Shown here one piece after another: positions 1 to 64,000 of a DNA stretch of 64,000 nucleotides. This DNA is from an uncultured bacterium (lineage in GTDB: Bacteria > Verrucomicrobiota > Kiritimatiellia > CAIKKV01 > CAIJXV01). Made by a program: the position numbers and the translations under genes. The stretch's first letter is position 1; each line of letters opens with the position of its first letter. The notes below the pieces were generated by a model. The model was given only the letters and a program-made list of their open reading frames with translations, was not told the origin of the DNA and searched no databases. The stretch spans positions 1 to 64,000 of the forward strand of contig CAIJXV010000101.1 in assembly GCA_903824675.1 (NCBI GenBank), in the 5' to 3' direction.

Positions 1-597
1 GGCGCATCCCATCGCTTCATTCCCCCGGCCACCCCCAATGCCCATGCCGATGTCGAAAGCTTTCACAGCTTCATCGAATCGGAATTCTTGGACCTGGAAC
101 CCTTTCACTCCCGTCGTGACTTCTTTACCAAGGTCACCACCTATCAACGGTGGTGGAACTTTGGCCGTCCCAATTATTCAAAAGGCCAGATCACTCCCGC
201 TGAATTCTTACGGGCCAAAATCTTCGATCCCGCAGCCTTGCTCCTCGATCCCCTTGACCTCGATGCCCATTCCCGTACTATCTCTTCCGCCCCGCCTTCC
301 CCCGGCCGGGTGGGTCAGGAGGGACCTGCCTTGCCCGCGAAGGTCGTTAAGGGTTTATCTGACCCACACCAGCCAGGCGCTGGAGCGACGCCTGGATCTC
401 CGCCTCAATCTCGTGCAAGTCGTTCAACGGCTTTGCGGGGTCCATCACCGGCACAGGAACCCCGGTGGCCGGGTCCATATCCACTGCTCCGTAGATCGCC
501 GCCGTGTCACTTCCCCGGAGAATCCGTTCGTAGGCGTCTCCACTATTGTAGTGCCAGAATTCATATGGATATGTTACGAACCCGGAATGAGCCATGA
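1..597 (+). CDS. DDE/integrase-core transposase, C-terminal part (5' end outside window)
   Basis: The reading frame is open from base 1, so the N-terminal part lies outside the window. The first 110 or so residues read like the end of an rve-type (IS3/IS481-like) transposase: a sequence of the type IPPATPNAHADVESFHSFIE, whose Glu-containing stretch matches the third acidic catalytic residue of the DDE triad, followed by the typical Tyr-Asn-Trp-rich end (TTYQRWWNFGRPNYSKG). After roughly base 330 the frame runs antisense over the 3' end of the dipeptidase gene and loses any transposase character, so the natural stop has probably been lost. It is likely a remnant of an insertion sequence rather than an active copy. 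Confidence 0.6.
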   Translation, partial: GASHRFIPPATPNAHADVESFHSFIESEFLDLEPFHSRRDFFTKVTTYQRWWNFGRPNYSKGQITPAEFLRAKIFDPAALLLDPLDLDAHSRTISSAPPSPGRVGQEGPALPAKVVKGLSDPHQPGAGATPGSPPQSRASRSTALRGPSPAQEPRWPGPYPLLRRSPPCHFPGESVRRRLHYCSARIHMDMLRTRNEP

Positions 598-1270
598 TCG
601 CCGTGATGTCCTCGCGATTCTGCTGCGCCGCCGCACTGATGAACGGGGACGTCATAGGAGTCCGCTCGCTTATTTCGAGATATGGACCGCCCCGGTCCAC
701 GTCCTGTCCCGTCCTCCGATCCAGCACGGAAATGTCGATCGCGCTGCCGGACATGTGCGTGCCGATCTTCGGCATCTGCGCCGTAAGTGTCATGACCCGC
801 TTGAACATGAAGGCCGGATCGGGTAACCGCCCCTCTAGCTCCCAGAGAACTTTCGTGAGTATGGCATCGAACACCGCCGGTGTCCGCCCGATAAACTTCT
901 GCATTGTTCGATTCCGAAAGCCGTCCTCCACTTTCAGCACCCATCCCCGCCGGTTCATCTCCTGTGCCGCATTGAGGAACCCGCGGATCTGCCCTTGGCG
1001 TAGAAAAAACAGTCGCGGCAGGCCCTTTACATGAGGCTGGCTTGAGAATGCCACCTCCACATTCGCCTCGGCCGCCGCCGGGGCGAGAGGCACGAGTTTC
1101 TCCCCACACTCGATCACCGGAAACGCCATGACGCGCATCATGAAGTCATGAGCCTCATCCAACCGACTCGTCCAGTATGCTCTCCGCTTTCTTTCGTCGT
1201 CAAACATCTTGTCCTCATCTTTGCTTCCGCCGAAGCGAATCCTCGAGGGGTTATTTGAGCTTTCCCCCAC
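347..1270 (-). CDS. D-alanyl-D-alanine dipeptidase, VanX/DdpX-like (peptidase M15D)
   Basis: A 307-residue protein of the zinc peptidase family M15, subfamily D. These enzymes split D-Ala-D-Ala dipeptides: VanX in glycopeptide resistance, DdpX in peptidoglycan recycling. The metal-binding and catalytic motifs are visible: THMSGSAIDISV (His and Asp zinc ligands of the SxHxxGxAxD motif, with Thr in place of Ser) and EFWHYNSGD (catalytic Glu and third zinc ligand His). No clear signal peptide is seen, which suggests a cytoplasmic enzyme. No vanH/vanA-like genes are nearby, so a cell-wall turnover role is more likely than resistance. It stands alone, between a transposase remnant and a gene-free stretch. 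An in-frame Met at residue 22 is an alternative start. Confidence 0.8.
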   Translation of the reverse strand: MGESSNNPSRIRFGGSKDEDKMFDDERKRRAYWTSRLDEAHDFMMRVMAFPVIECGEKLVPLAPAAAEANVEVAFSSQPHVKGLPRLFFLRQGQIRGFLNAAQEMNRRGWVLKVEDGFRNRTMQKFIGRTPAVFDAILTKVLWELEGRLPDPAFMFKRVMTLTAQMPKIGTHMSGSAIDISVLDRRTGQDVDRGGPYLEISERTPMTSPFISAAAQQNREDITAIMAHSGFVTYPYEFWHYNSGDAYERILRGSDTAAIYGAVDMDPATGVPVPVMDPAKPLNDLHEIEAEIQASLQRLAGVGQINP

Positions 1271-1927
1271 CCATTGGACAGGTATTGGGTTAAATTAAGC
1301 CATAGGTTTTAGGTTGTCCACCTCCGTTTTTCAGAGTGAGCTTTGGGGCTGGGAGGAGCCCCCTCTCCGATTCGAGAATGGGCCTTAAAGCTCGTCGGAG
1401 GACCGACTAAGTGGTCACCGACCAAGGGGTCAGTCCTAATAATAGCAAATAAAATCATCAGGGTGTATCCGCCTCCCTCTTCCGCTCCAGGCGTGATACC
1501 TGCCGCGCCGGTGAGGGGTCTGTGCGCACATGGGCCATGGCCTGGCGGATCTGATAGGCTACAATACCGATCCCGTGCCCGTAGAGTCTTCGGAGGACAG
1601 GCTGCTCCGGTGTTTTGTATTTCAATGATGCTGTAAGGTAAGAGTAGCCCATGGGAACAAGATAGCCCTTCCATTGCCCTCGTGCTGACTCGGACGTGCA
1701 GGTGGTTGGTTGCTTCTCTCAAGACCAATTAACACATGTATCCGTTGTTGCCTCGTTTTCTCAGATTCGCCGATTAGCACTTGCAATTCTCGGATATGGC
1801 CCGGGTTGGATGATTCCATGGATCCCTTAAAAAAACTTAAAAAATTGCAATCAAATGATTGACGTGGGTGGGGCCAAGTGCTAGAAATTAAAGCGAAAAG
1901 GCAACCAATACCATCAGGTGTTTACAA
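1271..1927. other. intergenic stretch upstream of the dcw operon
   Basis: No convincing gene is seen in these 657 bases. Short open frames exist on both strands, but none resembles a known protein. Several small hairpins are present, for example ggggct at 1345-1350 pairing with agcccc at 1357-1362, and a dyad around 1398-1440. The right end carries the predicted promoter of mraZ. Confidence 0.5.
1859..1887 (+). promoter_or_regulatory. predicted sigma-70 promoter of the dcw operon
   Basis: TTGACG at 1859-1864 and TAGAAA at 1882-1887 are separated by 17 bases, close to the consensus housekeeping promoter. The spacer contains the G-rich run GTGGGTGGGGC (1864-1874). MraZ of other bacteria binds repeated TGGG-type sites in this position, so autoregulation is possible, but the spacing of the repeats does not match the known boxes exactly. 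Confidence 0.4.
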
Positions 1928-2431
1928 GTGTCGCCAAAAAATACAGAAGAAACACAGGAACAGATCGTGAGACCGGCTGACATTACCCCGGCCCGGGTGG
2001 GTCTGTTTATCGGTGTTTTTAACCATGCGCTCGACTCCAAGAAGCGTTTGACGATTCCCTTGGAATGGCGCGGGCAGGTGGGTGAACCGGAAAGCCTGTT
2101 TGTGGCGCCGATTCACGGACAATGCCTCTATGCCCTAGCGGCGCGGGAAATGATCCGCCGCTTGGGGGCTAATCGGGGACATTCGGTGACCGATCCCGAT
2201 TTTGCGGCCGCCGATCGTATTCTCGGTTCGCAGGCGGAACTGATTGCCTGGGATAGCCAGGGACGGATTCGGCTCCGGGACGATTTATTGGCACATGCGC
2301 AACTGGCGGACCAGGTGGTCCTGGTGGGCGCATTTGATCGAATCGAATTATGGAACCCCCGGGCATGGGAGAAGCATCGCGCCTCTGAGGAGGGCGAACC
2401 CGGGGATGCAGCGCGCCGATTGGGATTCTAG
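1928..2431 (+). CDS. mraZ: Transcriptional regulator MraZ
   Basis: A 167-residue MraZ, the DNA-binding regulator at the head of dcw operons. It is built from two SpoVT/AbrB-like halves, the first around the VFNHALDSKKRLTIPLEWR segment and the second around ELIAWDSQGRIRLRDDLLAH. It forms ring-shaped oligomers that bind the mra promoter and usually repress it. The start is GTG with AGGTG seven bases upstream. An N-terminal extension of about 25 residues makes it longer than the usual 143 or so. It is the first gene of the cell-wall operon, and rsmH follows after 246 bases. Confidence 0.93.
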   Translation: MSPKNTEETQEQIVRPADITPARVGLFIGVFNHALDSKKRLTIPLEWRGQVGEPESLFVAPIHGQCLYALAAREMIRRLGANRGHSVTDPDFAAADRILGSQAELIAWDSQGRIRLRDDLLAHAQLADQVVLVGAFDRIELWNPRAWEKHRASEEGEPGDAARRLGF

Positions 2432-2677
2432 CAAGCCGCCGGTGATGGGCGGCGGTGGAGGTAGGTGGGGCCATGAAATGGTCAGGTGTGTCTTTCTTTA
2501 TGCGGATGACCGGTTGTCTTTCGGGCGGTCCCGGGGTTCATTGGCTCAGTGTGCCGGAACAGAAAAAAGATTCTTTTTCGGACATTCTGGAACTTAACAC
2601 GATCGGGCGGCGTCCCCTGCGTATTTCCAGCACGGTCGTCAAGGAACAGGGCTTGCCCGTGCCGGGGGGGCTTTCGC
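2432..2677 (+). other. spacer between mraZ and rsmH with a weak open frame
   Basis: This 246-base gap is long for the otherwise tightly packed operon. An open frame from about 2455 to 2703 could encode a short basic peptide that overlaps the start of rsmH, and the rsmH frame itself is open upstream of its start. Neither shows a recognisable family. Confidence 0.3.
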
Positions 2678-3598
2678 ATGCACCAGTCCGTTCTGGTCGA
2701 TGAGGTTTGGGAAGGGCTTGCGCCCCGGGCGGGCGGTCGATACATCGATGCGACCGCCGGGGGCGGGGGGCACACCCGGAGTTGGTTGGAGCGGACAGGG
2801 GGCGCGATCGAGGTCTTGTTGTTGGATCGCGACCCGGCCGTGGCGGGGACGGTGGGTGAAGCCTTGCGCGAGTGGCCGGGCGCCTGGCGGCTGACGATCG
2901 GCAATTTTGAGCGGGTGGAAGAGTTGGCAACGGCGGCGGGGTTTACGGCGGTCGACGGCATTCTCTTCGACTTGGGATTATCGTCGAACCAGTTGGACGA
3001 TCCCGCGCGCGGGTTCAGTTTTCAGACGGACGGCCCTTTGGATATGCGGATGAATCTGGAACAGGGCCGGACGGCAGCGGATTGGGTGAACGAATTGTCC
3101 GTGGAGGAGTTGGCGGATGTGTTCTGGCGCTACGGCGAGGAAACGGAATCACGGGCGATTGCCCGGGAGATTGGCCGGATCCGGACGGGAACGCCGTTTC
3201 GGAGCACTGCGCAACTGGCGGAGGTGATTATGCGGACCAAGCGTGGCCGGCGTCGGATCCATCCAGCGACCCAGTGTTTCCAAGCTCTGCGGATTGCTGT
3301 CAATGGCGAATTGACCGCGTTGGAACGGGGTCTGGACGGCGCGTTGCGCTTGTTAAAGCCGGGCGGGCGGGTGGCGGTGATTTCCTTCCACAGCCTGGAG
3401 GACCGGCGAGTCAAGCAGTGTCTGGCCCGGCATGCGGGACGCTGGGAATCTTTACAGGCGGGTGGACAGGCCTGGGTGGGGGAGGCTCCCCCGGTGCGGC
3501 TGGTGACCCGAAAACCGCGGATTCCGACCGAGGAGGAAAGTCGGCAGAATCCCCGCGCGCGATCGGCAAAATTAAGGATAGCGGAAAGGAATGGTTGA
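2678..3598 (+). CDS. rsmH: 16S rRNA (cytosine1402-N4)-methyltransferase RsmH
   Basis: A 306-residue RsmH (MraW), which methylates N4 of C1402 in 16S rRNA using S-adenosylmethionine. The start at the MHQSVLVDEV peptide matches the family's usual N-terminus. The SAM-binding loop DATAGGGGHTR lies at residues 24-34, and further family blocks are DLGLSSNQLDDPARGFSF, PATQCFQALRIAVNGEL and ISFHSLEDRRVKQ. The frame is open upstream to 2549, but those residues do not belong to the family. Position two in the operon, followed four bases later by ftsL, is the standard order. Confidence 0.95.
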   Translation: MHQSVLVDEVWEGLAPRAGGRYIDATAGGGGHTRSWLERTGGAIEVLLLDRDPAVAGTVGEALREWPGAWRLTIGNFERVEELATAAGFTAVDGILFDLGLSSNQLDDPARGFSFQTDGPLDMRMNLEQGRTAADWVNELSVEELADVFWRYGEETESRAIAREIGRIRTGTPFRSTAQLAEVIMRTKRGRRRIHPATQCFQALRIAVNGELTALERGLDGALRLLKPGGRVAVISFHSLEDRRVKQCLARHAGRWESLQAGGQAWVGEAPPVRLVTRKPRIPTEEESRQNPRARSAKLRIAERNG

Positions 3599-3601
3599 AG
3601 A

Positions 3602-3991
3602 ATGGCACGAAAAAATCGCAAGAAAAACGAACAGGGATTTCTCTTCCCGGTTCCCTTGGCCCTGACCCTTTTAGCGGTGGCGTTGTTGGCGTTATTTCAT
3701 ATCTGCCTCAAGGCGCGGGCCGATGCCTTGGGCCGTGAAATCAAGGCGCTGGAAGCGCGTCGGGTGGTTTTGCGGGACCAGCTTAAAAAAGAGGAGGGCG
3801 AATGGTCCCTGTTGCGCTCTCCAGCCCGGGTTGAAGCCGCTCTGCGGGAACATGGCCTGGTGATGGCCTGGCCCCGTCGGGATCAGATTGTCCGCATCAT
3901 TTGTGCCCCCGCCTCCGGGCGTGCGCGCCGTCTCGAACCCTCCCAACCCCTGCAATACGCCCAGGTCCAGAAAGTCGTAATGAATGACTGA
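3602..3991 (+). CDS. ftsL: Cell division protein FtsL-like
   Basis: A 129-residue small bitopic membrane protein in the usual ftsL position between rsmH and ftsI. It has a basic cytoplasmic start (MARKNRKKNEQ), one membrane helix around residues 14-35, and a coiled-coil segment (about 38-65) followed by a short domain. FtsL forms a periplasmic coiled coil with FtsB and helps activate FtsW/FtsI at the septum. Sequence conservation in this family is poor, so the call rests on architecture and location. It overlaps ftsI by eight bases, suggesting translational coupling. A matching FtsB-like gene lies at 28668-28961. Confidence 0.8.
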   Translation: MARKNRKKNEQGFLFPVPLALTLLAVALLALFHICLKARADALGREIKALEARRVVLRDQLKKEEGEWSLLRSPARVEAALREHGLVMAWPRRDQIVRIICAPASGRARRLEPSQPLQYAQVQKVVMND

Positions 3992-5705
3992 TCGTGATCG
4001 AAACATCCGGCTGGAGTGGCTGGCCCTGGCCCTCGCCCTGGCCTTCGCCGGATTGGTGGTTCGATTGGTGTATCTGCATCTCTTGACCGATGAAACGATA
4101 CGCCAATCGGTGGAGGATAAAGGGACGATCGTCAAGCCGATTTTAACCGGACGGGGCCGGATTCTAGAGGGAAGTAAAGCGGGTAACATCGTGGCGTTGA
4201 ATGTGGGGATGTTCGATTTATGCGCCGATCCGGCGCTTTTGGCCAAGAGCAATCTCACCGGCCAGGTCGCCTCCTCGCTGGGGACGGTGTTAGGGGTGAC
4301 TTCGGAGGAGTTGCGGGGCCGGTTGAATCATCCTGAGAAACGGTTTGCCTATGTGGCCCGGCAAGTGCCGGACGATTTGGTCCACCAGATCATGGATCTC
4401 AAAACCCCGGGTATTTTTACGCGGGAGACCACTTTGCGTCGCTATCCCCAAGGGGGCACGATGTGTCATGCCCTGGGTTTTTCAAATCTCGAGGGAGTGG
4501 GGTCGGCCGGGGTTGAATTGATTGCCGATAAATATCTCAAGGGTTCGGAAGGTTTTCTGGAGAGCCGTCTGGATGGTCGCCGGCGGGAGATGTACGGCTG
4601 GCGGGTTCAGGATATTCAGCCACAGGAGGGGGCGGATGTCTATCTGACCCTGGATGAAAATGTTCAATATATGGTTGAAATGGCTCTGGACCGGGCGATG
4701 GAGAAACATCGGGCCCGGGGTGCCTGGGCGATTGTCCAACGCATCCGGACCGGGGAAATCCTGGCCCTGGCCAATCGGCCCAATTTTGATTTGAATGAGT
4801 TCCGAACCGCCCGTCCCGAACAGATGTTAAACCGGGCGATTGGACAAGTGTATGAGCCCGGATCGACGTTCAAGGTGGTGGCAATTGCCGGCGCCTTGAA
4901 CGAAGGGATTATCACCACCAACCAGATATTCAACACCGAAAACGGGCGGTGGTCCTACATGGGCAAGATCCTTCGGGATTATCATCCGTATTCCCAGCTC
5001 ACCGTGTCGGATGTGTTTAAAAAATCCAGCAACATCGGTACGGCCAAGATCGCCATCCAGTTGGGCAATGAGCGATTTTACAAGTATCTCAAGGGGTTCA
5101 GCATCGGACACAAGACGGGGGTGGACCTTCCGGGCGAGGAGGCGGGACTGCTGACGCCGGTTGAAAAGTGGTCTGGGATCAGCGTGTCGCGAATCGCCAT
5201 CGGGCAAGGGGTGGCGGTGACGGCCTTGCAGATGTTGGGGGTGGCGAATGCCGTGGCGAATGACGGTTTTCTGATGAAGCCCTATCTCATCCGTCGGGTG
5301 GTTGCGAAGGATGGCACTGTTCTTTATAAAGGCGCGCCGGAAGTCATGGGCCGTCCGATTCGCGGAGATACGGCCCAAAAAATGCGGGACCTGATGGCGC
5401 GCGTAACCGAACCCGGCGGCACCGGCACCAAGGGGGCGATTGAGGGTTACCAGGTGGGCGGGAAAACCGGAAGTGCCCAGAAACCGACGGCCGGCGGTTA
5501 TTCGGAAACCGATTACATGGCCACCTTTGTCGGCTTTCTGCCGGTACAAAACCCGGAAATCAGCATCATTGTGACGGTGGATGAGCCACAGCCTTTTCAT
5601 ACAGGGGGGCTTGTCGCGGCGCCGATTTTCAAGGAAATCGCCGAACAAGCCGTGCGGTATCTGGATATTTCCCCTTCGGCGCAGACGGGGTTGGCCGGAC
5701 CTTAA
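3984..5705 (+). CDS. ftsI: Peptidoglycan transpeptidase, FtsI/PBP3 class B penicillin-binding protein
   Basis: A 573-residue class B penicillin-binding protein that crosslinks septal peptidoglycan. One N-terminal membrane helix spans about residues 11-32. The dimerisation domain is followed by the transpeptidase domain with all three active-site motifs: STFK at 294-297 (nucleophile Ser294), SSN at 348-350 and KTG at 494-496. The length fits FtsI/SpoVD-type enzymes, but no PASTA domains follow. It lies in the dcw operon between ftsL and murE, and is the partner of the FtsW glycosyltransferase encoded at the end of the same operon. Confidence 0.94.
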   Translation: MTDRDRNIRLEWLALALALAFAGLVVRLVYLHLLTDETIRQSVEDKGTIVKPILTGRGRILEGSKAGNIVALNVGMFDLCADPALLAKSNLTGQVASSLGTVLGVTSEELRGRLNHPEKRFAYVARQVPDDLVHQIMDLKTPGIFTRETTLRRYPQGGTMCHALGFSNLEGVGSAGVELIADKYLKGSEGFLESRLDGRRREMYGWRVQDIQPQEGADVYLTLDENVQYMVEMALDRAMEKHRARGAWAIVQRIRTGEILALANRPNFDLNEFRTARPEQMLNRAIGQVYEPGSTFKVVAIAGALNEGIITTNQIFNTENGRWSYMGKILRDYHPYSQLTVSDVFKKSSNIGTAKIAIQLGNERFYKYLKGFSIGHKTGVDLPGEEAGLLTPVEKWSGISVSRIAIGQGVAVTALQMLGVANAVANDGFLMKPYLIRRVVAKDGTVLYKGAPEVMGRPIRGDTAQKMRDLMARVTEPGGTGTKGAIEGYQVGGKTGSAQKPTAGGYSETDYMATFVGFLPVQNPEISIIVTVDEPQPFHTGGLVAAPIFKEIAEQAVRYLDISPSAQTGLAGP

Positions 5706-5707
5706 GA

Positions 5708-7210
5708 ATGGAGTTGGATTTACGGATGAATACGGTGGCGCGGACGATATCATGGGAAGAATTGGTCAAGGATTTGGATGGGGCAACCATCCGGGGAACG
5801 GTGGATTGCGCCGTGACTGGGCTCGCTTACGATTCCCGCCGGGTTCGGCCGGGTTACGTGTTTGTCGCCTTGGCGGGGCAGGTGGTTGATGGACATGAGT
5901 TTGTCGAGGATGCGATCAACCGGGGGGCGGTGGCGGTCGTGGCCGAGCGGGACGTGCGGTTTCGCCGGGAAATAGCGCTGATCCGGGTGGCCGACAGCCG
6001 CCGGGCACTGGCCCATCTGGCCGCCCGGTTTTACCAGGAACCGAGCCGACGGTTGACCACGATCGGGGTCACCGGGACCAATGGGAAAACGTCGACGACA
6101 TTTATGGTCCGGTCCCTGCTGGGTTCCATCGGGCCGGCACCCGGCTTGATTGGAACCGTTCAATATATCATCGGGGAACGCCTTCTGCCCGCCAGTCGGA
6201 CGACGCCGGAATCGCTGGATTTGCAAGAGATGTTCGCCCAGTTGATTCAGGCCGGGGTTCCGTCCGTGGTGTTCGAGGTCTCTTCGCACGCCCTGAGTCA
6301 GCACCGGGTCGATGACGTTTGTTTCGATGTGGGAGTTTTCACCAATCTAACCCGGGACCATCTCGACTACCATCACACGATGGACGCTTATTTTGACGCC
6401 AAGCAGGAACTGTTTCGCATGCTGGGCCGGCAGGGGAAAAAAGCGGCGGCCGTGATCAATGCGGACGATCCCCGGTCCTCCCGTCTGCGGGACGGCATCG
6501 ATCCTTCCGTGAAGGTTGTGACCTATGGGTTGAAACCGGGGGCGAACATCCGGGCCGAGGACATTCAGCTCTCCTTGGAGGGCAGCCGGTTTCGGTTGGT
6601 GACCCCGTGGGGTGCGGGTGAGGCGCGGTTGAGTTTGTTGGGCCGTTTCAACGTCTCGAACGCCCTGGCGGCGGCCGGGGCAGCGGGAGTGCTGGGCATG
6701 CCGTTCGACCGGATTATCGCGGGATTGGCGCACATGCCCCAGGTTCCCGGCCGGTTGGAGCTGGTCTCGGGCGAGAAGACCGGCTACCGGGTTTTTGTCG
6801 ATTACGCCCACACCGATGATGCCCTGACGAATGCCCTGCAGACCTTGCGTGAAATCACATCCGGTCGCCTGCTGGTGATTTTCGGGTGTGGTGGAAACCG
6901 GGATCGGAGCAAGCGGCCCTTGATGGGCGCCGTGGCGTCCCAGTTGGCGGATGTGTCGATTTTAACCTCCGACAATCCGCGCAAAGAGAATCCACAAACC
7001 ATCATCGAAGAGATTCGCGTCGGTTTCGAACCGGGATCCCGGGTGGAGGTGGTGGAAGATCGGGCGCAGGCCATCGCCCGCGGATTTGAGCTGGCCCGGC
7101 CGGGCGACAGTGTGCTGATCGCGGGCAAAGGTCATGAAAGCTCACAGGAATTTGAGAACACGAGAGTCCCCTTTGACGATCGCCAAATGGCGCGGGAGTT
7201 GTTGCGATGA
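5708..7210 (+). CDS. murE: UDP-N-acetylmuramoyl-L-alanyl-D-glutamate--2,6-diaminopimelate ligase MurE
   Basis: A 500-residue Mur ligase adding the third stem-peptide residue to UDP-MurNAc-L-Ala-D-Glu in the cytoplasm. The ATP-binding loop GTNGKT is at residues 123-128. The DNPR motif at 422-425 marks enzymes specific for meso-diaminopimelate rather than lysine, and the central block FTNLTRDHLDYHHTM is typical. The start ATG comes two bases after the ftsI stop; an in-frame Met seven codons later is an alternative. It overlaps the upstream-extended murF frame, but the true murF start lies about 150 bases downstream. Confidence 0.95.
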   Translation: MELDLRMNTVARTISWEELVKDLDGATIRGTVDCAVTGLAYDSRRVRPGYVFVALAGQVVDGHEFVEDAINRGAVAVVAERDVRFRREIALIRVADSRRALAHLAARFYQEPSRRLTTIGVTGTNGKTSTTFMVRSLLGSIGPAPGLIGTVQYIIGERLLPASRTTPESLDLQEMFAQLIQAGVPSVVFEVSSHALSQHRVDDVCFDVGVFTNLTRDHLDYHHTMDAYFDAKQELFRMLGRQGKKAAAVINADDPRSSRLRDGIDPSVKVVTYGLKPGANIRAEDIQLSLEGSRFRLVTPWGAGEARLSLLGRFNVSNALAAAGAAGVLGMPFDRIIAGLAHMPQVPGRLELVSGEKTGYRVFVDYAHTDDALTNALQTLREITSGRLLVIFGCGGNRDRSKRPLMGAVASQLADVSILTSDNPRKENPQTIIEEIRVGFEPGSRVEVVEDRAQAIARGFELARPGDSVLIAGKGHESSQEFENTRVPFDDRQMARELLR

Positions 7211-7362
7211 AACTCCGTCGGTCCCTTCCGCCGCGACAGCGGCCGGAATATCCGCGCGGATTCGCGCACGGGTTCCCTGGCGTGGAACATCAGCGGTGGG
7301 AAGGCGGCCCACGGCCGCCCCGGTCCCGGATTTCGGATGACATTGGCAGAAGGAGTACAACC

Positions 7363-8775
7363 ATGGTCAGATTCAATCCCGAAGAGTTGGCGCGGTGGAG
7401 CCGAGGTGAGTGGATTCCGCATCCGCCGGCAGAGGTGGTGGGGATTACCCAGGACACCCGTGCGTTGAATCCCGGCGCCCTGTATGTGGCGTTGGAGGGG
7501 GAACGATTCGATGGCCACCAATTCCTCGACCGGGCCTTTCAACTGGAAGCTGCCGCCGCCCTGGTCCGACGCGATAATCCGTATCTGCCCGAGTCCCCGG
7601 CTTACCCGCTGCTGATGGTGGATGATCCGGCGGATGCGCTCCAGGCGATCGCCGCCGCCTACCGGCGTCAGGTGGCGATTTCCTCCGTTGCGGTGACCGG
7701 CAGTGTCGGTAAAACCACGGTGAAGGATCTGATTGCTGATCTGCTGAGTGCCCGACTGCCCACCGCGCGAACCCGCGGCAATTTTAACAACGCCGTGGGC
7801 GTGCCCTTGAGTGTCCTGGGGCTGCGTCGCTCTGATGAGGCCGGCGTGTTCGAGGTGGGGATGAATCATCCCGGCGAATTGATGCCCCTCTGCCAGATCG
7901 TGTTGCCCAACTGGGGAGTGATCACGGGGATCGGCCCTGTCCATATCGAATTCTTTGATTCGATCGAAGGAATTGCGTTTGAAAAGAGCGAAGTTTTGCG
8001 CTCCCTGCCCGAGGAGGGCACGGCTGTTTTAAGTCGCGATTGCCCGTTCTTTGAACTCCTTGCGGCGCAGGCCCCCGGGCCGGTCTTGACGGTTTCGCTG
8101 GAACAGGAAGCCGACTACCAATGCCTGGAATCGGCGATGGGGCCCACGGGGATGACCGCCTTGATCCTGGAGCGTCGGACGGGCGAGCGGCATGAAATCT
8201 TCATCCCCTTGATGGGGCGGCACCACATCGCCAATGCGATGCTGGCCATCGCGGTGGCGCGGGGGCATGAGGTGGCCTGGCATGACATCGTGGATATTTT
8301 GCGCCGCTTTAAATCGGCGCCCATGCGCTGGGAACGGCAGGTCGTGGGGTCGGTCACTTTCATCAATGATGCTTACAATGCCAATCCCCTGAGCATGCGG
8401 GCGGCCATCGAGGCTTTCCAGGCGGGAACCGGACCGGGGCGTCGCTGGTTGGTGGTGGGGGGGATGTTGGAATTGGGCCGGCACGAAGAGGCCGAACATC
8501 TTGCGTTGGGCCATTTCCTGGCCGCTCAGGATTGGGCGGGCGTCATCACGGTGGGCGAATTGGGTGAAACGCTGGCCGAGGGCGCCCGGGCGGCGGGATT
8601 CCGGACGACGGCCCTGTTTGTCTGTGAAGAGGCGGAACAGGCGGCCGCCGTGTTGCAGGAACGGATTCGTCCCGGGGACCAGGTGCTCATGAAAGCGTCC
8701 CGGGGGATTCGGCTCGAGGATGTTTTACAGGCCTATCGGATGGGTGGCCGGGTGCCCGAAGCCGTGCCCGCCTGA
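7363..8775 (+). CDS. murF: UDP-N-acetylmuramoyl-tripeptide--D-alanyl-D-alanine ligase MurF
   Basis: A 470-residue Mur ligase that joins D-Ala-D-Ala to the UDP-MurNAc tripeptide, completing the pentapeptide precursor. The P-loop GSVGKT sits at residues 113-118, and the blocks FEVGMNHPGE and NDAYNANPLSMRAAI are characteristic of MurF. The frame is open back to 7207, but a good ribosome binding site (AGAAGGAG, 7348-7355) precedes the ATG at 7363, and the 52 extra upstream residues are proline- and arginine-rich and unlike MurF. It is followed by mraY after 48 bases. Confidence 0.94.
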   Translation: MVRFNPEELARWSRGEWIPHPPAEVVGITQDTRALNPGALYVALEGERFDGHQFLDRAFQLEAAAALVRRDNPYLPESPAYPLLMVDDPADALQAIAAAYRRQVAISSVAVTGSVGKTTVKDLIADLLSARLPTARTRGNFNNAVGVPLSVLGLRRSDEAGVFEVGMNHPGELMPLCQIVLPNWGVITGIGPVHIEFFDSIEGIAFEKSEVLRSLPEEGTAVLSRDCPFFELLAAQAPGPVLTVSLEQEADYQCLESAMGPTGMTALILERRTGERHEIFIPLMGRHHIANAMLAIAVARGHEVAWHDIVDILRRFKSAPMRWERQVVGSVTFINDAYNANPLSMRAAIEAFQAGTGPGRRWLVVGGMLELGRHEEAEHLALGHFLAAQDWAGVITVGELGETLAEGARAAGFRTTALFVCEEAEQAAAVLQERIRPGDQVLMKASRGIRLEDVLQAYRMGGRVPEAVPA

Positions 8776-8823
8776 TTCGAGGGGAATGCCATCGCGTAAA
8801 GGACGAGAGGAGTCGGAGCGTTC

Positions 8824-9924
8824 ATGTTGTACTATTTGTCGGAATTGACGGGTTGGTATTCTCCCCTGCGGATTTTTAAGTATATCACGTTTCGAGCCCT
8901 GGGTGGGGCGGCGACTGCGTTTCTGATCAGCCTGGTGATCGGGCCCTGGTTGATTCGCCGTCTGCAAGACCTGCGGGTGGGTCAATTTATCCGAAAGGAG
9001 GAGGCGCCCGGCCTGCATGTCCTGCATGGCAAGAAACAAGGGACGCCGACCATGGGCGGGCTTCTGATTCTCCTGGCGGTGACGGGGGCGACGTTGCTCT
9101 GGTCGAATCCGAAGAGCATGTTCATTCATTTGACCTTGGCGACGATGCTGGCGATGGGGGCGATCGGATTCCTGGATGATTATGCCAAGCTGAGGGGGAA
9201 AAGCGCGAAGGGGTTGAGCGCCCGCTCCAAATTCTTAATGCAAGTGTTATGGGCGGTTGGGGTGGTGAGCCTGTTGTTGATTCTGCCGGAAACCCGGGAT
9301 TGGGTGGGCGATCTCTGGGTGCCGTTCTTAAAGACTCCGGCGGCGGCCGGTCTGCCGTTGCCAGTGGTATATTTATTTCTCGGACTGGTTTTGGTGGGGG
9401 CGGCCAATGCGGTTAATCTGACGGATGGGCTGGACGGGTTGGCGATCGGGTGCAGTGGCTCGGTGGCATTGGCCTACCTGGTCATGTCGTATGCGGCCGG
9501 GCATGTGTTATTCGCCGAGTACTTGCGGGTTCCCTATGTTGCAGGCAGCGGGGAATTGGCCGTTTACTGTGGATGCCTGTTGGGGGCCTCCCTGGGTTTT
9601 CTCTGGTTCAACTGCCATCCCGCCAAGGTCTTCATGGGCGATACCGGAAGTCTGGCCCTGGGCGGCGGCATCGCGATGGTGGCGATCCTGATCCGTCAGG
9701 AAATCGCATTAATTTTGGTGGGCGGTGTCTTTGTGATGGAGGCGATGAGCGTGATTCTGCAGGTGGCCTCCTTTAAAATGCGGGGCAAACGGATTTTCCT
9801 CATGTCCCCGATTCATCATCATTTTGAATTGCGCGGATGGAGTGAAACACAGGTTACCATCCGGTTCTGGATTCTTTCAATTCTGTTTGCCCTGTTGGGT
9901 GTGGCAACCTTGAAAATCCGATGA
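8824..9924 (+). CDS. mraY: Phospho-N-acetylmuramoyl-pentapeptide-transferase MraY
   Basis: A 366-residue integral membrane enzyme with about ten helices. It transfers phospho-MurNAc-pentapeptide to undecaprenyl phosphate, making lipid I. Signature segments are visible: GTPTMGG (73-79), FLDDYAKL with the metal-binding Asp pair (about 117-122), NLTDGLDGLAIG, and the cytoplasmic HPAKVFMGDTGSLALGG and SPIHHHFELRGWSE blocks. A purine-rich ribosome binding site (GAGAGGAG) precedes the ATG. Its place between murF and murD is standard. Confidence 0.96.
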   Translation: MLYYLSELTGWYSPLRIFKYITFRALGGAATAFLISLVIGPWLIRRLQDLRVGQFIRKEEAPGLHVLHGKKQGTPTMGGLLILLAVTGATLLWSNPKSMFIHLTLATMLAMGAIGFLDDYAKLRGKSAKGLSARSKFLMQVLWAVGVVSLLLILPETRDWVGDLWVPFLKTPAAAGLPLPVVYLFLGLVLVGAANAVNLTDGLDGLAIGCSGSVALAYLVMSYAAGHVLFAEYLRVPYVAGSGELAVYCGCLLGASLGFLWFNCHPAKVFMGDTGSLALGGGIAMVAILIRQEIALILVGGVFVMEAMSVILQVASFKMRGKRIFLMSPIHHHFELRGWSETQVTIRFWILSILFALLGVATLKIR

Positions 9925-9931
9925 GGGATAT

Positions 9932-11281
9932 GTGAATTTAGGTGCGATGATTCAACCCGGTTCAGCGATGTTGGTTCTGGGATTGGGCCGCAGTGGACGG
10001 GCCGCGATTCGGCTTTTGCGATCGCGCGGGGTGCATGTGCGTGCGGCCGATGCGGGGGATACGCCGGAATTAAGACGCTCGGCTGAATCCTTGCGCCGGG
10101 AGGGGATTCCGGTGCAACTGGGGGACGTTTCCCCCGCTCCGGAGGATGCCGTGGCGGCGGTGATCAGTCCTGGAATCGCCCCCGATTCGGCCTGGGTTCA
10201 GCCGCTCATTCGGGCGGGTCTTCCCCTGATCAGCGAACTGGAGATCGGGTGGCATGAATTAAAGGCGCCCGTGCTGGCGGTGACCGGATCCAGCGGAAAA
10301 AGCACGCTGGTAAAATTGTGTGCCGAGACCCTGGTCCGCGCCGGGCGTCGCGCGGTAGCGGCGGGAAATTACGGGCCGCCCCTGAGCGAAGTGGTGATGG
10401 ATCCCGTTCCTTGGGATTGGGTGATTGCGGAGGTGAGCTCGTTCCAGTTGGAAACGGTGTGCGAATTCCGCCCGCGAATAGCCCTGCTGTTGAATCTGCA
10501 CCCGAATCATCTGGATCGGCATGGAACCCTGGACGCCTACCGGGCGGCCAAAATGCGACTTTTCCAGACCTTGGGACCCGGCGATTGTGCCGTGATTCCC
10601 GACGATCTGGACGATCCCGTTTTGATCCCCTCCGGCGTAAGACGAATCACTTTTGGTTTGAGTGCGGCGGCTGACTGGCGATTTCAGGATGGCCATGTAC
10701 AGGGAGCGGCGACTCAAATTGATTTTCGCGGGACGCCTTTTGATAATCCGATTTTGGGATGTACTGCGGCCGCCGCCACCGCGGCCTTGACCGTCATCGG
10801 GGTTTCCGCCCCGGATATTGGATCCACGGCTTCGGTCTTTGAGCGCCTGCCGCATCGGCAGCAAAGAGTGGCGGAAATCGATGGGATTCTTTTCGTTGAT
10901 GACTCCAAAGCGACGACGCTCGCCGCCCTGGCCGCGGGAATTGAAATGGTGCCCGGTCCGGTCCGGTTAATTGCCGGGGGACGGCTCAAAGAGACGGACT
11001 TTGAAAAGCCCAAAATAATGCTGGCCAAGAAAACAGCAGAAGTCTATCTTATTGGCGAATCCGCAGATGTTTTGGAAAAGGCCTGGTGCGGTACGGTGGC
11101 CTGTCGGCGGTGTGGGACATTACAGGAGGCGGTTGCGCAAGCATGGCAAGATGCGCGAAAAGGCGAAACGATTTTACTTTCGCCCGGATGCGCCAGTTTT
11201 GATCAATTTCGCGGTTATGATGACCGCGGGCAATGTTTTACGGGTTTAATTCAACAACTGAACAGTAGAGGACGGAAATGA
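9932..11281 (+). CDS. murD: UDP-N-acetylmuramoylalanine--D-glutamate ligase MurD
   Basis: A 449-residue Mur ligase adding D-glutamate to UDP-MurNAc-L-alanine. The N-terminal Rossmann segment (VLGLGRSGRAAIRLL) is followed by the P-loop GSSGKS at 119-124, a conservative variant of the usual GTNGKT. Central (LLNLHPNHLDRHGT) and C-terminal (LLSPGCASFDQF) blocks are typical. It uses a GTG start seven bases after mraY. Its last four bases overlap the start of the LysM gene (ATGA), suggesting coupled translation. Confidence 0.94.
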   Translation: MNLGAMIQPGSAMLVLGLGRSGRAAIRLLRSRGVHVRAADAGDTPELRRSAESLRREGIPVQLGDVSPAPEDAVAAVISPGIAPDSAWVQPLIRAGLPLISELEIGWHELKAPVLAVTGSSGKSTLVKLCAETLVRAGRRAVAAGNYGPPLSEVVMDPVPWDWVIAEVSSFQLETVCEFRPRIALLLNLHPNHLDRHGTLDAYRAAKMRLFQTLGPGDCAVIPDDLDDPVLIPSGVRRITFGLSAAADWRFQDGHVQGAATQIDFRGTPFDNPILGCTAAAATAALTVIGVSAPDIGSTASVFERLPHRQQRVAEIDGILFVDDSKATTLAALAAGIEMVPGPVRLIAGGRLKETDFEKPKIMLAKKTAEVYLIGESADVLEKAWCGTVACRRCGTLQEAVAQAWQDARKGETILLSPGCASFDQFRGYDDRGQCFTGLIQQLNSRGRK

Positions 11282-12180
11282 AAAAGTCATGGGTCGTCGG
11301 AATTATCGTTGGAGTTCATGTGGTGGGAATTGGCGCGCTGGTTTTTATGCCGGGTTGCGGAACGACGCGATCCAAATCAGTTGAAGCGCCTCAGCAAACC
11401 GTGATGCCTCCGACCGCGCCCGTGGCGGAACCGGTGGCGAAACTCCCCGAGCCCCTGCCGGCTCCGATTCCCGAGCAGCCGGTCGTGGCACCTGCGCCCG
11501 TCAAGGCTGAACCGAAATATTATGTCATCAAGGCCGGTGACAACCTGGCCCTGATCGCCAAGCGGTTCAATGTCAGCGTCAAGGATATCGTGACGATGAA
11601 CCATATCTCCAATCCGAGCAAGATCAAGCCCGGCCAGAAATTGGTTCTGCCGGAATACGTCGATCTGTCCGCCAAGGAAGTGGCCCACAAGCCGGTGGCC
11701 AAAGCGGCGAAGAAATCGTCGTCCCATCCCGCGGCGGTTGCCGGCGAAGGCGACTATGTTGTCAAGTCCGGTGATATGCTCTCCTCGATCGCTTATCGCA
11801 ATGGAACGACCGTGCGGGCGCTGAAGGAAGTGAATCGCCTGTCGAGCGACCGTTTGCACGTGGGTCAGAAGCTGGTGTTGCCGAAGGGCTCTGCGCCTCG
11901 CTCGGCTGAAGAGCCTGCCGTTCAAGCTCCCGATTCCGCTCCGATTCAACGGGGGGATGCGCCCGAAGTCGTCGAACCGCCGGCGATGAGCGCGACGGAT
12001 TTGCCGGCTGCCGTCGGCGGCACGGCGTTAACGACTCACATGGCTGAGCCGAATCAGAATTTGAATGACATTGCCATGATGTACGGCGTTCGGGTTGATG
12101 AGCTGATGAAGGCCAACAATCTGTCGTCCGCGGAAGTCAAGGCCGGTCAGATGTTGAAGATCCCGTCTGCCGGGCAATGA
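11278..12180 (+). CDS. LysM-repeat peptidoglycan-binding protein
   Basis: A 300-residue exported protein with three LysM domains. The N-terminal hydrophobic segment (about 4-24) ends in MPGCGTT, so Cys27 may be a lipidated residue, though the lipobox is poor. A Pro/Ala/Val-rich linker follows (about 36-78). LysM1 covers about 80-124, LysM2 about 158-202 and a more divergent LysM3 about 256-299. No catalytic domain is present, so it probably binds peptidoglycan as a scaffold or adaptor. It sits between murD and ftsW, overlapping both by four bases, which ties its expression to septal wall synthesis. It is not part of the classic dcw order. Confidence 0.85.
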   Translation: MKKSWVVGIIVGVHVVGIGALVFMPGCGTTRSKSVEAPQQTVMPPTAPVAEPVAKLPEPLPAPIPEQPVVAPAPVKAEPKYYVIKAGDNLALIAKRFNVSVKDIVTMNHISNPSKIKPGQKLVLPEYVDLSAKEVAHKPVAKAAKKSSSHPAAVAGEGDYVVKSGDMLSSIAYRNGTTVRALKEVNRLSSDRLHVGQKLVLPKGSAPRSAEEPAVQAPDSAPIQRGDAPEVVEPPAMSATDLPAAVGGTALTTHMAEPNQNLNDIAMMYGVRVDELMKANNLSSAEVKAGQMLKIPSAGQ

Positions 12181-13328
12181 TGCGAGCTCGAGTCCCCGGA
12201 CTGATCGTCGCGATTGTGATGATCCTGTTGGTGCTGGGTATTGTGATTTTGGCCAGCGCCAGCAGCGTCCGGGGTGAGACCTATTTTCTGGATGCCCAGT
12301 ATTTCCTCAAGCGGCAATTAATCTGGTTGGGCGTGGCCCTCTTCGTCTGTGCCTTGTGTGCCCGGATTGATTACCATGTCTGGCGTAAGTTGGCCTTCCC
12401 GATCGGCCTGTTATCCCTCTTCCTTCTGGTCGTCGTGCTGATCCCGGGGATTGGGGTGCGAATCGGGGGAAGCCGGCGCTGGTTGCATTTGGGGCCGGTC
12501 AGTTTACAGCCGTCGGAAGCCGCCAAGCTGGCGACGGTTATTCTGTTTTCCGCCTGGATGGCCTTGATGGGGCCCCGGATGCGGAATTTAAAAGAAGGCC
12601 TGCTCCTCCCGTTAATGGCCCTGGGACTCTTTTGCGGGCTGATTTTCCTGGAACCGGATTTCGGCACAACGGTGTTGATTGGAATGGTGGGGATGTTGCT
12701 CCTGTATCTGGGAGGGACCCGGATCTGGATATTGGGAATCATCGCGCTCCTGGGGTTGGCTGGTTTTGTGGTGGCCGTCATTCACGACCCGGTCCGGTTG
12801 GGGCGGGTACTGGCGTTTCTTCGGCCTGATTTATATCCCGCCGTGGCCTATCATTTAGGGCAGTCGAAAGATGCTTTTTCCCTGGGCGGGTTTGCCGGCC
12901 GGGGTTTAGGGGAGAGCATCCAGAAACATTTCTATCTGCCCGAAGCGCATACCGATTTTATCCTGGCGATTATCGGGGAGGAATTGGGTGTCATCGCGAC
13001 GGTTGGGGTGGCGCTGCTGTTTTTAGGTTTGATGGCCTGTGGATTTTTTGTCGCCCGCCAGACGCCGGACCCCTTCGGTCGCCACCTGGCGGTGGGCATC
13101 ACCCTGATGCATGTGATCCAGGCCGGAATCAATATCGGGGTGGTAACCGGAGCGGGCCCCACCAAGGGGATTCCCCTGCCATTTATCAGTTACGGGGGGT
13201 CCAGCTTGATCATTGCCCTCGCCGGCATTGGGATTTTAGTCAATATCGCCCGGCAGGCACTCGCCTTTGAGCGGGACGATGAGACCTTTGATGGATTGGA
13301 TGCCATCGACTCCGCAAAGAGCGGATAG
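12177..13328 (+). CDS. ftsW: Septal peptidoglycan glycosyltransferase FtsW (SEDS family)
   Basis: A 383-residue SEDS membrane protein with about ten helices, which polymerises glycan strands from lipid II at the septum together with FtsI. Family blocks include GSRRWLHLGPVSLQPSE, the large periplasmic loop with AYHLGQSKDAFSLGGFAGRG, and the C-terminal PFISYGGSSLI. The start overlaps the LysM gene by four bases. It is the last gene of the operon: no murG or murC follows, and a hairpin terminator lies about 100 bases downstream. Confidence 0.95.
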   Translation: MMRARVPGLIVAIVMILLVLGIVILASASSVRGETYFLDAQYFLKRQLIWLGVALFVCALCARIDYHVWRKLAFPIGLLSLFLLVVVLIPGIGVRIGGSRRWLHLGPVSLQPSEAAKLATVILFSAWMALMGPRMRNLKEGLLLPLMALGLFCGLIFLEPDFGTTVLIGMVGMLLLYLGGTRIWILGIIALLGLAGFVVAVIHDPVRLGRVLAFLRPDLYPAVAYHLGQSKDAFSLGGFAGRGLGESIQKHFYLPEAHTDFILAIIGEELGVIATVGVALLFLGLMACGFFVARQTPDPFGRHLAVGITLMHVIQAGINIGVVTGAGPTKGIPLPFISYGGSSLIIALAGIGILVNIARQALAFERDDETFDGLDAIDSAKSG

Positions 13329-13424
13329 GCTGCTCGAAATCAGAAGCCTACGAGACTCCGGCGGTGTTTTTCATTTTTAGTCAAGTCAGGCCTTGGACTC
13401 AGCCCGGACGGTTTCACGACAAAA

Positions 13425-13453
13425 AAAAGGCTGGAGCAGAGCTCCAGCCTTTT
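13425..13453. terminator. bidirectional intrinsic terminator between ftsW and the RRM gene
   Basis: A nine-base-pair perfect stem (GGCTGGAGC at 13429-13437, GCTCCAGCC at 13441-13449) with a three-base loop is flanked by A8 on the left and T4 on the right. It ends ftsW on the plus strand and, with an eight-T tail, more strongly the RRM gene on the minus strand. Confidence 0.85.
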
Positions 13454-13475
13454 CGGGAACAAACGTGGGGCCGAC

Positions 13476-13892
13476 TTACCAGTCGCGACCACCACGATCA
13501 TCATGACGGAACCCGCCTTCGCGAGGTCCACGCGAGGGACGGAACCCGCCGCCACCTTCACGGGGAGGACGGAATCCGCCGCCGCCGCCACCACCACCGC
13601 CACCGCCGCTGGGACGATCTTCGCGGGGACGCGCTTCATTGATGCGCAACCGGCGACCTTGCAATTCGGTGTCGTTCAAATTATTGAGGGCCGCTTGGCC
13701 TTCTGCCTGATTAGGCATGACAACAAATCCGAAACCGCGGGATTTGCCGGTCATTTTGTCCATGACGACGGACACTTCAGAAACGGTTCCATGAGCCGAA
13801 AAGGCCTGGCGGAGGTCTTCCTCCGTGGTATTGTACGAGAGATTGCCGACGTAGATGTTCAAAGTGAACTCCTGATTGCCAAAGATTTCCAT
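13476..13892 (-). CDS. Glycine-rich RNA-binding protein with one RRM domain
   Basis: A 138-residue protein with a single RNA recognition motif at about residues 11-88, holding RNP2 (IYVGNL) and RNP1 (KSRGFGFVVM) with their aromatic RNA-stacking residues. The C-terminal 45 or so residues form a glycine/arginine-rich RGG-like tail. Such small RRM proteins occur in cyanobacteria and in PVC and other bacteria, are often cold-induced, and bind single-stranded RNA; eukaryotic glycine-rich proteins look alike. It is a single-gene unit with its own terminator. The leader of over 100 bases upstream is pyrimidine-rich and could hold control elements. Confidence 0.88.
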   Translation of the reverse strand: MEIFGNQEFTLNIYVGNLSYNTTEEDLRQAFSAHGTVSEVSVVMDKMTGKSRGFGFVVMPNQAEGQAALNNLNDTELQGRRLRINEARPREDRPSGGGGGGGGGGGFRPPREGGGGFRPSRGPREGGFRHDDRGGRDW

Positions 13893-14009
13893 ACTGCTAA
13901 ATAGCCAACCAACCCAACCATTATACTCCTCTACACCACCTCCTGTTGCTTACGGTCATCAAATCGTGACCACTTTACCGTTCCTTTAAAGCCTAGTACA
14001 AGCAAAAAA

Positions 14010-15380
14010 TCAAAGATTTTCAGGCTTCCCAAACTCCCTCCGGCGGAGGGCGGCTAGCCCCGCCAGGAGAAAAATCCCCCCCCAGAGGGCCACATAAAGT
14101 CTCCAGGCGCGACCGACGTCAGCCCATGAAATCCGTTCCTGCCCCCCCAGTTGATGGATGACGTCGAGGGATTGGATCGGGTCAAGGATGCTGTTTGCCG
14201 CCCGGTGGACGGCTAAAATCGGGGTTTCAAAGGCACCTGCGCCGATTTCCTCTCCCTCATGGGAGATGGTGAAAACGCCGGATTCGGCAACTTCACGGAT
14301 CGAGGTGCCCAAGGACAGCAGGATCAGGATGAAAAGGGTGAAAAAGAGCGCGGTGGGTGTCGAAAAGAGGCATCCAGCCGTAAGGCCCACGGCGGCGAAA
14401 AAGGCGAGTCGGGCCATAAGAACCAGGAGCCCCCGGAAATAATTAAGGCCATTATCGTGATGTGTGGCCAGGAGGTGGATGCTTTGATCCGGTTCGAAAA
14501 TCAGGGTCGTGGGCGGATTGGTGGCGAAGTTCTCACAAGTGACCAGGAGAGGACCTGTCCCCGGGTGAAGACCGGGTGGCAGGGGCAGTTCCCATATCTG
14601 TTCGGCATAGGCGGTTTGATGGAGGACGAAGGCCGGGACGTTGGTTGAGCTTTGGAACCGCCAGACCAAAGGGACGGGATTGCGTTCCCACCGCGAGGCT
14701 GAAAATTGGTAGCGCAGCCGGAGAGGGGCGGCTGGTTTGTCGGCTTCGGGGGGCAACTCGAACGACCATGCGAAATGGGTGGTGGGGGCCAGGGTTGCGA
14801 GGGAACGCCGGATTTCAAGGCTGTAATAGTTCACGGTTCGTTGGGGAATGGGACCTTTGGAGGGCAACTGCCCCTTTTGACGGGCCTCCTCAAGACGGTG
14901 ATCCAAGGCGGACGCAATGGATTCGGTGGTGGGATTAAGAACCTGGTAATGAGCCCACTCCCAATCTTTAGCGCTTGGGGAGGTGGCTTTCGGGAGCGAT
15001 CCGAGCAGAATGAAGTAGAGGATCAGTCCGGCGGTGAACAGAAATGCGGAATGAAGCGCGATCAGTCCGAGCCATTTGCCGAGCCAGATCTGCAGACGGG
15101 TGACGGGTTTGGTCAGCACCAGTTGCAACTGCCGGTCCGCCGCTTCCCGGGCTACGGCATTGCAGGCGGTCCAGGCGATGGAAAAAGAGAGAAGGGTGAC
15201 AATGGCACCGAGGGTGTATTCCAAGAGGATTCGAATCCGGCCTGGTGCGGTTCCATCCCCTTGAAGATGGAGGGGGAAGAGCGACAGGACAAGGGTTAGA
15301 AGGAGTCCGAGGATCAGCACGATCCGGGAGTTCAAGGCTGACCGAAGGGTCAGAACCGCCAGCGCAACAATCTTTTTCAT
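14010..15380 (-). CDS. ABC-2 type transporter permease with large extracytoplasmic domain
   Basis: A 456-residue membrane protein starting MKKIVALAVL, with a start that overlaps the ATPase gene stop by four bases. Predicted helices lie near the N-terminus (about 20-40, 55-75, 105-125) and in the C-terminal third. Between them is a soluble region of about 200 residues with beta-rich character (for example RLRYQFSASRWERNP), presumably outside the membrane. This layout fits ABC-2/NosY-type permeases. With the ATPase and second permease it forms an operon of a heteromeric exporter. The substrate cannot be told from the sequence. The frame is open about 100 residues upstream, but that part overlaps the ATPase gene and is Arg/Pro-rich. 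Confidence 0.8.
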   Translation of the reverse strand: MKKIVALAVLTLRSALNSRIVLILGLLLTLVLSLFPLHLQGDGTAPGRIRILLEYTLGAIVTLLSFSIAWTACNAVAREAADRQLQLVLTKPVTRLQIWLGKWLGLIALHSAFLFTAGLILYFILLGSLPKATSPSAKDWEWAHYQVLNPTTESIASALDHRLEEARQKGQLPSKGPIPQRTVNYYSLEIRRSLATLAPTTHFAWSFELPPEADKPAAPLRLRYQFSASRWERNPVPLVWRFQSSTNVPAFVLHQTAYAEQIWELPLPPGLHPGTGPLLVTCENFATNPPTTLIFEPDQSIHLLATHHDNGLNYFRGLLVLMARLAFFAAVGLTAGCLFSTPTALFFTLFILILLSLGTSIREVAESGVFTISHEGEEIGAGAFETPILAVHRAANSILDPIQSLDVIHQLGGQERISWADVGRAWRLYVALWGGIFLLAGLAALRRREFGKPENL

Positions 15381-16342
15381 GGTGGGGATGCGGCTGGTGG
15401 GGTGGTTTCGGAAACGGGAGGTCCGCTTAAAAACGGCGCCAACCGACCTTCGGGCAGGGCGCCGGACGGTCGGGTTTGATCGGCTTCCGCCGATCGGATG
15501 GCCGAGAGGAAGAGATCTTCGAGAGAGCGGGAGGGATGATCGATCGCCGCTTCCTGGCCGGTGGTTTTTCGGATGGTCTGCTGGAGTTCGTCGATCAGGG
15601 CGGGGGAGGGTTGGCGGATGGAGAGTCGGCAGATGCGTGATTCCTGGAGCAGATCGCGCATGCGCCCGTCGGCGCAAATGCGCCCATTGTAAAGGATGGC
15701 GATGCGATCGCAGACATCCTCCACATCGGCCAGCAGGTGTGAACAGAGGACAATGGTTTTTCCGCGCCTGGCCAGATGGAGAATCAGATCCTTGAACTGG
15801 CGGCAGCCGAGGGGGTCGAGTCCGGCCGTGGGTTCGTCAAGCAGGATCAACTCGGGGTCGTTCAACAGGGCCTGAGCGAGGCTGATGCGCCGGGCCATGC
15901 CTTTTGAAAATTCACCGACCGGGCGACGGCGGGCATGGGTGAGCCCGATCATCTCGAGGAGTTCCTCGGTGCGGGTTCGATTTTCGTGTTCGGAAAGGCC
16001 CAGCAGTTGGCCATAGAGACGCAAGGTTTCGTCGGGCGACAGATAGGGATAGAGGTAGGATTCTTCCGGCATATACCCAATCCGGCTTTTAACACCGACA
16101 TCCTGGGGGTCGGCATTGAGAATTTTCAGGGATCCGCGGGAGGGGCGCAGGAGTCCCAGGAGCAACTTCATCGTGGTGCTTTTGCCCGAGCCATTGGGGC
16201 CCAGTAATCCGAATACCCGACCTTGTCGAACCTGGAAGTGAATGCCGTTGAGGGCATGGACCTTGGGGCGTCCCCAAAAATCGCGAAAGATCTTATGGAC
16301 GCCATCAACCGTAATGACGGCCGGGGGTTCGGGGTTTGACAT
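15377..16342 (-). CDS. ABC transporter ATP-binding protein
   Basis: A 321-residue cytoplasmic ATPase of the drug/polysaccharide-export (CcmA/NosF-like) type. Walker A GPNGSGKS is at 48-55, the signature motif is a degenerate FSKGMARR (145-152) in place of LSGGQ, Walker B ELILLDEP is at 164-171, and the switch His is in LCSHLLADVED. The C-terminal 90 residues carry the extra domain common in exporters of this class, followed by a Pro-rich tail. It sits ten bases after one permease gene and overlaps the next by four, so the three encode one transporter. Confidence 0.92.
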   Translation of the reverse strand: MSNPEPPAVITVDGVHKIFRDFWGRPKVHALNGIHFQVRQGRVFGLLGPNGSGKSTTMKLLLGLLRPSRGSLKILNADPQDVGVKSRIGYMPEESYLYPYLSPDETLRLYGQLLGLSEHENRTRTEELLEMIGLTHARRRPVGEFSKGMARRISLAQALLNDPELILLDEPTAGLDPLGCRQFKDLILHLARRGKTIVLCSHLLADVEDVCDRIAILYNGRICADGRMRDLLQESRICRLSIRQPSPALIDELQQTIRKTTGQEAAIDHPSRSLEDLFLSAIRSAEADQTRPSGALPEGRLAPFLSGPPVSETTPPAASPP

Positions 16343-16351
16343 GGTGACAGC

Positions 16352-17323
16352 TTACTCCATTTCCTGGTGACGGAACAAGACGATCCCGACGGCGATCAGG
16401 CCGGCGAGGTAAAAAATGGCATAGAGGGAGACCTGTTCGATCACGTCGCCGGAGAGATGTCCGCCTGCTGCCAACGCATCACTTTGCCAGAAGACCTGCC
16501 AATGGGGGGCCCATCCGCGCAAGAGGGGGAAGGTCCCCAAAAGATAATCCGTTGCCAGCCCCAGCAGAAAGAAGATGGCGGCTCCGGCCAGGACGGCGGC
16601 TGTTTTAAGGCGGACGGCGAGGGCGAGACAGAGGGTGCCGAAGAGGAGCAGGGCTTCGGCGATCAGGAGCTGAGCCGGAATCAGGCGCCATTCTATGGCC
16701 TGCCCGTAAGGTACGGGAGTGCTGTCACGGCTGAAAGCGGCCAGGATCAGGACCCCGGCGCTGAGGGTGATAACCAGGTGGATCATTGCGCTGGAGGCAA
16801 AGGATCGCCGGCTGATGAAGTTGTCGAGGGCTGCTCCGGCGAGCGCCAGGACCACGGCGGCCGGGGCGATGAGCAGGGCCAGGGTGTCCACTTCGTAATT
16901 CAAGGGCGAAACCCGTTGGGCGAGCAAACCGGCCGGTATCGCCACGAGGACGTAAAGCGCCAGCACGGCGCCGATGCCGACGACTTTGCCTCCATAGAAT
17001 AATTCCCGCCCGATATTTTTACTGAGCAGGGTGGAGAGGATACCGGTTTCAATCTCACGGCGCAGGGAGGAGCCGGCGGCATAGCCGGCGATGAGGACAC
17101 CGAAGCCGAATTGGAATGCCAGGGCGCTGTCACGGGCCAGACGTCCCTGCTCGCCCAATTCATGGGCGATGGCAATGGGGACGACCAGGATGCAGGCGAC
17201 CGCGGTCAGGGAGAGGAGGAGGAAGATCGGGTGCCGCAGGGTTTCCAATGCGGTCAACCGGGCGATGGTCAGGATCTGGACAAAGGGGCGCAGGGCGCTG
17301 GACGGCGAGGCGGGAACTTCCAT
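16352..17323 (-). CDS. ABC-2 type transporter permease
   Basis: A 323-residue permease starting MEVPASPSSALRPF, with about six to eight hydrophobic helices (for example LLLSLTAVACILVVPIAI and VLALYVLVAIPAGLLA). It contains the short segment ETLRHPIFLLL and the ETGILSTLLSKNIGRELFYGGK block typical of ABC-2 permeases, where the loop contacts the ATPase. It is the first gene of the three-gene exporter operon. The frame is open upstream to 17533, but that extension is translated from the tandem repeat, so the Met at 17323 is chosen. Confidence 0.85.
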   Translation of the reverse strand: MEVPASPSSALRPFVQILTIARLTALETLRHPIFLLLSLTAVACILVVPIAIAHELGEQGRLARDSALAFQFGFGVLIAGYAAGSSLRREIETGILSTLLSKNIGRELFYGGKVVGIGAVLALYVLVAIPAGLLAQRVSPLNYEVDTLALLIAPAAVVLALAGAALDNFISRRSFASSAMIHLVITLSAGVLILAAFSRDSTPVPYGQAIEWRLIPAQLLIAEALLLFGTLCLALAVRLKTAAVLAGAAIFFLLGLATDYLLGTFPLLRGWAPHWQVFWQSDALAAGGHLSGDVIEQVSLYAIFYLAGLIAVGIVLFRHQEME

Positions 17324-17373
17324 AAGAGAGCATTTTTCCAAAACCGCCGTGAATGTCAATCCTGATGACCGGG

Positions 17374-17798
17374 CACGAGCCACGAATCTGCGATTCGGTG
17401 TGAATTCGCCTATTTCAATGATAAACCGCCCAGGTGGGGCTACGCCCACAACCCGATTCCCCATTGTTGTAGGCCGGGCCTCTGCGCCCGGCGTCCGCGA
17501 ATCCAGCCCGCTCCATCGCCCGACGCCCGCCACGGAGGGCGGGCCGACATCGATTGAAAACGGTTGGTGTAAAGTCGCCTATTTCAATGATAAACCGCCC
17601 AGGTGGGGCTACGCCCACAACCCGATTCCCCATTGTTGTAGGCCGGGCCTCTGCGCCCGGTGTCCGCGAAACCAGCCTGCTCCATCGCCCGACGCCCGCC
17701 ACGGAGGGCGGGCCGACATCGATTGAAAACTGGTGGTGTGAACGCCCTTTAGGCGGTTTCTGTGCACCGAATCGCAGATGCGCCAGTCACGAGCCACG
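17374..17798. mobile_element. MITE-like element with inverted ends and flanking direct repeats
   Basis: A perfect 15-base inverted repeat (17386-17400 against 17765-17779), with weaker matching for about ten further bases inward, encloses a tandem duplication. An 11-base direct repeat, cacgagccacg, lies just outside at 17374-17384 and 17788-17798, as expected for a target duplication. There is no transposase gene inside, so it would depend on one supplied elsewhere. It fills the space between the ABC operon and the phosphatase gene. Confidence 0.5.
17407..17744. repeat. two tandem copies of a ~169-bp repeat
   Basis: The segment 17407-17575 is repeated almost exactly at 17576-17744 (offset 169 bases). 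Only scattered differences are seen, for example gcgtccgcgaatcc against gtgtccgcgaaacc. Each unit contains REP-like G+C-rich palindromes, such as gccgggc with gcccggc, and gcccgcc with ggcgggc. Confidence 0.9.
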
Positions 17799-17838
17799 CC
17801 GGGCGGCCAACGTCCATCCCCACCGGATGGGCGGTCAA

Positions 17839-18873
17839 TCAATGGGCTTGAACCGGGTCTGCCGGGGTTGACCGGGTGATGCGCAGGTCTTGTCGTGTAT
17901 TGATGGCAGACCCGGGGATGGGGCCCAAATTGAGCAGGGAGAGCATCAGATTGCCGACTTCGCTGTTTCGGATGGGCTGGAGTGGATCCGTATAGGCCGG
18001 GTGGTTGGTCCCGGGATTCTGGCGGACACCCGTGTTCCAGTCGTAAAGATCACCCGGGGTTACGCCCGCGCCCCAAACCAGGAAGGGGATTGTGTAATTG
18101 AGGGGTTCATCGGCGTCGTTGTGATTTCGTCCCTTCCCGCCGTGGTCGGCTGTAACAATCAGCGTGGTTTTTCCTTTGAGCAGGGAGTTGGTTGCAATTA
18201 AGTCCATGATCTGACCTAAACAGGTATCGATTGTAATCAGGGCGTTGTTGTAAGCCTCGTTCCCCCATCCGGACGTGTGGCCGGCCGAATCGGGTTCGGC
18301 GAAATGAATCAGGGATGCCTGACAGGGTTGGGTACTCATGGTGGTGATGAAGTTGCGGGTGAGGGCGGGGGATGCTAGTTCATACACGACCACATCCAAC
18401 TTGTTGGGTCCATTGTTTTCGCCGGTCATGTCAGGCGCGCCGTGCCCGGCGTCATACGAGATTCGGAATAGAGAGAACTTGGTCTTGGTTGCCCAGAGCC
18501 CGGTGCGCAGGCTATGGTCGTGTGCGACATCAAAGACGCCGGCCACATAGGCGCCGCGATTGGAATGGAGGGTCATGTCGGCGGCCGGATCCGTATTTTT
18601 CACCCAGTGGTGTCCGACGGGTCCGAGAATCGGGCGGCTTGTGATCATGCTGGTGTGGTTGGGGAGGGTGACGGTGATATCGAAATCGGTGCGGGCATTG
18701 AGGGTATAAGCCGCTTCCATTTCCAGTTGCTTGAAATGAGGGAGTTGGTCGGCTTGGATGAGCGCCTGCAGGTATTGCGAGCCGAGGGCATCCACACTGA
18801 TGGCGATGACATAGTCCGCACTATGGGCCCAATTGGCAAAGAGGATCAAAACCAGGGAGAGCCAACGGGACAT
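17839..18873 (-). CDS. Secreted alkaline-phosphatase-superfamily protein (type I phosphodiesterase/nucleotide pyrophosphatase-like)
   Basis: A 344-residue protein with a clear signal peptide (MSRWLSLVLILFANWAHSA), so it acts in the periplasm or outside. The metal-binding and nucleophile motifs of the alkaline phosphatase superfamily are present: ISVDALGS (metal Asp), LPNHTSMITSR (nucleophile Thr), FAEPDSAGHTSGWG (metal Asp and His) and TADHGGKGRNH (metal Asp and His). This fits phosphodiesterases or phosphatases such as nucleotide pyrophosphatases; the substrate is unknown. A strong ribosome binding site (GGAAGGA) precedes the ATG at 18873. The longer open frame to 19125 has no support. It is a single gene, divergent from rlmN. 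Confidence 0.82.
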   Translation of the reverse strand: MSRWLSLVLILFANWAHSADYVIAISVDALGSQYLQALIQADQLPHFKQLEMEAAYTLNARTDFDITVTLPNHTSMITSRPILGPVGHHWVKNTDPAADMTLHSNRGAYVAGVFDVAHDHSLRTGLWATKTKFSLFRISYDAGHGAPDMTGENNGPNKLDVVVYELASPALTRNFITTMSTQPCQASLIHFAEPDSAGHTSGWGNEAYNNALITIDTCLGQIMDLIATNSLLKGKTTLIVTADHGGKGRNHNDADEPLNYTIPFLVWGAGVTPGDLYDWNTGVRQNPGTNHPAYTDPLQPIRNSEVGNLMLSLLNLGPIPGSAINTRQDLRITRSTPADPVQAH

Positions 18874-19011
18874 GTGAATTCCTTCCGTGAGAGGTGGACA
18901 CAGGATTGGACGGGGGCACCTGATCCCGGACCGTTTTACCTTATTCCGGAATGCCAGCCAATCAAAAATAAACGTGTTTGTTCGGGCGAAAGAGGATAAG
19001 GTGCGCCTCGA

Positions 19012-20073
19012 ATGGCGGAGGCAACCGAACTCATGAACGAAGCGACGGGTCTGACATTTGAGGAACTCGAGCACTGGATGGGGGAGCATCAAATTCCCCG
19101 ATACCGGGCCCGGCAGGTCTGGCATTGGATGTATCGGAAGACGGTCCGGGAATGGGACGCGATGCGGAATTTATCCGCCGAGTTGCGAGCCCAGTTGGCC
19201 GGTGAATTCCGGTTGCGGCCGGCTGAATGTCGTGCCCTGGAGGGGATCAGCGGGGAGACCCGCAAGATGCTGGTGGGGTTGGCCGACGGGGAGGCGGTAG
19301 AGGCGGTGTTGATCCCCGCCGCCGACCGGGTCACGGTTTGTGTTTCCAGCCAGGTTGGATGCCGGTTCCGGTGCGCTTTTTGCGCCAGCGGTCAGATGGG
19401 GGTTTCCCGCAATTTAACGCCGGGCGAGATGGTGGGGGAAGTGTTGCTGGCCATCGATCAGATCGGCGCCCACCCGGATAACGTGGTCTTCATGGGAATG
19501 GGCGAGCCCCTAGATAATTACGATGCGTTATTGAAAGCGTTACGGATTCTGAATGATGGAGAGGGATTGGCGATCGGCGCGCGCCGGATGACGATCAGCA
19601 CCTGTGGCTGGGTTCCCGGGATTGAGCGGCTGAAAGCGGAGGGGCTCCAGGTCGAACTCTCCGTCTCCCTGCATGCGCCGGATGATGATTTACGGTCGCG
19701 GTTGATGCCGGTCAACCGCCGGTATCCGTTGGCCTCCCTGATGGCGGCCTGTGGCGATTACAGCCGTGTCACGGGCCGGATCGTAACCTTTGAATACACT
19801 TTGATTCGCGGGTTGAATGACCGTCCCGACCAGGCGCAAGCGGTGGTGCGGTGGGTGCGCTCGATCGGAGGGCGGGTGAATTTGATTCCCTTGAGTCCAG
19901 TTCCTGAATTTTCAGGGGAAGCGCCGACCCCGGCGGCGGTGGAGGCCTTTCGCACCGTTTTGGAGCGGGGCGGAATCAATACGACGGTGCGGAGGTCGAA
20001 AGGATCCGAAATCAGCGCCGCTTGCGGGCAGTTGCGGCGACGCGTTTGCGGGGCGCGGGGGGACGCGCCTTAG
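19012..20073 (+). CDS. rlmN: Dual-specificity RNA methyltransferase RlmN
   Basis: A 353-residue radical SAM enzyme that methylates C2 of A2503 in 23S rRNA and A37 of tRNAs. The cluster motif CRFRCAFC (CxxxCxxC) binds the 4Fe-4S cluster. FMGMGEPLDNYDA, TISTCGWVPGI, VSLHAPDDDLRSRLMPVN and the C-terminal AACGQL, with the catalytic Cys that forms the methyl-adduct intermediate, are all present. A second start at 19033 (MNEATG) has the better ribosome binding site (GGCGGAGG). Its last 62 bases overlap the end of the convergent GH57 gene, and the catalytic Cys codon falls inside that overlap. Confidence 0.93.
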   Translation: MAEATELMNEATGLTFEELEHWMGEHQIPRYRARQVWHWMYRKTVREWDAMRNLSAELRAQLAGEFRLRPAECRALEGISGETRKMLVGLADGEAVEAVLIPAADRVTVCVSSQVGCRFRCAFCASGQMGVSRNLTPGEMVGEVLLAIDQIGAHPDNVVFMGMGEPLDNYDALLKALRILNDGEGLAIGARRMTISTCGWVPGIERLKAEGLQVELSVSLHAPDDDLRSRLMPVNRRYPLASLMAACGDYSRVTGRIVTFEYTLIRGLNDRPDQAQAVVRWVRSIGGRVNLIPLSPVPEFSGEAPTPAAVEAFRTVLERGGINTTVRRSKGSEISAACGQLRRRVCGARGDAP

Positions 20074-21337
20074 GGGCTGATTTTCGCGCGGGTTTTACGG
20101 AAACTTTTCGCACGGGTTTGGCCGGGATTTTCCGGGTGGGTTTGGCGTGCGCGGGGGGCGTATCGATCTGGCGGGTGAGATCGGCGATGATGTTCATGAA
20201 ATTGATATAGGCATCATAGGGGCTTTTAAAGGGGTTGAAATATTTGTGGATATCGCCATCGCCGAACCATTTGGTACACATGTAATAAAAGTGGTCTGAG
20301 GTTTGCAGGTTACGCCAGGATTGGATCAAGGCGGGCTGGCCCAGGCGGAGAATTTTATTTTCAAGGGCATAGACGGCCTGGATGGCGTCTTTCTGCATAT
20401 CATTGCCGACCCAGGCACTGAGGTCGCGTTCGACATCGGCCCAGGAGATGAACTGCGGGACATCGAGGCGGGCGACGGGGGCATGAATCCGGGCGGCCTC
20501 GGAAGGGGTGGCAAAAGAAAAATCCGGGTGACGCAGGATGGCGGCTGGGAAATCCTTCATAAAATCGAAGATGCCGGTTTCAGCGGTATGATGTTCGCCG
20601 AAGGTTTCGAAATCCATGAAGAGATTGATGACGTCCCCGACGCCGTGAATCTGGTGGATCCGGTCGGCAAACCGGGCCCCGGTCAGGGGGTGATCCGGTG
20701 CGGTGGGATCGTTAAAGCGGAACGCAATGGCGTCGGAAAGCCGGTAATTCTTGAGCAGCAGGCGCAGGTTGCGACAGCCTTGCGGCCGGTAGACATGATT
20801 GGGACTGCGCCAACCCAGAATCGGATCGGCGCCTTCGGCGAGGATGGCCGCGAAACCCATTTTTTCGACCACCCGGGCGACGTCATTGTTGAAAATGAGT
20901 TCGGTGTTGCGGAAAACGGTGGGGGTTTGTTTGAAATACGATTCGATCGCCTGTCGGTGCAAGTCGACCTGCCGGTGAAATTCGGCTTCGGAAAACAGGA
21001 AGGCCAGGGAGTGATGGTAGGTTTCATTGAGGAATTCCACGCAACCGGTGGCTGCCAGATCCTGGAAGAGCTTTAAAACGGCGGGCTGGTGACGGGCGAA
21101 CTGTTCGAGGGCTATGCCCGAAATGGAAAAGGCGACCTTGAACCGGCCCCCATGATGCCGGATTTGTTCGAGCAGGATATAGGCGGCGGGGAGATAACAT
21201 TTTTGGGCGACCTGTTGGAGGACGGCGCGATTTTCCTCCTCGTTTTCATACGTGTGTTCCCGGCCGATATCAAAGAACGTGTAATGGCGCAGGCGCAAAG
21301 GCTGGTGGACCTGGAAATAACAACAGACGGAAGGCAT
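20012..21337 (-). CDS. Glycoside hydrolase family 57 (alpha-amylase/4-alpha-glucanotransferase-like) with basic C-terminal tail
   Basis: A 441-residue GH57 enzyme acting on alpha-1,4-glucans. The N-terminus SVCCYFQVHQPLRLR carries the conserved His-Gln-Pro. The nucleophile is Glu146 in RNTELIF and the acid/base is Asp242 in MDFETFGEHH. Residues 394-441 form a Lys/Arg/Pro/Ala-rich tail resembling histone H1 or AlgP repeats (KPTRKIPAKPVRK), which is not part of the catalytic fold. It is the last gene of the glycogen operon, 14 bases after the glycosyltransferase, so breakdown or remodelling of stored glucan is the likely role. The tail coding region runs antisense over the end of rlmN. Confidence 0.88.
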   Translation of the reverse strand: MPSVCCYFQVHQPLRLRHYTFFDIGREHTYENEEENRAVLQQVAQKCYLPAAYILLEQIRHHGGRFKVAFSISGIALEQFARHQPAVLKLFQDLAATGCVEFLNETYHHSLAFLFSEAEFHRQVDLHRQAIESYFKQTPTVFRNTELIFNNDVARVVEKMGFAAILAEGADPILGWRSPNHVYRPQGCRNLRLLLKNYRLSDAIAFRFNDPTAPDHPLTGARFADRIHQIHGVGDVINLFMDFETFGEHHTAETGIFDFMKDFPAAILRHPDFSFATPSEAARIHAPVARLDVPQFISWADVERDLSAWVGNDMQKDAIQAVYALENKILRLGQPALIQSWRNLQTSDHFYYMCTKWFGDGDIHKYFNPFKSPYDAYINFMNIIADLTRQIDTPPAHAKPTRKIPAKPVRKVSVKPARKSAPKARPPAPRKRVAATARKRR

Positions 21338-21351
21338 ACGGGGCTCCTTTC

Positions 21352-22629
21352 CTAACCACCCGACAGCGAACGGTAAAGGTTTTCGACTTTTTCAGCGGCC
21401 GAGTCCCAACACAGGGCGCGGAGTTCCCGGCGGCCCTGCCGGAGCAATTCGCGCGAAAGCGCCGGGCGATCAAGAACAGCCAGAATTTTGTCGGCCAAAT
21501 CAGCCACATCCCAGAAATCGACCTTGAGGGCATGGTGCAGGACCTCGCCGACACCCGCCTGACGGGCGATGATGACGGGAACATCGTAGGCCAGGGCTTC
21601 CAGGGGCGCGATGCCAAACGGTTCCGCCACACTGGGCATGACATAGACATGGGCCATGGAATACAAGCGCTCGACGTCTTCGCCCTGGAGAAATCCGGTA
21701 AAATGGAAATGGGCGCCGATCCGCAATTGTCCGACCCGCTCGATCATACGCGGCAGTTGATCCCCCGCGCCCGCCATGACGAAGGTGATATCCTGACGGG
21801 TTTGCAGGATGCGTCCGGCGGCTTCAACGAAATAATCGGGGCCTTTCTGGGCGGTCACCCGGCCGAGAAAGAGGACGATTTTCCCGGGGAAAGCGGGCGA
21901 TACGGTCCGTCGTTGCACCGCTTCGCGCCGACGGACGGCGTTGTGGACGACCTCGATTTTGTCGGGAGAGATGCCATAACGCTCGATCAATTGGGTGCGG
22001 GTCTGATGGCTGACGGCGATCACCCGGTCGGCGGATTCACAGCCGGCGCGTTCAAGGGCGGCGATTTCCGGTTGGGCGGCATTACCGCGCCGGTCGAATT
22101 CGGTGGAATGGACGTGGACGATGCACGGTTTGCCGGAATGAAGTCGGGCGCGGATGGCGGCCGGAAACGTCATCCAGTCATGCGCATGGATCACGTCGAA
22201 AGCTTCCGTGCCGGCCAGGGATTCAGCGGCGGCGGCGAACCGCTCGATTTCGAGATTCAAATCAATGCCGTACGGGCCCGGTTGGGCTAGCACGCTGGGC
22301 GGACCGGACGTGCTTACGGTTAGGTGGGCAAAGGCCGGGTCGCGCCAATCGGGAATGGATGCGTCGCCGCCGGCATAGGGCGACAAGGCGGCGGGAACGG
22401 GGTGGATAACCAAACGCCCCGGCCGGGGAGCGGGGGTTTCCAGGGAAACCTGGTTGGCGGCGACGAAGCGGAAGCCCTGGGCATTCGGCGGGGTCTTGGG
22501 AAGGCGGGGGAGCATGAAAACCAGGTCAATCCCGCGGCGAACCAATGCCTCGGACAGACCTTTACACGCAGTTCCCAGCCCGCCGCTCAAAATGGGCGGA
22601 AACTCCCAGCCAAACATCAAGACACGCAT
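21352..22629 (-). CDS. Glycosyltransferase, GT4/GT5-like (glycogen synthase-like)
   Basis: A 425-residue GT-B glycosyltransferase starting MRVLMFGWEFPPILSGGLGT, a glycine-rich start typical of glycogen/starch synthases and related GT4 enzymes. The C-terminal half has FLGRVTAQKGPDYFVEAA and the EPFGIAPLEAL nucleotide-sugar binding segment (EX7E motif). In context with a debranching enzyme and a GH57 protein it probably builds an alpha-glucan from ADP- or UDP-glucose; the donor cannot be read from the sequence. A GTGAGGG ribosome binding site precedes the ATG at 22629, so the 25-residue longer frame is rejected. Confidence 0.85.
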   Translation of the reverse strand: MRVLMFGWEFPPILSGGLGTACKGLSEALVRRGIDLVFMLPRLPKTPPNAQGFRFVAANQVSLETPAPRPGRLVIHPVPAALSPYAGGDASIPDWRDPAFAHLTVSTSGPPSVLAQPGPYGIDLNLEIERFAAAAESLAGTEAFDVIHAHDWMTFPAAIRARLHSGKPCIVHVHSTEFDRRGNAAQPEIAALERAGCESADRVIAVSHQTRTQLIERYGISPDKIEVVHNAVRRREAVQRRTVSPAFPGKIVLFLGRVTAQKGPDYFVEAAGRILQTRQDITFVMAGAGDQLPRMIERVGQLRIGAHFHFTGFLQGEDVERLYSMAHVYVMPSVAEPFGIAPLEALAYDVPVIIARQAGVGEVLHHALKVDFWDVADLADKILAVLDRPALSRELLRQGRRELRALCWDSAAEKVENLYRSLSGG

Positions 22630-22651
22630 GCGACCCTCACGGTGGCTCCCG

Positions 22652-22834
22652 TTAACATTGACAATCGTCGCGGAAACAGCAGTCCAGATAGGGACAGGCA
22701 ACAACCCCCGAATCGAAGCAAGGGGTATTCCCCTCGGCTTTTTGAATCGTTCGGATCAATTCAGCTTTGGTGATGGACCGCGGAAGTTTAAGGCCCATCG
22801 CCTGCGCCTTTTTTTTCACATCGGGCATTTTCAT
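22652..22834 (-). CDS. Small SAP/Rho-N-like protein with Cys-rich C-terminus
   Basis: A 60-residue protein with two parts. Residues 1-33 form a SAP/Rho-N-like helix-extended-helix (KKKAQAMGLKLPRSITKAEL, then IRTIQKAEG), a fold often used for nucleic acid binding. The C-terminal 25 residues hold six cysteines (PCFDSG, CPYLDCCFRDDCQC) and could bind a metal. Similar short proteins are known in Geobacter and other environmental bacteria, without assigned function. The ATG at 22834 is best spaced from GGAG. It lies three bases after the debranching enzyme stop, and the glycosyltransferase follows, so it is cotranscribed with glycogen genes. Confidence 0.72.
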   Translation of the reverse strand: MKMPDVKKKAQAMGLKLPRSITKAELIRTIQKAEGNTPCFDSGVVACPYLDCCFRDDCQC

Positions 22835-22836
22835 GA

Positions 22837-24852
22837 TCATCTCCGTTTCGTGGTTGGGGGGGATTCGATCAGGCCCAGGAGTCGAATGATTTCCGCCGAA
22901 CTCCAGGCTTGGGCTATACAGCCGGCGGGACGATGAGGGGGATCGCCGTCGAATATTTCGGCGATATGGCCCAGTCCCTGTTCGAACAGGTGGTCCGACA
23001 AAAGCGGTTGGAGATGGCGGTGGAGGCAGGTGCGCGCCTCGCGGGAATATCGATTGACCTTGAGATAGGCTTCGCCATAGGGACCGAGGAGCCAGGGCCA
23101 GGCGGTGCCTTGATGGTAGGCGCTATCGCGGGCTTCTCCATCGCCCTCGTAGCGGCCCCGGTAATTCGGCGAGGAGGGGGAGAGCGTGCGCAATCCGAAA
23201 GGCGTCAACAAGTCGCGCTGAACCCGTTCGACCACCGCCAGGGCGATATCGGGGGGCAGAGGGGAATAGGGAAGGGAGACCGCAAAAATCTGGTTGGGCC
23301 GGATGGAGGCATCCAGTCCGTGTTCATTCCGGACATCGCCGAGGCACTGTTCCTTTTCAAGCCAGAAGGTGGAAAGGAAGACCTGGCGGATTTGGTCGGC
23401 GAGGGGAGCGTACGGGGCGGTGGGTTCGCCGAAATCCTGTGTCAATTGATCGGCGAGGCGGATGGCATTATACCAAAGTGCATTGATTTCGACGGCATAA
23501 CCATGGCGCGGAGTGACCGGTTGCCCCAGAACACAGGCGTCCATCCAGGTGAGTTGCGTCAGGGCATTTCCGGCATGGAGCAGGCCATCGGCATTCATGT
23601 GAATGTCAAAATCGGTGCCGTTCATGAAATGCTGGAGGATGGATTTCATGGTCGGCCAGAGATATTGTTTAACCTCATCCCGATACCCGCAGTGGTCGAG
23701 CATCTGCTGGACCGCCCAGAAAAACCAGAGGGAGGCGTCGACGGAATTATAGGCGTTATGGCGGCCTTCGGGCCCGAAATAATTGGGCAATAATCCGTTG
23801 CGTTCGAAACGGGTAAAGTTTTTGAGGATCTCGAATCCCCGTTCGGGCTGTCCGATAGAAAAAGTCAGGCCGGGCAGGGCGATCAAGGTATCGCGACCCC
23901 AGTCGCCAAACCAATGATAGCCGGCGATCAGGGCTGGACGCTTGGGGGGAAGGGTGACGAGGAAATGGCGGCTGGATTCGATGAGGAGTTCCCGGGCGGT
24001 CGCCAGCGCCAGGGGTTTGCGGAGTCGTTGCGTGGGGCGGCGTCGGGTGGGTGCGGATTCGCGTCGGGCGGCTTCCTCCCGTTCCCAGCATTTGGGAAGG
24101 GGGGTTTTCAGAGGGTCAAGTCCGGCCGCCAGGATAACCGTCTCGCCGGTGTCCATCTGCTTCTCCAGGCGGGCGGGATGAAACAGGTCTTCCTGATGGG
24201 CAAACCCCCGGGCGGCTTCAACCTCGTATTCGAAATTGCGGTACCAGAGGGGGAGGGGGTGGGTTGGGAGGGCGGGACTGGATTGAAGGTAGAGTGAGGG
24301 CATGCCCTGGTACGGTGTGATTCGGAAGCCGTTGCGGACCGATTTAAAATCGAGTTCCGGGCAAAAAAACGGATTTTCGTGGGCCAACTCATGGAAGCCC
24401 CGGTACGCCAGCAGGGGCTTGAGATGCAGGGTCACCGGGAAATCGGCGCATTGCAGGTAATACCGGATCAGCACCGTATGGGTTCCCCGGATAAAAAGGA
24501 TGCTTTTGTGCAGTTCAATATCGCCAATGCGGTAAATGAAATGGGGATAAAGATCCTGACGGAATTCGTACAGATACTGGGCTCCGGCGGGATGAAAAGT
24601 TCCGGGATATTTGTGGCTGGTGAGGAAAAATTCCTTATCGCCGGCGATCAGGGAATCCTCAATTTTTGACAAGAGAACAAACCGGCCCTCCGGTTGGAGG
24701 AGGTTTGAAACGAGCAATCCGTGATATTTCCGGGTATGGCAGTTCAGGATCGTACTGGAGGCATACCCGCCGATGCCGTTCGTGTCGAGCCATTCCAATT
24801 GAAGGGCCTCACGAACAGACTGGCATTGCTCGGACTTAATTACAAAGGTCAT
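22837..24852 (-). CDS. Amylo-alpha-1,6-glucosidase / glycogen debranching enzyme (GH133-like)
   Basis: A 671-residue debranching enzyme homologue. The N-terminal GDE_N-type domain includes LEWLDTNGIGGYASST and HTRKYHGLLVSNL. The C-terminal (alpha/alpha)6 catalytic domain carries the hallmark GYHWFGDWGRDTLIALPG and the late GTAWPWLLGPYGEAYL block. It removes alpha-1,6-linked glucose at glycogen branch points. It is the first gene of a four-gene minus-strand operon. The start at MTFVIKSEQC is chosen because the 54 residues of open frame upstream look non-coding. Confidence 0.9.
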   Translation of the reverse strand: MTFVIKSEQCQSVREALQLEWLDTNGIGGYASSTILNCHTRKYHGLLVSNLLQPEGRFVLLSKIEDSLIAGDKEFFLTSHKYPGTFHPAGAQYLYEFRQDLYPHFIYRIGDIELHKSILFIRGTHTVLIRYYLQCADFPVTLHLKPLLAYRGFHELAHENPFFCPELDFKSVRNGFRITPYQGMPSLYLQSSPALPTHPLPLWYRNFEYEVEAARGFAHQEDLFHPARLEKQMDTGETVILAAGLDPLKTPLPKCWEREEAARRESAPTRRRPTQRLRKPLALATARELLIESSRHFLVTLPPKRPALIAGYHWFGDWGRDTLIALPGLTFSIGQPERGFEILKNFTRFERNGLLPNYFGPEGRHNAYNSVDASLWFFWAVQQMLDHCGYRDEVKQYLWPTMKSILQHFMNGTDFDIHMNADGLLHAGNALTQLTWMDACVLGQPVTPRHGYAVEINALWYNAIRLADQLTQDFGEPTAPYAPLADQIRQVFLSTFWLEKEQCLGDVRNEHGLDASIRPNQIFAVSLPYSPLPPDIALAVVERVQRDLLTPFGLRTLSPSSPNYRGRYEGDGEARDSAYHQGTAWPWLLGPYGEAYLKVNRYSREARTCLHRHLQPLLSDHLFEQGLGHIAEIFDGDPPHRPAGCIAQAWSSAEIIRLLGLIESPPTTKRR

Positions 24853-25045
24853 GGTTTCTTGTCGCAAGACAATATCGTCAACTGCTGACTTGAAAATAGA
24901 TGCTATTTTACGATTTGTCCAGCTTATTTCTAGGCCCGAAATGGCAGATGGGCAGTAGCCCGTGCTTCTTTCTCGCTTTGCGCTATGAATAAGGATTGAA
25001 AGCAGGGTGCCCATTGCGTTACAAGCCTATCAATAGGAGGATGAG

Positions 25046-27031
25046 ATGAAATCAGCCCGCCAAATTAGAATTCAAGTAGCGCAGTCGGATCCCGTGGTAG
25101 AGTGGGTGGCGCAGGAGGCCGGCAAATATATCCATCTGATGACCCGCCGTTCCCCCGGGAGGCTTCCTTCTACAGCGGACGATGATGAAGGATGCTTGAT
25201 CCAGATAGGGACGGTGGATCAGTTTCCCCGGATATGGCCGGATGTCAAGGCGGCCGGGCAGGATATTTTTGCCGATGAGATTTTCGTTAAGGCCGGCTCG
25301 GGCCGGGTGATCCTGTCCGGATTGAATTCCCGGAGTGTTCTTTTCGCCCTATATCGCTGGCTGGAAGAATTGGGATGTCGCTGGCTGCGGCCCGGTCCGA
25401 TGGGGGAGACAATTCCGCGGATAGCCGATCCGCTGCGAAAGGTTGTGCGATTGCAGGAAACGCCCTCCTATCGCCATCGATGTATTTGCATCGAGGGATC
25501 CTGTTCCCGGCAACACGTGCTGGACCTGGTCGACTATGCGGCCAAGCGGGGTTTCAACGCGTATTTCTTGCAGTTCCGAAATAGTTACACCTTTTTCGAT
25601 CACTGGTATCGGGAGGAGCGCCAGGCCGGTGGCCCGCCCGCAGCCTTCTCGGTCGAGGAGGCGGAGGCAATTCATGGGGAGATCAAGCGGGCGGCATTGG
25701 ATCGGGGATTGCTTCTGCACATGGTGGGACACGGTTGGACATGCGAGCCCTTTGGGATTGGGGGGACCGAATGGCGACCGACCACCCAGGCAATTCCTGA
25801 AACAACAAAGCGTTTTTTTGCCCAGGTAGGCGGGCGGAGGGAACTGTGGGGCGGTATTCCCCTGAACACCCAACTGTGTTACGGAAATCCTGTTGTACGG
25901 GACAAGATGGCCCAGGCGGTGGCTGAGTATGCCGGGACGCATCCGGAGGAGCAGGTGATTCATGTCTGGCTGGCGGACGGATCCAACAATAATTGCGAAT
26001 GTGCGGCCTGCCGTCGGCATCGGCCCAGCGATCTTTATGTGGATCTCCTGAATGAGATCGACCGGCGGCTGTCCAAACGGAAGCTGGGAACCCGCATTGT
26101 GTTCCTGGCCTACGTAGATTTACTCTGGGCGCCAGTGCGCGCAAAAATTGAAAATCCGGATCGGTTCATTCTGATGTTCGCGCCGATCACGCGCTCGTAT
26201 TCCAGACCTTTCGGCGGCGGGGCAGCGGCGCCTTCCAAGCCGGTGGGCCCTTTTGTCCGGAACAAACTGGTATTCCCGACCTCACCCGAAGCCAATCTGG
26301 GGATGTTGAAAGGATGGCGCCGGGCGTTCAAAGGAGAGTGTGTTGATTTCGATTATCACCTTTGGCGGGACTGGGTATTCGATCCGGGTCAGATGCAAAT
26401 CAGCCGGGTGATATACGAGGATGTCCGGAATCTGGCGCCCTTGGGTATGAACGGATTCATCTCGTGTCAGGCTCAGCGATTGGCCTTCCCGACGGGTTTG
26501 CCCCTGCATCTATTGGGGAAAACTCTTTGGGATGCTCGGGACCGTTTTGATGATCTGGTTCGATCCTATTTTGGGGATTTATATGGACGGCAGGGGACCC
26601 GTGTCCGGCGTCTGATGGAGGAGATCAGCCAGCGAATAGATCCGTCTTTTCTTCGCGGAGAAAAGAAGCGTCCGCTGGATTTCCGCCGGGCGGCGGAAAC
26701 ATACGCAGCATTGGCGGGTTTTTTAAAACGCCGAGTTAGAGGGTTTTTAATTTCCTCCCCGGGCGATGCGGTGCATGCTTATAGTCGAAAAATCCTATGT
26801 CATTATATCTGGTATATCACGAGTCTGGCAGATCTGTATGCTAAAGTGTCGCAGAAAGACTCACAGGTTACGGAAGCATTGGCCGCTTTTGAGCAAGGGA
26901 TGAAAGACCGTCTGATGGAATTGCATCCGGTTCTTGACACTTGGATGGCCTCGGCGATGGTTCGGCATGTCGTGGCGTCTGCCGGGCTTCCCTATCGCGA
27001 GAAAATCTGGGTTACATCTGAGCCGGATTAA
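25046..27031 (+). CDS. DUF4838 domain-containing protein (alpha-glucuronidase-like fold)
   Basis: A 661-residue protein without an obvious signal peptide. The N-terminal 110 residues resemble the small domain preceding GH67/GH20-type barrels (EIFVKAGSGRVILSGLNSRSVLFALYRWLEELGCRW). The middle is a DUF4838-type TIM barrel with HVWLADGSNNNCECAACRRHRPSDLYVDLLN segments, whose paired cysteines recur in the family. DUF4838 proteins are common in Verrucomicrobia, Lentisphaerae and Planctomycetes near carbohydrate genes; activity is unproven. A strong ribosome binding site (AGGAGGATGAG) precedes the ATG. It diverges from the glycogen operon and stands alone. Confidence 0.78.
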   Translation: MKSARQIRIQVAQSDPVVEWVAQEAGKYIHLMTRRSPGRLPSTADDDEGCLIQIGTVDQFPRIWPDVKAAGQDIFADEIFVKAGSGRVILSGLNSRSVLFALYRWLEELGCRWLRPGPMGETIPRIADPLRKVVRLQETPSYRHRCICIEGSCSRQHVLDLVDYAAKRGFNAYFLQFRNSYTFFDHWYREERQAGGPPAAFSVEEAEAIHGEIKRAALDRGLLLHMVGHGWTCEPFGIGGTEWRPTTQAIPETTKRFFAQVGGRRELWGGIPLNTQLCYGNPVVRDKMAQAVAEYAGTHPEEQVIHVWLADGSNNNCECAACRRHRPSDLYVDLLNEIDRRLSKRKLGTRIVFLAYVDLLWAPVRAKIENPDRFILMFAPITRSYSRPFGGGAAAPSKPVGPFVRNKLVFPTSPEANLGMLKGWRRAFKGECVDFDYHLWRDWVFDPGQMQISRVIYEDVRNLAPLGMNGFISCQAQRLAFPTGLPLHLLGKTLWDARDRFDDLVRSYFGDLYGRQGTRVRRLMEEISQRIDPSFLRGEKKRPLDFRRAAETYAALAGFLKRRVRGFLISSPGDAVHAYSRKILCHYIWYITSLADLYAKVSQKDSQVTEALAAFEQGMKDRLMELHPVLDTWMASAMVRHVVASAGLPYREKIWVTSEPD

Positions 27032-27053
27032 TAGGGGCGACGCCGATGTCGGA

Positions 27054-27647
27054 TTAAAACCCTCGTAAGCATTCTGGCCAAGTGGATCGGAGGGCTTGCA
27101 ATGCGCGGGCGCGATGCGAAATCCGGTTTTTTGAAGCGCCCTCAATTTCGGCAAACGTCTGCTCAAAACCATCCGGAACGAACAGGGGGTCATAACCGAA
27201 CCCCTGAATGCCCCGCGGTTGGTCCAACAAAATTCCGGGGCAGGTGCCTTCGATGACCCTCAGATCGCCTGAGGGGGCGACGAGGGCGAGGGCACATTTG
27301 AAACAGGCTCGGCGGTCGGTCACGCCGTTCATCAATTCGAGCAGACGGCGATTATTATCGGCATCCGTCGCATTCGGGCCGGCGAAACGGGCGGAGAAGA
27401 CCCCAGGAGCGTCGTTGAGCGCACGAACGGCCAGTCCGGAATCATCGGCCAGTACCCAAGTGCGGGTGACAGTTGCCCACGTGATGGCTTTGTGGATGGC
27501 ATTGGCGGCAAATGTCTGGCCGTCCTCCTCGACTTCGGGAAGATCGGAACGGTCAGCGGCACAAGCGACGGCTTCGGGAGGCAAACCGAGCAGATCAATA
27601 AATTCGCCAAATTTATGCCTGTTCCGGGTGGCGATCAATAATTTCAT
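27054..27647 (-). CDS. rdgB: XTP/dITP diphosphatase (RdgB/HAM1 family)
   Basis: A 197-residue house-cleaning nucleotide pyrophosphatase that hydrolyses dITP, XTP and other deaminated purine triphosphates. N-terminal LIATRNRHKFGEF, the EEDGQTFAANAIHKA block, VLADDSGLAV with metal-binding acids, FSARFAGPNATD, GIQGFGYDPLFVP and the C-terminal ISHRARAL are all classic. The length is typical. It is downstream of tRNA-Leu on the same strand and convergent with the DUF4838 gene, 22 bases apart. Confidence 0.94.
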   Translation of the reverse strand: MKLLIATRNRHKFGEFIDLLGLPPEAVACAADRSDLPEVEEDGQTFAANAIHKAITWATVTRTWVLADDSGLAVRALNDAPGVFSARFAGPNATDADNNRRLLELMNGVTDRRACFKCALALVAPSGDLRVIEGTCPGILLDQPRGIQGFGYDPLFVPDGFEQTFAEIEGASKNRISHRARALQALRSTWPECLRGF

Positions 27648-27710
27648 TCAAAATACATCCATCGAATAAAGTCGCGTGGATTTCCAAGAAAAGATGGTTG
27701 TGACTTCGAT

Positions 27711-27797
27711 TGGTGCTCGGGGGGGGACTCGAACCCCCACAGCCTTTCGGCCATTAGCACCTCAAGCTAACGTGTATGCCAATTTCACCACCCGAGC
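27711..27797 (-). tRNA. tRNA-Leu (anticodon GAG)
   Basis: An 87-base tRNA with CCA encoded (27711-27713 on the complementary strand). The acceptor stem is GCTCGGG paired with CCCGAGC, the anticodon stem TTAGC/GCTAA encloses the loop TTGAGGT giving anticodon GAG, a long class II variable arm (about 12 bases) is present, and the T loop reads GTTCGAGTC. This decodes CUC/CUU leucine codons. Confidence 0.95.
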
Positions 27798-27901
27798 AAT
27801 CGAAGAGACGATACAGTAGAGGAACCGTTGACGAATTTCAACCGGAAATTACACAAGAGTTGACGGACTAGTGAAAGGGGTGGTGATATGAAATATGTTG
27901 C

Positions 27902-28642
27902 TCAGGGCGCGTTGGGAGGCGCAATCGTTGGGAATGGATGGCCGGTCGAGGCGAAGACGATATTAATTGAAGCCCGGTCAAGCCGGCGGAGTTCACGGGG
28001 ATCTCGGTCGTAATTGAATTGCCAACGGGCAGTACGCACGGTGCTTCGATGGCCGTTAGTTTCCAGGATTTCCGAGGGTGTTTCAATGGCAAAGGAAATG
28101 TTGAGATCAGCCAATAAGGGTGCAATATCAGGGGGAAGCGCGTTAAGATCAGGATCCAAGTCCAACGGAGGGAATGTCAGGGAACAACGAACGGCTCCAT
28201 CTTTCAGGTTTTGGACTCGCCACGTCAGATGTTCGAAAAGGGGGCAATGAGCCAAATCTTCAAGTGAGTGGAAACGGATCTCAAAAAACAAATCACGTCG
28301 GTCTTGTTTGATTTCGAATGTCCCCCTTTGAAAATCCAAGGTAGGGGTGGCGTTTGATTGGAGAATACGCCGGGCCTGGTCGCCGTCCCGGGCACTTAGA
28401 AGTGCCAGCCAGGGTGATGGGGTGTGGGGCAGGGCATTAGTGGTGGATCCATTTTTGAGTTCAGCGGCCAGGGATTGTGCGAGCAACAGGCGGTCTAAGG
28501 CTTGTTGTCGAATGGCTCCATATACAATCGCGCGACCGGATCCGTCGGGTGCTAGGGTCAGGGTGGTTTCCAGACGAATGCAACCGACGGTGAGAGATAT
28601 AACAACGACGAAAGCGAATCCCACTAGACCATTGAAGCGCAT
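27902..28642 (-). CDS. Putative lipoprotein, LppM/DUF3153-like
   Basis: A 246-residue exported protein. A hydrophobic signal (about 7-20) ends in LTVGC, an approximate lipobox with Cys21. It continues IRLETTLTLAPDGSGRA, the start typical of LppM/DUF3153-type lipoproteins, in which a beta-rich domain follows a Cys and a conserved DGSG turn. Function unknown. It lies 25 bases after the ftsB-like gene on the same strand and may be cotranscribed with eno and ftsB. Confidence 0.6.
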   Translation of the reverse strand: MRFNGLVGFAFVVVISLTVGCIRLETTLTLAPDGSGRAIVYGAIRQQALDRLLLAQSLAAELKNGSTTNALPHTPSPWLALLSARDGDQARRILQSNATPTLDFQRGTFEIKQDRRDLFFEIRFHSLEDLAHCPLFEHLTWRVQNLKDGAVRCSLTFPPLDLDPDLNALPPDIAPLLADLNISFAIETPSEILETNGHRSTVRTARWQFNYDRDPRELRRLDRASINIVFASTGHPFPTIAPPNAP

Positions 28643-28667
28643 ACGCGACAGGCTCCCAAAGTCGGGG

Positions 28668-28961
28668 TTAATGGTCTTCCGGCGCGTTGAATTTATAGAT
28701 GGTTTCGCCGGGTTTAGCCATGCCGAGTTCCCGCGCGGTTCGTTCTACGAAATCCTTATCGTAGGCGAACCGCTTGTGCTTGGTTTCCAACTGGCGGATA
28801 TTGGATTCCAGATGGTTATTTTCCTCGTCCAAGGCCATGCGGGAGTTCTGCAACCGTTGATACTCCTGGCATTTTGGCATACCCCAAGAGATGACCGCCA
28901 CCACCCCGATCAGGGCGATGGGAATCCAGATCAACCGAGTGATCATGTGCCAATAGCGCAT
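28668..28961 (-). CDS. ftsB: Septum formation initiator FtsB/DivIC-like
   Basis: A 97-residue bitopic membrane protein with one N-terminal helix (about 8-27), a coiled coil (about 32-65, LQNSRMALDEENNHLESNI), and the conserved C-terminal stretch FVERTARELGMAKPGETIYKF typical of FtsB/DivIC. It bridges FtsL and other divisome proteins in the periplasm. The location directly downstream of enolase is the common eno-ftsB arrangement. An alternative start is the Met six codons downstream. Confidence 0.88.
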   Translation of the reverse strand: MRYWHMITRLIWIPIALIGVVAVISWGMPKCQEYQRLQNSRMALDEENNHLESNIRQLETKHKRFAYDKDFVERTARELGMAKPGETIYKFNAPEDH

Positions 28962-28998
28962 CAGCGGTTCAACTCCGTTTAACGCCTCCGCCGTCGGG

Positions 28999-30303
<1,305 letters not shown>

Positions 30304-30392
30304 TCAGGTTTTCTGATCGGTTATTGACTTGAAAACTAGCAAGTTGTGGGAGGGAAAGCAAGTCTGATTCGGTTTTTAATAGGCCCCCCGAA

Positions 30393-31574
30393 TTGACTCA
30401 TTGAAAATGTTACCGAAGCCAGGAACGAAATAGGGCGGGAAGTGATTCGTTGACTCATAATTGATGTTACCGAAAGGAGACATCAAAAATGGTCAACCAA
30501 TCGAAGCGGGAATACTGGGCGGCGATCCTGGGGCGATATCGCCGTGCGGGGCGCAAATTCAAGCAAAAGATCCTGGACGAGTTCTGTTCCATATGCGGCT
30601 ATCACCGGAAGCACGCTATCCGCTTGTTACGGCGAAGAGGGGTGGTGCGGCAAGAAGGCCGCGGCGCCAAGGTGCAATACGGGCCAGAGGTCATAGGAGT
30701 GCTGAAAGACCTTTGGTTGGCTTCGGATCGGTTGTGTTCGAAACTACTAAAAGCCGCGATTCCCGTCTGGTTGCCATTCTATCGACAGAAGCATGAATTA
30801 CCCAAAGACGTCTGTGCCGGCTATTGCGAGTCAGTCCCGCAACGCTGGATCGCCTGCTTAAACCGGTCCGCAAACAGTATGGCACCCGGGGGCGGTGCGG
30901 AACCCGTCCGGGGATTCTTTTCCGACATCAGATTCCTAGCAAAACCGACAGGGCGGACATCACCCAGCCAGGTTATGTAGAGGCCGATACGGTGGCCCAT
31001 TGCGGCAATTCATTGGATGGCAATTTCGTTTGGAGCCTTACGCTGACGGATATTTTCAGCGGTTGGACCGAAAACCGGGCCGTCTGGAATAAGGGCTATG
31101 GCGGCGTCAAACAAGCCATTCAAGAGATCGAGGCCGACTTGCCCTTCGCGCTGCTCGGGTTTCAAACCGATAATGGCGGAGAATTCCTCAATCACCACCT
31201 TTATCGGTACTTCTCAGAACGCGACCTCCCCGTCGCCTTTACCCGCGGTCGTCCTTATCACAAAAATGATACGGCCCATGTGGAGCAGAAAAACTGGACG
31301 CATGTGCGGCTATTGCTGGGATATCAGCGCATTGAAAACGGGGACCTGATCCCAGCCATAGTAAATCCAAGATCGGTTCCCGTTACATCAAAAAATATTC
31401 CACCCCCCCAATACCCTATCAGCGCCTGATGGAATTAGCGGAAGTTCTGGAGCCGTTGAAGGGTCACTTAACCGAGCTTTTTTGTAACCTGAATCCATTC
31501 GCTTAAAAAAACAGATTGACTATAAACAGTACCGGATTCTTAATCAGCTTCGGTAACATGTTTCAATGAGTCAA
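30393..31574 (+). mobile_element. Degenerate insertion sequence with inverted and subterminal repeats
   Basis: The left end (30393-30419) begins ttgactcattgaaaatgtt and continues accgaagc. Its inverted copy lies at 31547-31574 with one extra base. A further copy of the end sequence occurs inside the left end at 30450-30476, in the same orientation as the terminal copy. Between them is one transposase gene broken by frameshifts. No clear target duplication is seen. The element sits between eno and an S51 peptidase gene and provides the 3' end of the latter. Confidence 0.85.
30489..31506 (+). pseudogene. Broken DDE (rve-core) transposase gene
   Basis: Three reading frames joined in order give one transposase. 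The N-terminal part, with a helix-turn-helix-like start (MVNQSKREYWAAILGRYRRA), runs in one frame to about 30820. The catalytic core then continues in a second frame, with the DDE residues in EADTVAHCG, FQTDNGGEF and HVEQKNW, to about 31360. The C-terminal end (SRYIKKYSTPPIPYQRLMEL) lies in a third frame to the stop at 31504-31506. The last join also lacks a stretch normally found between the GDLIPAI and SRYIKKY segments, so an internal deletion is likely. It cannot make active transposase without frameshifting. Confidence 0.85.
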
Positions 31575-32277
31575 CGCGCCCCTTGAGCGCGGGCAAGGTG
31601 ACGATTCCTCCGGTTTCACGGCGGAAAACAGGGGCCGGTTTCGACAGCGGTTGGACTTTATGGGCCGACTCCACCCAGAGGGCACCGTCGGAAGGGATGC
31701 CGTAACCGATGGCACCCGGTGTTTGTAACGTCAGCAGGGCGCGCAATTCCTCCCATTCGTCTTCCTCGGCATGCGTATCGCAAAAGACCGGGGCGATTCC
31801 GAGGCAGGGGAATCGTTCGGCTGACTCCGGATCCTCGGGATCCTGCCAGCGGACCCATTCGCGGGACAGCATGATACTGCCGGCAGAGAGGCCCAGAAAA
31901 CGAATGCCTTCCGCCTGCAATTCGCGCAGGGTGTTCGACAGGTTGCATTGATCCAACAGGGCCATGCCCTCCTCAACATCGCCGCCGTTGATGAAAATGA
32001 TCGGAAAAGGGTCAAGTAGCCGACGCCATTCGGCGGGATCGCGGGTGGGCGGATTAACGGTGGGGATGAGCCGGACCGCGCCGGCGCCGGCGGCATTCAG
32101 CCAACTCGTGGCCCAACGCAGGAAGGGTTTGTCATCGCCACTGGCGGCGCCGATGTAGGCGATGGCCGGCTCGGGCGGGAGATCGGCAAAAAACGGTTGC
32201 AGGAGGGGGCCGAAGGCGGGGGATCGGCCCGGGCCGCCGGCGAGAAGGAGAACGGGTTGGGGGAGCAGGTCAGGCAT
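31540..32277 (-). CDS. Peptidase S51 (dipeptidase E / cyanophycinase-like)
   Basis: A 245-residue class I glutamine amidotransferase-like fold hydrolase of family S51. The nucleophile elbow is GLSAGS (Ser in SAGSIML), preceded by FINGGDVEEGMALL; a downstream His-Glu-containing segment (FCDTHAEEDEWEEL) would complete the site. PepE cleaves Asp-X dipeptides and cyanophycinase cleaves beta-Asp-Arg; the substrate here is unknown. It starts inside the 3' end of the PaaK-like gene (eight-base overlap), so the two are coupled. Its last 11 codons and stop are inside the right end of the insertion sequence, so the natural C-terminus has been replaced. Confidence 0.75.
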   Translation of the reverse strand: MPDLLPQPVLLLAGGPGRSPAFGPLLQPFFADLPPEPAIAYIGAASGDDKPFLRWATSWLNAAGAGAVRLIPTVNPPTRDPAEWRRLLDPFPIIFINGGDVEEGMALLDQCNLSNTLRELQAEGIRFLGLSAGSIMLSREWVRWQDPEDPESAERFPCLGIAPVFCDTHAEEDEWEELRALLTLQTPGAIGYGIPSDGALWVESAHKVQPLSKPAPVFRRETGGIVTLPALKGRVDSLKHVTEAD

Positions 32278-33601
32278 GGGATGTCTCCAGGAGGGTTTCG
32301 GGGTCGAGGGGTAGATGGTTTTTAGCCAATCGGTTTTTAGCTGAAATTTCCGGGGGGACCCGCGGCACGAGATGGATCTCGACGTGCAGGGGCGCACCAT
32401 AGAGCGATTCCAGGCATTGGCGGATGACGGAGTCGAGCCCGGCTGGCGTCGGGGGGGCGACGGCGGCATGGACGCGGAATGAATTGAGGGTCAATTGTTC
32501 AACCTGGTATCCACGCAGCCCCGGCACTTGGGACAGGACTTCGTCCAACCGGTTGACGGTGACGGGGCGGTTGTCAAGGGTCAGGGTTACATCGCGAACC
32601 CGACCCTCGAGCGCTTCGAGGATCCAGCCATCGGTTCGCCCGCAGGGACAGGTTTGGGGGGCTGCGATGCGGGCCAGGTCGCTGATGTCGAATCGGATGA
32701 GGGGGAGCCAGGGGTTCTTGAACGGGGTCACCAGGATGCGGCCGATCCGGGGATTGCCGAGGGTGGGGCTCCAGGTTTGAAAATCAATCCGGCAGAAAGC
32801 GGTATTTTGATGATAGCGGCCGGCTTCGCACTCCATAAAGACATATCCGGCTTCGGTGGAGCCATAGGAATTGATGATCGGGCAGGCAAAGGCCTTGCGG
32901 ATGGCTCGGAGAAACAGGCGGGACGGATATTCATAGGTGAGGATGATTACCGGCGGGCAATAACAGGATCGTTTCTGATCCAGGAGATAATGGGCAAAAT
33001 CGGCGAGGAGGGAGGGGTTAGCTTCCAGCACGACCGGTTGAAACGTTTGCAGTTCCCTGATCATGCGCTCGTAATGGGCGGCATCCCAGGCAAGAGGGTT
33101 GCTTTTTTCGTTAAGAAAAAGAAAGCGATCGGCACTTCGATCGGCAAAGGAGAGCGAACGATCGTCGTTGCGGATTCCGACACTGATGGGATTGGCGAGG
33201 ATCGCTTCGGGGTGACGGCCGAGGGGGAGCCGCGCGGTATCAGAATGGAGGGCCCAGGCGGCGGTCTCGGAGTCGTTCCACCAGGTTTGGTTCCAGGGCA
33301 GGGAGACTCTTTCCTCCGTGGTGCCGCTGGTGTGAACCAATTCGATTTCCTGGGAATCGAGTCCCGCCTGCAACGTACGACCCAAAGGACGCAAGCCATC
33401 CGGAAAATGGCTGCGGATGTGGGCTTTGGAGGTGACCGGTAGGGCAGCGTAGCGCTCGTCGACCGGGTGATGGGAGCCGGGATCGAAGCGTTTCCAGTCG
33501 CGATAACCGGGAATCCATTCGAGGGCAAAATCCAAGACTTCCTGCGATCGGTGTTGATAGTCAGGCGTAAAAGAGGGACGAAGTCCGGGGAGCGGTTGCA
33601 T
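32270..33601 (-). CDS. PaaK-like adenylate-forming enzyme (phenylacetate-CoA ligase family)
   Basis: A 443-residue adenylate-forming protein. The ATP-binding loop is HTSGTTEERVSLPW, the second motif SYGSTEAGYVFMECEAG, followed by IRFDISDLARI and a Cys-containing segment TCPCGRTDGWI typical of the PaaK family (CxCGR). The C-terminal domain EALEGRVRDVTLTLDNRPV completes it. PaaK-type enzymes activate carboxylic acids as acyl-adenylates, often to CoA thioesters; many genomic copies belong to coenzyme F390 synthetase-like or biosynthetic systems. The acid is not apparent here. The start at MQPLPGLRPSF is chosen because 33 upstream residues look non-coding. Confidence 0.8.
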   Translation of the reverse strand: MQPLPGLRPSFTPDYQHRSQEVLDFALEWIPGYRDWKRFDPGSHHPVDERYAALPVTSKAHIRSHFPDGLRPLGRTLQAGLDSQEIELVHTSGTTEERVSLPWNQTWWNDSETAAWALHSDTARLPLGRHPEAILANPISVGIRNDDRSLSFADRSADRFLFLNEKSNPLAWDAAHYERMIRELQTFQPVVLEANPSLLADFAHYLLDQKRSCYCPPVIILTYEYPSRLFLRAIRKAFACPIINSYGSTEAGYVFMECEAGRYHQNTAFCRIDFQTWSPTLGNPRIGRILVTPFKNPWLPLIRFDISDLARIAAPQTCPCGRTDGWILEALEGRVRDVTLTLDNRPVTVNRLDEVLSQVPGLRGYQVEQLTLNSFRVHAAVAPPTPAGLDSVIRQCLESLYGAPLHVEIHLVPRVPPEISAKNRLAKNHLPLDPETLLETSHA

Positions 33602-33735
33602 GTCGGACAGGATAGCAGTCTGGGATGGGTAAGGAAATTCAAATATTAATCTCACGGTTGATATTTTAGTTCCAGCTTGCGTCGTTGAATCTATTGGCAT
33701 AAAACGATTGCCTCAAACATTCAGAAAGGGTCCTG

Positions 33736-34734
33736 ATGACAGCCTGTTGGATGAAAGGTGATTTGCACGTCCATTCCGCCTTGGACAGCGATGGATTTTT
33801 GCCCATCGAAGAAATTGTCCGCCGATCCAGGCCATTTTGTGATTTCTTAGCCATCAGCGGACATGCTCTCCAATCAGACGAATGGGGGGGCGATCAATAT
33901 CGCGATGTTCTGGCGGCCCGTAAAAAATATCCCGACACCTTTCTGTTCCATCTCGCCGAGTGGGAGTTCCCTATTCCCCGTCATGTGATTGCGTTCACAA
34001 CCCCGGATTGGCGTGAATTCGAGCTTCAGCGTGAAGTGGTGCGGCAATTTGACCGGAAACGGGATGTCATCGGGCGGGCCAAAGCCTTGGAAGCGCTTCG
34101 TTATATTGAAACTCACTGGCCGGACCAGGCGCTCATGATCTTTAATCATCCGAATTCCCCCGCAGTTCCGTTCGAGGACCTTGAAGCCCTGGCCGCGTCC
34201 CCTGTTTTTAAAATTCTGGCCTGCTATGACCGCGGCGAACGCCGGGCTCCGCAAACCTGGGAGGTCGGCGCCGAATGGGACCGCCTGCTGTGCCTGGGGC
34301 ATCGGATATGGACGCGGTTTGGCTCCGATTTTCATCGTCATTTTGAAGATGGACACACGGACTATTATCCGGGCGAATTCGTGCAGGACCATCTCTGGGT
34401 CCAGGAACGGAGCTACCGGGGGATTTACAACGCCTACCGGGACGGTGCGTTCTTTTGCACTGTGGACAACCTGGTGAGCCGCCTGACCCTGGTCCGGGTC
34501 GATCAGCGGTTGCGTGTGGCTTTCCAATGCGGTGAACCCGTGGAAAAATTCGAAGTCATTGGTGACGGAAAAATCCTGATGACCGTAACGAATATCGACG
34601 AACATTTTGACCGGGAGTTGGACGTTCCTCCCGCCGGTTATTACCGGTTGCGCGGGCATGGTTATGAAAAGAAGCGGCGCTATACGGATGGCACCTATGT
34701 GCCGGTGTTCCTCGGCAACCCCCTGTTTGTCTAA
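33736..34734 (+). CDS. PHP domain-containing metal-dependent phosphoesterase
   Basis: A 332-residue protein opening with KGDLHVHSALDSDG, the first PHP motif with two metal-binding His residues and an Asp. Further motifs are FLAISGHA, FHLAEWEFPIPRHV, FNHPNSP and FGSDFHRHFEDGH, giving the remaining His/Asp/Glu ligands of a trinuclear metal site. The last 80 or so residues form a beta-rich extra domain. PHP enzymes include histidinol phosphatase and nucleoside-monophosphate phosphatases; the substrate is unknown. The ribosome binding site AGAAAGGG is well spaced. It lies 51 bases before the TIM-barrel gene on the same strand. Confidence 0.82.
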   Translation: MTACWMKGDLHVHSALDSDGFLPIEEIVRRSRPFCDFLAISGHALQSDEWGGDQYRDVLAARKKYPDTFLFHLAEWEFPIPRHVIAFTTPDWREFELQREVVRQFDRKRDVIGRAKALEALRYIETHWPDQALMIFNHPNSPAVPFEDLEALAASPVFKILACYDRGERRAPQTWEVGAEWDRLLCLGHRIWTRFGSDFHRHFEDGHTDYYPGEFVQDHLWVQERSYRGIYNAYRDGAFFCTVDNLVSRLTLVRVDQRLRVAFQCGEPVEKFEVIGDGKILMTVTNIDEHFDRELDVPPAGYYRLRGHGYEKKRRYTDGTYVPVFLGNPLFV

Positions 34735-34785
34735 CGCCATCCCGTCTGTCTGGGTAATGCATTTTTCTGAAAGGTTGTTAAGCTT

Positions 34786-35562
34786 ATGTATTCCTATCTG
34801 GTCCGTCCCCTCTATCCTACGGATTTTCTGAAGCGGCATGGGGTGGGCGTTGAAGCGCATCTGGGGCGCTATGACAAACTCGAGAACTGGCCGCAGTATG
34901 TTCCCTTTGTGGGCGGCATCCATCTGCCGTATTCGCAACTGAATATCGCGGCACTCGACGATGCGACCCGGGCCCAATCCATCGAGGCGGTGAAGGCGGC
35001 GATTCAAAAGGCCACCCTCTATCCTGTGGAGCGGCTGGTGATGCATCTGACAGCGGTGGAGATTATGGATGATCAGGTGGTGGGCGCCTATGATCGCCTG
35101 ATCGACGGACTCCGGGATCTGGCCGCCTACGCCGCTACGCACCGGCGGATTTTATGTCTGGAAAACACCTGCAATGTCTGGAATCCCACCCAGCGCCGCT
35201 GGGGTGTTTCCAGTGCGGAATGGCGCCGGGTCTGGCGGGATGTGGATCGGGCCAATGTGAAAAGGACGCTGGATACCAGTCACGCCGCCACCGCCGTGAT
35301 GGACCTCGAAACTCCCGAAAAACGGGTCGAGGCGATCTGGGATTTCCTGGTCGATGCCGATGCGATTGAACGGGTGCACTGGTCGGATTCAATCCTGGGG
35401 CCGGACCAGATCAAAAAAGACCGGCACTTGGTTCCCGGTCAGGGAGACCTGCCCCTGGCCTTCCATCGCGCCATTGCCGGCTTATCTGCCGTTAAACTCC
35501 TGGAGCAAACCAGCCCGGCAGAAGAAATTGCGAAGGGATTGAGTTTCGTTCAGTCATTGTGA
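34786..35562 (+). CDS. Xylose-isomerase-like TIM barrel (sugar phosphate isomerase/epimerase family)
   Basis: A 258-residue single-domain TIM barrel related to AP endonuclease 2/xylose isomerase-like enzymes. Visible family elements are VGVEAHLGRYDKLENW near the start, LVMHLTAVE, ILCLENTCNVWNP, VKRTLDTSHAATAV with the metal-binding Asp-x-x-His, RVHWSDSILG, and the final HLVPGQGDLP with a Gly-x-Gly-Asp turn. Such proteins isomerise or epimerise sugars using a divalent metal. It follows the PHP gene and probably shares its transcript; together they may form a small sugar-phosphate route. Confidence 0.8.
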   Translation: MYSYLVRPLYPTDFLKRHGVGVEAHLGRYDKLENWPQYVPFVGGIHLPYSQLNIAALDDATRAQSIEAVKAAIQKATLYPVERLVMHLTAVEIMDDQVVGAYDRLIDGLRDLAAYAATHRRILCLENTCNVWNPTQRRWGVSSAEWRRVWRDVDRANVKRTLDTSHAATAVMDLETPEKRVEAIWDFLVDADAIERVHWSDSILGPDQIKKDRHLVPGQGDLPLAFHRAIAGLSAVKLLEQTSPAEEIAKGLSFVQSL

Positions 35563-35621
35563 GGCTCGGATAAATAGACGGCAACAGAGATGCCGCTGCC
35601 GGGCGTTCCAAGGACGGCAGA

Positions 35622-36290
35622 TCAATTTTTTATTTCACACTGCAAAGGGCCCAATAGCGCCCATTTTCGATGATCCGTTTGACGGACCTCCAAGTTCAGA
35701 CGGCGGGCGAGGAAGATCAGGGATTCCGGGCAGAGGAACCGCAGATGGGTGGGATCGTTCATATACCACCAGGTCGCGGGGAGCTGTCCAGGGGTGAGCA
35801 ATTCAGTGCGAAGATAGAGAAGGCCGTTGGGGGCCAGAGACTGGCGGATCAAGAGCAGTTCGGAGTTGAGATCCCGCAGGTGTTCGAAAACCTCGCAGAG
35901 GATAATGGCATCGAAGGGCGGGGTGGCGGGGGGCAGGGGCAGGTTATACAGCGGATCATAGGCGACGGCATCCTGACCGGACTGGCGAAGCAGGCGGGCC
36001 AGAACGCTCTCTGGGCCTGAACCAAAATCGAGGACTCGACAGGGTTGATTGATGAACGAACGGAAATGTCCGGCGATGTTCCCGAGGTATTCGCGGTAGC
36101 CGGGGTTATCCCAGCGATTATCGTGGAGATCATAACGAGTCTTTTCCTGCACGCGGGTAGGCCAGTGGGACGGATTGACGACGATTTGGCGACAGGCCGG
36201 GCATTGCGACATGGGGCGTCCCTGCACCCTTCCAAGCGCCATCGGTGATGGGTGCCGGCACAAATCGCAGGGGCTGGGGGAACAGGGCAT
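35622..36290 (-). CDS. Class I SAM-dependent methyltransferase with N-terminal zinc-binding part
   Basis: A 222-residue protein. The first 38 residues contain CDLCRH and CPACRQIVVNP, two CxxC pairs likely to hold zinc, as in the Methyltransf_23-like and 3-demethylubiquinone-type groups with an N-terminal zinc ribbon. The SAM-binding loop is VLDFGSGPESVLARLL, followed by VAYDPLYNL and the post-I/II segment DAIILCEVFEHL. The substrate is unknown; related enzymes methylate sugars or small molecules. It is convergent with the TIM-barrel gene, and 41 bases separate it from the nuclease gene upstream. Confidence 0.83.
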   Translation of the reverse strand: MPCSPSPCDLCRHPSPMALGRVQGRPMSQCPACRQIVVNPSHWPTRVQEKTRYDLHDNRWDNPGYREYLGNIAGHFRSFINQPCRVLDFGSGPESVLARLLRQSGQDAVAYDPLYNLPLPPATPPFDAIILCEVFEHLRDLNSELLLIRQSLAPNGLLYLRTELLTPGQLPATWWYMNDPTHLRFLCPESLIFLARRLNLEVRQTDHRKWALLGPLQCEIKN

Positions 36291-36331
36291 GTCGATCCCA
36301 TGGACACGGTTTTTATGCGCTATCCGCGCAT

Positions 36332-36904
36332 TTAATTCCCGGAGTGGGGATGATCCAACCGACGGATTTCATCCCGGATTCGGGCGGCCTCTTCATAGTG
36401 CTCTTCCGCAACGGCCTGGGTTAACTGCGCCTGGAGCGCTGTGAGGGGACTGCGGACGGGAGGATGATGCGGGGCGGCGGGATCGGTAGAAACGACTTTG
36501 CCGGTTTTGTCATCGATTTGAATGCCGGCCTGAGTCATGACGCTGAGTGCGACATAGATCGGAGAGTCACAGCGGAGGGCGAGCGCGACGGCGTCACTGG
36601 GGCGGGCATCCAAGGTGAATTCAAGCCCGTCGTGTTCCAGGAGGAGCCGGGCAAAAAAGGTGCTTTCCTGGAGCGAATGAATATCCACCCGCTTCAGCCG
36701 ACACTCGAGACAATCGAGCAGGTTTTTAAAGAGATCGTGGGTGATGGGCCGCGGAACGGCAGTACCGGACATCTGGAGCGCGATGGACTGGGCCTCGGCG
36801 GCCCCGATGAAAATCGGCAGCGTTCGCGGGTCGGCGGTCCCCTTGAGCAGGAGGACGAATCCCATTTTGGACAACGAGAGATGTGAAACGCGGACCTGGA
36901 TCAT
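36332..36904 (-). CDS. Bifunctional nuclease family protein (BFN/DUF151) with UVR motif
   Basis: A 190-residue protein with the BFN (DUF151) domain at about 1-135: FVLLLKGTADPRTLPIFIGAAEAQSIALQM, FFARLLLEHDGLEFTLDARPSDAVALALR. Members in plants and bacteria have been reported to cut DNA and RNA. The C-terminal 40 residues carry a UVR (UvrB/UvrC-type) motif, LTQAVAEEHYEEAARIRDEI, common in PVC and Bacteroidetes members. The ATG overlaps the stop of the upstream dehydrogenase-like gene by four bases, so they are probably one operon. Confidence 0.88.
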   Translation of the reverse strand: MIQVRVSHLSLSKMGFVLLLKGTADPRTLPIFIGAAEAQSIALQMSGTAVPRPITHDLFKNLLDCLECRLKRVDIHSLQESTFFARLLLEHDGLEFTLDARPSDAVALALRCDSPIYVALSVMTQAGIQIDDKTGKVVSTDPAAPHHPPVRSPLTALQAQLTQAVAEEHYEEAARIRDEIRRLDHPHSGN

Positions 36905-38157
36905 AGCCCTTTCTCCAAGAGTTCGGAGGTCGCCGCATCGATGAGCCCGATGAGTGCGCGTCCCTCCGGAGAGGCCGCCTGGTCAGCGCCCCAGAGATCG
37001 GCCCATTCCGGCGGGGGTGTCGGCTGAATTTCACGGTTCAATTGAAGACGGGCAGCGGCGGCACCGAGGGCATACAGGCGGGGTTGTCCGCCAAACTGGC
37101 GCACGAGACGCAACGTGCCGATGAGGCGGTCATCCCAGCCCAGCTTGCGTTGGGGATCGCGGATGACGCGATCGACGGCATCGCGGAGATGCGGATTGAC
37201 CATGCGTTCGAGAAGGTCGTCAACATAGGATTGGTAACCCCGGGGGGAGAAGAGAGGGTCCAATCCGGGATACTTACGGCAGAGCGCTTCGCCGGATTCG
37301 GTCAGGAAGGCCTTGCGGGCGATGGACATTAATTCCGGCTGGTCAGCGGCTTGGGAGATAAAGGTGAGCCCGCGGCGTTGAGCCAGGAAACCGAGGAGGG
37401 CGTGGGTGGCATTATGACCATAGAGTTTGGCTTCCTCAAAGGGCAGCAGGTTTTCTTTTTCCTCGAAGACGGAGATGCCGCGCTGGAAACCGGGGATGCG
37501 GATGTGAGAGATGAGAATCCGGTTGAACGCTTCGACCAGAAAACAACGATCGGTGGAGGGCGTAATGGGAATGAGGTTTTGTTCGCGGATCTGAGCGGGA
37601 TCAGAAACCGTTCCGCTCATTTTTCCAATGACCGTGTTGAGGATCTGGATGCCCTGGAAGGGGTGAAGGGTGGGGTTGCCACCCAGGGCGGGCGCGAGCG
37701 CTTCGCCGAGGATTTCAGCGGCGTGATTGTGGTTTTCCGCCGTGTATAGAACGGCCGGGTGGGGCGCGGATGAACGGGCTCGAAGCGCCCAGCCTGCGGT
37801 GAGGAGATCAACGACGGAGGCCGCGCCCCCGGTGCCGTAAAATTTAACACTGGGCAGGGCGGTTGCGAGTTCATCCGCTTCGGCAATCGCCTCGATCAGG
37901 CGGGCCCGATCCTGTTCATCGTTGGGGTTGAGAATCTCGATGCCGGTGATCGTTTCCCGGTGGATGCCGTCACGGGCGGCGACATTCAGGCCATAGCGCC
38001 CCCCGTTGCGCTTGAGGGCGGCCACGGCTTCGGGCATGACTTCGGCCACGACCATCCGGGAAAACCGTCCGGTTTTGAAGGCCTCATAGAGAAATAAGCC
38101 TGCCTGAATGGCGCCGAATCCGAAACCGACAAAAGTTCGTTTTGTTTGCAAAGGCAT
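36901..38157 (-). CDS. Mannitol-1-phosphate dehydrogenase-like NAD-dependent oxidoreductase
   Basis: A 418-residue polyol dehydrogenase of the mannitol dehydrogenase family. The N-terminal nucleotide-binding segment is FVGFGFGAIQAGLFLYEAF, followed by VVAEVMPEAVAALKRNGG. The C-terminal half has the substrate-domain motif KLYGHNATHALLGFLA, matching the K-x5-H substrate-binding motif of the family. The polyol phosphate used is unknown. It has no sugar transport gene beside it; its stop overlaps the start of the BFN gene, suggesting cotranscription. Confidence 0.75.
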   Translation of the reverse strand: MPLQTKRTFVGFGFGAIQAGLFLYEAFKTGRFSRMVVAEVMPEAVAALKRNGGRYGLNVAARDGIHRETITGIEILNPNDEQDRARLIEAIAEADELATALPSVKFYGTGGAASVVDLLTAGWALRARSSAPHPAVLYTAENHNHAAEILGEALAPALGGNPTLHPFQGIQILNTVIGKMSGTVSDPAQIREQNLIPITPSTDRCFLVEAFNRILISHIRIPGFQRGISVFEEKENLLPFEEAKLYGHNATHALLGFLAQRRGLTFISQAADQPELMSIARKAFLTESGEALCRKYPGLDPLFSPRGYQSYVDDLLERMVNPHLRDAVDRVIRDPQRKLGWDDRLIGTLRLVRQFGGQPRLYALGAAAARLQLNREIQPTPPPEWADLWGADQAASPEGRALIGLIDAATSELLEKGL

Positions 38158-38931
38158 ACGTTGAACTTATCTTATTTCTGCGCCAAAGGCACGAAAATAA
38201 CAAGCTGACAGAAAAAAACAAGCCGCCCGGCCTGCGCCCCTTCGAAATCGACATCTAATCAAACAGTGTGCCGTGAAGGGTGTTGACGTGGCAACGGGAT
38301 AAATGGAATATACGATGATGTCCATTACCCTGAAGGGGCATCTTTCATCTTCGAAAACCAAGCCGGAACATATTTATGTGCGGGTTTATTGCGAAGCCTG
38401 GCCGACTTGGGGCAATCGCCCAAGTCCTTGATTGTGCCTTGGATTTATTGGCCAACCGGCCCTTGCGACCGGATAGCCGGCAAGGCTGTACTCGCGCCTT
38501 CCCTAGCCCTGTTTCAACGCCTGGATGACAAGCTCGAAACCAAATATCTGTTCCATCAACTGGACTTGCCGACCCCTCGCTGGGGATATGGCGCGACTAT
38601 TTCGATATGGATGCCCTGCGTCAGTTGCTGCCGGCACCGGAAATCACCCTGACGCTCAATGATGGCATTATCGACGCCTCGGGTTTGAAAACCATCAGCG
38701 GTTTCATGTTGTGGGTCCCCCCGAATCCTCGCCTAAGAGCGTATCGCGTGGCTGCTCTCCCGCAAGCCAGCCCATCGGTCTGGCTTTACGGCCGGATGCA
38801 CAGTATCGCCAGAGTTTTGCCTTCCAGGAGCTATCCATCTTGTATAGCTTGACGTTTGGAGGGCGAGTTCCGCACCGCGGAGATCACGCGAGGATCAGGG
38901 GCCTTCGGGAGGGTTTGACAGGCTCTTTCAG
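38158..38931. other. Gene-poor stretch with a possible decayed ATP-grasp fragment and a dispersed repeat
   Basis: No intact gene is seen. A plus-strand open frame at about 38330-38650 reads APSLALFQRLDDKLETKYLF and HQLDLPTPRW, which resembles the substrate-to-ATP lobe of ATP-grasp enzymes, but it lacks the rest of the domain and drifts into unrelated sequence, so it is at best a relic. From 38739 the sequence is a repeat also found near 62.5 kb. The last 50 bases hold the nikR promoter. Confidence 0.4.
38739..38789 (-). repeat. third, inverted copy of the 62.5-kb repeat
   Basis: Reading the complement of these bases gives taaagccagaccgatgggc, then tggctt, then agccacgcgatacgc. This matches the core of the two tandem units at 62506-62837 with a few changes. 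It shows that the unit is a dispersed family rather than a local duplication. Confidence 0.75.
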
Positions 38932-38963
38932 TAGTGTTACAAATAATTAAAGAGGTAACACTA
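38915..38963 (+). promoter_or_regulatory. nikR promoter with palindromic NikR-type operator
   Basis: TTGACA (38915-38920) and TACAAA (38938-38943) are 17 bases apart, a good sigma-70 promoter. A perfect nine-base inverted repeat, tagtgttac (38932-38940) and gtaacacta (38955-38963), with a 14-base spacer, covers the -10 box, the ribosome binding site (AGAGG) and the first base of the start codon. Operators of the form GTGTTAC-N13/14-GTAACAC are reported, as far as I recall, for NikR proteins of delta-proteobacteria, so nickel-dependent self-repression of the operon is likely. Confidence 0.75.
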
Positions 38964-39400
38964 TGAAAGTTGATCGATTAAGCCGATTCAGTCTGTCCAT
39001 GCCGGCCAATCTGGTCCGGCAATTCGATGCGATGGCGCAGGAGAAGGGATTTGCCAATCGCTCTCAGGCGGTTGCCGAGCTGGTCCGATCCGCCTTGGTT
39101 GAGCATCATGCTCAAGTCGGCTTGCATGATATTGCGGGGACGGTCACATTGGTCTATGACCATCACAAACGCAACATCCAGGGACTTCTGACCGACATCC
39201 AGCATGAACACGGGAATTGGATCATTTCCACTCTCCATGTCCACTTGGATCATCATCACTGCATGGAAGTTATGGCCGTTCGGGGACCTGCCGCGCAGGT
39301 CAAGGCCATGGCCGATCAGTTAATCACCGCCAAGGGCGTTAAACACGGGAAGTTGACCGTAACGACGACCGGCGAGGAATTGGACAAACACGAACACTAA
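38963..39400 (+). CDS. nikR: Nickel-responsive transcriptional regulator NikR
   Basis: A 145-residue NikR. The N-terminal ribbon-helix-helix DNA-binding domain (RLSRFSLSMPANLVRQFDAM, then NRSQAVAELVRSALVE) is followed by an ACT-like nickel-binding tetramerisation domain. The high-affinity nickel ligands are visible: a His in TLVYDHHK, HVHLDHHHCMEVM with two His and the Cys. With nickel bound it would repress the uptake genes that follow. The gene begins directly at the end of a palindromic operator. The C-terminal DKHEH adds further His residues. Confidence 0.94.
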   Translation: MKVDRLSRFSLSMPANLVRQFDAMAQEKGFANRSQAVAELVRSALVEHHAQVGLHDIAGTVTLVYDHHKRNIQGLLTDIQHEHGNWIISTLHVHLDHHHCMEVMAVRGPAAQVKAMADQLITAKGVKHGKLTVTTTGEELDKHEH

Positions 39401-39413
39401 TGAGAGAAATGCA

Positions 39414-40226
39414 ATGCGAAGAGTACGTGCGGGTTTTATAATTGGTTTAGGGTGCTGGTTTGGGGTGGGGATTGCGCATGCAGGGCGTCCCCTGGTGATT
39501 GACGATGCGGATCCCGCAGATCCGGGGCAGGGAGAGGTCGAGGCGGGTGTCGGGTATGTTCAAGAATCGGAATGCAAACATTGGGATTTCCCGTTTGGGC
39601 TGTCGTACGGTGTTATTCCCACCGTTGAGGTTGGGGTGGGGTTTGGTTTGCAACGGGAGCGAAGGACAGAAATGCGCGAGGAACTGGGTGGAGAAGAATG
39701 TGTCGGGGAAGAAGGAGTGGGGGATTTGGGGGTTGGAGCCAAATGGCAATTTCTGGGGGAGTCAACCTGGTGTCCCCGCCAGGCGTTGGCGCCATCGGTT
39801 AAATTCCCAACGGCCGATGAGGATGAAGGATTAGGCAGTGGTGAGACCGATTATGATGTAACCTGGATTGCATCCAAGGCCGTGACCGACGCAGTCGGGA
39901 TTCATGTCAATATCGGGTATACTTGGATTGGATCGCCGCAGGGGGAGGATGGAGATGATGTCGTTCATTATGGGGTTGCCCTGGACGGACAGATTCAGAA
40001 GCAGATTCAGGGGGTGGGTGAGTTCTCAGCGGACCGGGAGGCTTTTGACGGAGCTAAAACTTTTTGGGCGGCGAATGCGGGGTTGCGCTGGGCCGTAACC
40101 GACACCTTGACGGTGGATGGGGCGATAGGGACAGGGTTGAACGAGGATACACCCGATTTTACGGCCACCATTGGCGTCACTTGGGCTTGGGATTTGACCG
40201 GCAAAAATAGCAATGGAGAGATGTAA
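39414..40226 (+). CDS. Outer-membrane beta-barrel protein, putative nickel-operon transporter
   Basis: A 270-residue exported protein with a signal peptide (MRRVRAGFIIGLGCWFGVGIAHA). The mature part starts GRPLVIDDADPADPGQGEVEAG and alternates polar and aromatic residues, with repeated beta-hairpin-like stretches, ending in a strand with aromatic residues (TIGVTWAWDL). This fits the MetA-pathway/phenol-degradation type transporter barrels (PF13557-like). Placement between nikR and nikMN, separated by 13 and 0 bases, suggests a role in moving nickel or a nickel complex across the outer membrane. An acidic loop with Cys (EELGGEECVGEEGVG) could bind metal. Confidence 0.65.
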   Translation: MRRVRAGFIIGLGCWFGVGIAHAGRPLVIDDADPADPGQGEVEAGVGYVQESECKHWDFPFGLSYGVIPTVEVGVGFGLQRERRTEMREELGGEECVGEEGVGDLGVGAKWQFLGESTWCPRQALAPSVKFPTADEDEGLGSGETDYDVTWIASKAVTDAVGIHVNIGYTWIGSPQGEDGDDVVHYGVALDGQIQKQIQGVGEFSADREAFDGAKTFWAANAGLRWAVTDTLTVDGAIGTGLNEDTPDFTATIGVTWAWDLTGKNSNGEM

Positions 40227-41258
40227 ATGCATATGGCAGATGCTTTGATGTCGCCAGCGGTGGGGGGCGTGATGTGGGCGATCAGCGGGGGATTGTTGGC
40301 GTGGTGTTCGCGGCAAGTTCGTCGCCTGCTGAACGATCGGATGATTCCGATGATGGGGGTCCTGGGGGCCTTCATTTTTGCCGCGCAAATGATCAATTTT
40401 TCGATCCCGGGGACAGGTTCAAGTGGACACTTGGGGGGGGGCTTAATTTTAGCCGCCTTATTGGGACCGTATGCCGCGTTTATCGTGATCGCTTCCGTGT
40501 TGACAGTGCAAGCCTTGTTTTTTGCCGATGGGGGGTTGCTGGCGTTGGGCTGCAACATTTTTAATCTGGGCTTCTTCCCAGCTTTTGTCGCCTATCCTTT
40601 GATTTACAAACCTCTCGTAAAGAGTACCCAGGGTGGACTGCGGTTCTGGATGGGAGCTATTGGGGCGGCGGTGGTGGGTCTGCAATTGGGAGCATTTTGC
40701 GTGGTGTTGGAAACGACTCTTTCAGGCATCAGCGATTTGCCGTTCAGCACCTTTGTGTGGATGATGCTGCCGATTCACCTGGCAATTGGAGTTGTGGAGG
40801 GGGTGGCGACGGGGGCGGTGGTTTTATTCGTTCTCAAAGCCCGGCCCGGTTTATTGGGTGAGCCGGTCGATTCCGCAACCCCTCCCGGTGGTGGGCGCAA
40901 GGTTATTATTGGGTTGCTGGCCGCAACCCTGATCGTGGGAGGCGTTGTGAGTTGGTTTGCCTCGACGCACCCAGACGGATTGGAATGGGCAATGGCTAAA
41001 GTAAAAGGAAAGAACACGCTGGAATCGCAGGCCGGGATGTCTGAAAAACTGGCCGACATCCAGGCGACAACGGCTTTTTTGCCCGATTACGGATTTAAGA
41101 AGTCGGAACCATCCCAAGGCGAATCGTCCTCTTGGCCGGCTCCCTCGGCCGGGACGAGTGTTTCGGGCTTGGTCGGCGGATTACTGACCTTGGTTTTGGC
41201 GGTGGGAGCGGGATGGCTGTTGAGAGCGAAGGGGCGGTCGAAAACAATGGAGTCGTAA
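40227..41258 (+). CDS. nikMN: Nickel ECF transporter substrate-binding component NikM fused to NikN (CbiM/CbiN-like)
   Basis: A 343-residue membrane protein. The N-terminal 220 residues are CbiM/NikM, starting MHMADALMSP, whose His2 and the free amino terminus form part of the metal site; other family blocks are GGGLILAALLGPYAAFIVI and LGCNIFNLGFFPAF. A C-terminal region with two helices and a PDGLE-like segment (HPDGLEWAMAKV) is the NikN/CbiN part joined in one chain. Next to nikR, nickel is the likely metal rather than cobalt. The start codon immediately follows the stop of the barrel gene. Confidence 0.9.
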   Translation: MHMADALMSPAVGGVMWAISGGLLAWCSRQVRRLLNDRMIPMMGVLGAFIFAAQMINFSIPGTGSSGHLGGGLILAALLGPYAAFIVIASVLTVQALFFADGGLLALGCNIFNLGFFPAFVAYPLIYKPLVKSTQGGLRFWMGAIGAAVVGLQLGAFCVVLETTLSGISDLPFSTFVWMMLPIHLAIGVVEGVATGAVVLFVLKARPGLLGEPVDSATPPGGGRKVIIGLLAATLIVGGVVSWFASTHPDGLEWAMAKVKGKNTLESQAGMSEKLADIQATTAFLPDYGFKKSEPSQGESSSWPAPSAGTSVSGLVGGLLTLVLAVGAGWLLRAKGRSKTMES

Positions 41259-41266
41259 GAACGGCG

Positions 41267-42100
41267 ATGGGATTTGGATCGATCATGAATAATTCCTATG
41301 GTATTGGCCGAATGGGGATCTGGCGGATGGATGAAATGGGTGGGCAGGCGACCCCGCTCCATCGGATGGATGCCCGGATCAAAATCCTGACGGTTTTTAT
41401 TTTTATCGGGTTCGTGATGTCCTTTCCCCGCTATGAAATTTCGGCCTTGATGCCGTTTTTTCTTTTTCCTTTGGTCTTAATGGGGAGGGCTGGAATTCCG
41501 CCCAGCTATATTTTCAAGAAGGTTCTGATCGCCTCTCCGTTTGCGTTGGCAGTGGGAATCTTCAATCCCTGGCTCGATCCGGCGCCGATGATCCGGGTGG
41601 GCGGAATTTTTGTGTCGGGGGGGTGGTTGTCCTTTCTTTCGATCTTGATTCGGTTCAGCCTGACGGTCAGCGTGGCGTTGACGTTGCTGGCCTGCACGGG
41701 GATTCAGCGCTTGTGCGATGGGATGGGCCGGATGGGGGTTCCCCAGGTATTGGTCGTTCAACTGCAACTCCTCTATCGCTATTTATTCGTGGTGGTGGAG
41801 GAAGGAGGACGGCTGGGTCGAGGGTTGGCTTTGCGGGCGGGACCGCGTTCGCGGATTACCCTGCGAACCTACGGGGCCTTGGTGGGACACCTGTTGTTGC
41901 GGTCTTTGGATCGCGCACAACGGGTTTACCAGGCGATGGCTTCGCGCGGTTACACGGGGGAGACGCGAATGATGCACCCACCGGTTTTGCGTCGGGTCGA
42001 CCTGTTGTTTTTAGTCGGGTGGGTCCTGTTTTTTGGAGTGGCACGGTATTGGAATCTGGCCGGGCAAATGGGCCGGCTACTGATCGGAGGAGGGCGATGA
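41267..42100 (+). CDS. nikQ: Nickel ECF transporter transmembrane component NikQ (CbiQ-like)
   Basis: A 277-residue T-component of an energy-coupling factor transporter. An N-terminal TPLHRMDARIKILTVFIFIG segment is typical of CbiQ, followed by about five helices. The two coupling-helix motifs with the Ala-Arg-Gly pattern are recognisable (GRGLALRAG and AMASRGYTGE). It couples ATP hydrolysis by NikO to metal movement through NikMN. The start at MGFGSIMNN is chosen since the upstream open frame lies in nikMN; an internal Met at 41285 is possible. Its stop overlaps the nikO start by four bases. Confidence 0.88.
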   Translation: MGFGSIMNNSYGIGRMGIWRMDEMGGQATPLHRMDARIKILTVFIFIGFVMSFPRYEISALMPFFLFPLVLMGRAGIPPSYIFKKVLIASPFALAVGIFNPWLDPAPMIRVGGIFVSGGWLSFLSILIRFSLTVSVALTLLACTGIQRLCDGMGRMGVPQVLVVQLQLLYRYLFVVVEEGGRLGRGLALRAGPRSRITLRTYGALVGHLLLRSLDRAQRVYQAMASRGYTGETRMMHPPVLRRVDLLFLVGWVLFFGVARYWNLAGQMGRLLIGGGR

Positions 42101-42849
42101 GCCACCATTTAATTGAAGCGCGGGATGTGTGGTTTGCCTATCCCCAGGGCGCGGATGTTTTACGCGGACTTTCATTTCGCATCACGCACGGCGAGGCGGT
42201 GGGTTTGATCGGCTGTAATGGGGCGGGGAAATCGACTTTGTTGATGCATTTGAATGGGTTTCTGACCCCGCGATGTGGAGAAATCCGGATCGGGGATACT
42301 CCTTTAACGGCTCAAACCGTGGCGGCGGCCCGCCGGGCGGTGGGGGTGGTTTTTCAGGATCCGGACGACCAGTTGTTCATGCCGACCGTGGCTGAAGATG
42401 TGGCTTTCGGTCCGCTGAATCTGGGGTTGCCGCTTGATGAAGTGGCGCAACGGGTTGGCGCGGCCCTGGAGCGGGTGGGGATGACATCGGTGCGGGAACG
42501 TCCACCTTACAAACTATCTGCCGGGGAAAAGCGTGCCGTGGCGATTGCAACGGTCTTGGCGATGATGCCGGATATCCTTGTGATGGATGAGCCGACCTCG
42601 AGCTTGGATAGCCGGGGCCGCCGGCGCTTGATTGAACTATTACGGGGATTTGAACACACCCGAATCATCGCGACGCATGACTTGGAATTGGTGGTGGAGA
42701 TATGCTCTCGAGTTTTGATTATGGATGAGGGTCGGATTGTCGCCGACGGGCCGGCACGGACGATACTCGGAGACCGGGAATTATTGCATGCCCACGGCTT
42801 GGAAAGGCCGCATAGCTTGAGTCATGCACATGCGCATACCGCGGAGTGA
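42097..42849 (+). CDS. nikO: Nickel ECF transporter ATP-binding protein NikO (CbiO-like)
   Basis: A 250-residue ATPase. Walker A GCNGAGKST, Q-loop VVFQDPDDQLF (the DPDDQ form typical of CbiO/EcfA), signature LSAGEKRAVAIA, Walker B ILVMDEPTSSLD and switch His in IIATHDLELV are all present. The C-terminal tail HGLERPHSLSHAHAHTAE is unusually His-rich and could bind nickel near the transporter. It overlaps nikQ by an ATGA and closes the nickel operon. Confidence 0.93.
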   Translation: MSHHLIEARDVWFAYPQGADVLRGLSFRITHGEAVGLIGCNGAGKSTLLMHLNGFLTPRCGEIRIGDTPLTAQTVAAARRAVGVVFQDPDDQLFMPTVAEDVAFGPLNLGLPLDEVAQRVGAALERVGMTSVRERPPYKLSAGEKRAVAIATVLAMMPDILVMDEPTSSLDSRGRRRLIELLRGFEHTRIIATHDLELVVEICSRVLIMDEGRIVADGPARTILGDRELLHAHGLERPHSLSHAHAHTAE

Positions 42850-42898
42850 GGCGTTGAGCAACGCATCGCCGAAGGTCGCCGTCACCCGGCATTTCCAG

Positions 42899-44674
42899 TT
42901 ATCGGAGAATAGGAGCGGCTTTCCGCAAGGCGATGATTTTTCGGAGAGCGACCAGAAGAATGCCGGTGGAGAGGACGAGGAGGATCAGGGTCGCGCTGGC
43001 CATGGGGAGTTGTCCGGGTAAGATCCAGTGTCCGCTGTTGGCGGGAGCCCGATAGTTTTGGAGCGAGAGGATCAGGGTGGTAAACGTGGTGATGGTCATG
43101 ACGATGGCCGGGGCCAGAGTGAACCAGAAGGATTTGCCGCGTTGCAACAGCCAGACCGTGACGACGGTCATGGCCAGGGCGGCAATCAACTGATTGCCGG
43201 CGCCAAAGATTTTCCAGGCTGACATGATGGTCGAGTTGAAGGCGAAAAAGAGCATGAGTCCCACGGCGAGGGCGGTGTTGAAGAAGGGATTGCGCAGGAT
43301 GGCCACGGGTTGGCCGCGAAAAACAAACAGCCAGAATTCCTCCAGCATGTAGCGACAGAGCCGGACGGCGGTGTCGAGCGTGGTGACGACAAATCCTTCC
43401 AGGACGAGAATGCCGAGGACCGAGCCGATGGCGATCTTCAGGCCCGTCATGTGATTCAAGAGATAGCCCATGGCGATCGCGAAAGCGAGGATGGGGTTGC
43501 CGTCGCGGGTGGGGGGGAAGACGATGGACTGGTATTCGGTGGAGGGGAGTGCCACGCCCAGAAGGAGGAGGGCCATGAGGGCCATGACCCCTTCGAGAAT
43601 CATGGCGTTGTAGCCGACGCGGCGGACCTCCGATTCCGACACGATCTGCTTAACCGTGGTGCCCGTGGCGGCGAGGCTGTGGAAGCCACTGATGGCGCCA
43701 CAGGCAATGGTGATGAGCAGGAAAGGCCAGATCGGCCCGCCCGCCAACCGTTCGCCTTCGGCGGCCGAGATCATGGCCGCGTGCAGTCCCTGACCGGAAA
43801 ATCCGGCATAAATCAAGCCGGCGAACATGGCGAAAACTCCGGCATAGAGAATCTGGGCGTTGATGAAATCACGGGGTTGCAGGATTAACCAGACCGGAAG
43901 CCAGCAGGCGATAAAAATATAACCGGCCATCACCCAGCGCCAGGTGGATTCAGTGAATTGGATAGGGAGGACAAAACCGGCGAGGACGCTCACAATACAC
44001 ACGGTTCCGGCGAGGAGATACATCGGAAACATCGGGTAGCGCTTACGATAGAGCATCCAGCCGATGAGGGGGGCGGCCAGGGTAATGATCAAAACCGAGG
44101 TGGTGGCAATACCGCCGATCCGGCCCATCAGGACCCCCTGGGGATTGACAAAGGTATTGAGGACGTGGTCGGAGGGTTCAAGCTTGAGGAGCGCGGCGGG
44201 ATAGGCGGCGGTGAGGGCTTTGCAGGAAAGGTTGAGGAAAATGGCGTTGATCAGGGTGAGGATCATTATCAGGAAAGCGAGGAAGAGCAGGTAGCCGCCG
44301 GAACCCAAACTCCGTCGGCTCAATTCGGCGATGGACCGGCCATCCTCGCGGAGGGAAACGAACATGGCGGTCATATCATGCACGGCGCCGAAGAGGATGC
44401 AGCCGAGGACGATCCAGAGCCAGGCGGGACCCCATCCGTAAACCAGGGCGAGGGTGGGACCGACGATCGGTCCGGCCCCGGCGATCACGCTGAAATGATG
44501 GGCGAAGACGACATGCGTCCGGGTGGGCACGTAATCCCGGCCATCCTGGAGTCGGTTGGCCGGGGTGGGGGTTGCATCATTCAGGCCGAGGTGACGGCCG
44601 ATATAATGCGCATAGGTTCGGGTGGCGAGAAAGAGCAAGACCACACCAATACCCAAGGGGAATAAGACATTCAT
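42899..44674 (-). CDS. cstA: Carbon starvation protein CstA family transporter
   Basis: A 591-residue integral membrane protein with about sixteen helices. CstA proteins are peptide or pyruvate uptake systems induced by carbon starvation. Family blocks at the N-terminus are NDATPTPANRLQDGRDYVPT, VVFAHHFSVIAGAGPIVGPTLA, LGCILFGAVHDMTAMFVSLR and FHSLAATGTTVKQIVSESE. A strong AGGAGG ribosome binding site precedes the ATG at 44674. It is followed by no further gene on its strand and is convergent with nikO. Confidence 0.92.
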   Translation of the reverse strand: MNVLFPLGIGVVLLFLATRTYAHYIGRHLGLNDATPTPANRLQDGRDYVPTRTHVVFAHHFSVIAGAGPIVGPTLALVYGWGPAWLWIVLGCILFGAVHDMTAMFVSLREDGRSIAELSRRSLGSGGYLLFLAFLIMILTLINAIFLNLSCKALTAAYPAALLKLEPSDHVLNTFVNPQGVLMGRIGGIATTSVLIITLAAPLIGWMLYRKRYPMFPMYLLAGTVCIVSVLAGFVLPIQFTESTWRWVMAGYIFIACWLPVWLILQPRDFINAQILYAGVFAMFAGLIYAGFSGQGLHAAMISAAEGERLAGGPIWPFLLITIACGAISGFHSLAATGTTVKQIVSESEVRRVGYNAMILEGVMALMALLLLGVALPSTEYQSIVFPPTRDGNPILAFAIAMGYLLNHMTGLKIAIGSVLGILVLEGFVVTTLDTAVRLCRYMLEEFWLFVFRGQPVAILRNPFFNTALAVGLMLFFAFNSTIMSAWKIFGAGNQLIAALAMTVVTVWLLQRGKSFWFTLAPAIVMTITTFTTLILSLQNYRAPANSGHWILPGQLPMASATLILLVLSTGILLVALRKIIALRKAAPILR

Positions 44675-44731
44675 GAAGAGCGCCTCCTTGGAAACAATGA
44701 ATTCTCCCGGCCCGACCGCCACTCGCCGTTA

Positions 44732-45490
44732 TTAAGGATTACCCCTAGTCGGCGTGTCGTTTTCAGTGGAAGGCTTGGGGGGATTGGTGGGCGCCGTCTG
44801 TTCCACCTGAACGGGTGGGGACGCCGCCGATGGAACAGCGGAGGCAGAGTTGGAAGTGGGACTGGATACCATGGAACTAGCCGGAGGCGAAAGGTTGGGA
44901 ACGAGTCCGGCCAGGCGGATATAGTCGATCGTTTCGGCTGAGGAACGGAGCGTTTCCGGTTCAACATCCGTCCCCGAAATTTCGACGAGGAACCGGGTGC
45001 CCAGCAGAATTCGGATTTCACCGTGGTGCTGGGCGTGATCATATTCCTCGAAGCCCTTAAATCCTCCGAAAGCGGTGGTCCGTTCGTATCCGGTTTCCGT
45101 CTCACGGTCGCTTTCCGTGGTTGCCCATCCAGCCTGGGCCATTAGCATGATACTGCGCATTCCTCCCATATCGGTGATCTTGAGGGATAGATTGCCCGTG
45201 GTTTCGTTCCGGTAAAGTGCCTCGGCGAACGCAATGGAAATACCCATGATCCCGGATTTTTCACCCGAGATTTGAATACGCCGAAAGCCGGGAAGGGTTT
45301 CGGGTAACAAGGTTTTGAGCACCCGGAAATCGACCAGCGGGGCAGGATTAGTCGCGGTAGGGGAAATTAATTGATCGATGGGGACGGTCAGTGTTTGGGC
45401 GGATTGAGCCGGGGCCGAAAGGAGACCCGTCCAACCGATCAAGAGACCGGTGCCGACGATTCCAAAACGGATTTTAATGGCGTTTAACAT
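44732..45490 (-). CDS. Exported protein of unknown function
   Basis: A 252-residue protein with a signal peptide (about residues 1-30, ending near APAQSA). A conserved-looking core (about 50-190) reads FRVLKTLLPETLPGFRRIQI, then ITDMGGMRSIMLMAQAGW and FGGFKGFEEYDHAQHHGEI. Similar secreted proteins of unknown function occur in several Gram-negative groups. A low-complexity Ser/Pro/Thr tail (about 195-252) follows, which may act as a linker or be mobile. It lies 57 bases upstream of cstA on the same strand and 96 bases downstream of guaB. Confidence 0.65.
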   Translation of the reverse strand: MLNAIKIRFGIVGTGLLIGWTGLLSAPAQSAQTLTVPIDQLISPTATNPAPLVDFRVLKTLLPETLPGFRRIQISGEKSGIMGISIAFAEALYRNETTGNLSLKITDMGGMRSIMLMAQAGWATTESDRETETGYERTTAFGGFKGFEEYDHAQHHGEIRILLGTRFLVEISGTDVEPETLRSSAETIDYIRLAGLVPNLSPPASSMVSSPTSNSASAVPSAASPPVQVEQTAPTNPPKPSTENDTPTRGNP

Positions 45491-45586
45491 TCGGATCCCA
45501 CTTGAAAGGTTGAATTGGCGTTCACTCTACACCGCGCGGTGCGAGGAAGGCAATCAAAAGATGGGTTAGTTGCGGCTCCTCAAAGA

Positions 45587-47080
45587 TTAGGAGCGGTAGT
45601 TGGGTGCTTCTTTCATGATCTTGATGTCATGGGGATGGGCTTCCGTGACGCCCGCCGAAGAAACCCGGATCAACTGGCCCCGGTCATGCATTTCCGGCAT
45701 GGTCCGGCAACCACAGTAGCCCATGGCGGCTCGCAATCCGCCGCAATATTGGACCAAGACTTTCTTGACCGTGCCCGCGTAAGGGACGATCCCTTCGATT
45801 CCCTGCGGGACCAGTTCTTCCTCGTGGACATTACCTTGTCCGTAGCGCTCGCGGCTGGCCGCACCTTCGCGCAGGGCGGCGAGACTGCCCATGCCGCGAT
45901 AGGCCACATATTGACGGCCCTGATGGATGATTTTTTCGCCAGGACTTTCCTCGGTTCCGGCGAGGATCGAGCCGGCCATGACGGTTTCGGCGCCGGCGAC
46001 GAGGGCTTTGGGGACATCACCGGAGTGGCGGATGCCGCCGTCGGCGATGATGGGGATGGATCCCTGGAGGGCCCGTGCGCAGTAGTAGATGGCGGTGATC
46101 TGGGGAATACCGACGCCCGCGACAACACGCGTGGTACAGATGGAGCCGGGCCCGATGCCGACCTTGACGGCATCCGCGCCCGCATCTCGCAGGGCCACAG
46201 CGGCTTCACCGGTGGCGATATTGCCGGCGACGACATCGATATCGGGATAATGTTTTTTGCACCACCGGATCATTTCAATGACATTCTTGGTGTGACCGTG
46301 GGCCGTATCAATGACCACCACGTCGACATTTTCAGCCGCGAGAATTTCGACCCGGGCATGGTCACCGGGCCCGATGGCGGCACCGGCGCGAAGGCGGTAT
46401 TTGGCGTCGCGATTATAGAGGGGCTCGACATTTTCGATCAGCATTCCCACGTCGGTGAAGCTGTAAAGACCGACGAGCTTGTTCTCCTTGTTGACGAGCG
46501 GCAGTTTGCCGATGCGGTGGGTGCGCATCAGTTCGTAGGCCTCCTGCAACGTGGTTTCGGCCGGGGCGGAAATCACCTTGGCGGTCATGACTTCGGAGAC
46601 TTTACACGAGCGGCGGGGGGCGAACTTGATATCGGCGGCAGTCAGGATGCCGACCAGTTTTTCAGAATCATCCAGGATGGGGAATCCGCTGAACACGAAA
46701 CCCTTTTCCTGCTTCGTCTTATGGACGGTTTCGAGCGTATCATTGGAGTGGAAAAGGATGGGGTCGAGAATCAAGCCGTTGAGATAGTGCTTAACTTTGC
46801 TGACCTGGCGGGACTGTTGTTTGGCTGACAGGTTTTTGTGGATGATACCGATGCCGCCGGCGAGAGCCATGGCAATGGCCATCGGGGCTTCCGTGACGGT
46901 GTCCATGGCGGCGCTGACAAAGGGAATGTTAAGGCTGATTCGGGCGGTCAGACGGCTTTTGAGGTCGGTCTGGTCCGGCAGGAAATCGGCGTATTGGGTG
47001 ATGAGGGAGACATCGTCAAAGGTCAACCCTTCAAACGGAAACTGATCCATTAAAGCGGAAACGGACGCATTGGGAATCAT
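45587..47080 (-). CDS. guaB: Inosine-5'-monophosphate dehydrogenase GuaB
   Basis: A 497-residue IMP dehydrogenase that oxidises IMP to XMP with NAD, the committed step of GTP synthesis. A TIM barrel is interrupted by two CBS domains at about 100-215. The catalytic loop GPGSICTTR holds the nucleophilic Cys; the phosphate-binding [12 protein letters not shown] and the flap [13 protein letters not shown] with ERYGQGN (catalytic Arg-Tyr) are present. A GGAGG ribosome binding site lies just upstream of the ATG. The region upstream of the gene is short, 66 bases. Confidence 0.96.
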
Positions 47081-47146
47081 ATGAGAACCTCCTGCCGGCT
47101 ATCCCGGTCTGTTTCCAATTTATTATTGGCCGCAGGGCAGGTCGCG

Positions 47147-48055
47147 TCAAGTATTTTTATGCGGCAGATCGAGGGGGTCGAGGATCCAGCGCTTGTTATA
47201 CCAAAACCACTGGCCGGGATCTTCCCGAATGGCGGCTTCAATGATGACGAAAATGGCCTGGGTCATCCGGAGCGCGTCGGCATCTTTGTCCAGGGTCGGG
47301 TCGGGCCGGATGGGGGGATAGGCGCGGCTTTGGATCCGGGTCCAGCCGGAGCGGGTATTGATGATGGGGACGATGGGCGCTCCGGCCATGCGGGAGAAGA
47401 GCGCAATGCCGGGGCCGATGTTGGCGGTGGTGCCGAGGAAGCGGATGGTCAGGCCCGGGGTGGGCATGCGGATGTCGGGCAGGACGGCCAGGATCTGGCC
47501 GGACTTGAGGCGCTTGATGATGGCGCGGAGGATGTGGTCTCCTCGCATCAGGATCTCATTGCCGCCCCGTTCGCGCAGTTGATTGAGAAATTGGTCGAAC
47601 AGGGGGTTGTGCTGTTTGCCGGCGACGGAAAACATTTTCATTCCGCTATGCCCGACAATGGCGGCAGCCAGTTCCCACGAACCCATGTGAGGGCAGGCGA
47701 TGATGGCGCCGGAACCTCCCGCAATCGCGGATTTCAGGACCTCCATCGTGTCGGAATAGGTTTGGATTTGATCCGGCCGCAAGCGGTCGACCCGCACGAC
47801 ATCGACGGCCGTGAAGAAGATATTACGGAGTGACAACCAGGCGATGCGGCGGATTTCGCGTTCAGAATAGCGGTCGCCGAAAACTTCGCGGATTCGGCGC
47901 AAGGTTTCCCGGCGACGGAAACGGAGGAGATGGAATGCGATGCCGGCGAGAAGCCAGGCGAAGGCCAGGCTGCAACGGTAGGGCAGGCGGCGCAGGAGTC
48001 CGGCCCAGAATCGCAGGGCCCCGTATTCGACCAGATGCTTGAGCCGGTATTTCAT
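47147..48055 (-). CDS. Lysophospholipid/lipid A acyltransferase, LpxL/HtrB-like
   Basis: A 302-residue membrane-associated acyltransferase of the LpxL/LpxM family, which adds secondary acyl chains to lipid A or a related phospholipid. An N-terminal hydrophobic segment (about 27-43) anchors it. The catalytic HX4E motif is in CPHMGSWELA, followed by RGGNEILMRGD and the later FLGTTANIGPGIALFSR block that contributes to substrate binding. It is translationally coupled to the upstream DUF362 gene through a four-base overlap (48052-48055). Confidence 0.88.
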   Translation of the reverse strand: MKYRLKHLVEYGALRFWAGLLRRLPYRCSLAFAWLLAGIAFHLLRFRRRETLRRIREVFGDRYSEREIRRIAWLSLRNIFFTAVDVVRVDRLRPDQIQTYSDTMEVLKSAIAGGSGAIIACPHMGSWELAAAIVGHSGMKMFSVAGKQHNPLFDQFLNQLRERGGNEILMRGDHILRAIIKRLKSGQILAVLPDIRMPTPGLTIRFLGTTANIGPGIALFSRMAGAPIVPIINTRSGWTRIQSRAYPPIRPDPTLDKDADALRMTQAIFVIIEAAIREDPGQWFWYNKRWILDPLDLPHKNT

Positions 48056-49188
48056 TTGTGGGTCAACCTTTTGATCCCCATCACCAAGCGGAGGAAGGGG
48101 CTGATTTGCATGGTGATGGCCCGTTCCGGGCAGACTTCATGACAGCAACAGCAGGCGATGCACCGCTGGGGGTCTAGTCGGGGAACCCGCCGGGGAACCT
48201 GGGTGAGGGCGCTGTTGGGACAGGCCCGGACACAGAGGCCACAAAACTTGCAGTGATCCGAGAAGGCCGGACGATTCCATATCCAAGGGGTGACGAGCCC
48301 GGTAATCCAGCGCGGGAGTCGCCCGAGGGGCAACGTCTGGGGCGCCTGGAAGGCGGGCGACAGGTCGGGGATCGGGCCGGTGAGAATGACCTCGATCTGT
48401 TCGGCGCGTGTCTCGCCGAGATGATGCATCTGGATTTCACGCAAATAGCCGATAGCGGAGAGATCGAGCCCGAGCCGGCGGGCGAGGGTGGCATCAAGTG
48501 CGGCGGCATCGCAGGAGGCGGCGAGAAAACCCAGGGGGCGGGGCCGTCCGGCGGTGGGTCCATCGCCGTCCATGCCGATGACGCCATCCGCAACGGACAG
48601 GGTCGGGGGAACGCAGCTATAGATCGCGCCCAGAAGGGCATGGAAATCGGTTGGATGCGGATGGGATTTGTGGAGGGCCGTTTTTTGGAGACCCGGTACG
48701 CAGCCATACATGTTTTTTACCGCTCCGGTCAGGAGGGTGAGGACATGGGTTTTAATCTTGGGAACCGAAATGATCATGTCTGCTTCGAGCACCGGGCGCG
48801 CGATGTTGAAGGAAAAGCCCCGGACCGTGAAGGGTTCAGATCCGGCCTTTTCGAAATTGACCAGTTCAACCTGTTCTTCGGCGCAGACGGCGGCGATTCC
48901 CGTTGTTTTCAATACCCGGTCGAGATCGCAGACATTGGCGGGGCTATCGCCGACCCGGACTTCAGCGCCCCGCTGTCGCAGGTAACGGATGAGCGCCCGG
49001 ATCACTTCGGGATGGGTGGTTTTGGCTTCGTCGGGATGTCCATCGGTGATGAGATTGGGTTTGAGCAGAACGCGCAGTCCGGGCTGTCCGAGCGGGAGAT
49101 ATTGCTCCAGGGGCGCCAGGACGGCGGCGAGCGCGGGTTCAACCGCGCGATAATCAGTACAGGGTGCTAGGACCACAGGGATGGACAT
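48052..49188 (-). CDS. DUF362 and 4Fe-4S ferredoxin-domain protein
   Basis: A 378-residue protein. The N-terminal two thirds is a DUF362 domain, with VLLKPNLITDGHPDEAKTTH, DSPANVCDL and IISVPKIKTHVLTLLTGAVKNMYG. The C-terminal 60 residues carry two 4Fe-4S sites: CKFCGLCVRACPNS and CIACCCCHEVCPERA. Such proteins are widespread in anaerobes; their reaction is unknown, though an electron-transfer or reductive role is assumed. The start at 49188 (MSIPVVLAPC) is set by the DUF362 N-terminus; the longer frame adds 12 residues. It is coupled to the LpxL-like gene, an uncommon pairing. Confidence 0.85.
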   Translation of the reverse strand: MSIPVVLAPCTDYRAVEPALAAVLAPLEQYLPLGQPGLRVLLKPNLITDGHPDEAKTTHPEVIRALIRYLRQRGAEVRVGDSPANVCDLDRVLKTTGIAAVCAEEQVELVNFEKAGSEPFTVRGFSFNIARPVLEADMIISVPKIKTHVLTLLTGAVKNMYGCVPGLQKTALHKSHPHPTDFHALLGAIYSCVPPTLSVADGVIGMDGDGPTAGRPRPLGFLAASCDAAALDATLARRLGLDLSAIGYLREIQMHHLGETRAEQIEVILTGPIPDLSPAFQAPQTLPLGRLPRWITGLVTPWIWNRPAFSDHCKFCGLCVRACPNSALTQVPRRVPRLDPQRCIACCCCHEVCPERAITMQISPFLRLVMGIKRLTHK

Positions 49189-49416
49189 GCGGGTTAGGTT
49201 AGCGGGCGAGGGGGTCCGAGACAAGCTGGATTTTTCGGGGTGATGTCAAAGGTGAATTGAACCCTATATGATGGAGGTTCAAGAAGCAGGAGAAAGCTCA
49301 GGCATGAAGACATTGACCGGTCAAAATCGGCATGCTAGGGTCTGCCGGTCTGTCCGATTGGAATGCCCTCAGCCGAAGGCTCGGCGAGGGAGTCTGGATA
49401 AAGGTGAGAACATTTT

Positions 49417-52218
49417 ATGATATCATCCGAAAAAATACTGATGGATCCCCAGTGGCGGTTTATGAGGGGGGATTTTCCGGTGTCCTCCGATGGTCAGCAG
49501 TGGGCCAAAGGGGGCCGATTCGATGCCGGGCCCATCGCGGCGGATTTTGATGATTCAACCTGGCAAAAAGTGGATTTGCCCCATGATTTCGTGGTGGAGA
49601 ATGAACCCACCCGGGAATTGCCGACGGTCACCCGGAATCCGGTGGGTCCCGAAATCAATGCGTTGACCTATCACATGATGCATGGGTTCAAAAAAGGTGG
49701 GGTGGGTTGGTATCGCAAACCATTTTTTATTCCCGCCGGCGACGAAGGACGCCGGATGGTCCTGGCCTTCGATGGGGTTTTTCGTAATTCGACGGTCTGG
49801 CTCAACCAGAATTATGTCGGCAACCGATTGAGCGGGTATATGGGGTTCCAGTATGACGTGAGTGCGTTGCTCAACTATGGCGGGATGAATACATTGACGG
49901 TCCGGGTCGATGCCCAGGAATATGAAGGCTGGTTTTATGAGGGTGGGGGTATTTATCGGCATGTCTGGTTGATCAAACGGGATCCGGTTCATATTGCAAC
50001 GGATGGAGTTTTTGTGAGTTGTGAGGCCGATCCGGAGACGTTGCGGGCGGAGGCCCGGGTTGAGGTGGAAGTGGCGAATGAAACGGCGCACGAACGATCC
50101 CTCCGGATCGCCATTGATATTCACAATCCGGCCGGTCAGCGGGTGGCGGGCCATATCGCTCTCCTGACGGTTCCCGCCGGAACCGTGTCGGCCAGCCTAT
50201 CCAAATTAATTTTGCCGGATCCCCAGTGGTGGAGCCTGGAATCTCCGCAACTCTATACGGTCCACTGCCAGGTGTTGGATGGGACCGCTTGCCTCGATGA
50301 AGGGCGCACTTCCTTCGGGATCCGGACCGTCCGGTTCGATCCTGAACAGGGTTTCCTGTTGAACGGTCGTCCCGTCAAACTCAAGGGGGTCTGTTGTCAT
50401 CAGGATCATGCCGGGGTGGGAAGCGCCCTGCCGGATCGCCTGCAATATTTTCGAATCGAACGGTTGAAAGAGATGGGATGCAATGCCTACCGGACGGCGC
50501 ATCACCCGCCGACTCCCGAATTGCTGGAGGCCTGCGACCGCCTCGGCCTGTTGGTCATGGATGAGACCCGCATTTTGGGAAGTGCGCCTGAATTCCTGGG
50601 GCAACTCCGCGATTTGATCCGGCGGGACCGCAATCATCCCAGCGTGATGATCTGGTCTATCGGCAATGAGGAATTGTTTCTCCAAGGCAAACCGATGGGG
50701 GCGCGGATCGCGGAGGAGATGAAGCGCCTGGCGCGGACGCTGGACCCGACTCGATTAGTCACCCTGGCGATGAATGGAGCCTGGGGGGAAGGCGCGTCCA
50801 ATGTCATCGATGTCCTGGGGTGTAATTACATCCGGAGCGGAGATATCGATGCGTTCCATAAAAACCACCCCGATCAGCCGGTGGTTTTCAGCGAAGCCGC
50901 CAGTGCTTTGGGGACGCGGGGAATTTACCAGGCGGATCCCCTTCGGGGCTATGTGACGGCCTATGATCGGAACCCCGCCACTTGGGGTGAGACGCACGAA
51001 GCCAATTGGCGGCATTGTTTGGCGCGGCCCTTTGTGGCCGGCACGTTTATCTGGACGGGATTTGATTATCGGGGTGAGCCGACGCCTTATTATGCCTGGC
51101 CCTGCATCAGTTCCCATTTCGGGATTCTGGACACCTGCGGCTTTCCCAAGGATTGTTTTTATTATTATCAGGCCTGGTGGAGCGACCGGGAGGTCCTGCA
51201 TGTTTTTCCGCATTGGAATTGGACCGGACGGGAAGGCCAGTCGATCGAGGTTTGGGCCTATGCCAATGGGGATGCCGTGGAATTGTTCCTCAACGGACAA
51301 TCCCTCGGCTGCCAGACGATGGAACGGGAGGGGCATCTGGTATGGACCGTGCCGTATGCGCCGGGCGTCTTGACGGCCATCGGATATCGGGCCGGCCAGG
51401 AATACCGGCGTGTCCAGGTGGAAACCACCGGACCCGCGGCGGCCCTGCGGTTGATCGCGGATCGAACCCTTCTGCAGGCCGACGGCGAGGATGTGGCCGT
51501 GGTGCGGGTGGAGGTGATCGACGCGGCCGGGAGAAGGGTGCCGACGGCGCGTGACCAGATCCGGTTTGAAGTGGAAGGCCCCGGACGGATTATCGGAGTT
51601 GGCAATGGGGATCCCTCCTGCCATGAAGCGGATATCGGGACCGTGCGGAGTGCGTTTAACGGATTGGGCCAGGTTCTAGTGCAAACCCGGCGCGAAGCGG
51701 GATCCATTCTATTACGGGCGACGGCGGAAGGGTTGTTGGCCGGCACGACGGAATTGACCGCTGGGACCTGTCCCCCGCGCGACTGGATGCCCGCGCAGGT
51801 ACTCGTGGAAAACATTCGTTATGAATCCGGGGTGGTAAAACCGGAACCGGTTTCGCTGCCGGAGGCTGAATATCCGCCGTCGTTAGAAAATTTTACGCCG
51901 GTAACTTTGTCGGGCCCGAACGCGTTTTGCGATGTCCGCAAGCGGTTTGAAGGGCAGGTGCGCGGCTTGATTTATATCCGGATGACCTGTGATGTGGCGC
52001 AAGCGGGACCGGGCCAGGTATTGCTGGGTGCCGATGGCCCCTTGAAAATCTGGATGAACGGACAGGTTGTGGCCTGTGATCTCACCGGGAATCCGCCGGC
52101 CAAACCGGATGCCCATCGGATCCCGGTGGTCTGGCGGTCTGGAACCAACGAGGTTTTGATGGCCCTGACCAGCAATGACGGGAAGGCTTGGGGCGTGTAT
52201 GCCCGGCCGGTGACTTGA
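49417..52218 (+). CDS. Glycoside hydrolase family 2 protein (beta-galactosidase-like)
   Basis: A 933-residue GH2 enzyme without a signal peptide. The N-terminal jelly-roll sugar-binding domain includes DFDDSTWQKVDLPHDF and FDGVFRNSTVWLNQNYVG. An immunoglobulin-like domain follows, then the TIM barrel with LLNGRPVKLKGVCCHQDH, the acid/base Glu in WSIGNEELF, the probable nucleophile Glu in VVFSEAASALG, and FIWTGFDYRGEPTPY. C-terminal beta domains (DUF4982/Big-like) end the protein. It hydrolyses beta-galactosides or related glycans; the exact substrate is unknown. The AAGGTGAG ribosome binding site supports the start. It stands alone. Confidence 0.88.
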   Translation: MISSEKILMDPQWRFMRGDFPVSSDGQQWAKGGRFDAGPIAADFDDSTWQKVDLPHDFVVENEPTRELPTVTRNPVGPEINALTYHMMHGFKKGGVGWYRKPFFIPAGDEGRRMVLAFDGVFRNSTVWLNQNYVGNRLSGYMGFQYDVSALLNYGGMNTLTVRVDAQEYEGWFYEGGGIYRHVWLIKRDPVHIATDGVFVSCEADPETLRAEARVEVEVANETAHERSLRIAIDIHNPAGQRVAGHIALLTVPAGTVSASLSKLILPDPQWWSLESPQLYTVHCQVLDGTACLDEGRTSFGIRTVRFDPEQGFLLNGRPVKLKGVCCHQDHAGVGSALPDRLQYFRIERLKEMGCNAYRTAHHPPTPELLEACDRLGLLVMDETRILGSAPEFLGQLRDLIRRDRNHPSVMIWSIGNEELFLQGKPMGARIAEEMKRLARTLDPTRLVTLAMNGAWGEGASNVIDVLGCNYIRSGDIDAFHKNHPDQPVVFSEAASALGTRGIYQADPLRGYVTAYDRNPATWGETHEANWRHCLARPFVAGTFIWTGFDYRGEPTPYYAWPCISSHFGILDTCGFPKDCFYYYQAWWSDREVLHVFPHWNWTGREGQSIEVWAYANGDAVELFLNGQSLGCQTMEREGHLVWTVPYAPGVLTAIGYRAGQEYRRVQVETTGPAAALRLIADRTLLQADGEDVAVVRVEVIDAAGRRVPTARDQIRFEVEGPGRIIGVGNGDPSCHEADIGTVRSAFNGLGQVLVQTRREAGSILLRATAEGLLAGTTELTAGTCPPRDWMPAQVLVENIRYESGVVKPEPVSLPEAEYPPSLENFTPVTLSGPNAFCDVRKRFEGQVRGLIYIRMTCDVAQAGPGQVLLGADGPLKIWMNGQVVACDLTGNPPAKPDAHRIPVVWRSGTNEVLMALTSNDGKAWGVYARPVT

Positions 52219-52455
52219 GGGCTGACGAGGTCGACGAGTGGCTATGAGTCGGCTGCCCGGTCCAACCTTGTTAGGGGTTAATTATCCTGGAGCGGGTTCC
52301 TGCGGGAAGGCTTATCCCCGATCCCGAAGCCAGCCGATTTCCTCCGATCGCTTCGAATCGATCAGCCGGTTGTGACGACAGCACTGGATTATTTTCTCGA
52401 ATAGCGTAATAATTCAGGCTTCTGTTGGAATAGGAAACGAGAGGGGGAATGACCC

Positions 52456-53016
52456 GTGACGGATGAGGAACTCGATGAACTCGTAGCCCAGGTGCAGGCC
52501 GGCGATTCGGATGCCTTCACCGAATTGGTTTACGCGATCCGCAAGGAATTGCGGATTTTCATCTCCGCTCACGCCTATTCCGCCGATATGGTCGAGGAGG
52601 TTTTGCAGGCCACCCTGGTCGTCTGCTATGAAAAAATCCATAAATATGAACTCCGGGGTACCTTTCTCTGCTGGGTGAAAGGAATTGCCCGGAACCTGAA
52701 CTTCAAAGAGCTGTCCTCACGCTCCCGATACTTGAACGCGAAGGATGATTTTTTGGACCGGCTGGTCTTGGATTCGGCTCTGGAGACTTTCGGGGGCGCT
52801 CAAGATCGGGCGGAAGAGTGGGTCGAGCGGTTGAAGGTCTGCATCGGGAAATTGCCGGCGGATTCACGGGCGATGATCGAAAAGCGGTATTTCGAAAATA
52901 TGAGCATTCGGACCCTGGCACAAGTTCTTGAAAAGCCGGAAAGCTGGACGGCGGTGAATTTGTATCGAATTCGCGAAATTCTGCGAAAGTGCATGATGGG
53001 GGAGGTGGCGAAATGA
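52456..53016 (+). CDS. ECF-type RNA polymerase sigma factor
   Basis: A 186-residue sigma-70 family factor of the PVC type (Rhodopirellula/Verrucomicrobium subgroup). Region 2 (about 12-75: FTELVYAIRKELRIFISAHA, and LQATLVVCYEKIHKYE) recognises the -10 element. Region 4 (about 118-178: LKVCIGKLPADSRAMIEKRY and an HTH with NMSIRTLAQVLEK) binds the -35 element. It uses a GTG start with GAGGGGGAA upstream. Its last four bases overlap the next gene's start, the usual sigma/anti-sigma coupling. It probably controls the downstream metabolic genes. Confidence 0.88.
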   Translation: MTDEELDELVAQVQAGDSDAFTELVYAIRKELRIFISAHAYSADMVEEVLQATLVVCYEKIHKYELRGTFLCWVKGIARNLNFKELSSRSRYLNAKDDFLDRLVLDSALETFGGAQDRAEEWVERLKVCIGKLPADSRAMIEKRYFENMSIRTLAQVLEKPESWTAVNLYRIREILRKCMMGEVAK

Positions 53017-54773
53017 ATGAACCGGAATTCGCCCTGTTGACTGAAAAATATCTCGATGGAACACTGACGCCTGTGGAACGGCGGGAGTTGGTCGAGTTCT
53101 TATTGGCCCATCGCGATCGCCAGCACGACTTCGCGGAGCAGGTTCGCCAACATCTGCGTTTGACGGCTCAGATGCGCCCCTGCGACCGCGCGGAAGCGCG
53201 CAAGACGGCGGAAATCATCCTCGATGTAATCGAAAAGGAATCTCTTCCGGCGTCGCGCGTCCGGCCTCCCGTGATCACCGAGCCGACCTTTAGAGAGACG
53301 ATCCGGGCGGTCTGGCACGGGTTGCGGGCGCCGCGGGATTCGGGTGAGTATAAATTTGCGCGGTTCATGCTGTGGCGGTTGTGCGGGCCGGGGCCGTTGG
53401 CGGTGGGATTGAGTTTGCTGTTGATTTTTCTGCTGATCAATTTTGTAGTGGAGGAGCGGAATCGTCCGCCGGACGAAGGCATTACGGTGATTTTACGCGA
53501 TACGCCCGAAGTGGTTCCGGGTGCCGAGGCGCTCACGGAGAACCTTCCCAATATTCCCATCGAGAGACCGACCCTGGAGCCGACCGTGGATTCCAAGTTG
53601 ACCGATCCCTCAACTGCCGGGGCCTTGGCCGATACGGAGTCGCTTTCAACTCCTGTGCCAGATAAGGATGATTCGGTTTCGCCGGCGATCGGAATGTCTC
53701 CCCGCCTGAATCCCAGCACGCGAATTTTAGCCCATGTGGCGCCGGGCCGGACCGGGCCGGGTCGGCAAGACGCCTTACGGAAATACGATGCCCCTCCGGG
53801 ATTGGAGAAAGCCGTCCTCAAGGCTTTGTATTGGTTGAAGGAGCAACAGCGGCCGGATGGCGCCTGGGATGGGACCGACCGCGCGGCCATGACGGGATTG
53901 GCGTTACTGACTTTCCTGGCACATGGGGAAACGCCCAGTTCCGGCGAATTTGGAGGAACCGTGGAAAGGGCCATCCGTTATTTATTGGGTATCCAACGCC
54001 CGGATGGTTCGTTTTCGGCGAATGAGTATGCCCATGCCATAGCGGTGACGGCCATCGGGGAGGCATCCGCCATGACCCGGATCATGATCCTGGGAGAAGC
54101 GACGGATCGGGGGTTGGGTGTGATCCTGCGCGGACAGCAGGATTCGGGAGGGTACGATTATGGTTACGGAAAGGGGGGCCGGTCCGACACATCGGTGACC
54201 GGCTGGCAATTGCAAGCGATGAAATCGGCGGTTTTGGCCGGGAATACGGATACCCGGTTGGCGGCTTCCATCAACCGCGGGGTTGATTTTTTAAAACGCC
54301 AGGCTTGGGCTTTGGATGGATCAGGCTTTGTTTATGCCTCAATTCCGGGGCAATCGGCGGGGGCGGGGGGGACCTGGTCGATGACGGCGGTGGGTTCGCT
54401 GTGTCTGTCCCTGCTGGCGCACCAGGAACAGGGCGGCTTGATTCGGCAGAGCCTGAAGCGACTTGAATTATCTTATCCGCCCTGGGATGCAGCCGATCAA
54501 AAAAAACCGGTTTATAGTTGGTACTATGCCACTCAGGCGAAATTCCATGCCGGCGGGCATGACTGGAGCGAGTGGAACCACCATTTCGCCCGGGATCTGA
54601 TGACCTCCCAAAAAGCGGATGGGCATTGGGAGGGTGGAGACCACGACAGCGGCAGTCATGTCTATACGACAACGCTTTCCACACTGATGCTGGAAGTGTA
54701 TTATCGCTACCTGCCTTCCTATGCCTGGAATTCCAAGGGGGGGTGGGCGAGAAGGATTTATCGTCCGAGGTGA
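53013..54773 (+). CDS. Membrane anti-sigma-like protein with squalene-cyclase-like alpha/alpha-toroid domain
   Basis: A 586-residue protein in three parts. The cytoplasmic N-terminus (1-125) has the anti-sigma/FecR-like pattern YLDGTLTPVERRELVEFL seen next to PVC ECF factors. One membrane helix spans about 128-146 (LSLLLIFLLINFVV). A Pro/Thr-rich linker (about 150-245) leads to a prenyltransferase/squalene-cyclase-type toroid (about 265-570) with several QW-like motifs: QQRPDGAW (278-285), QRPDGSF (328-334), QQDSGGY (375-381) and QKADGHW (533-539). The cyclase catalytic DxDD motif is not seen, so the toroid is more likely a sensor than an enzyme. It overlaps the sigma gene and touches the UbiA gene with no gap. 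Confidence 0.8.
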   Translation: MNEPEFALLTEKYLDGTLTPVERRELVEFLLAHRDRQHDFAEQVRQHLRLTAQMRPCDRAEARKTAEIILDVIEKESLPASRVRPPVITEPTFRETIRAVWHGLRAPRDSGEYKFARFMLWRLCGPGPLAVGLSLLLIFLLINFVVEERNRPPDEGITVILRDTPEVVPGAEALTENLPNIPIERPTLEPTVDSKLTDPSTAGALADTESLSTPVPDKDDSVSPAIGMSPRLNPSTRILAHVAPGRTGPGRQDALRKYDAPPGLEKAVLKALYWLKEQQRPDGAWDGTDRAAMTGLALLTFLAHGETPSSGEFGGTVERAIRYLLGIQRPDGSFSANEYAHAIAVTAIGEASAMTRIMILGEATDRGLGVILRGQQDSGGYDYGYGKGGRSDTSVTGWQLQAMKSAVLAGNTDTRLAASINRGVDFLKRQAWALDGSGFVYASIPGQSAGAGGTWSMTAVGSLCLSLLAHQEQGGLIRQSLKRLELSYPPWDAADQKKPVYSWYYATQAKFHAGGHDWSEWNHHFARDLMTSQKADGHWEGGDHDSGSHVYTTTLSTLMLEVYYRYLPSYAWNSKGGWARRIYRPR

Positions 54774-55697
54774 ATGTTGAAGTCCGTTAAAAATATTGTG
54801 GCCGGTTGGTTGACGCTGGCCCGGTTGCCCAATCTGCTGACCGTTCCCGGTGACCCGTTAGCCGGGTATCTGCTGGTGACCGGCACGCTGGCCTTTACCC
54901 ACTGGCTGGCGGTGGCACCGTTGATGGGCTCGGCCCTGATGCTCTACCTTGCAGGAATGCTGGGCAACGATTATTGTGACCGGACGTTAGACGCGGTGGA
55001 AAGACCGGAGCGCCCTCTGCCGATGGGGCTGATCCCCCCGCGGGCGGTATGGGCGGTGGCCTGGGGGTTGACTTTTGCAGGGGTGGGTTGTGCCGGGTGG
55101 GTCAGTCTTTTTAGCGGGGGAGTGGCCGCTGTTTTGGCGGTTTTGATCTGGCTTTACAATGGTGGAGTGAAACGGAGTGCGATATGGGGGCCGCTGAATA
55201 TGGGCGCGTGCCGTGGCGCCAGCCTTCTGCTGGGTGGATCTTTGGCGGGACCCAAGGAGCTGTTTGTTTATTCCGATCTGGCGGTGGCGGTGGTCGGTTA
55301 TGTCTTGCTGGTGGCGATCATTACCCGGATTGCGCGGGATGAAACGCGGTTGGCCCATCCCGGCCTTCGGCGGTTGGTTCCCGGTTGTGTGACCGCGTTG
55401 GTTCTCTTGAGATTGGCGTGGCCATTCCCGCTTGAGGGATGGGGCGATCCCCTGTTCGGTTGGATGATGGCGGGATTGACGGCGATCTGGATGCTGGCGG
55501 TGGGCGTGGTGTTACCCGGACGAAAGGCGCGGCCCGAACAGACCCGGCAGGCCATCGGTCAATGGATTTCAGGTTTTTTGTTGTGGCAGGCGACTCTGTG
55601 TGTGGTATCGGGTTATCCCAGCCGGGTGCCCTCGATGATTTTGGTCGCGGCATTTCCCATCTATGGATGGGTCGCGCGTCGTTTCAAGGGAAGTTGA
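54774..55697 (+). CDS. eboC: UbiA-like prenyltransferase, EboC-like
   Basis: A 307-residue integral membrane protein of the UbiA superfamily with eight to nine helices. The first Asp-rich motif is NDYCDRTLDAVERPERPLP (binding Mg and the prenyl diphosphate); the second is replaced by a DETR-type segment (IARDETRLAHP), as in EboC-type members. UbiA enzymes attach isoprenoid chains to aromatic rings. Ebo clusters are associated with prenylated or aromatic metabolite export in diverse bacteria and algal endosymbionts, for example around scytonemin. The start ATG directly follows the toroid stop; EboF and EboD follow. EboC identity rests partly on this context. Confidence 0.78.
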   Translation: MLKSVKNIVAGWLTLARLPNLLTVPGDPLAGYLLVTGTLAFTHWLAVAPLMGSALMLYLAGMLGNDYCDRTLDAVERPERPLPMGLIPPRAVWAVAWGLTFAGVGCAGWVSLFSGGVAAVLAVLIWLYNGGVKRSAIWGPLNMGACRGASLLLGGSLAGPKELFVYSDLAVAVVGYVLLVAIITRIARDETRLAHPGLRRLVPGCVTALVLLRLAWPFPLEGWGDPLFGWMMAGLTAIWMLAVGVVLPGRKARPEQTRQAIGQWISGFLLWQATLCVVSGYPSRVPSMILVAAFPIYGWVARRFKGS

Positions 55698-55712
55698 AAG
55701 AGGCGGAGTCAC

Positions 55713-57013
55713 ATGAAACAAAAACTACTGGTTATTCAAGCCGCCGGGCTGGGCTATGAATTCTTAAGGCATTGGCAGGCCGAACGCCTCGAGAATCTGG
55801 AGTTTCAGTCCTGTGCCCCGGTTTTTCCAGCCCTGACCTGTACCGCCCAGGCCGCCTTCCGGACGGGCGCTGATCCGGTTCGGCAGGGGATGCCAGCCAA
55901 CGGTTTTTATCTTCGACCGGAACAGCGCGCGCACTATTGGGACCAGTCTGCGGCTTGGGTGGAAGGACCACGGATTTGGTCGGCGTTTCGCGCCAGGGCC
56001 GGCGGGTCGGCCTGATTTGCTGGCAACAAAGCCTGGGGGAATCCGCCGATCTGATTCTATCCCCCGCGCCCATTCATCGCCATGGCGGGGGGATGATTCA
56101 ATCCTGTTATGCCTGGCCCCGTGAATTAGAGGCCGATTTGCGTGAGGCGCTGGGGCGTTCATTCAACCTGTTTCACTACTGGGGGCCGCTGGCTTCGCCC
56201 CGGGTATCGCATTGGATTGCCGAGGCCACGGCTGAAATCATGACTCGGTCGCGCTATGCGCCCGACTTGTTGCTCACCTATCTGCCGGCGCTCGATTACG
56301 ATCTGCAACGGTATGGGCCGGAGGATCGCCGGGCCCGGCGGGCGCTTGAACAATTACGGGGGGATTTGCGTCTGCTCTTGAAAACGGCGGCCGTAATGGG
56401 CTATGAGGTTCTGATCGCCGGGGATTACGCGATCACCCGGTGCGGAGCGGGCGTCATCCTTCCCAATCGACGACTGGCCGAGAGCGAGTGGATGGCGACG
56501 CGGCGGGTTGGACGAATGGACTATCCCGACTATTTTCGCAGTCGCGCTTTTACCCTGGTCGATCATGAGGTGGCGTGGGTTTACCTGCAGGATCCGCGCG
56601 ATGCCGACGCGGTACGGACGATCCTGGCGGAGGATCCGGGAATCGGATCGATTCTAGGCCCGCAGGAATTGGAGGCGCGGGGTTGGGGTCATTCCCGTGC
56701 CGGGGATTTGTTGTTAACCGCCCGGCCCGGCTGGTGGTTTGCCTATCCCTGGTGGACGGATCCGGCGCGGGCACCGGAGTTCGATCGGCATGTCGATATC
56801 CATAACAAGCCTGGATATGATCCGTGCGAATTGTTCTTCGGTTGGCCGCCCCTGTCGGTCAGTCGGGACACGAGTCGGATCCAGGGTACGCATGGAGTCG
56901 ATGGACCCGGTCGCGAGGTGGCGTGGGCGGCGACGTGGACACCCGCGACGGTGCCGGAAAATTGGAATGGACTGGTTTCCGCCGTCCGGGAATGGATGGA
57001 GGGGGTTGGATGA
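55713..57013 (+). pseudogene. eboF: EboF-like nucleotide pyrophosphatase/phosphodiesterase, frameshifted
   Basis: Two overlapping frames make one protein of about 434 residues in the alkaline phosphatase/nucleotide pyrophosphatase superfamily. The first frame (from ATG 55713) covers the start with the Thr nucleophile in FPALTCTAQAAF and ends at a stop at 56013. The second continues the family with RRVGLICWQQSL, LLTYLPALDYDLQRYG and IAGDYAITRCG to 57013. The join is at a G run (55996-55998), where loss of one G explains the break, so it may be a sequencing error or a real mutation. It follows eboC and overlaps the eboD start by four bases. Confidence 0.75.
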
Positions 57014-58269
57014 ACGGGGATAAACATCAGGCTCAGGGCGATGGGAATTGGCAGGTAATCCGGCAGACGATTACAGTGCCTTTTGCCTATCCGGTCTATT
57101 TTGGCCGGGGTCTTTTCGATGCCGCCAATCCGCTGTTGGCAGACGTCCTTGCAGGGACCGTACCGGACCGACGGCCACGGCTGATGGTGTTTGTTGACCG
57201 GGGCCTTTTGAACTCGAGTCCCGACTTGATCCAACGGATCAACGCTTGGTTGGCCACCTGGTCGCACCGGTGTGAAGGGGTTGCTCCTCCGGTGGTTTGG
57301 GAGGGGGGCGAGGCGGCCAAAACCGGGTGGGAAGGCTTGAAGCGGTGCGTGGAAATGATCGTGCCTTTGCGGTTGGACCGGCAGAGTTATGTAGTGGCGG
57401 TCGGAGGCGGGGCCTTGTTGGATCTGGTGGGGTTGGCGACCGCTCTGATTCATCGGGGTTTGCGGTTGGTACGGGTTCCGACGACGGTGCTGGCGCAGAA
57501 TGATGCCGGGGTGGGAGTCAAGAACGGGATCGATGCCTGGTCGACCAAGAACCTGATTGGCACTTTTGCCCCGCCGTATGCCGTGATCAATGATTATGAT
57601 TTTTTGGATTTACTGGATGAAGTGGATTGGCGCGGGGGCATTGCCGAGGCCTTCAAAGTGGCGATTATCAAGGATCGTGTTTTTTTTGAAAGCCTTTGCC
57701 GGTCGGTGCCCGCCTTGATGCGTCGGGATCGGGCCGCGATGGAATTTTTGGTGAAACGCTGTGCCGAACTTCATTTGGCCCATATCCGGGAGGGGGGGGA
57801 TCCTTTCGAAATGGGGAGTGCGCGGCCTTTGGATTTTGGCCATTGGCTGGCGCATCAATTGGAGATTCTTTCGGGTTACCGGGTTCGGCATGGACAGGCG
57901 GTGTCGGTGGGGATGGCCGTGGATTGTCTCTTGGCTGAATCCATCGGCTGGTTGACCGGGGCGGAAGCCGGCGCGGTGCTCGACGGGTTGCGATCGGCCG
58001 GCCTTCCGATCTGGGATGATGCTTTGGATCGACGGCAGCCGGATGGACGCCGGCAGATCGTGGAAGGGCTGGAGTCCTTTCGTGAACATCTGGGGGGGCA
58101 ATTGACCTTGACGTTGCCGCGAGGGTTGGGAGCGCGGGATGAAATACATGATGTAGATATGGTTCGATTGGAGCGGGTGTTTGAGCGTTTGGCACGGGGG
58201 GAGAACATAAGCGCGGCCGGGTGTTCCACAGGAAGAAGCAAGCAATCGCCGGCAACAGATGTGAGTTGA
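57010..58269 (+). CDS. eboD: 3-dehydroquinate synthase-like protein, EboD-like
   Basis: A 419-residue member of the dehydroquinate synthase superfamily. The NAD-binding segment is YVVAVGGGALLDLVGLATALIHRG, and the metal-binding active site uses residues in GGIAEAFKVAIIKD, FGHWLAHQLE and HGQAVSVGMAVD. AroB converts DAHP to 3-dehydroquinate; EboD-type and other sugar-phosphate cyclases act on different substrates. The RLVRVPTTVLAQNDAGVGVKNGI block, with Ala-Gln-Asn where AroB has Ala-Gln-Val-Asp-Ser, and the ebo context favour EboD over AroB. The frame is open upstream, but the ATG at 57010 overlaps the eboF stop and gives the expected length. Confidence 0.8.
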   Translation: MNGDKHQAQGDGNWQVIRQTITVPFAYPVYFGRGLFDAANPLLADVLAGTVPDRRPRLMVFVDRGLLNSSPDLIQRINAWLATWSHRCEGVAPPVVWEGGEAAKTGWEGLKRCVEMIVPLRLDRQSYVVAVGGGALLDLVGLATALIHRGLRLVRVPTTVLAQNDAGVGVKNGIDAWSTKNLIGTFAPPYAVINDYDFLDLLDEVDWRGGIAEAFKVAIIKDRVFFESLCRSVPALMRRDRAAMEFLVKRCAELHLAHIREGGDPFEMGSARPLDFGHWLAHQLEILSGYRVRHGQAVSVGMAVDCLLAESIGWLTGAEAGAVLDGLRSAGLPIWDDALDRRQPDGRRQIVEGLESFREHLGGQLTLTLPRGLGARDEIHDVDMVRLERVFERLARGENISAAGCSTGRSKQSPATDVS

Positions 58270-58293
58270 CTCGGATTATCGGCAAACGTATGT

Positions 58294-59649
58294 TTGACCG
58301 ATCCTATGCCAGCGAATCAAAAAAAGGGACCCTCGGCCGCACGTGAAGCCGAATCAGTGGTCGTGGGCGTGCCGGCGCCCGAATTTCAATTTATGGGATT
58401 CACCGGGCGATGGCCGGCGACTTTTCGCGCTTTGCGGCATCGTAATTTCCGGCTTTTCTGGTTTGGGCAGATGATTTCGCTGACCGGAACGTGGATGCAG
58501 TGGGCGGCGCAAGGGTGGCTGATCGCGATCCTGGTGCAATCTCAATATCACCAGGAAAATTCCTCACTTCACAATGGAATGATCGGCGTGTTGGGGGCTT
58601 TGCCGATGACATTCCTGACCCTTTTCGCCGGGACGTTTGCCGATAAATACGACCGTCGGCGCATGCTGATTTTGACGCAGACGTTGTTGATATTTCCCGC
58701 TCTGGCGTTAGGGCTCCTGTCCCTCGCATCGGTTTTGCGGATCTGGCATATCGCGGTTTTGGCGGTGATCACCGGGGTGATCAATTCGCTGGATATGCCC
58801 GTCCGCCAGGCCTTTGTAAAGGATATGGCGGGGCAGGAGGATGTGCCGAACGCGATCGCCCTGAATTCGACCGTATTCAACGCGGCTCGTTGCGTGGGGC
58901 CATTGATCGCCGGTGCGCTGATGGCTCACACCCGGTTTGGCATATCGGGGGTTTTCATTCTCAATGCGATCAGTTTTCTGCCGGTTATTTGGGGGCTTTA
59001 CCTCATTCGCCATGTCCATGTTCGGCACGCATCGGCCAATGTCGATACCGTTACGCATCTACGCGAGGGATTTCGGTATGTGGCGGGGAACTTGACGATT
59101 CGCTGGCTGCTGGCTTTGATGGCGGTGTATAGCACTTTCGGGTTTTCCTATGCGGTTCTCTTGCCGACCTTCGCCCGTCAGGTGCTTCATCTGGGTGCGT
59201 TGGGATACGGCTCGCTGTTGTCATCGGTCGGTTGGGGGGCCATCGGGGGCGCCTTGCTTTTTGCCGCGGTTCAACAGCGGGTGGGGAAGGGTCGGATGAT
59301 GTTGGCTGGCGGAATTTGTTGTGCCCTAGGGCTGATGAGTTTCAGTTTGATCCGGAGTTATTATTTTTCTCTCTTTTTTAGCCTGCCGTTAACGGGAGTG
59401 GGATTGGTGGTGTCCACGGCGTGTATCAACAGTCTGATCCAGCAAATCACGCCGGATCATTTGCGCGGGCGTATTGTGAGTATGTGGGCATTTATTTTCG
59501 CGGGGTTCGGTCCGGTCGGGTTGGCCTATGCGGGGATGGTGGGGCATTTTGTTTCGCCCGCGGTCGCGATTTTCTTCGGTGGATTGACCTGTTTCGCCGC
59601 CGTAATGTATTTGGCGATTTCAGCTCCCTGGTTCTATCGGCAGGAATAA
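58294..59649 (+). CDS. MFS transporter, EntS-like exporter
   Basis: A 451-residue major facilitator with about ten to twelve helices. The N-terminal LRHRNFRLFWFGQMISLTGTW is the hallmark of the EntS/MFS_3 group, which includes siderophore and drug exporters. The conserved loop DKYDRRRMLILTQ follows helix 3. The start is a TTG at 58294 with weak context, or the Met at 58306. It lies 24 bases after eboD, so it probably exports the product of the ebo enzymes; the substrate is unknown. Confidence 0.85.
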   Translation: MTDPMPANQKKGPSAAREAESVVVGVPAPEFQFMGFTGRWPATFRALRHRNFRLFWFGQMISLTGTWMQWAAQGWLIAILVQSQYHQENSSLHNGMIGVLGALPMTFLTLFAGTFADKYDRRRMLILTQTLLIFPALALGLLSLASVLRIWHIAVLAVITGVINSLDMPVRQAFVKDMAGQEDVPNAIALNSTVFNAARCVGPLIAGALMAHTRFGISGVFILNAISFLPVIWGLYLIRHVHVRHASANVDTVTHLREGFRYVAGNLTIRWLLALMAVYSTFGFSYAVLLPTFARQVLHLGALGYGSLLSSVGWGAIGGALLFAAVQQRVGKGRMMLAGGICCALGLMSFSLIRSYYFSLFFSLPLTGVGLVVSTACINSLIQQITPDHLRGRIVSMWAFIFAGFGPVGLAYAGMVGHFVSPAVAIFFGGLTCFAAVMYLAISAPWFYRQE

Positions 59650-59674
59650 GGGGACCGGAGCCTGAAGGAAAACC

Positions 59675-60937
59675 ATGGGGAAATTCATTAAATTGACTCT
59701 TCGCCGATGGGTGATCGCTGGGCTCCTGATTCTGGGGCTGGGGCTCGGTTGGGTGGGGGGATGTCCGTCTCTTTTCCTGGGCGGGACCTTCTCCGGGCAA
59801 CCCGAGGACCTGAACCAGCATTTGAGTCGCCCGGCGCATGCCCTTCTGGCCCAAGCACTGGGTGGCGTCGGGGCGGAGCCGCTGGTGGATTATCATGCGC
59901 ATATCATCGGTATAGGGACGGGAAACAGTCAGGCCGAAGTGAATCCGGCCCTGTTGCACGGGTGGCGTCCCGTGAAAAGACTGAATACCGGCATTTTTCT
60001 CAGCGCCTGCGGAGTCAGCGATTTTTCTCGTTTGGACCAGGAATATGTGGAGCGATTGGTTCGTTTGGTCCGGGGGGTTGGCCATCCGGTTAAGATGCAT
60101 ATTCTGGCCTTTGATCATGCCTATCGCCCCGATGGTACGATTAATCAGCGGCTGGGTACCTTTTATGTGCCGAACGAATATGTGGTTCAATTGGCGGAGC
60201 AATATCCCGATGTGTTTGTTCCCGTCATTTCGGTGCATCCCGATCGACCGGATGCGCTGGTCGAGCTCGAAAAGTGGGCGCAACGGGGGGTGCGGTACGT
60301 GAAGTGGCTGCCCAACGCCCAGGGAATTGATCCTTCATCTCCACGCTGTGACGGGTTTTATGCGGTGATGAAAAAATACGACATGGTTCTATTGACCCAT
60401 GCGGGGAAGGAAAAGTCCCTTGATGTCTGTTCTCAGGCGTTCGGCAATCCGCTTTTGCTCCGTCGGCCTTTGGATCAGGGCGTCAAGGTGATCCTGGCGC
60501 ATTGTGCCAGTGCGGGTCGTAATGCGGATTTGGACCATCCCGGCGTTCAAGCCGGCAACTTCGATCTATTTCTGAGATTGATGGAGACGGAAAGTTATCG
60601 CGGCTTATTATTTGCCGATATCTCAGCCCTGACCCAGGTCAATCGGACTCCCCAGCCGATTCTGGAATTGATCCGACGTCCGGAATTACATAGCCGATTG
60701 GTGAATGGCAGTGATTATCCGCTCCCGGCGATCAACTGCCTGATTTGGACGCGGAAGCTGGCCCGGATGGGGCTGATTACTCCCCAGGAACGGCGCTGTC
60801 TGAATGAGATTTATAATTACAATCCCTTGCTTTTTGATTATGTACTGAAGCGGACGATCCGGGATCCGGTGACCGGGAAACAACTTCCCGTCAGTGTATT
60901 TTTGCAAAATCCTGGAATTGTCGAGAATCCGCGTTGA
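59675..60937 (+). CDS. Membrane-anchored amidohydrolase family protein
   Basis: A 420-residue amidohydrolase (PF04909-like). An N-terminal helix (about 11-33, VIAGLLILGLGLGWVGG) anchors it or serves as a signal, placing the enzyme outside the cytoplasm. Metal ligands are seen in VDYHAHIIGIG (His-x-His), VKWLPNAQGIDPSSP with Lys, LLTHAGKE, VILAHCASAGR and the C-terminal VNGSDYPLPAIN with Asp. Related enzymes include decarboxylases and hydrolases of aromatic acids. It lies 25 bases after the MFS gene with a GGAG-containing ribosome binding site, so it may act on the same compound. Confidence 0.78.
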   Translation: MGKFIKLTLRRWVIAGLLILGLGLGWVGGCPSLFLGGTFSGQPEDLNQHLSRPAHALLAQALGGVGAEPLVDYHAHIIGIGTGNSQAEVNPALLHGWRPVKRLNTGIFLSACGVSDFSRLDQEYVERLVRLVRGVGHPVKMHILAFDHAYRPDGTINQRLGTFYVPNEYVVQLAEQYPDVFVPVISVHPDRPDALVELEKWAQRGVRYVKWLPNAQGIDPSSPRCDGFYAVMKKYDMVLLTHAGKEKSLDVCSQAFGNPLLLRRPLDQGVKVILAHCASAGRNADLDHPGVQAGNFDLFLRLMETESYRGLLFADISALTQVNRTPQPILELIRRPELHSRLVNGSDYPLPAINCLIWTRKLARMGLITPQERRCLNEIYNYNPLLFDYVLKRTIRDPVTGKQLPVSVFLQNPGIVENPR

Positions 60938-61006
60938 GTCTAACGACTTGAAAGACACTCACTGAATTGTTCACGCTAACTTCTTTCCGGATGAGGGGAA
61001 TGAGCC

Positions 61007-61813
61007 TTACGGTCGCGGACCCGGAAAGCCATCCGGGGGGCCCCGCCGAGGCATATCCGGAAAGATCACTCGCAGGGAGGTGTTGGACGTGATTTGGTTA
61101 ATATAGGTCACCATCGATTCGGCATCAGCGGCAGAATGCCCCATCGTGACGGCTAAATCAAAAAATTCCTGGTCTCGCTCGTTATTCAGCAGGGGGGTGA
61201 GGGCGACCATGTTGCTTCGGACCGCGGACATCGTTGGGCGTCGGTCTTCCGGCGGCAAGCCGTTTTGCATTTGTTGGGTTAGTGCGCGTGTCTCCTCGAG
61301 CAAGGTCAACATTCGGATATACTCTTCCATGTCGGCCTCGGTCATATTGTGCGTGTCGCGGAACATGAAATAGTTGGTCGCTTCGGCATAGGCCGTCTCG
61401 GCCCGAACTTTGGCCTCCTGCCGGCGTTTCTGAAGGGCTTCATAGCGCACCGGATCGTTCGTCTGGAGGGCCGTCATCCAATCCTCTCCCCGTGGTCGTG
61501 ACCCTGCCCGATTCTCAGGATCGCGCCGGATGATTCCGGCCCCCACGGCCGGCGGAGGAGATCCCTTTGCGCCCTCGCGGGATTCGGTTCTTACGGGGGA
61601 TTGTGGCGAGACCTGCTGTTGGCTGGTGCGCAGTTCACGGGACCGCTCCTTGGAGGTGCCCTCCCGATTCGACGGCTGTTGGACCGGGATTCCGGCCGTC
61701 GCCTCGTGCCACTTCTGTTCAAAACGGATGGATTGGTTCCGATAATACAGCGCCAGAGATAACATTGCCGCCAGTCCAGCCCAACAGATGATCATTGCAC
61801 TATTAGAACGCAT
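61007..61813 (-). CDS. Hypothetical membrane-anchored protein
   Basis: A 268-residue protein without a recognisable family. One N-terminal hydrophobic segment (about 5-22) could act as anchor or signal, followed by a long low-complexity region rich in Ser, Arg, Glu and Pro (about 45-110). The C-terminal 150 residues look helical (RYEALQKRRQEAKVRAETAY) and end in a Gly/Pro tail. It lies 12 bases after rnhA on the minus strand and is convergent with the amidohydrolase gene. Codon-like composition and good length argue that it is real. Confidence 0.6.
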   Translation of the reverse strand: MRSNSAMIICWAGLAAMLSLALYYRNQSIRFEQKWHEATAGIPVQQPSNREGTSKERSRELRTSQQQVSPQSPVRTESREGAKGSPPPAVGAGIIRRDPENRAGSRPRGEDWMTALQTNDPVRYEALQKRRQEAKVRAETAYAEATNYFMFRDTHNMTEADMEEYIRMLTLLEETRALTQQMQNGLPPEDRRPTMSAVRSNMVALTPLLNNERDQEFFDLAVTMGHSAADAESMVTYINQITSNTSLRVIFPDMPRRGPPDGFPGPRP

Positions 61814-61825
61814 GCTCGCGGACCT

Positions 61826-62350
61826 TTAGAATAACATCATTTGCTGGGGTTTCAGGGGCGGAGTGGGATTTTCATAACCGACATCCGGCGGGAGATCCGG
61901 GTTTTGTCGCGCTTGAACCGCCAATTCATCGCAGCGCAGATTCTCTTGATTATCGGCATGACTTTTGACCCACACGAATTTCACTTCATGCAAGGCTGCC
62001 AGGTTGAGTAATTCGTTCCAGAGGTCGGGATTGAGGGCGGCGTCTTTTCCTTTATTCCGTGTCCAATGGTTTTGACGCCATTTTTCGGCATACCCGCCAT
62101 TGAACATATCCACGACATAGCGGGAGTCGCTGTTGATGGTGACTTGGGCCGTCTCGCCCTGCAATTGCCTCAGTCCGATGATAGCCGCCAGGATTTCCAT
62201 ACGATTGTTGGTGGTCTTTTTGAATCCGCCGGAAAGTTCCTGCCGCTGGCCATCGCGAAGGATCACGATACCATACCCGCCGGAGCCGGGATTCGGGCTG
62301 GCCGCGCCATCGGTATAGATGGTGATGGAATTGGATGAAGGATCAGTCAC
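61826..62350 (-). CDS. rnhA: Ribonuclease HI
   Basis: A 174-residue RNase HI that cleaves RNA in RNA-DNA hybrids. Catalytic acids are visible: Asp in IYTDGAASPNPGSGGYG, Glu in NNRMEILAAIIGL, Asp in TINSDSRYVVDMFNGGY and Asp in RCDELAVQA. The basic handle KWRQNHWTRNKGKDAALNP is present, as is the conserved WVKSHADNQEN block with its catalytic His. A short Pro-rich tail follows the fold. Confidence 0.94.
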   Translation of the reverse strand: MTDPSSNSITIYTDGAASPNPGSGGYGIVILRDGQRQELSGGFKKTTNNRMEILAAIIGLRQLQGETAQVTINSDSRYVVDMFNGGYAEKWRQNHWTRNKGKDAALNPDLWNELLNLAALHEVKFVWVKSHADNQENLRCDELAVQARQNPDLPPDVGYENPTPPLKPQQMMLF

Positions 62351-63006
62351 GCGCGCATTATGCCAAAGGAGCGACCGAAGCGCAAGGCAGCGCTCGCAGC
62401 AGGTTGAAGCCAGACGGGTGTAAGATAAATTTCTTTAGAGTCCACTAAGAAACACACGAAAGGCGCGAAAGATGGGGATCGATGTGCCGGGTTGGAGGAG
62501 ATCAGCCACGCGATACGCGTGGCTGTACTGGAGATGCTAAAGTAAAGCCAGACCTACGGGCTGGCTCAGGGATATCCGCCACGTGATCGAAGCTGCGAAT
62601 GAATGAACATGGTTTTTGTATCCCGTACGGGTTTCTCCCTCCCCCGCGCCGGGGGGAGGGAGGAGCAGAATCCACGCGATACGCGTGGCTGTACTGGAGA
62701 TGCTGAAGTAAAGCCAGACCTACGGGCTGGCTTGGGAGGAGACCAGCCACGCGATCGAAGTTGCGAATGAGTGAACATGGGTTTCGAATCCATTACAGGC
62801 TCCTCCCTCCCCCCGGCGCGGGGGAGGGTTGGGGTGAGGGGGATCCATTCAAGTTTGGCCGCATCGTGAGGTGGAAGCGTTTTTATTCCTCCGTGTCCCC
62901 GTGCCTCCGTGGTGAACATCCGACATGCGATCATTCCTTTTGTACGCGAGGGGCTGAATCCGCTATAGGTTTGCCTCCGCGAAAGTCATCTGTTACAACT
63001 TGGCCC
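62351..63006. other. Intergenic stretch filled by repeats
   Basis: No gene is seen in these 656 bases. The middle holds two tandem repeat units (62506-62837). The outer parts contain phrases such as gtccactaagaaacacacg (from 62438) and cctccgtgtccccgtgcctc (from 62887), which look like parts of common intergenic repeats. Confidence 0.6.
62506..62837. repeat. Two tandem copies of a ~166-bp repeat with palindromes
   Basis: The unit 62506-62671 recurs at 62672-62837 with several changes. Each begins with the near-palindrome ccacgcgatacgcgtgg and includes agccagacctacgggctggct and a G+C-rich inverted repeat around gcgccggggggagg. A related inverted copy of the core lies at 38739-38789, so this is a dispersed, REP-like family. 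Confidence 0.85.
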
Positions 63007-63999
63007 ATGAAAATTGTCCTGATCGGCGCCGGCAGTTTTGTTTTTGCGCCCAGCCTTATGCACGACGCGATCATCGAGCATCGTCTGGAAGGACTCCATC
63101 TGGCCCTCGTAGACCCCCAGGTCGAGATGGCTGAATTGATGGCGGGGATTGGTCGGCAAATGGCCAAGGCCGTCGAACTCCAGGTCGAGGTTACGGCGCA
63201 TGCCCATCGGCTGGACTGCCTGGCCGGGGCCGACTTCGTCATCTGCTGTGCGGCGGTCCAGCTCCAGCGCCGTTTCGCGATGGATGTTGAGATTATTCAC
63301 CGCTTGGCCCCCGGTCACCTGGTGACCGAGTTCGGTGGGATTCAGGGTCTCAGCTATTCCCTGCGCCAGATTGCCCTGATTAAGGGACTGGCTGCTGACA
63401 TGCATCGGTTATGTCCTTCCGCCTGGTTGCTGTGTTCAGCCAACCCCCTGCCGCGGGTCTGCCAGGCTGCACACGAATTGGGTATTCCCACCGCCGGGTT
63501 CTGCTCGAACTCCATGGGGGGCTACGGGCTGATCGGGCAAATCCTGCGCAATCAGGGCGAGTCTTTTCCCTGGACAAAGACGGTCCGGCGCTACGAGGCG
63601 GTGATGGCGGGATTGAATCACATCTCATTCACCCTGGCACTGCTTGAACGCGAAACCGGTCGCGATGTCCTGGCGGACTTCATAGCCCAGGCCGGCCGGC
63701 AGGGCGCGTTCGACCACCGCACCGGACTGCTGATTGCCGAGACCGGGTATTGGCCGCCCAACGGTGAAGGCCATATGCGCGATTTTCTGCCGCCGGATGC
63801 GAAGAGTTGGCCGCTTGAGTTGGCTTCGCATGGGACGGATGCGGAACGGGCCGAACGCCTTCGCACGCTACGCGAGGCCGCCGCCGGAACCCGCCCCTGG
63901 GAACCACTGCTGGAACACCGGGCTTGGGAGAAACCCATGGATTTTGTCGCCGGACTTTCCGGCCTTGCGCCCACTCATTTCCATGCGCTGAATCTCGTG
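63007..63999 (+). CDS. Glycoside hydrolase family 4 protein (3' end outside window)
   Basis: The first 331 residues of a GH4 enzyme, open to the window edge. It starts MKIVLIGAGSFVFAPSLMHD, the NAD-binding start of GH4 alpha-galactosidases, 6-phospho-glucosidases and alpha-glucuronidases. Next come DFVICCAAVQ, the Asn-Pro segment SANPLPRVC, and FCSNSMGGYG, where GH4 enzymes have a metal-binding Cys-His pair. NHISF is also present. These enzymes use NAD and Mn in a redox-assisted cleavage. The substrate cannot be told. No strong ribosome binding site is seen before the ATG. Confidence 0.85.
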   Translation, partial: MKIVLIGAGSFVFAPSLMHDAIIEHRLEGLHLALVDPQVEMAELMAGIGRQMAKAVELQVEVTAHAHRLDCLAGADFVICCAAVQLQRRFAMDVEIIHRLAPGHLVTEFGGIQGLSYSLRQIALIKGLAADMHRLCPSAWLLCSANPLPRVCQAAHELGIPTAGFCSNSMGGYGLIGQILRNQGESFPWTKTVRRYEAVMAGLNHISFTLALLERETGRDVLADFIAQAGRQGAFDHRTGLLIAETGYWPPNGEGHMRDFLPPDAKSWPLELASHGTDAERAERLRTLREAAAGTRPWEPLLEHRAWEKPMDFVAGLSGLAPTHFHALNLV

Positions 64000-64000
64000 A

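Follow-up and report, generated by a model that had tools for sequence, protein, structure and literature searches.

Bacterial MITEs with inner repeats are known, and so are tandem REP pairs. The BOX elements of Streptococcus pneumoniae are MITE-like: they have terminal repeats and target duplications, and their tandem boxB modules vary in number (PMC3049150). BrickBuilt of Porphyromonas gingivalis is described as a MITE whose inner tandem repeat has 23-nt units and whose ends are most similar to those of IS5-family elements (PMC4596501). REPINs consist of two head-to-head hairpins, and their tandem clusters include flanking DNA (PMC3116915); in A. variabilis and H. neapolitanus, longer palindromes are reported to contain REP dimers (PMC3733652). 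The ISKra4 group of insertion sequences (p-MULT 4) has ends of 18–39 bp with a conserved terminal C and duplications of 8 or 9 bp, and is reported to insert upstream of sigma-A promoters, 13–17 nt from the -35 box, with promoters targeted on both sides by elements that have near-perfect ends (PMC3942029).

The window, which is the whole 64,000-nucleotide stretch of DNA analysed here, contains at 17384–17785 an element that is very probably a MITE whose ends match those of ISKra4-like insertion sequences from the same bacterial class, mobilised in trans, directed to promoters and carrying a REP-pair cargo duplicated in tandem. Acting at the GGGC...GCCC ends, a transposase supplied in trans would insert the element, create a 9-bp target duplication and favour sites a set distance upstream of a sigma-70 promoter. 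The cargo, which comprises a head-to-head pair of GTAG-type REP hairpins and the flanking arms, was duplicated in tandem, before or after insertion, probably via exchange between short edge matches (GGTGTRAA..CGCC). The combination, the exchange of cargo (same ends with different hairpins, same hairpins in two MITE families) and the promoter spacing were not found in print, and in the open-licence literature, judged from titles and the starts of abstracts, no paper was recognised as describing this MITE family.

Table 1. Features of the element and of its surroundings, with positions in the window
Feature	Position	Strand	Remarks
ABC-2 permease-like protein, next gene	16352..17323	-	two weak Pfam matches, both under cut-off; 16352-17320 scanned
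sigma-70-like promoter	17332..17359	-	TTGACA-16-AAAAAT, 10/12; reads away from the element, towards the ABC-2 permease-like gene
left 9-bp target-site duplication	17372..17380	.	GGCACGAGC; putative, in family register
11-base direct repeat, left copy	17374..17384	.	partner 17788-17798
left terminal inverted repeat	17384..17400	+	GAATCTGCGATTCGGTG; family consensus GGGCGCATCTGCGATTCGGTGCA; outer GGGC decayed here
tandem unit 1, 169 nt	17397..17565	+	repeat detection
hairpin A, unit 1	17469..17495	+	GTAG-tagged, REP-like, 7-bp stem
hairpin B, unit 1	17522..17548	-	head-to-head with A, 7-bp stem
tandem unit 2, 169 nt	17566..17734	+	7 mismatches to unit 1
duplication junction GGTGTAAAGTCGCC	17566..17579	+	short matching stretches at 17397 (GGTGTGAATTCGCC) and 17735 (GGTGTGAACGCCC)
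hairpin A, unit 2	17638..17664	+	pattern match
hairpin B, unit 2	17691..17717	-	pattern match
right terminal inverted repeat	17765..17785	-	outer end GCCA replaces GCCC
right 9-bp target-site duplication	17786..17794	.	GTCACGAGC; putative, in family register; 8/9 equal to left
phosphodiesterase / nucleotide pyrophosphatase family, neighbour gene	17839..19053	-	family assignment

The window copy and its family

There are 398 bp between the inverted ends of the window copy. The arms, at 17383–17400 and 17765–17782, are 18 nt long and 94% complementary, and within them is the perfect 15-base run ATCTGCGATTCGGTG that the sequence-only reading had described. Neither an inverted match of 17/18 or better nor an identical 11-mer was seen in 400,000 random position pairs each, placed 300–450 bases apart in the same window. 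The 11-base direct repeat CACGAGCCACG, also part of that reading, is present and is not due to chance, but the target duplication of the family is 9 bp, and the 11-base repeat is not in clean register with it. The left tip of the window copy is decayed, with CAC where the family has GGGC; if this tip has lost one base, the copy would fit the 9-bp family register at 8/9 bases, as read from the letters and not as the result of a tool. That the element has no coding content agrees with the Pfam search, in which the three long frames across it matched no family at E ≤ 0.01.

By the sequence-only reading, a lack of the ends elsewhere together with the lack of an empty site would have spoken against a MITE, and this is not what was seen. 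In the genome of the window (4.24 Mb in 124 contigs, 96% complete), the 17-base end has 79 matches with two mismatches or fewer, at 55 loci, and the reversed control pattern has none. BLAST of the same genome gave at least 61 matches at E ≤ 0.01, a lower bound with 40 of the 93 first-look candidates scored, and loci with family ends and BLAST places together number 57. These locus counts take in a few doubtful single ends, one locus of a second MITE family (L006) and an interrupted copy (L075) counted twice, so that a family size of about 50 is an estimate. Seventeen of the 27 family copies examined in this genome measure 218–241 bp, and the end consensus from aligned copies is GGGCGCATCTGCGATTCGGTGCA.

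When counted from the outer end GGGC/GCCC, the identity of the flanks is best at length 9 (0.61 in 33 copies from the own genome, 0.69 in 35 from other genomes), with 0.22–0.39 for the other lengths tried in this register. A length of 7 with one more base counted to the end scores equally, which means that the edge of the duplication rests on the conserved GGGC/GCCC too. Over 9 bp, the 33 own copies have a mean of 5.45/9 matches, versus 2.36 in 2000 permutations (highest 3.24), and 39 copies from other genomes have 5.95/9, versus 2.51 when permuted (highest 3.28). These counts cover the scored copies (33 own; 35 or 39 other) and omit those that lie close to the end of a contig, have poorer ends or have flanks that occur more than once.

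Unfilled sites were found for two copies in relatives. The 58 relatives listed for the window genome include none of the same genus or family, and no unfilled site is recorded for the window copy; seven joined flank pairs were searched against seven genomes of one genus, and the pairs from copies L121 and L125 crossed the join. L121, in genome G254, sits in a dispersed repeat, of which the unfilled copies contain the target once. Of eight such loci, G254 has six and G284 two; they are 82–89% identical over 74–102 columns, and the 9-base target is exact in one, 8/9 in six and 7/9 in one. For L125 there is an unfilled counterpart, L240, in the congener G463, with 80% identity over 122 columns and gaps at the target.

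Among named genomes the exact 19-base end is present in 43 stretches, and 40 of these stretches carry the label Spartobacteria, Kiritimatiellae, Verrucomicrobia or Lentisphaerae. At one mismatch or fewer it is found in 40 of 387 genomes of the phylum, and seven genomes, the own genome included, have seven or more matches; the control pattern has one match in each of two genomes in this search. Most of the matches across the 387 genomes are single or double and may be due to chance. Among viral contigs, 11 stretches carry the 17-base end and no pair has both ends at three mismatches or fewer.

The family is short and non-coding, its ends are shared by many dispersed copies and with an autonomous element, and its target duplication is of fixed length. 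The identification of the window element as a MITE is supported by the ends at 55 loci, the 9-bp duplications against permuted controls, the unfilled sites for two related copies and the transposase gene that the same ends flank in another genome.

Transposase between the same ends, and promoter spacing

In G006, a genome of the same order, a 353-aa frame adjoins one family end (L169), with its stop codon one base from the repeat, and this end matches the MITE consensus at 22/23. The best NCBIfam match of the predicted transposase is ISKra4 (E 3.4e-44), at 151.6 bits against a curated cut-off of 205, with ISLre2 at 75.1 and ISH6 at 31 bits; Pfam UPF0236 is matched above the cut-off. Relatives of this protein at E ≤ 1e-20 are present in 25 of 288 genomes of the class. 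The 1730-bp element L196 has both ends at 22/23 to the MITE consensus and a gene 71% identical to the L169 transposase, and L196 and L169 are from genomes of the same class and the same order, respectively, as the window genome. The similarity of the ends drops with identity to L169, from 20–22/23 at 71% to 18 at 59%, 15–16 at 53–55% and 14 at 48%, with the exception of one element of 43% identity that has 18/23. An exact 9-bp duplication flanks L199 (1805 bp) and an 8-bp duplication flanks L197; L196 has no matching 9-bp duplication, and none was seen by eye for L203 and L207. L175 is a pair of ends 1.07 kb apart, the far end with 6 mismatches, in which no transposase-like frame was recognised by eye.

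Protein and profile searches of the own genome found no ISKra4-like transposase. Insertion sequences are often missed by draft assemblies, so that this absence is not proof that the genome has none. We infer that the family was mobilised in trans. The window element might instead be what remains of a full ISKra4-like insertion sequence after the loss of its gene, the leftover then being duplicated, and shortened forms do exist, as is seen in L203, where 903 bp with part of a transposase (query residues 183–349) lie between the same ends. The interior hairpins, however, occur elsewhere in the own genome too, and BLAST with an own interior (L012) gave no match to L169 or L196 among the matches listed, which makes such an origin quite improbable.

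The MITE family shares with the ISKra4 group, as that group is described in PMC3942029, the type of ends (18–39 bp, conserved terminal C), the 9-bp duplication and the position upstream of promoters, and differs from it in having no transposase gene. Outward-reading sigma-70-like promoters with at least 8/12 consensus bases were sought in a crude scan, the distance being taken from the inverted-repeat end to the start of the -35 box. This box starts 24–29 nt outside one end, never on both sides, in 26 of 69 paired elements (13/32 own, 13/37 other), compared with 0–2 per group in nine control windows, and there is no promoter-like site at this distance in the other 43. By single bases there are 9 cases at 26 nt, 16 at 27 nt and 2 at 28 nt, then 4 at 16 nt and 3 at 20 nt, with 0–2 at all others. 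Among 189 distinct flanks, 29 have the promoter, versus a shuffle mean of 2.2 (highest 6) and an average of 0.7% in control windows; this count overlaps in data with that of the 69 elements and is not independent of it, and both leave out copies by the same three criteria as the duplication counts. Of 13 own elements, 10 have the promoter on the side of hairpin B, which is too small a sample to rest on.

The published ISKra4 spacing is not the one that is found, since 13–17 nt occurs only in 5/32 own and 2/37 other elements. The main spacing of the MITE family is 26–28 nt as against 13–17 nt, with a minor group at 14–17 nt; both are measured from the inverted-repeat end, although the promoter model differs from that described in PMC3942029. 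The main spacing is about one helical turn beyond the published one and is seen separately in own and other genomes, which suggests an ISKra4 branch that reads promoters with a different geometry. In the nine ISKra4-type loci scanned, the spacing is 27 nt for L199 and L200, 13 for L203, 15 for L221, 20–21 for L202 and 43 for L196, and three have no such site.

A near-fixed distance from a promoter-like site in 26 of 69 elements could also be seen if copies near promoters had been kept by selection as regulatory elements, and not placed there by the transposase. That the insertion sequences L199 and L200 have the same 27-nt spacing, and that the ISKra4 group is described as directing its insertion to promoters (PMC3942029), make this unlikely, and placement by the transposase is preferred. 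In the window copy, the promoter-like site is 20–25 nt from the left end, depending on the junction base chosen, and is near, yet outside, the 26–28 nt peak. Its -10 box ends only 9 bases ahead of the likely start codon, which leaves either the promoter or the gene start uncertain.

Hairpin cargo and its carriers

The interior of the element is made up of two 27-base hairpins, A with a GTAG tag and B with GTCG instead, which are head-to-head and have a 7-bp stem each. At three mismatches or fewer, the hairpin pattern has 140 matches in the own genome and its control none. GTAG-tagged hairpins in inverted pairs, by which REPINs and GTAG REP dimers are recognised, are present here, with the GTCG of hairpin B as a departure. 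The head-to-head hairpins, the tandem units with flanking DNA and the GTAG tag are shared with REPINs (PMC3116915) and GTAG REPs (PMC3733652) as those sources describe them; in contrast, the palindrome around the hairpins here is a transposon end that has a 9-bp duplication, such ends also flank a transposase gene, and no RAYT link was found.

An interior of this kind could be a REPIN/BIME array that owes its movement to a RAYT transposase, with the inverted ends as passive neighbouring sequence. The own genome has two Y1_Tnp (RAYT-like) genes (L001, L002), hairpin A has the GTAG tag and 7-bp stem, hairpin pairs are also found outside the family, and tandem REPIN clusters have been published (PMC3116915). 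There is, however, no A or B hairpin within 1.9 and 2.5 kb around the two Y1_Tnp genes, and a RAYT origin of the cargo was rejected on this ground. The 9-bp duplication is moreover at the GGGC ends and not at the hairpins, and other interiors are found between the same ends elsewhere, so that movement by RAYT is a very unlikely account of the array, and carriage by the transposon ends remains the preferred one.

The same hairpin pair is present in a second MITE family of the own genome (L091, L093, L095-L097, L099, L103, L107 and others), of which the copies are mostly 332–335 bp with ends like GTGGATTGTAAAGTTAAATGCCGC. Its duplication is about 14–16 bp by eye (15/16 in L107), with an ungapped mean of only 0.46 for ten copies at 16 bases. 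L107 has two units, separated by an arm of the first family. The A/B pair is also found in further contexts (L092, L094, L104-L106).

Between the first-family ends, 43 scored foreign interiors form 10 clusters, and L142, which holds two cargos and bridges one of the clusters, brings this to 11 kinds by eye. The own genome adds two kinds, the A/B kind and that of L081/L082. The clustering left out L130_3904_4110, a wrong pairing, as well as copies that fall under the three criteria given for the duplication counts. Since different interiors lie between the same ends, and two MITE families share the same hairpins, we conclude that ends and cargo are exchangeable.

REP hairpins are usually attributed to RAYT enzymes. 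Here they are carried by DDE-type transposon ends, and the same ends around different interiors, with the same hairpins in two MITE families, would suggest a second route for the spread of REPs, one that is directly testable. It is possible, as a tentative view, that one set of ends is a shared chassis that takes up the hairpin pair abundant in its host and is placed about one helical turn further from promoters than its known relatives, so that REP-type hairpins would be brought to positions upstream of genes and afterwards multiplied there in tandem.

Folding of 47 interiors gave a median z of -3.1, with 25 below -3 and five above 0, so that strong folding is true of about half. The window interior has a z of -2.1, a single-unit own interior -1.6 and the 97-nt core -0.85. 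Rfam gave one match, far under the gathering score.

At L075:1916-3837 of the own genome (C13:4415-6336), an IS110-family gene, above the NCBIfam cut-off, splits hairpin B of a MITE copy into two halves. The gene was considered as the autonomous partner of the family and rejected, as the flanking ends and hairpin parts show that it was inserted into this hairpin; the IS110 element appears to have targeted a REP-like hairpin. In L004, L019, L034, L063 and L078 the loop of hairpin B has an extra stretch around GCATAGTATC (or GCATAGGATC), which is also found at the right edge of the L075 IS110 insertion. At L041:3050-3325, also in the own genome, the hairpins are in the order B A A B, inverted and not tandem, adjoining a family end.

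Tandem units

The 169-base unit is present twice, as had been reported, and the pair is the sole tandem array reported in the window. The two units have 162/169 bases equal and resemble each other more than they resemble any further copy compared (best 91.2%). Two to three units, some incomplete, are present in 10 of 51 family entries: L003 (the window), L004, L007, L008, L009, L022, L032, L035, L037 and L076. This tally excludes L006, a 52nd entry of the second family, and L021 and L023 show the same two elements; the arrays of L032 and L037 are cut by contig ends.

There are six kinds of junction by eye among the spacers of these arrays. The 89-nt spacer is that of the window copy and is also found in L006/L107 of the second family; the others are of 69–86 nt (L008, L009 twice, L022, L032), 76–79 nt (L004, L007), 38 nt (L076), 56 nt including an arm of the second family (L035) and 155 nt (L037, and also L094 outside the family). 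The several kinds of junction and numbers of units indicate that tandem growth recurred from short matching edges, with the joining step itself being inferred. For the 89-nt junction, which occurs in both MITE families, either exchange between the families or two like events may be responsible.

The window genome is a repeat-rich draft of 124 contigs with several copies at contig ends, and the double unit might be an artefact of its assembly. That the two units differ at 7 positions, and that other arrays have different junctions and unit numbers, make an artefact highly improbable, and a true tandem duplication is the reading kept here.

A duplicated interior had been called unusual for a MITE, and this holds only in part, given the ten family entries with 2–3 units and the published parallels in BOX, BrickBuilt and REPINs. 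BOX elements (PMC3049150), compared by architecture only, likewise have tandem inner modules, and here the module is a REP hairpin pair that is also present in a second MITE family. The 23-nt units and IS5-like ends described for BrickBuilt (PMC4596501) contrast with the 169-nt hairpin-bearing units and ISKra4-like ends found here. In L094 and L037 the 155-nt spacer holds further repeated sequence (GGTCGAATTCGAAAAGC...), perhaps a third carrier.

Follow-up and report, generated by a model that had tools for sequence, protein, structure and literature searches.

Pairs of an ECF sigma factor and a class I anti-sigma factor, such as RpoE-RseA and those of the TIGR02989 sigma subfamily, consist of a sigma2-sigma4 protein and the product of an overlapping downstream gene, which has a helical cytoplasmic domain, one transmembrane (TM) helix and a periplasmic domain; an element precedes the operon. 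The class I anti-sigma domain (ASDI) is laid out as an N-terminal three-helix bundle plus a fourth helix (PMC7406223). In Fec-type signalling (FecI-FecR with TonB-ExbB-ExbD), an ECF sigma/anti-sigma pair is tied to a system energised by ExbB/ExbD. The vWA force transducers of PVC bacteria are encoded by operons with a TPR gene, a TolQ/ExbB gene, two ExbD/TolR genes and a gene for a one-TM transducer, the latter having an S-x3-H helix, a disordered linker and a globular C-terminal domain (PMC12204202).

The locus described here lies in a 64,000-nucleotide stretch of DNA (the window) from one of a few related, uncultured bacteria of the PVC group, in which, judged by gene content and order, part of the ebo metabolite-export pathway is in an operon with a regulator. 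Its layout resembles that of the RpoE-RseA type (a sigma2-sigma4 protein, an overlapping gene behind it for a putative anti-sigma factor with a helical N-terminal domain and one TM helix, and a conserved element in front), but its predicted periplasmic part is an alpha/alpha-toroid that looks copied from a motor-linked protein, the sequence GTAATAT-N14-GTAATACG stands in place of the classical AAC / CGT boxes, and Pfam recognises no anti-sigma domain. As in the Fec system, the pair is tied to ExbB/ExbD; unlike Fec, the link would be the paralogy between the periplasmic domain of the anti-sigma factor and a putative transducer, the sigma operon seems to be autoregulated, and the window block contains no TonB-dependent outer-membrane receptor. 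Like the known ebo cluster (PMC5133447, PMC6282210, PMC9235831), the locus has EboD and EboC-like and EboF-like proteins, while the genes for EboB and EboE are found at other places in the genome; it differs in its order, C-F-D(-E), in the detached EboB, in the undetected EboA and in the sigma-toroid genes in front.

We propose, with a probability of roughly 60%, that the block at positions 52406-58269 is an autoregulated ECF circuit, the sensor of which copies a motor-linked envelope protein, and which controls the motor and, in most genomes, eboC-F-D. Gene order, the 1:1 pairing of the sigma and toroid genes, the gene overlaps, a common upstream element and the paralogy of the toroids are the observed parts of this proposal.

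The sigma factor and its partner gene

The first gene of the block (52456-53016; forward strand, as are all window features below) has a GTG start and encodes a protein of 186 aa. It scored over the cut-offs of PF08281 (28.5 bits; cut-off 25.7) and TIGR02937 (46.1 bits; cut-off 42.9), bearing out the sigma factor that had been named at this position from the sequence alone. With only sigma2 and sigma4 domains, and with TIGR02937 and sigma4_2 over cut-off, it is of the ECF type, although its sigma2 domain by itself scored 19.4 bits, below the cut-off of 24. The best model was TIGR02989, the Rhodopirellula/Verrucomicrobium subfamily, but the score of 103.5 bits is under the cut-off of 124.55, and the protein is not assigned to that subfamily. 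It is 50-59% identical to its counterparts in four relatives of the order, and this sigma subfamily occurs in 9 of the 17 order genomes, with one close copy per genome.

Sigma and toroid are paired in all nine of these genomes, counting a remnant in G008, where a 43-aa C-terminus of the toroid alone is left between sigma and eboC; in eight of the nine, the toroid gene starts at the 3' end of the sigma gene. In six genomes, eboC follows the toroid gene (G000, which is the window genome, G010, G011, G012 and G016) or the remnant (G008), and it probably does so in G014 as well, with the arrangement split over two contigs. The sigma-toroid-eboC linkage spans these 6 to 7 genomes, which belong to two families. 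The ninth sigma-carrying genome has a contig end before the eboC position, and in G004 the pair lies 38 kb from the ebo genes, with Opp-type ABC genes coming after it. The order sigma-toroid-eboC-eboF-eboD is kept in other genera, as the sequence-only reading would have it.

That reading had also described the genes as mostly joined by 0-4 base spacings or overlaps. This is true of sigma/toroid and eboF/eboD, which overlap by ATGA, and of toroid/eboC, with 0 bp in between, but not of eboC-eboF (15 bp), eboD-MFS (24 bp or more) and MFS-amidohydrolase (25 bp). The overlaps and the zero gap imply co-transcription. A scan for sigma70 promoters and terminators gave hits at chance level only.

The toroid protein and the ExbBD-linked toroids

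The second gene (53013-54773), the ATG of which overlaps the sigma stop codon, encodes a putative membrane anti-sigma factor of 586 aa with a periplasmic toroid. Its N-terminal domain (residues 1-95; 53013-53297), a candidate anti-sigma domain kept in 6 sigma-linked proteins, has four helices in the AF2 model (3-15, 20-32, 34-52 and 59-77; moderate to low confidence), which fit the ASDI layout, with no HMM match. A single TM helix at about residues 125-150 (53385-53462) is indicated by hydropathy (maximum 2.6 at residue 128) and by an alignment of 24 toroid proteins, and the alpha/alpha-toroid domain (53751-54773) by Foldseek matches in the PDB and weak SQHop_cyclase HMM matches. Four Q-x3-G-x-aromatic repeats are present, at 279, 328, 375 and 533. 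The membrane protein with an anti-sigma-like start and a toroid with four QW-type motifs, as first read from the letters, was recovered, albeit with no anti-sigma match in Pfam.

It had further been suggested that the toroid may bind a periplasmic isoprenoid, whereupon prenylation and export of a metabolite are induced. Squalene-hopene cyclases, which likewise are alpha/alpha-toroids with QW-like repeats, are among the best HMM and fold matches, and eboC encodes a UbiA prenyltransferase. However, the toroid domain matches AprG, GH76 (sugar enzymes) and complement TED folds comparably well (TM about 0.6 for all, cyclases included), and isoprenoid sensing is unsupported because the fold is shared so widely. 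Unlike the cyclases, the toroid domains of the sigma-linked proteins have no catalytic DxDD, and the window protein has a membrane tether and a cytoplasmic domain and scored far below the curated squalene-hopene cyclase cut-off (25.7 bits versus 431), outside that family. Its nearest relatives are ExbBD-linked toroids, not cyclases, and the MFS gene that would serve export is not conserved. We consider isoprenoid-induced export improbable. The AF2 pLDDT (57 for the full-length protein, 66 for the domain alone) suffices for the fold but not for a pocket, and hence no ligand pocket is claimed.

Alternatively, the toroid might be a tethered enzyme of the Ebo pathway, a periplasmic cyclase or hydrolase, rather than a sensor. 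The fold is common to enzymes, and the polar residues H304, E306, H341 and D392 are strongly conserved in the toroids, but the same residues occur in ExbBD-linked toroids away from ebo. The coupling to sigma is strict, and the extra N-terminal helical domain is limited to the sigma-linked copies. A role as an enzyme thus seems very improbable.

Of the 20 class loci fetched, 16 have the order TPR-ExbB-ExbD-ExbD-toroid; in the remaining four it is lacking or is truncated by the end of the stretch or contig. Many of these ExbBD-linked toroids carry a TonB-like S-x3-H TM helix, which is absent from all sigma-linked toroids. Presumably, the operon encodes a class-wide, TonB-like, proton-driven envelope machine. 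It shares the build of the vWA force-transducer operons, except that the C-terminal domain is an alpha/alpha-toroid and not vWA; toroids are not mentioned in the text of PMC12204202. Literature searches found no description of a TPR-ExbB-ExbD-ExbD-toroid operon, and nothing on point for ExbD with squalene-cyclase-like proteins or for anti-sigma toroids. This operon, not foreseen in the sequence-only reading, came to light through the motif check described below.

The window genome also encodes an ExbBD-linked TM-toroid, with which residues 95-580 of the sigma-linked protein share 44% identity. In the toroid tree, five sigma toroids of one family (f5) form one clade (98/99), and the window toroid has no firm placement. 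With an ExbBD-toroid operon present class-wide, its toroid often bearing the S-x3-H TM helix, the anti-sigma factor appears to combine an anti-sigma domain with a toroid copied from that operon.

The promoter-like element and the proposed circuit

A 29-bp element of the form GTAATAT-N14-GTAATACG is found upstream of sigma in all nine genomes. In the window, it reads GTAATAA-N14-GGAATAGG (52406-52434; 21 bp separate it from the start codon of sigma) and is the top site of the 64 kb, scoring 17.0 against 11.4 for the runner-up; the 8 other genomes have it with the same spacing and at the same place. A pattern scan of 288 class genomes yielded 15 sites in 11 of the 17 order genomes, the 271 genomes outside the order having 5 non-repeat sites, while the reversed pattern yielded 0 sites in the same 17.

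The ExbBD-toroid operons were then scored with a matrix built from the sigma sites only. A score of at least 15 was reached in 9 of the 10 operons of the sigma lineage versus 1 of the 27 others (Fisher 8e-7, a value that overstates independence as the compared genomes are related). Column-permuted matrices reached a mean of 0.13 of the 10 operons, and never 9 in 300 trials. The sites are intergenic, before toroid, ExbB, ExbD or TPR genes; the ExbBD operon of G012 has no good site. The common element suggests that the regulator may control both the ebo part and the envelope machine.

Two GTAATA half-sites in direct repeat make up the element, an arrangement that would also suit an operator or promoter for another factor, with the sigma operon as one of its targets. 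Such a factor might explain the perfect element before the ExbD gene of G009, where no close sigma was found; either another factor reads the element there, or the sigma gene is missing from the assembly (89% complete). Nevertheless, with about 20-30 bp between it and the start codon, the element occupies the expected place of a core promoter, its spacing agrees with the -35/-10 distances of ECF promoters, and the ExbBD-toroid operon sites track the sigma lineage across genomes. We regard control by another factor as rather unlikely. Points against the autoregulated ECF circuit are G009 and G012, the missing Pfam anti-sigma domain and the moderate to low AF2 confidence.

In this ECF circuit, the N-terminal helical domain of the anti-sigma factor would hold sigma in the cytoplasm, while the remainder of the protein (one TM helix, a proline-rich linker and the periplasmic alpha/alpha-toroid) would expose to the periplasm a copy of the protein from the TPR-TPR-ExbB-ExbD-ExbD-toroid operon. 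A signal at the toroid, plausibly the same partner or ligand as that of the motor-linked toroid, would release sigma. The freed sigma would transcribe from GTAATAT-N14-GTAATACG promoters its own operon and the ExbBD-toroid operon or parts thereof; its own operon would include the co-transcribed eboC-eboF-eboD, which would contribute some of the proteins for Ebo metabolite translocation. What we infer here is that the anti-sigma factor binds sigma, that sigma reads the element, that a signal acts on the toroid, and that toroid and Ebo product are functionally connected.

More tentatively, the class may possess a further proton-driven transducer, made up of ExbBD and an alpha/alpha-toroid arm, with some members equipping an anti-sigma factor with a copy of the arm to serve as a status sensor, such that one sigma factor could match how much motor and how much Ebo-derived metabolite is supplied to the same periplasmic target; this is possible, but the odds are somewhat against it. 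The paralogy of the anti-sigma sensor and the ExbBD-linked toroid makes it plausible that one domain can be used both in a force-transducing machine and in that machine's own regulator. For the widespread ebo genes, a cognate signal-gated sigma factor in front would help to tell under which conditions they are required.

The ebo genes and their neighbors

The eboC-like UbiA prenyltransferase gene (54774-55697) starts right after the toroid stop codon. Its product is over cut-off with PF01040 (56.8 bits); the best models were NF045897 (SCO3242; 148 bits, cut-off 260) and NF035940 (EboC; 136 bits, cut-off 250), both below cut-off, and other UbiA models gave at most 66 bits. eboD (57010-58269), the start of which overlaps the eboF stop codon, encodes a PRK06203-type DHQS-like cyclase (NF004852; 496 bits, cut-off 333), distinct from AroB, a separate copy of which is present in the same genome (C116). 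Both proteins group with the Ebo/SCO3242-type models, not with MenA or AroB, in keeping with the earlier assignments. For the EboF-like phosphodiesterase (55713-57013), the family stands (PF01663 in two frames), but the gene is not one open reading frame: a single frameshift near 55,990-56,000 splits it, and tblastn with four intact relatives places the frame switch at about 55994. The relatives have a single open reading frame of about 430 aa at the EboF position, with which the window gene is colinear. If real, the frameshift would mean a broken enzyme here.

A shorter ebo variant lacking EboA, EboB and EboE had been suggested. This is unsupported because EboE (G000:C18:12446-13594; 394.6 bits with TIM_EboE, cut-off 250) and the TatD-like EboB (G000:C110:11705-12538; its EboB-like counterpart in G016 is 74% identical) are encoded elsewhere in the genome, outside the window, and because EboA was undetected class-wide (0 of 58 genomes, in a search that had no positive-control match) rather than lost here. 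In most relatives, the gene right after eboD is the one for EboE.

A check for a shared promoter motif had been proposed; the promoter-like element is conserved before sigma but has no site before the separate EboB and EboE genes of the window genome. Matches before EboB in G004 (17.1 bits) and G008 (14.6 bits) were rejected as regulon members; they fall within the coding 3' end of the preceding gene and disappear in siblings whose codons differ.

These bare genes weigh against the ECF circuit, as does G004, with its pair far from ebo and no element before eboC. They would suit a different reading, in which the sigma-toroid pair controls the ExbBD-toroid machine alone and ebo lies downstream by inherited synteny, with read-through of no functional meaning. 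The presence of ebo in families without the sigma, and the Opp-type ABC genes behind the G004 pair, point the same way. Yet the linkage has been kept, at zero or overlapping spacing, across both families, and in G008 sigma and eboC are still joined despite the loss of the toroid. We judge ebo to be unlikely, though not strikingly so, to be a mere bystander.

Two further genes claimed for the block are present but lie outside its conserved part, and both were rejected as members since neither is kept in relatives. The Amidohydro_2 protein (59675-60937; PF04909), with an N-terminal membrane/lipobox-like segment, had no match among PDB sequences and was found in one of the 17 order genomes, that of the window. 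The MFS_3/EntS-like transporter (58294-59649; PF05977, 211 bits), on the same strand, had been regarded as the cluster's own exporter, a role left unsupported as no MFS gene was seen beside ebo in 40 class loci; two relatives carry an ABC pair instead.

The sigma-toroid pair and the ebo genes

As the sequence-only reading had it, ORF and HMM analysis established seven products on the forward strand between 52456 and 60937: an ECF sigma factor (52456-53016), a toroid protein, i.e., a putative membrane anti-sigma factor with one TM helix and a C-terminal alpha/alpha-toroid (53013-54773), a UbiA-type prenyltransferase (eboC, 54774-55697), an EboF-like phosphodiesterase (55713-57013), EboD (57010-58269), an MFS transporter (58294-59649) and an amidohydrolase (59675-60937). 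However, eboF lies in two frames, with one frameshift at about 55,990-56,000; the gene is intact in relatives, and a real mutation and an assembly error are equally possible. Tight spacing was found for sigma/toroid (an ATGA overlap, the toroid start on the sigma stop), toroid/eboC (abutting, no gap) and eboF/eboD (ATGA overlap), but not for the MFS and amidohydrolase genes, which are set off by gaps of 24-25 bp or more. The amidohydrolase, which is lipobox-like and without a homologue elsewhere in the order at E 1e-10, is likely a lineage-specific insertion.

EboD matched PRK06203 with 496 bits (cut-off 333), and AroB is encoded separately, on contig C116 of the same genome. For EboC, the best models were SCO3242 and EboC, each scoring below its cut-off. 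PRK06203 exceeded its cut-off in 43 of 58 genomes of the class Kiritimatiellia, and the order C-F-D forms the core of 40 class loci; eboD is followed by EboE in 28 of these, and eboC is preceded by a TatD-like EboB in 6. A shorter ebo variant with its own exporter, lacking EboA, EboB and EboE, had been proposed. However, EboE and EboB of the window genome sit on contigs C18 and C110, so its pathway is dispersed, not short; linkage of the MFS gene to ebo was not found at other class loci, which argues against a dedicated exporter; and EboA was indeed undetected in all 58 class genomes, by a search without a positive control.

The sigma subfamily is limited to two families of the order (9/17 genomes, one close copy apiece). 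Only six close relatives, several probably the same assemblies as the order genomes, were found among 84,980 species, and their records all bear the title Verrucomicrobia, PVC group or uncultured bacterium. In the nine genomes, a toroid gene directly follows each sigma gene, G008 having a remnant. Linkage to eboC holds in five (the window genome, G010, G011, G012 and G016), after the remnant in G008 and probably in G014, judged over two contigs, but not in G004, where ABC genes follow the pair, 38 kb from ebo. In G013, the contig ends inside the toroid gene. The G008 sigma ORF runs into the last 43 toroid codons upstream of eboC (L039:5756-6420), reflecting either deletion or mis-assembly; in G004, the place of ebo is taken by genes for an Opp-type ABC permease and two ATPases (L111:7242-13221, contig C11).

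Origin of the toroid

Residues 95-580 of the window toroid share 44% identity with a TM-toroid on contig C16 of the same genome, whose gene closes a TPR-TPR-ExbB-ExbD-ExbD(-ExbD)-toroid operon. This motor operon is repeated through the order and present in 16 of 20 class loci fetched (L082:2580-10368; L201-L220), and 46 of 56 class genomes encode motor-type toroids. In many motor-operon toroids, the TM helix follows the pattern GPTGSIILHILIV, with the S-x3-H motif described for TonB/TolA (PMC12204202). In sigma-linked toroids, the histidine is missing, and about 95 residues at the N-terminus form an additional helical domain, in which AF2 predicted four helices; this fits the class I anti-sigma layout (PMC7406223), which is suggestive, not proof.

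In PVC bacteria, operons of the same layout, with a vWA arm instead of a toroid, have been reported as a novel class of force transducer (PMC12204202). That paper does not mention toroids, and the class-wide ExbBD-TM-toroid operon may encode a force transducer not yet described, a counterpart of the vWA type.

The toroid had been proposed to sense an isoprenoid. This is not favoured, for two reasons: its fold matches AprG (a sugar enzyme), GH76 mannanase and complement TED as well as terpene cyclases, and the toroid lacks the DxDD motif of cyclases.

A second, unrelated anti-sigma-like/toroid fusion lies on contig C10 of the window genome (L085:6111-7844), with a zinc-finger-like HFQECAIC N-terminus, then TM, then toroid; its sigma partner is unseen because the contig ends just upstream.

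A shared promoter-like element

In all nine genomes, the sigma start codon is preceded, at about 20-30 bp, by GTAATAT-N14-GTAATACG or a near variant of it, in line with the suggestion to look for a promoter motif there; the window copy (52406-52434) is the best site in the 64 kb. In whole-genome scans of the 17 order genomes, other perfect or one-mismatch sites lie mainly in front of motor-operon genes (toroid, ExbB, ExbD or TPR). Across 288 class genomes, a degenerate pattern occurred 15 times in the 17 order genomes, versus 5 non-repeat sites in the 271 others; the reversed control gave zero in the 17. A matrix derived solely from sigma sites gave scores of at least 15 for 9/10 sigma-lineage motor operons versus 1/27 others (Fisher 8e-7, inflated by relatedness), G015 being placed in the sigma lineage although no sigma was found in its 78%-complete genome. 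Permuted matrices averaged 0.13/10.

These sequences are most simply read as encoding an autoregulated ECF circuit, with a sensor that would have been copied from a motor-linked envelope protein. The sigma circuit would control the motor operon carrying the toroid's paralogue and, in most genomes, eboC-F-D through co-transcription. Against such a circuit stand the G004 pair, decoupled from ebo, and G009, which bears a perfect element although the sigma subfamily is absent. The sequence-only reading was confirmed in part as an observation and supported in part as an interpretation, and it gained an unexpected, testable extension.

In the window genome, the ExbBD operon site, flanked on both sides by ExbD genes, scores lower (15.7), and a second exact site (contig C70, 38559-38587; L185) precedes secreted proteins and an operon of BatA/vWA type, as read from sequence without an HMM search. 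The element also immediately precedes solitary ExbD genes (L162:8441-8469 in G009; L163:10368-10396 in G011). Many GTAATA-type repeat arrays of 7-bp period (GTAATAAGTAATAGG) occur in one class family (G235, G241, G250, G261 and G282).
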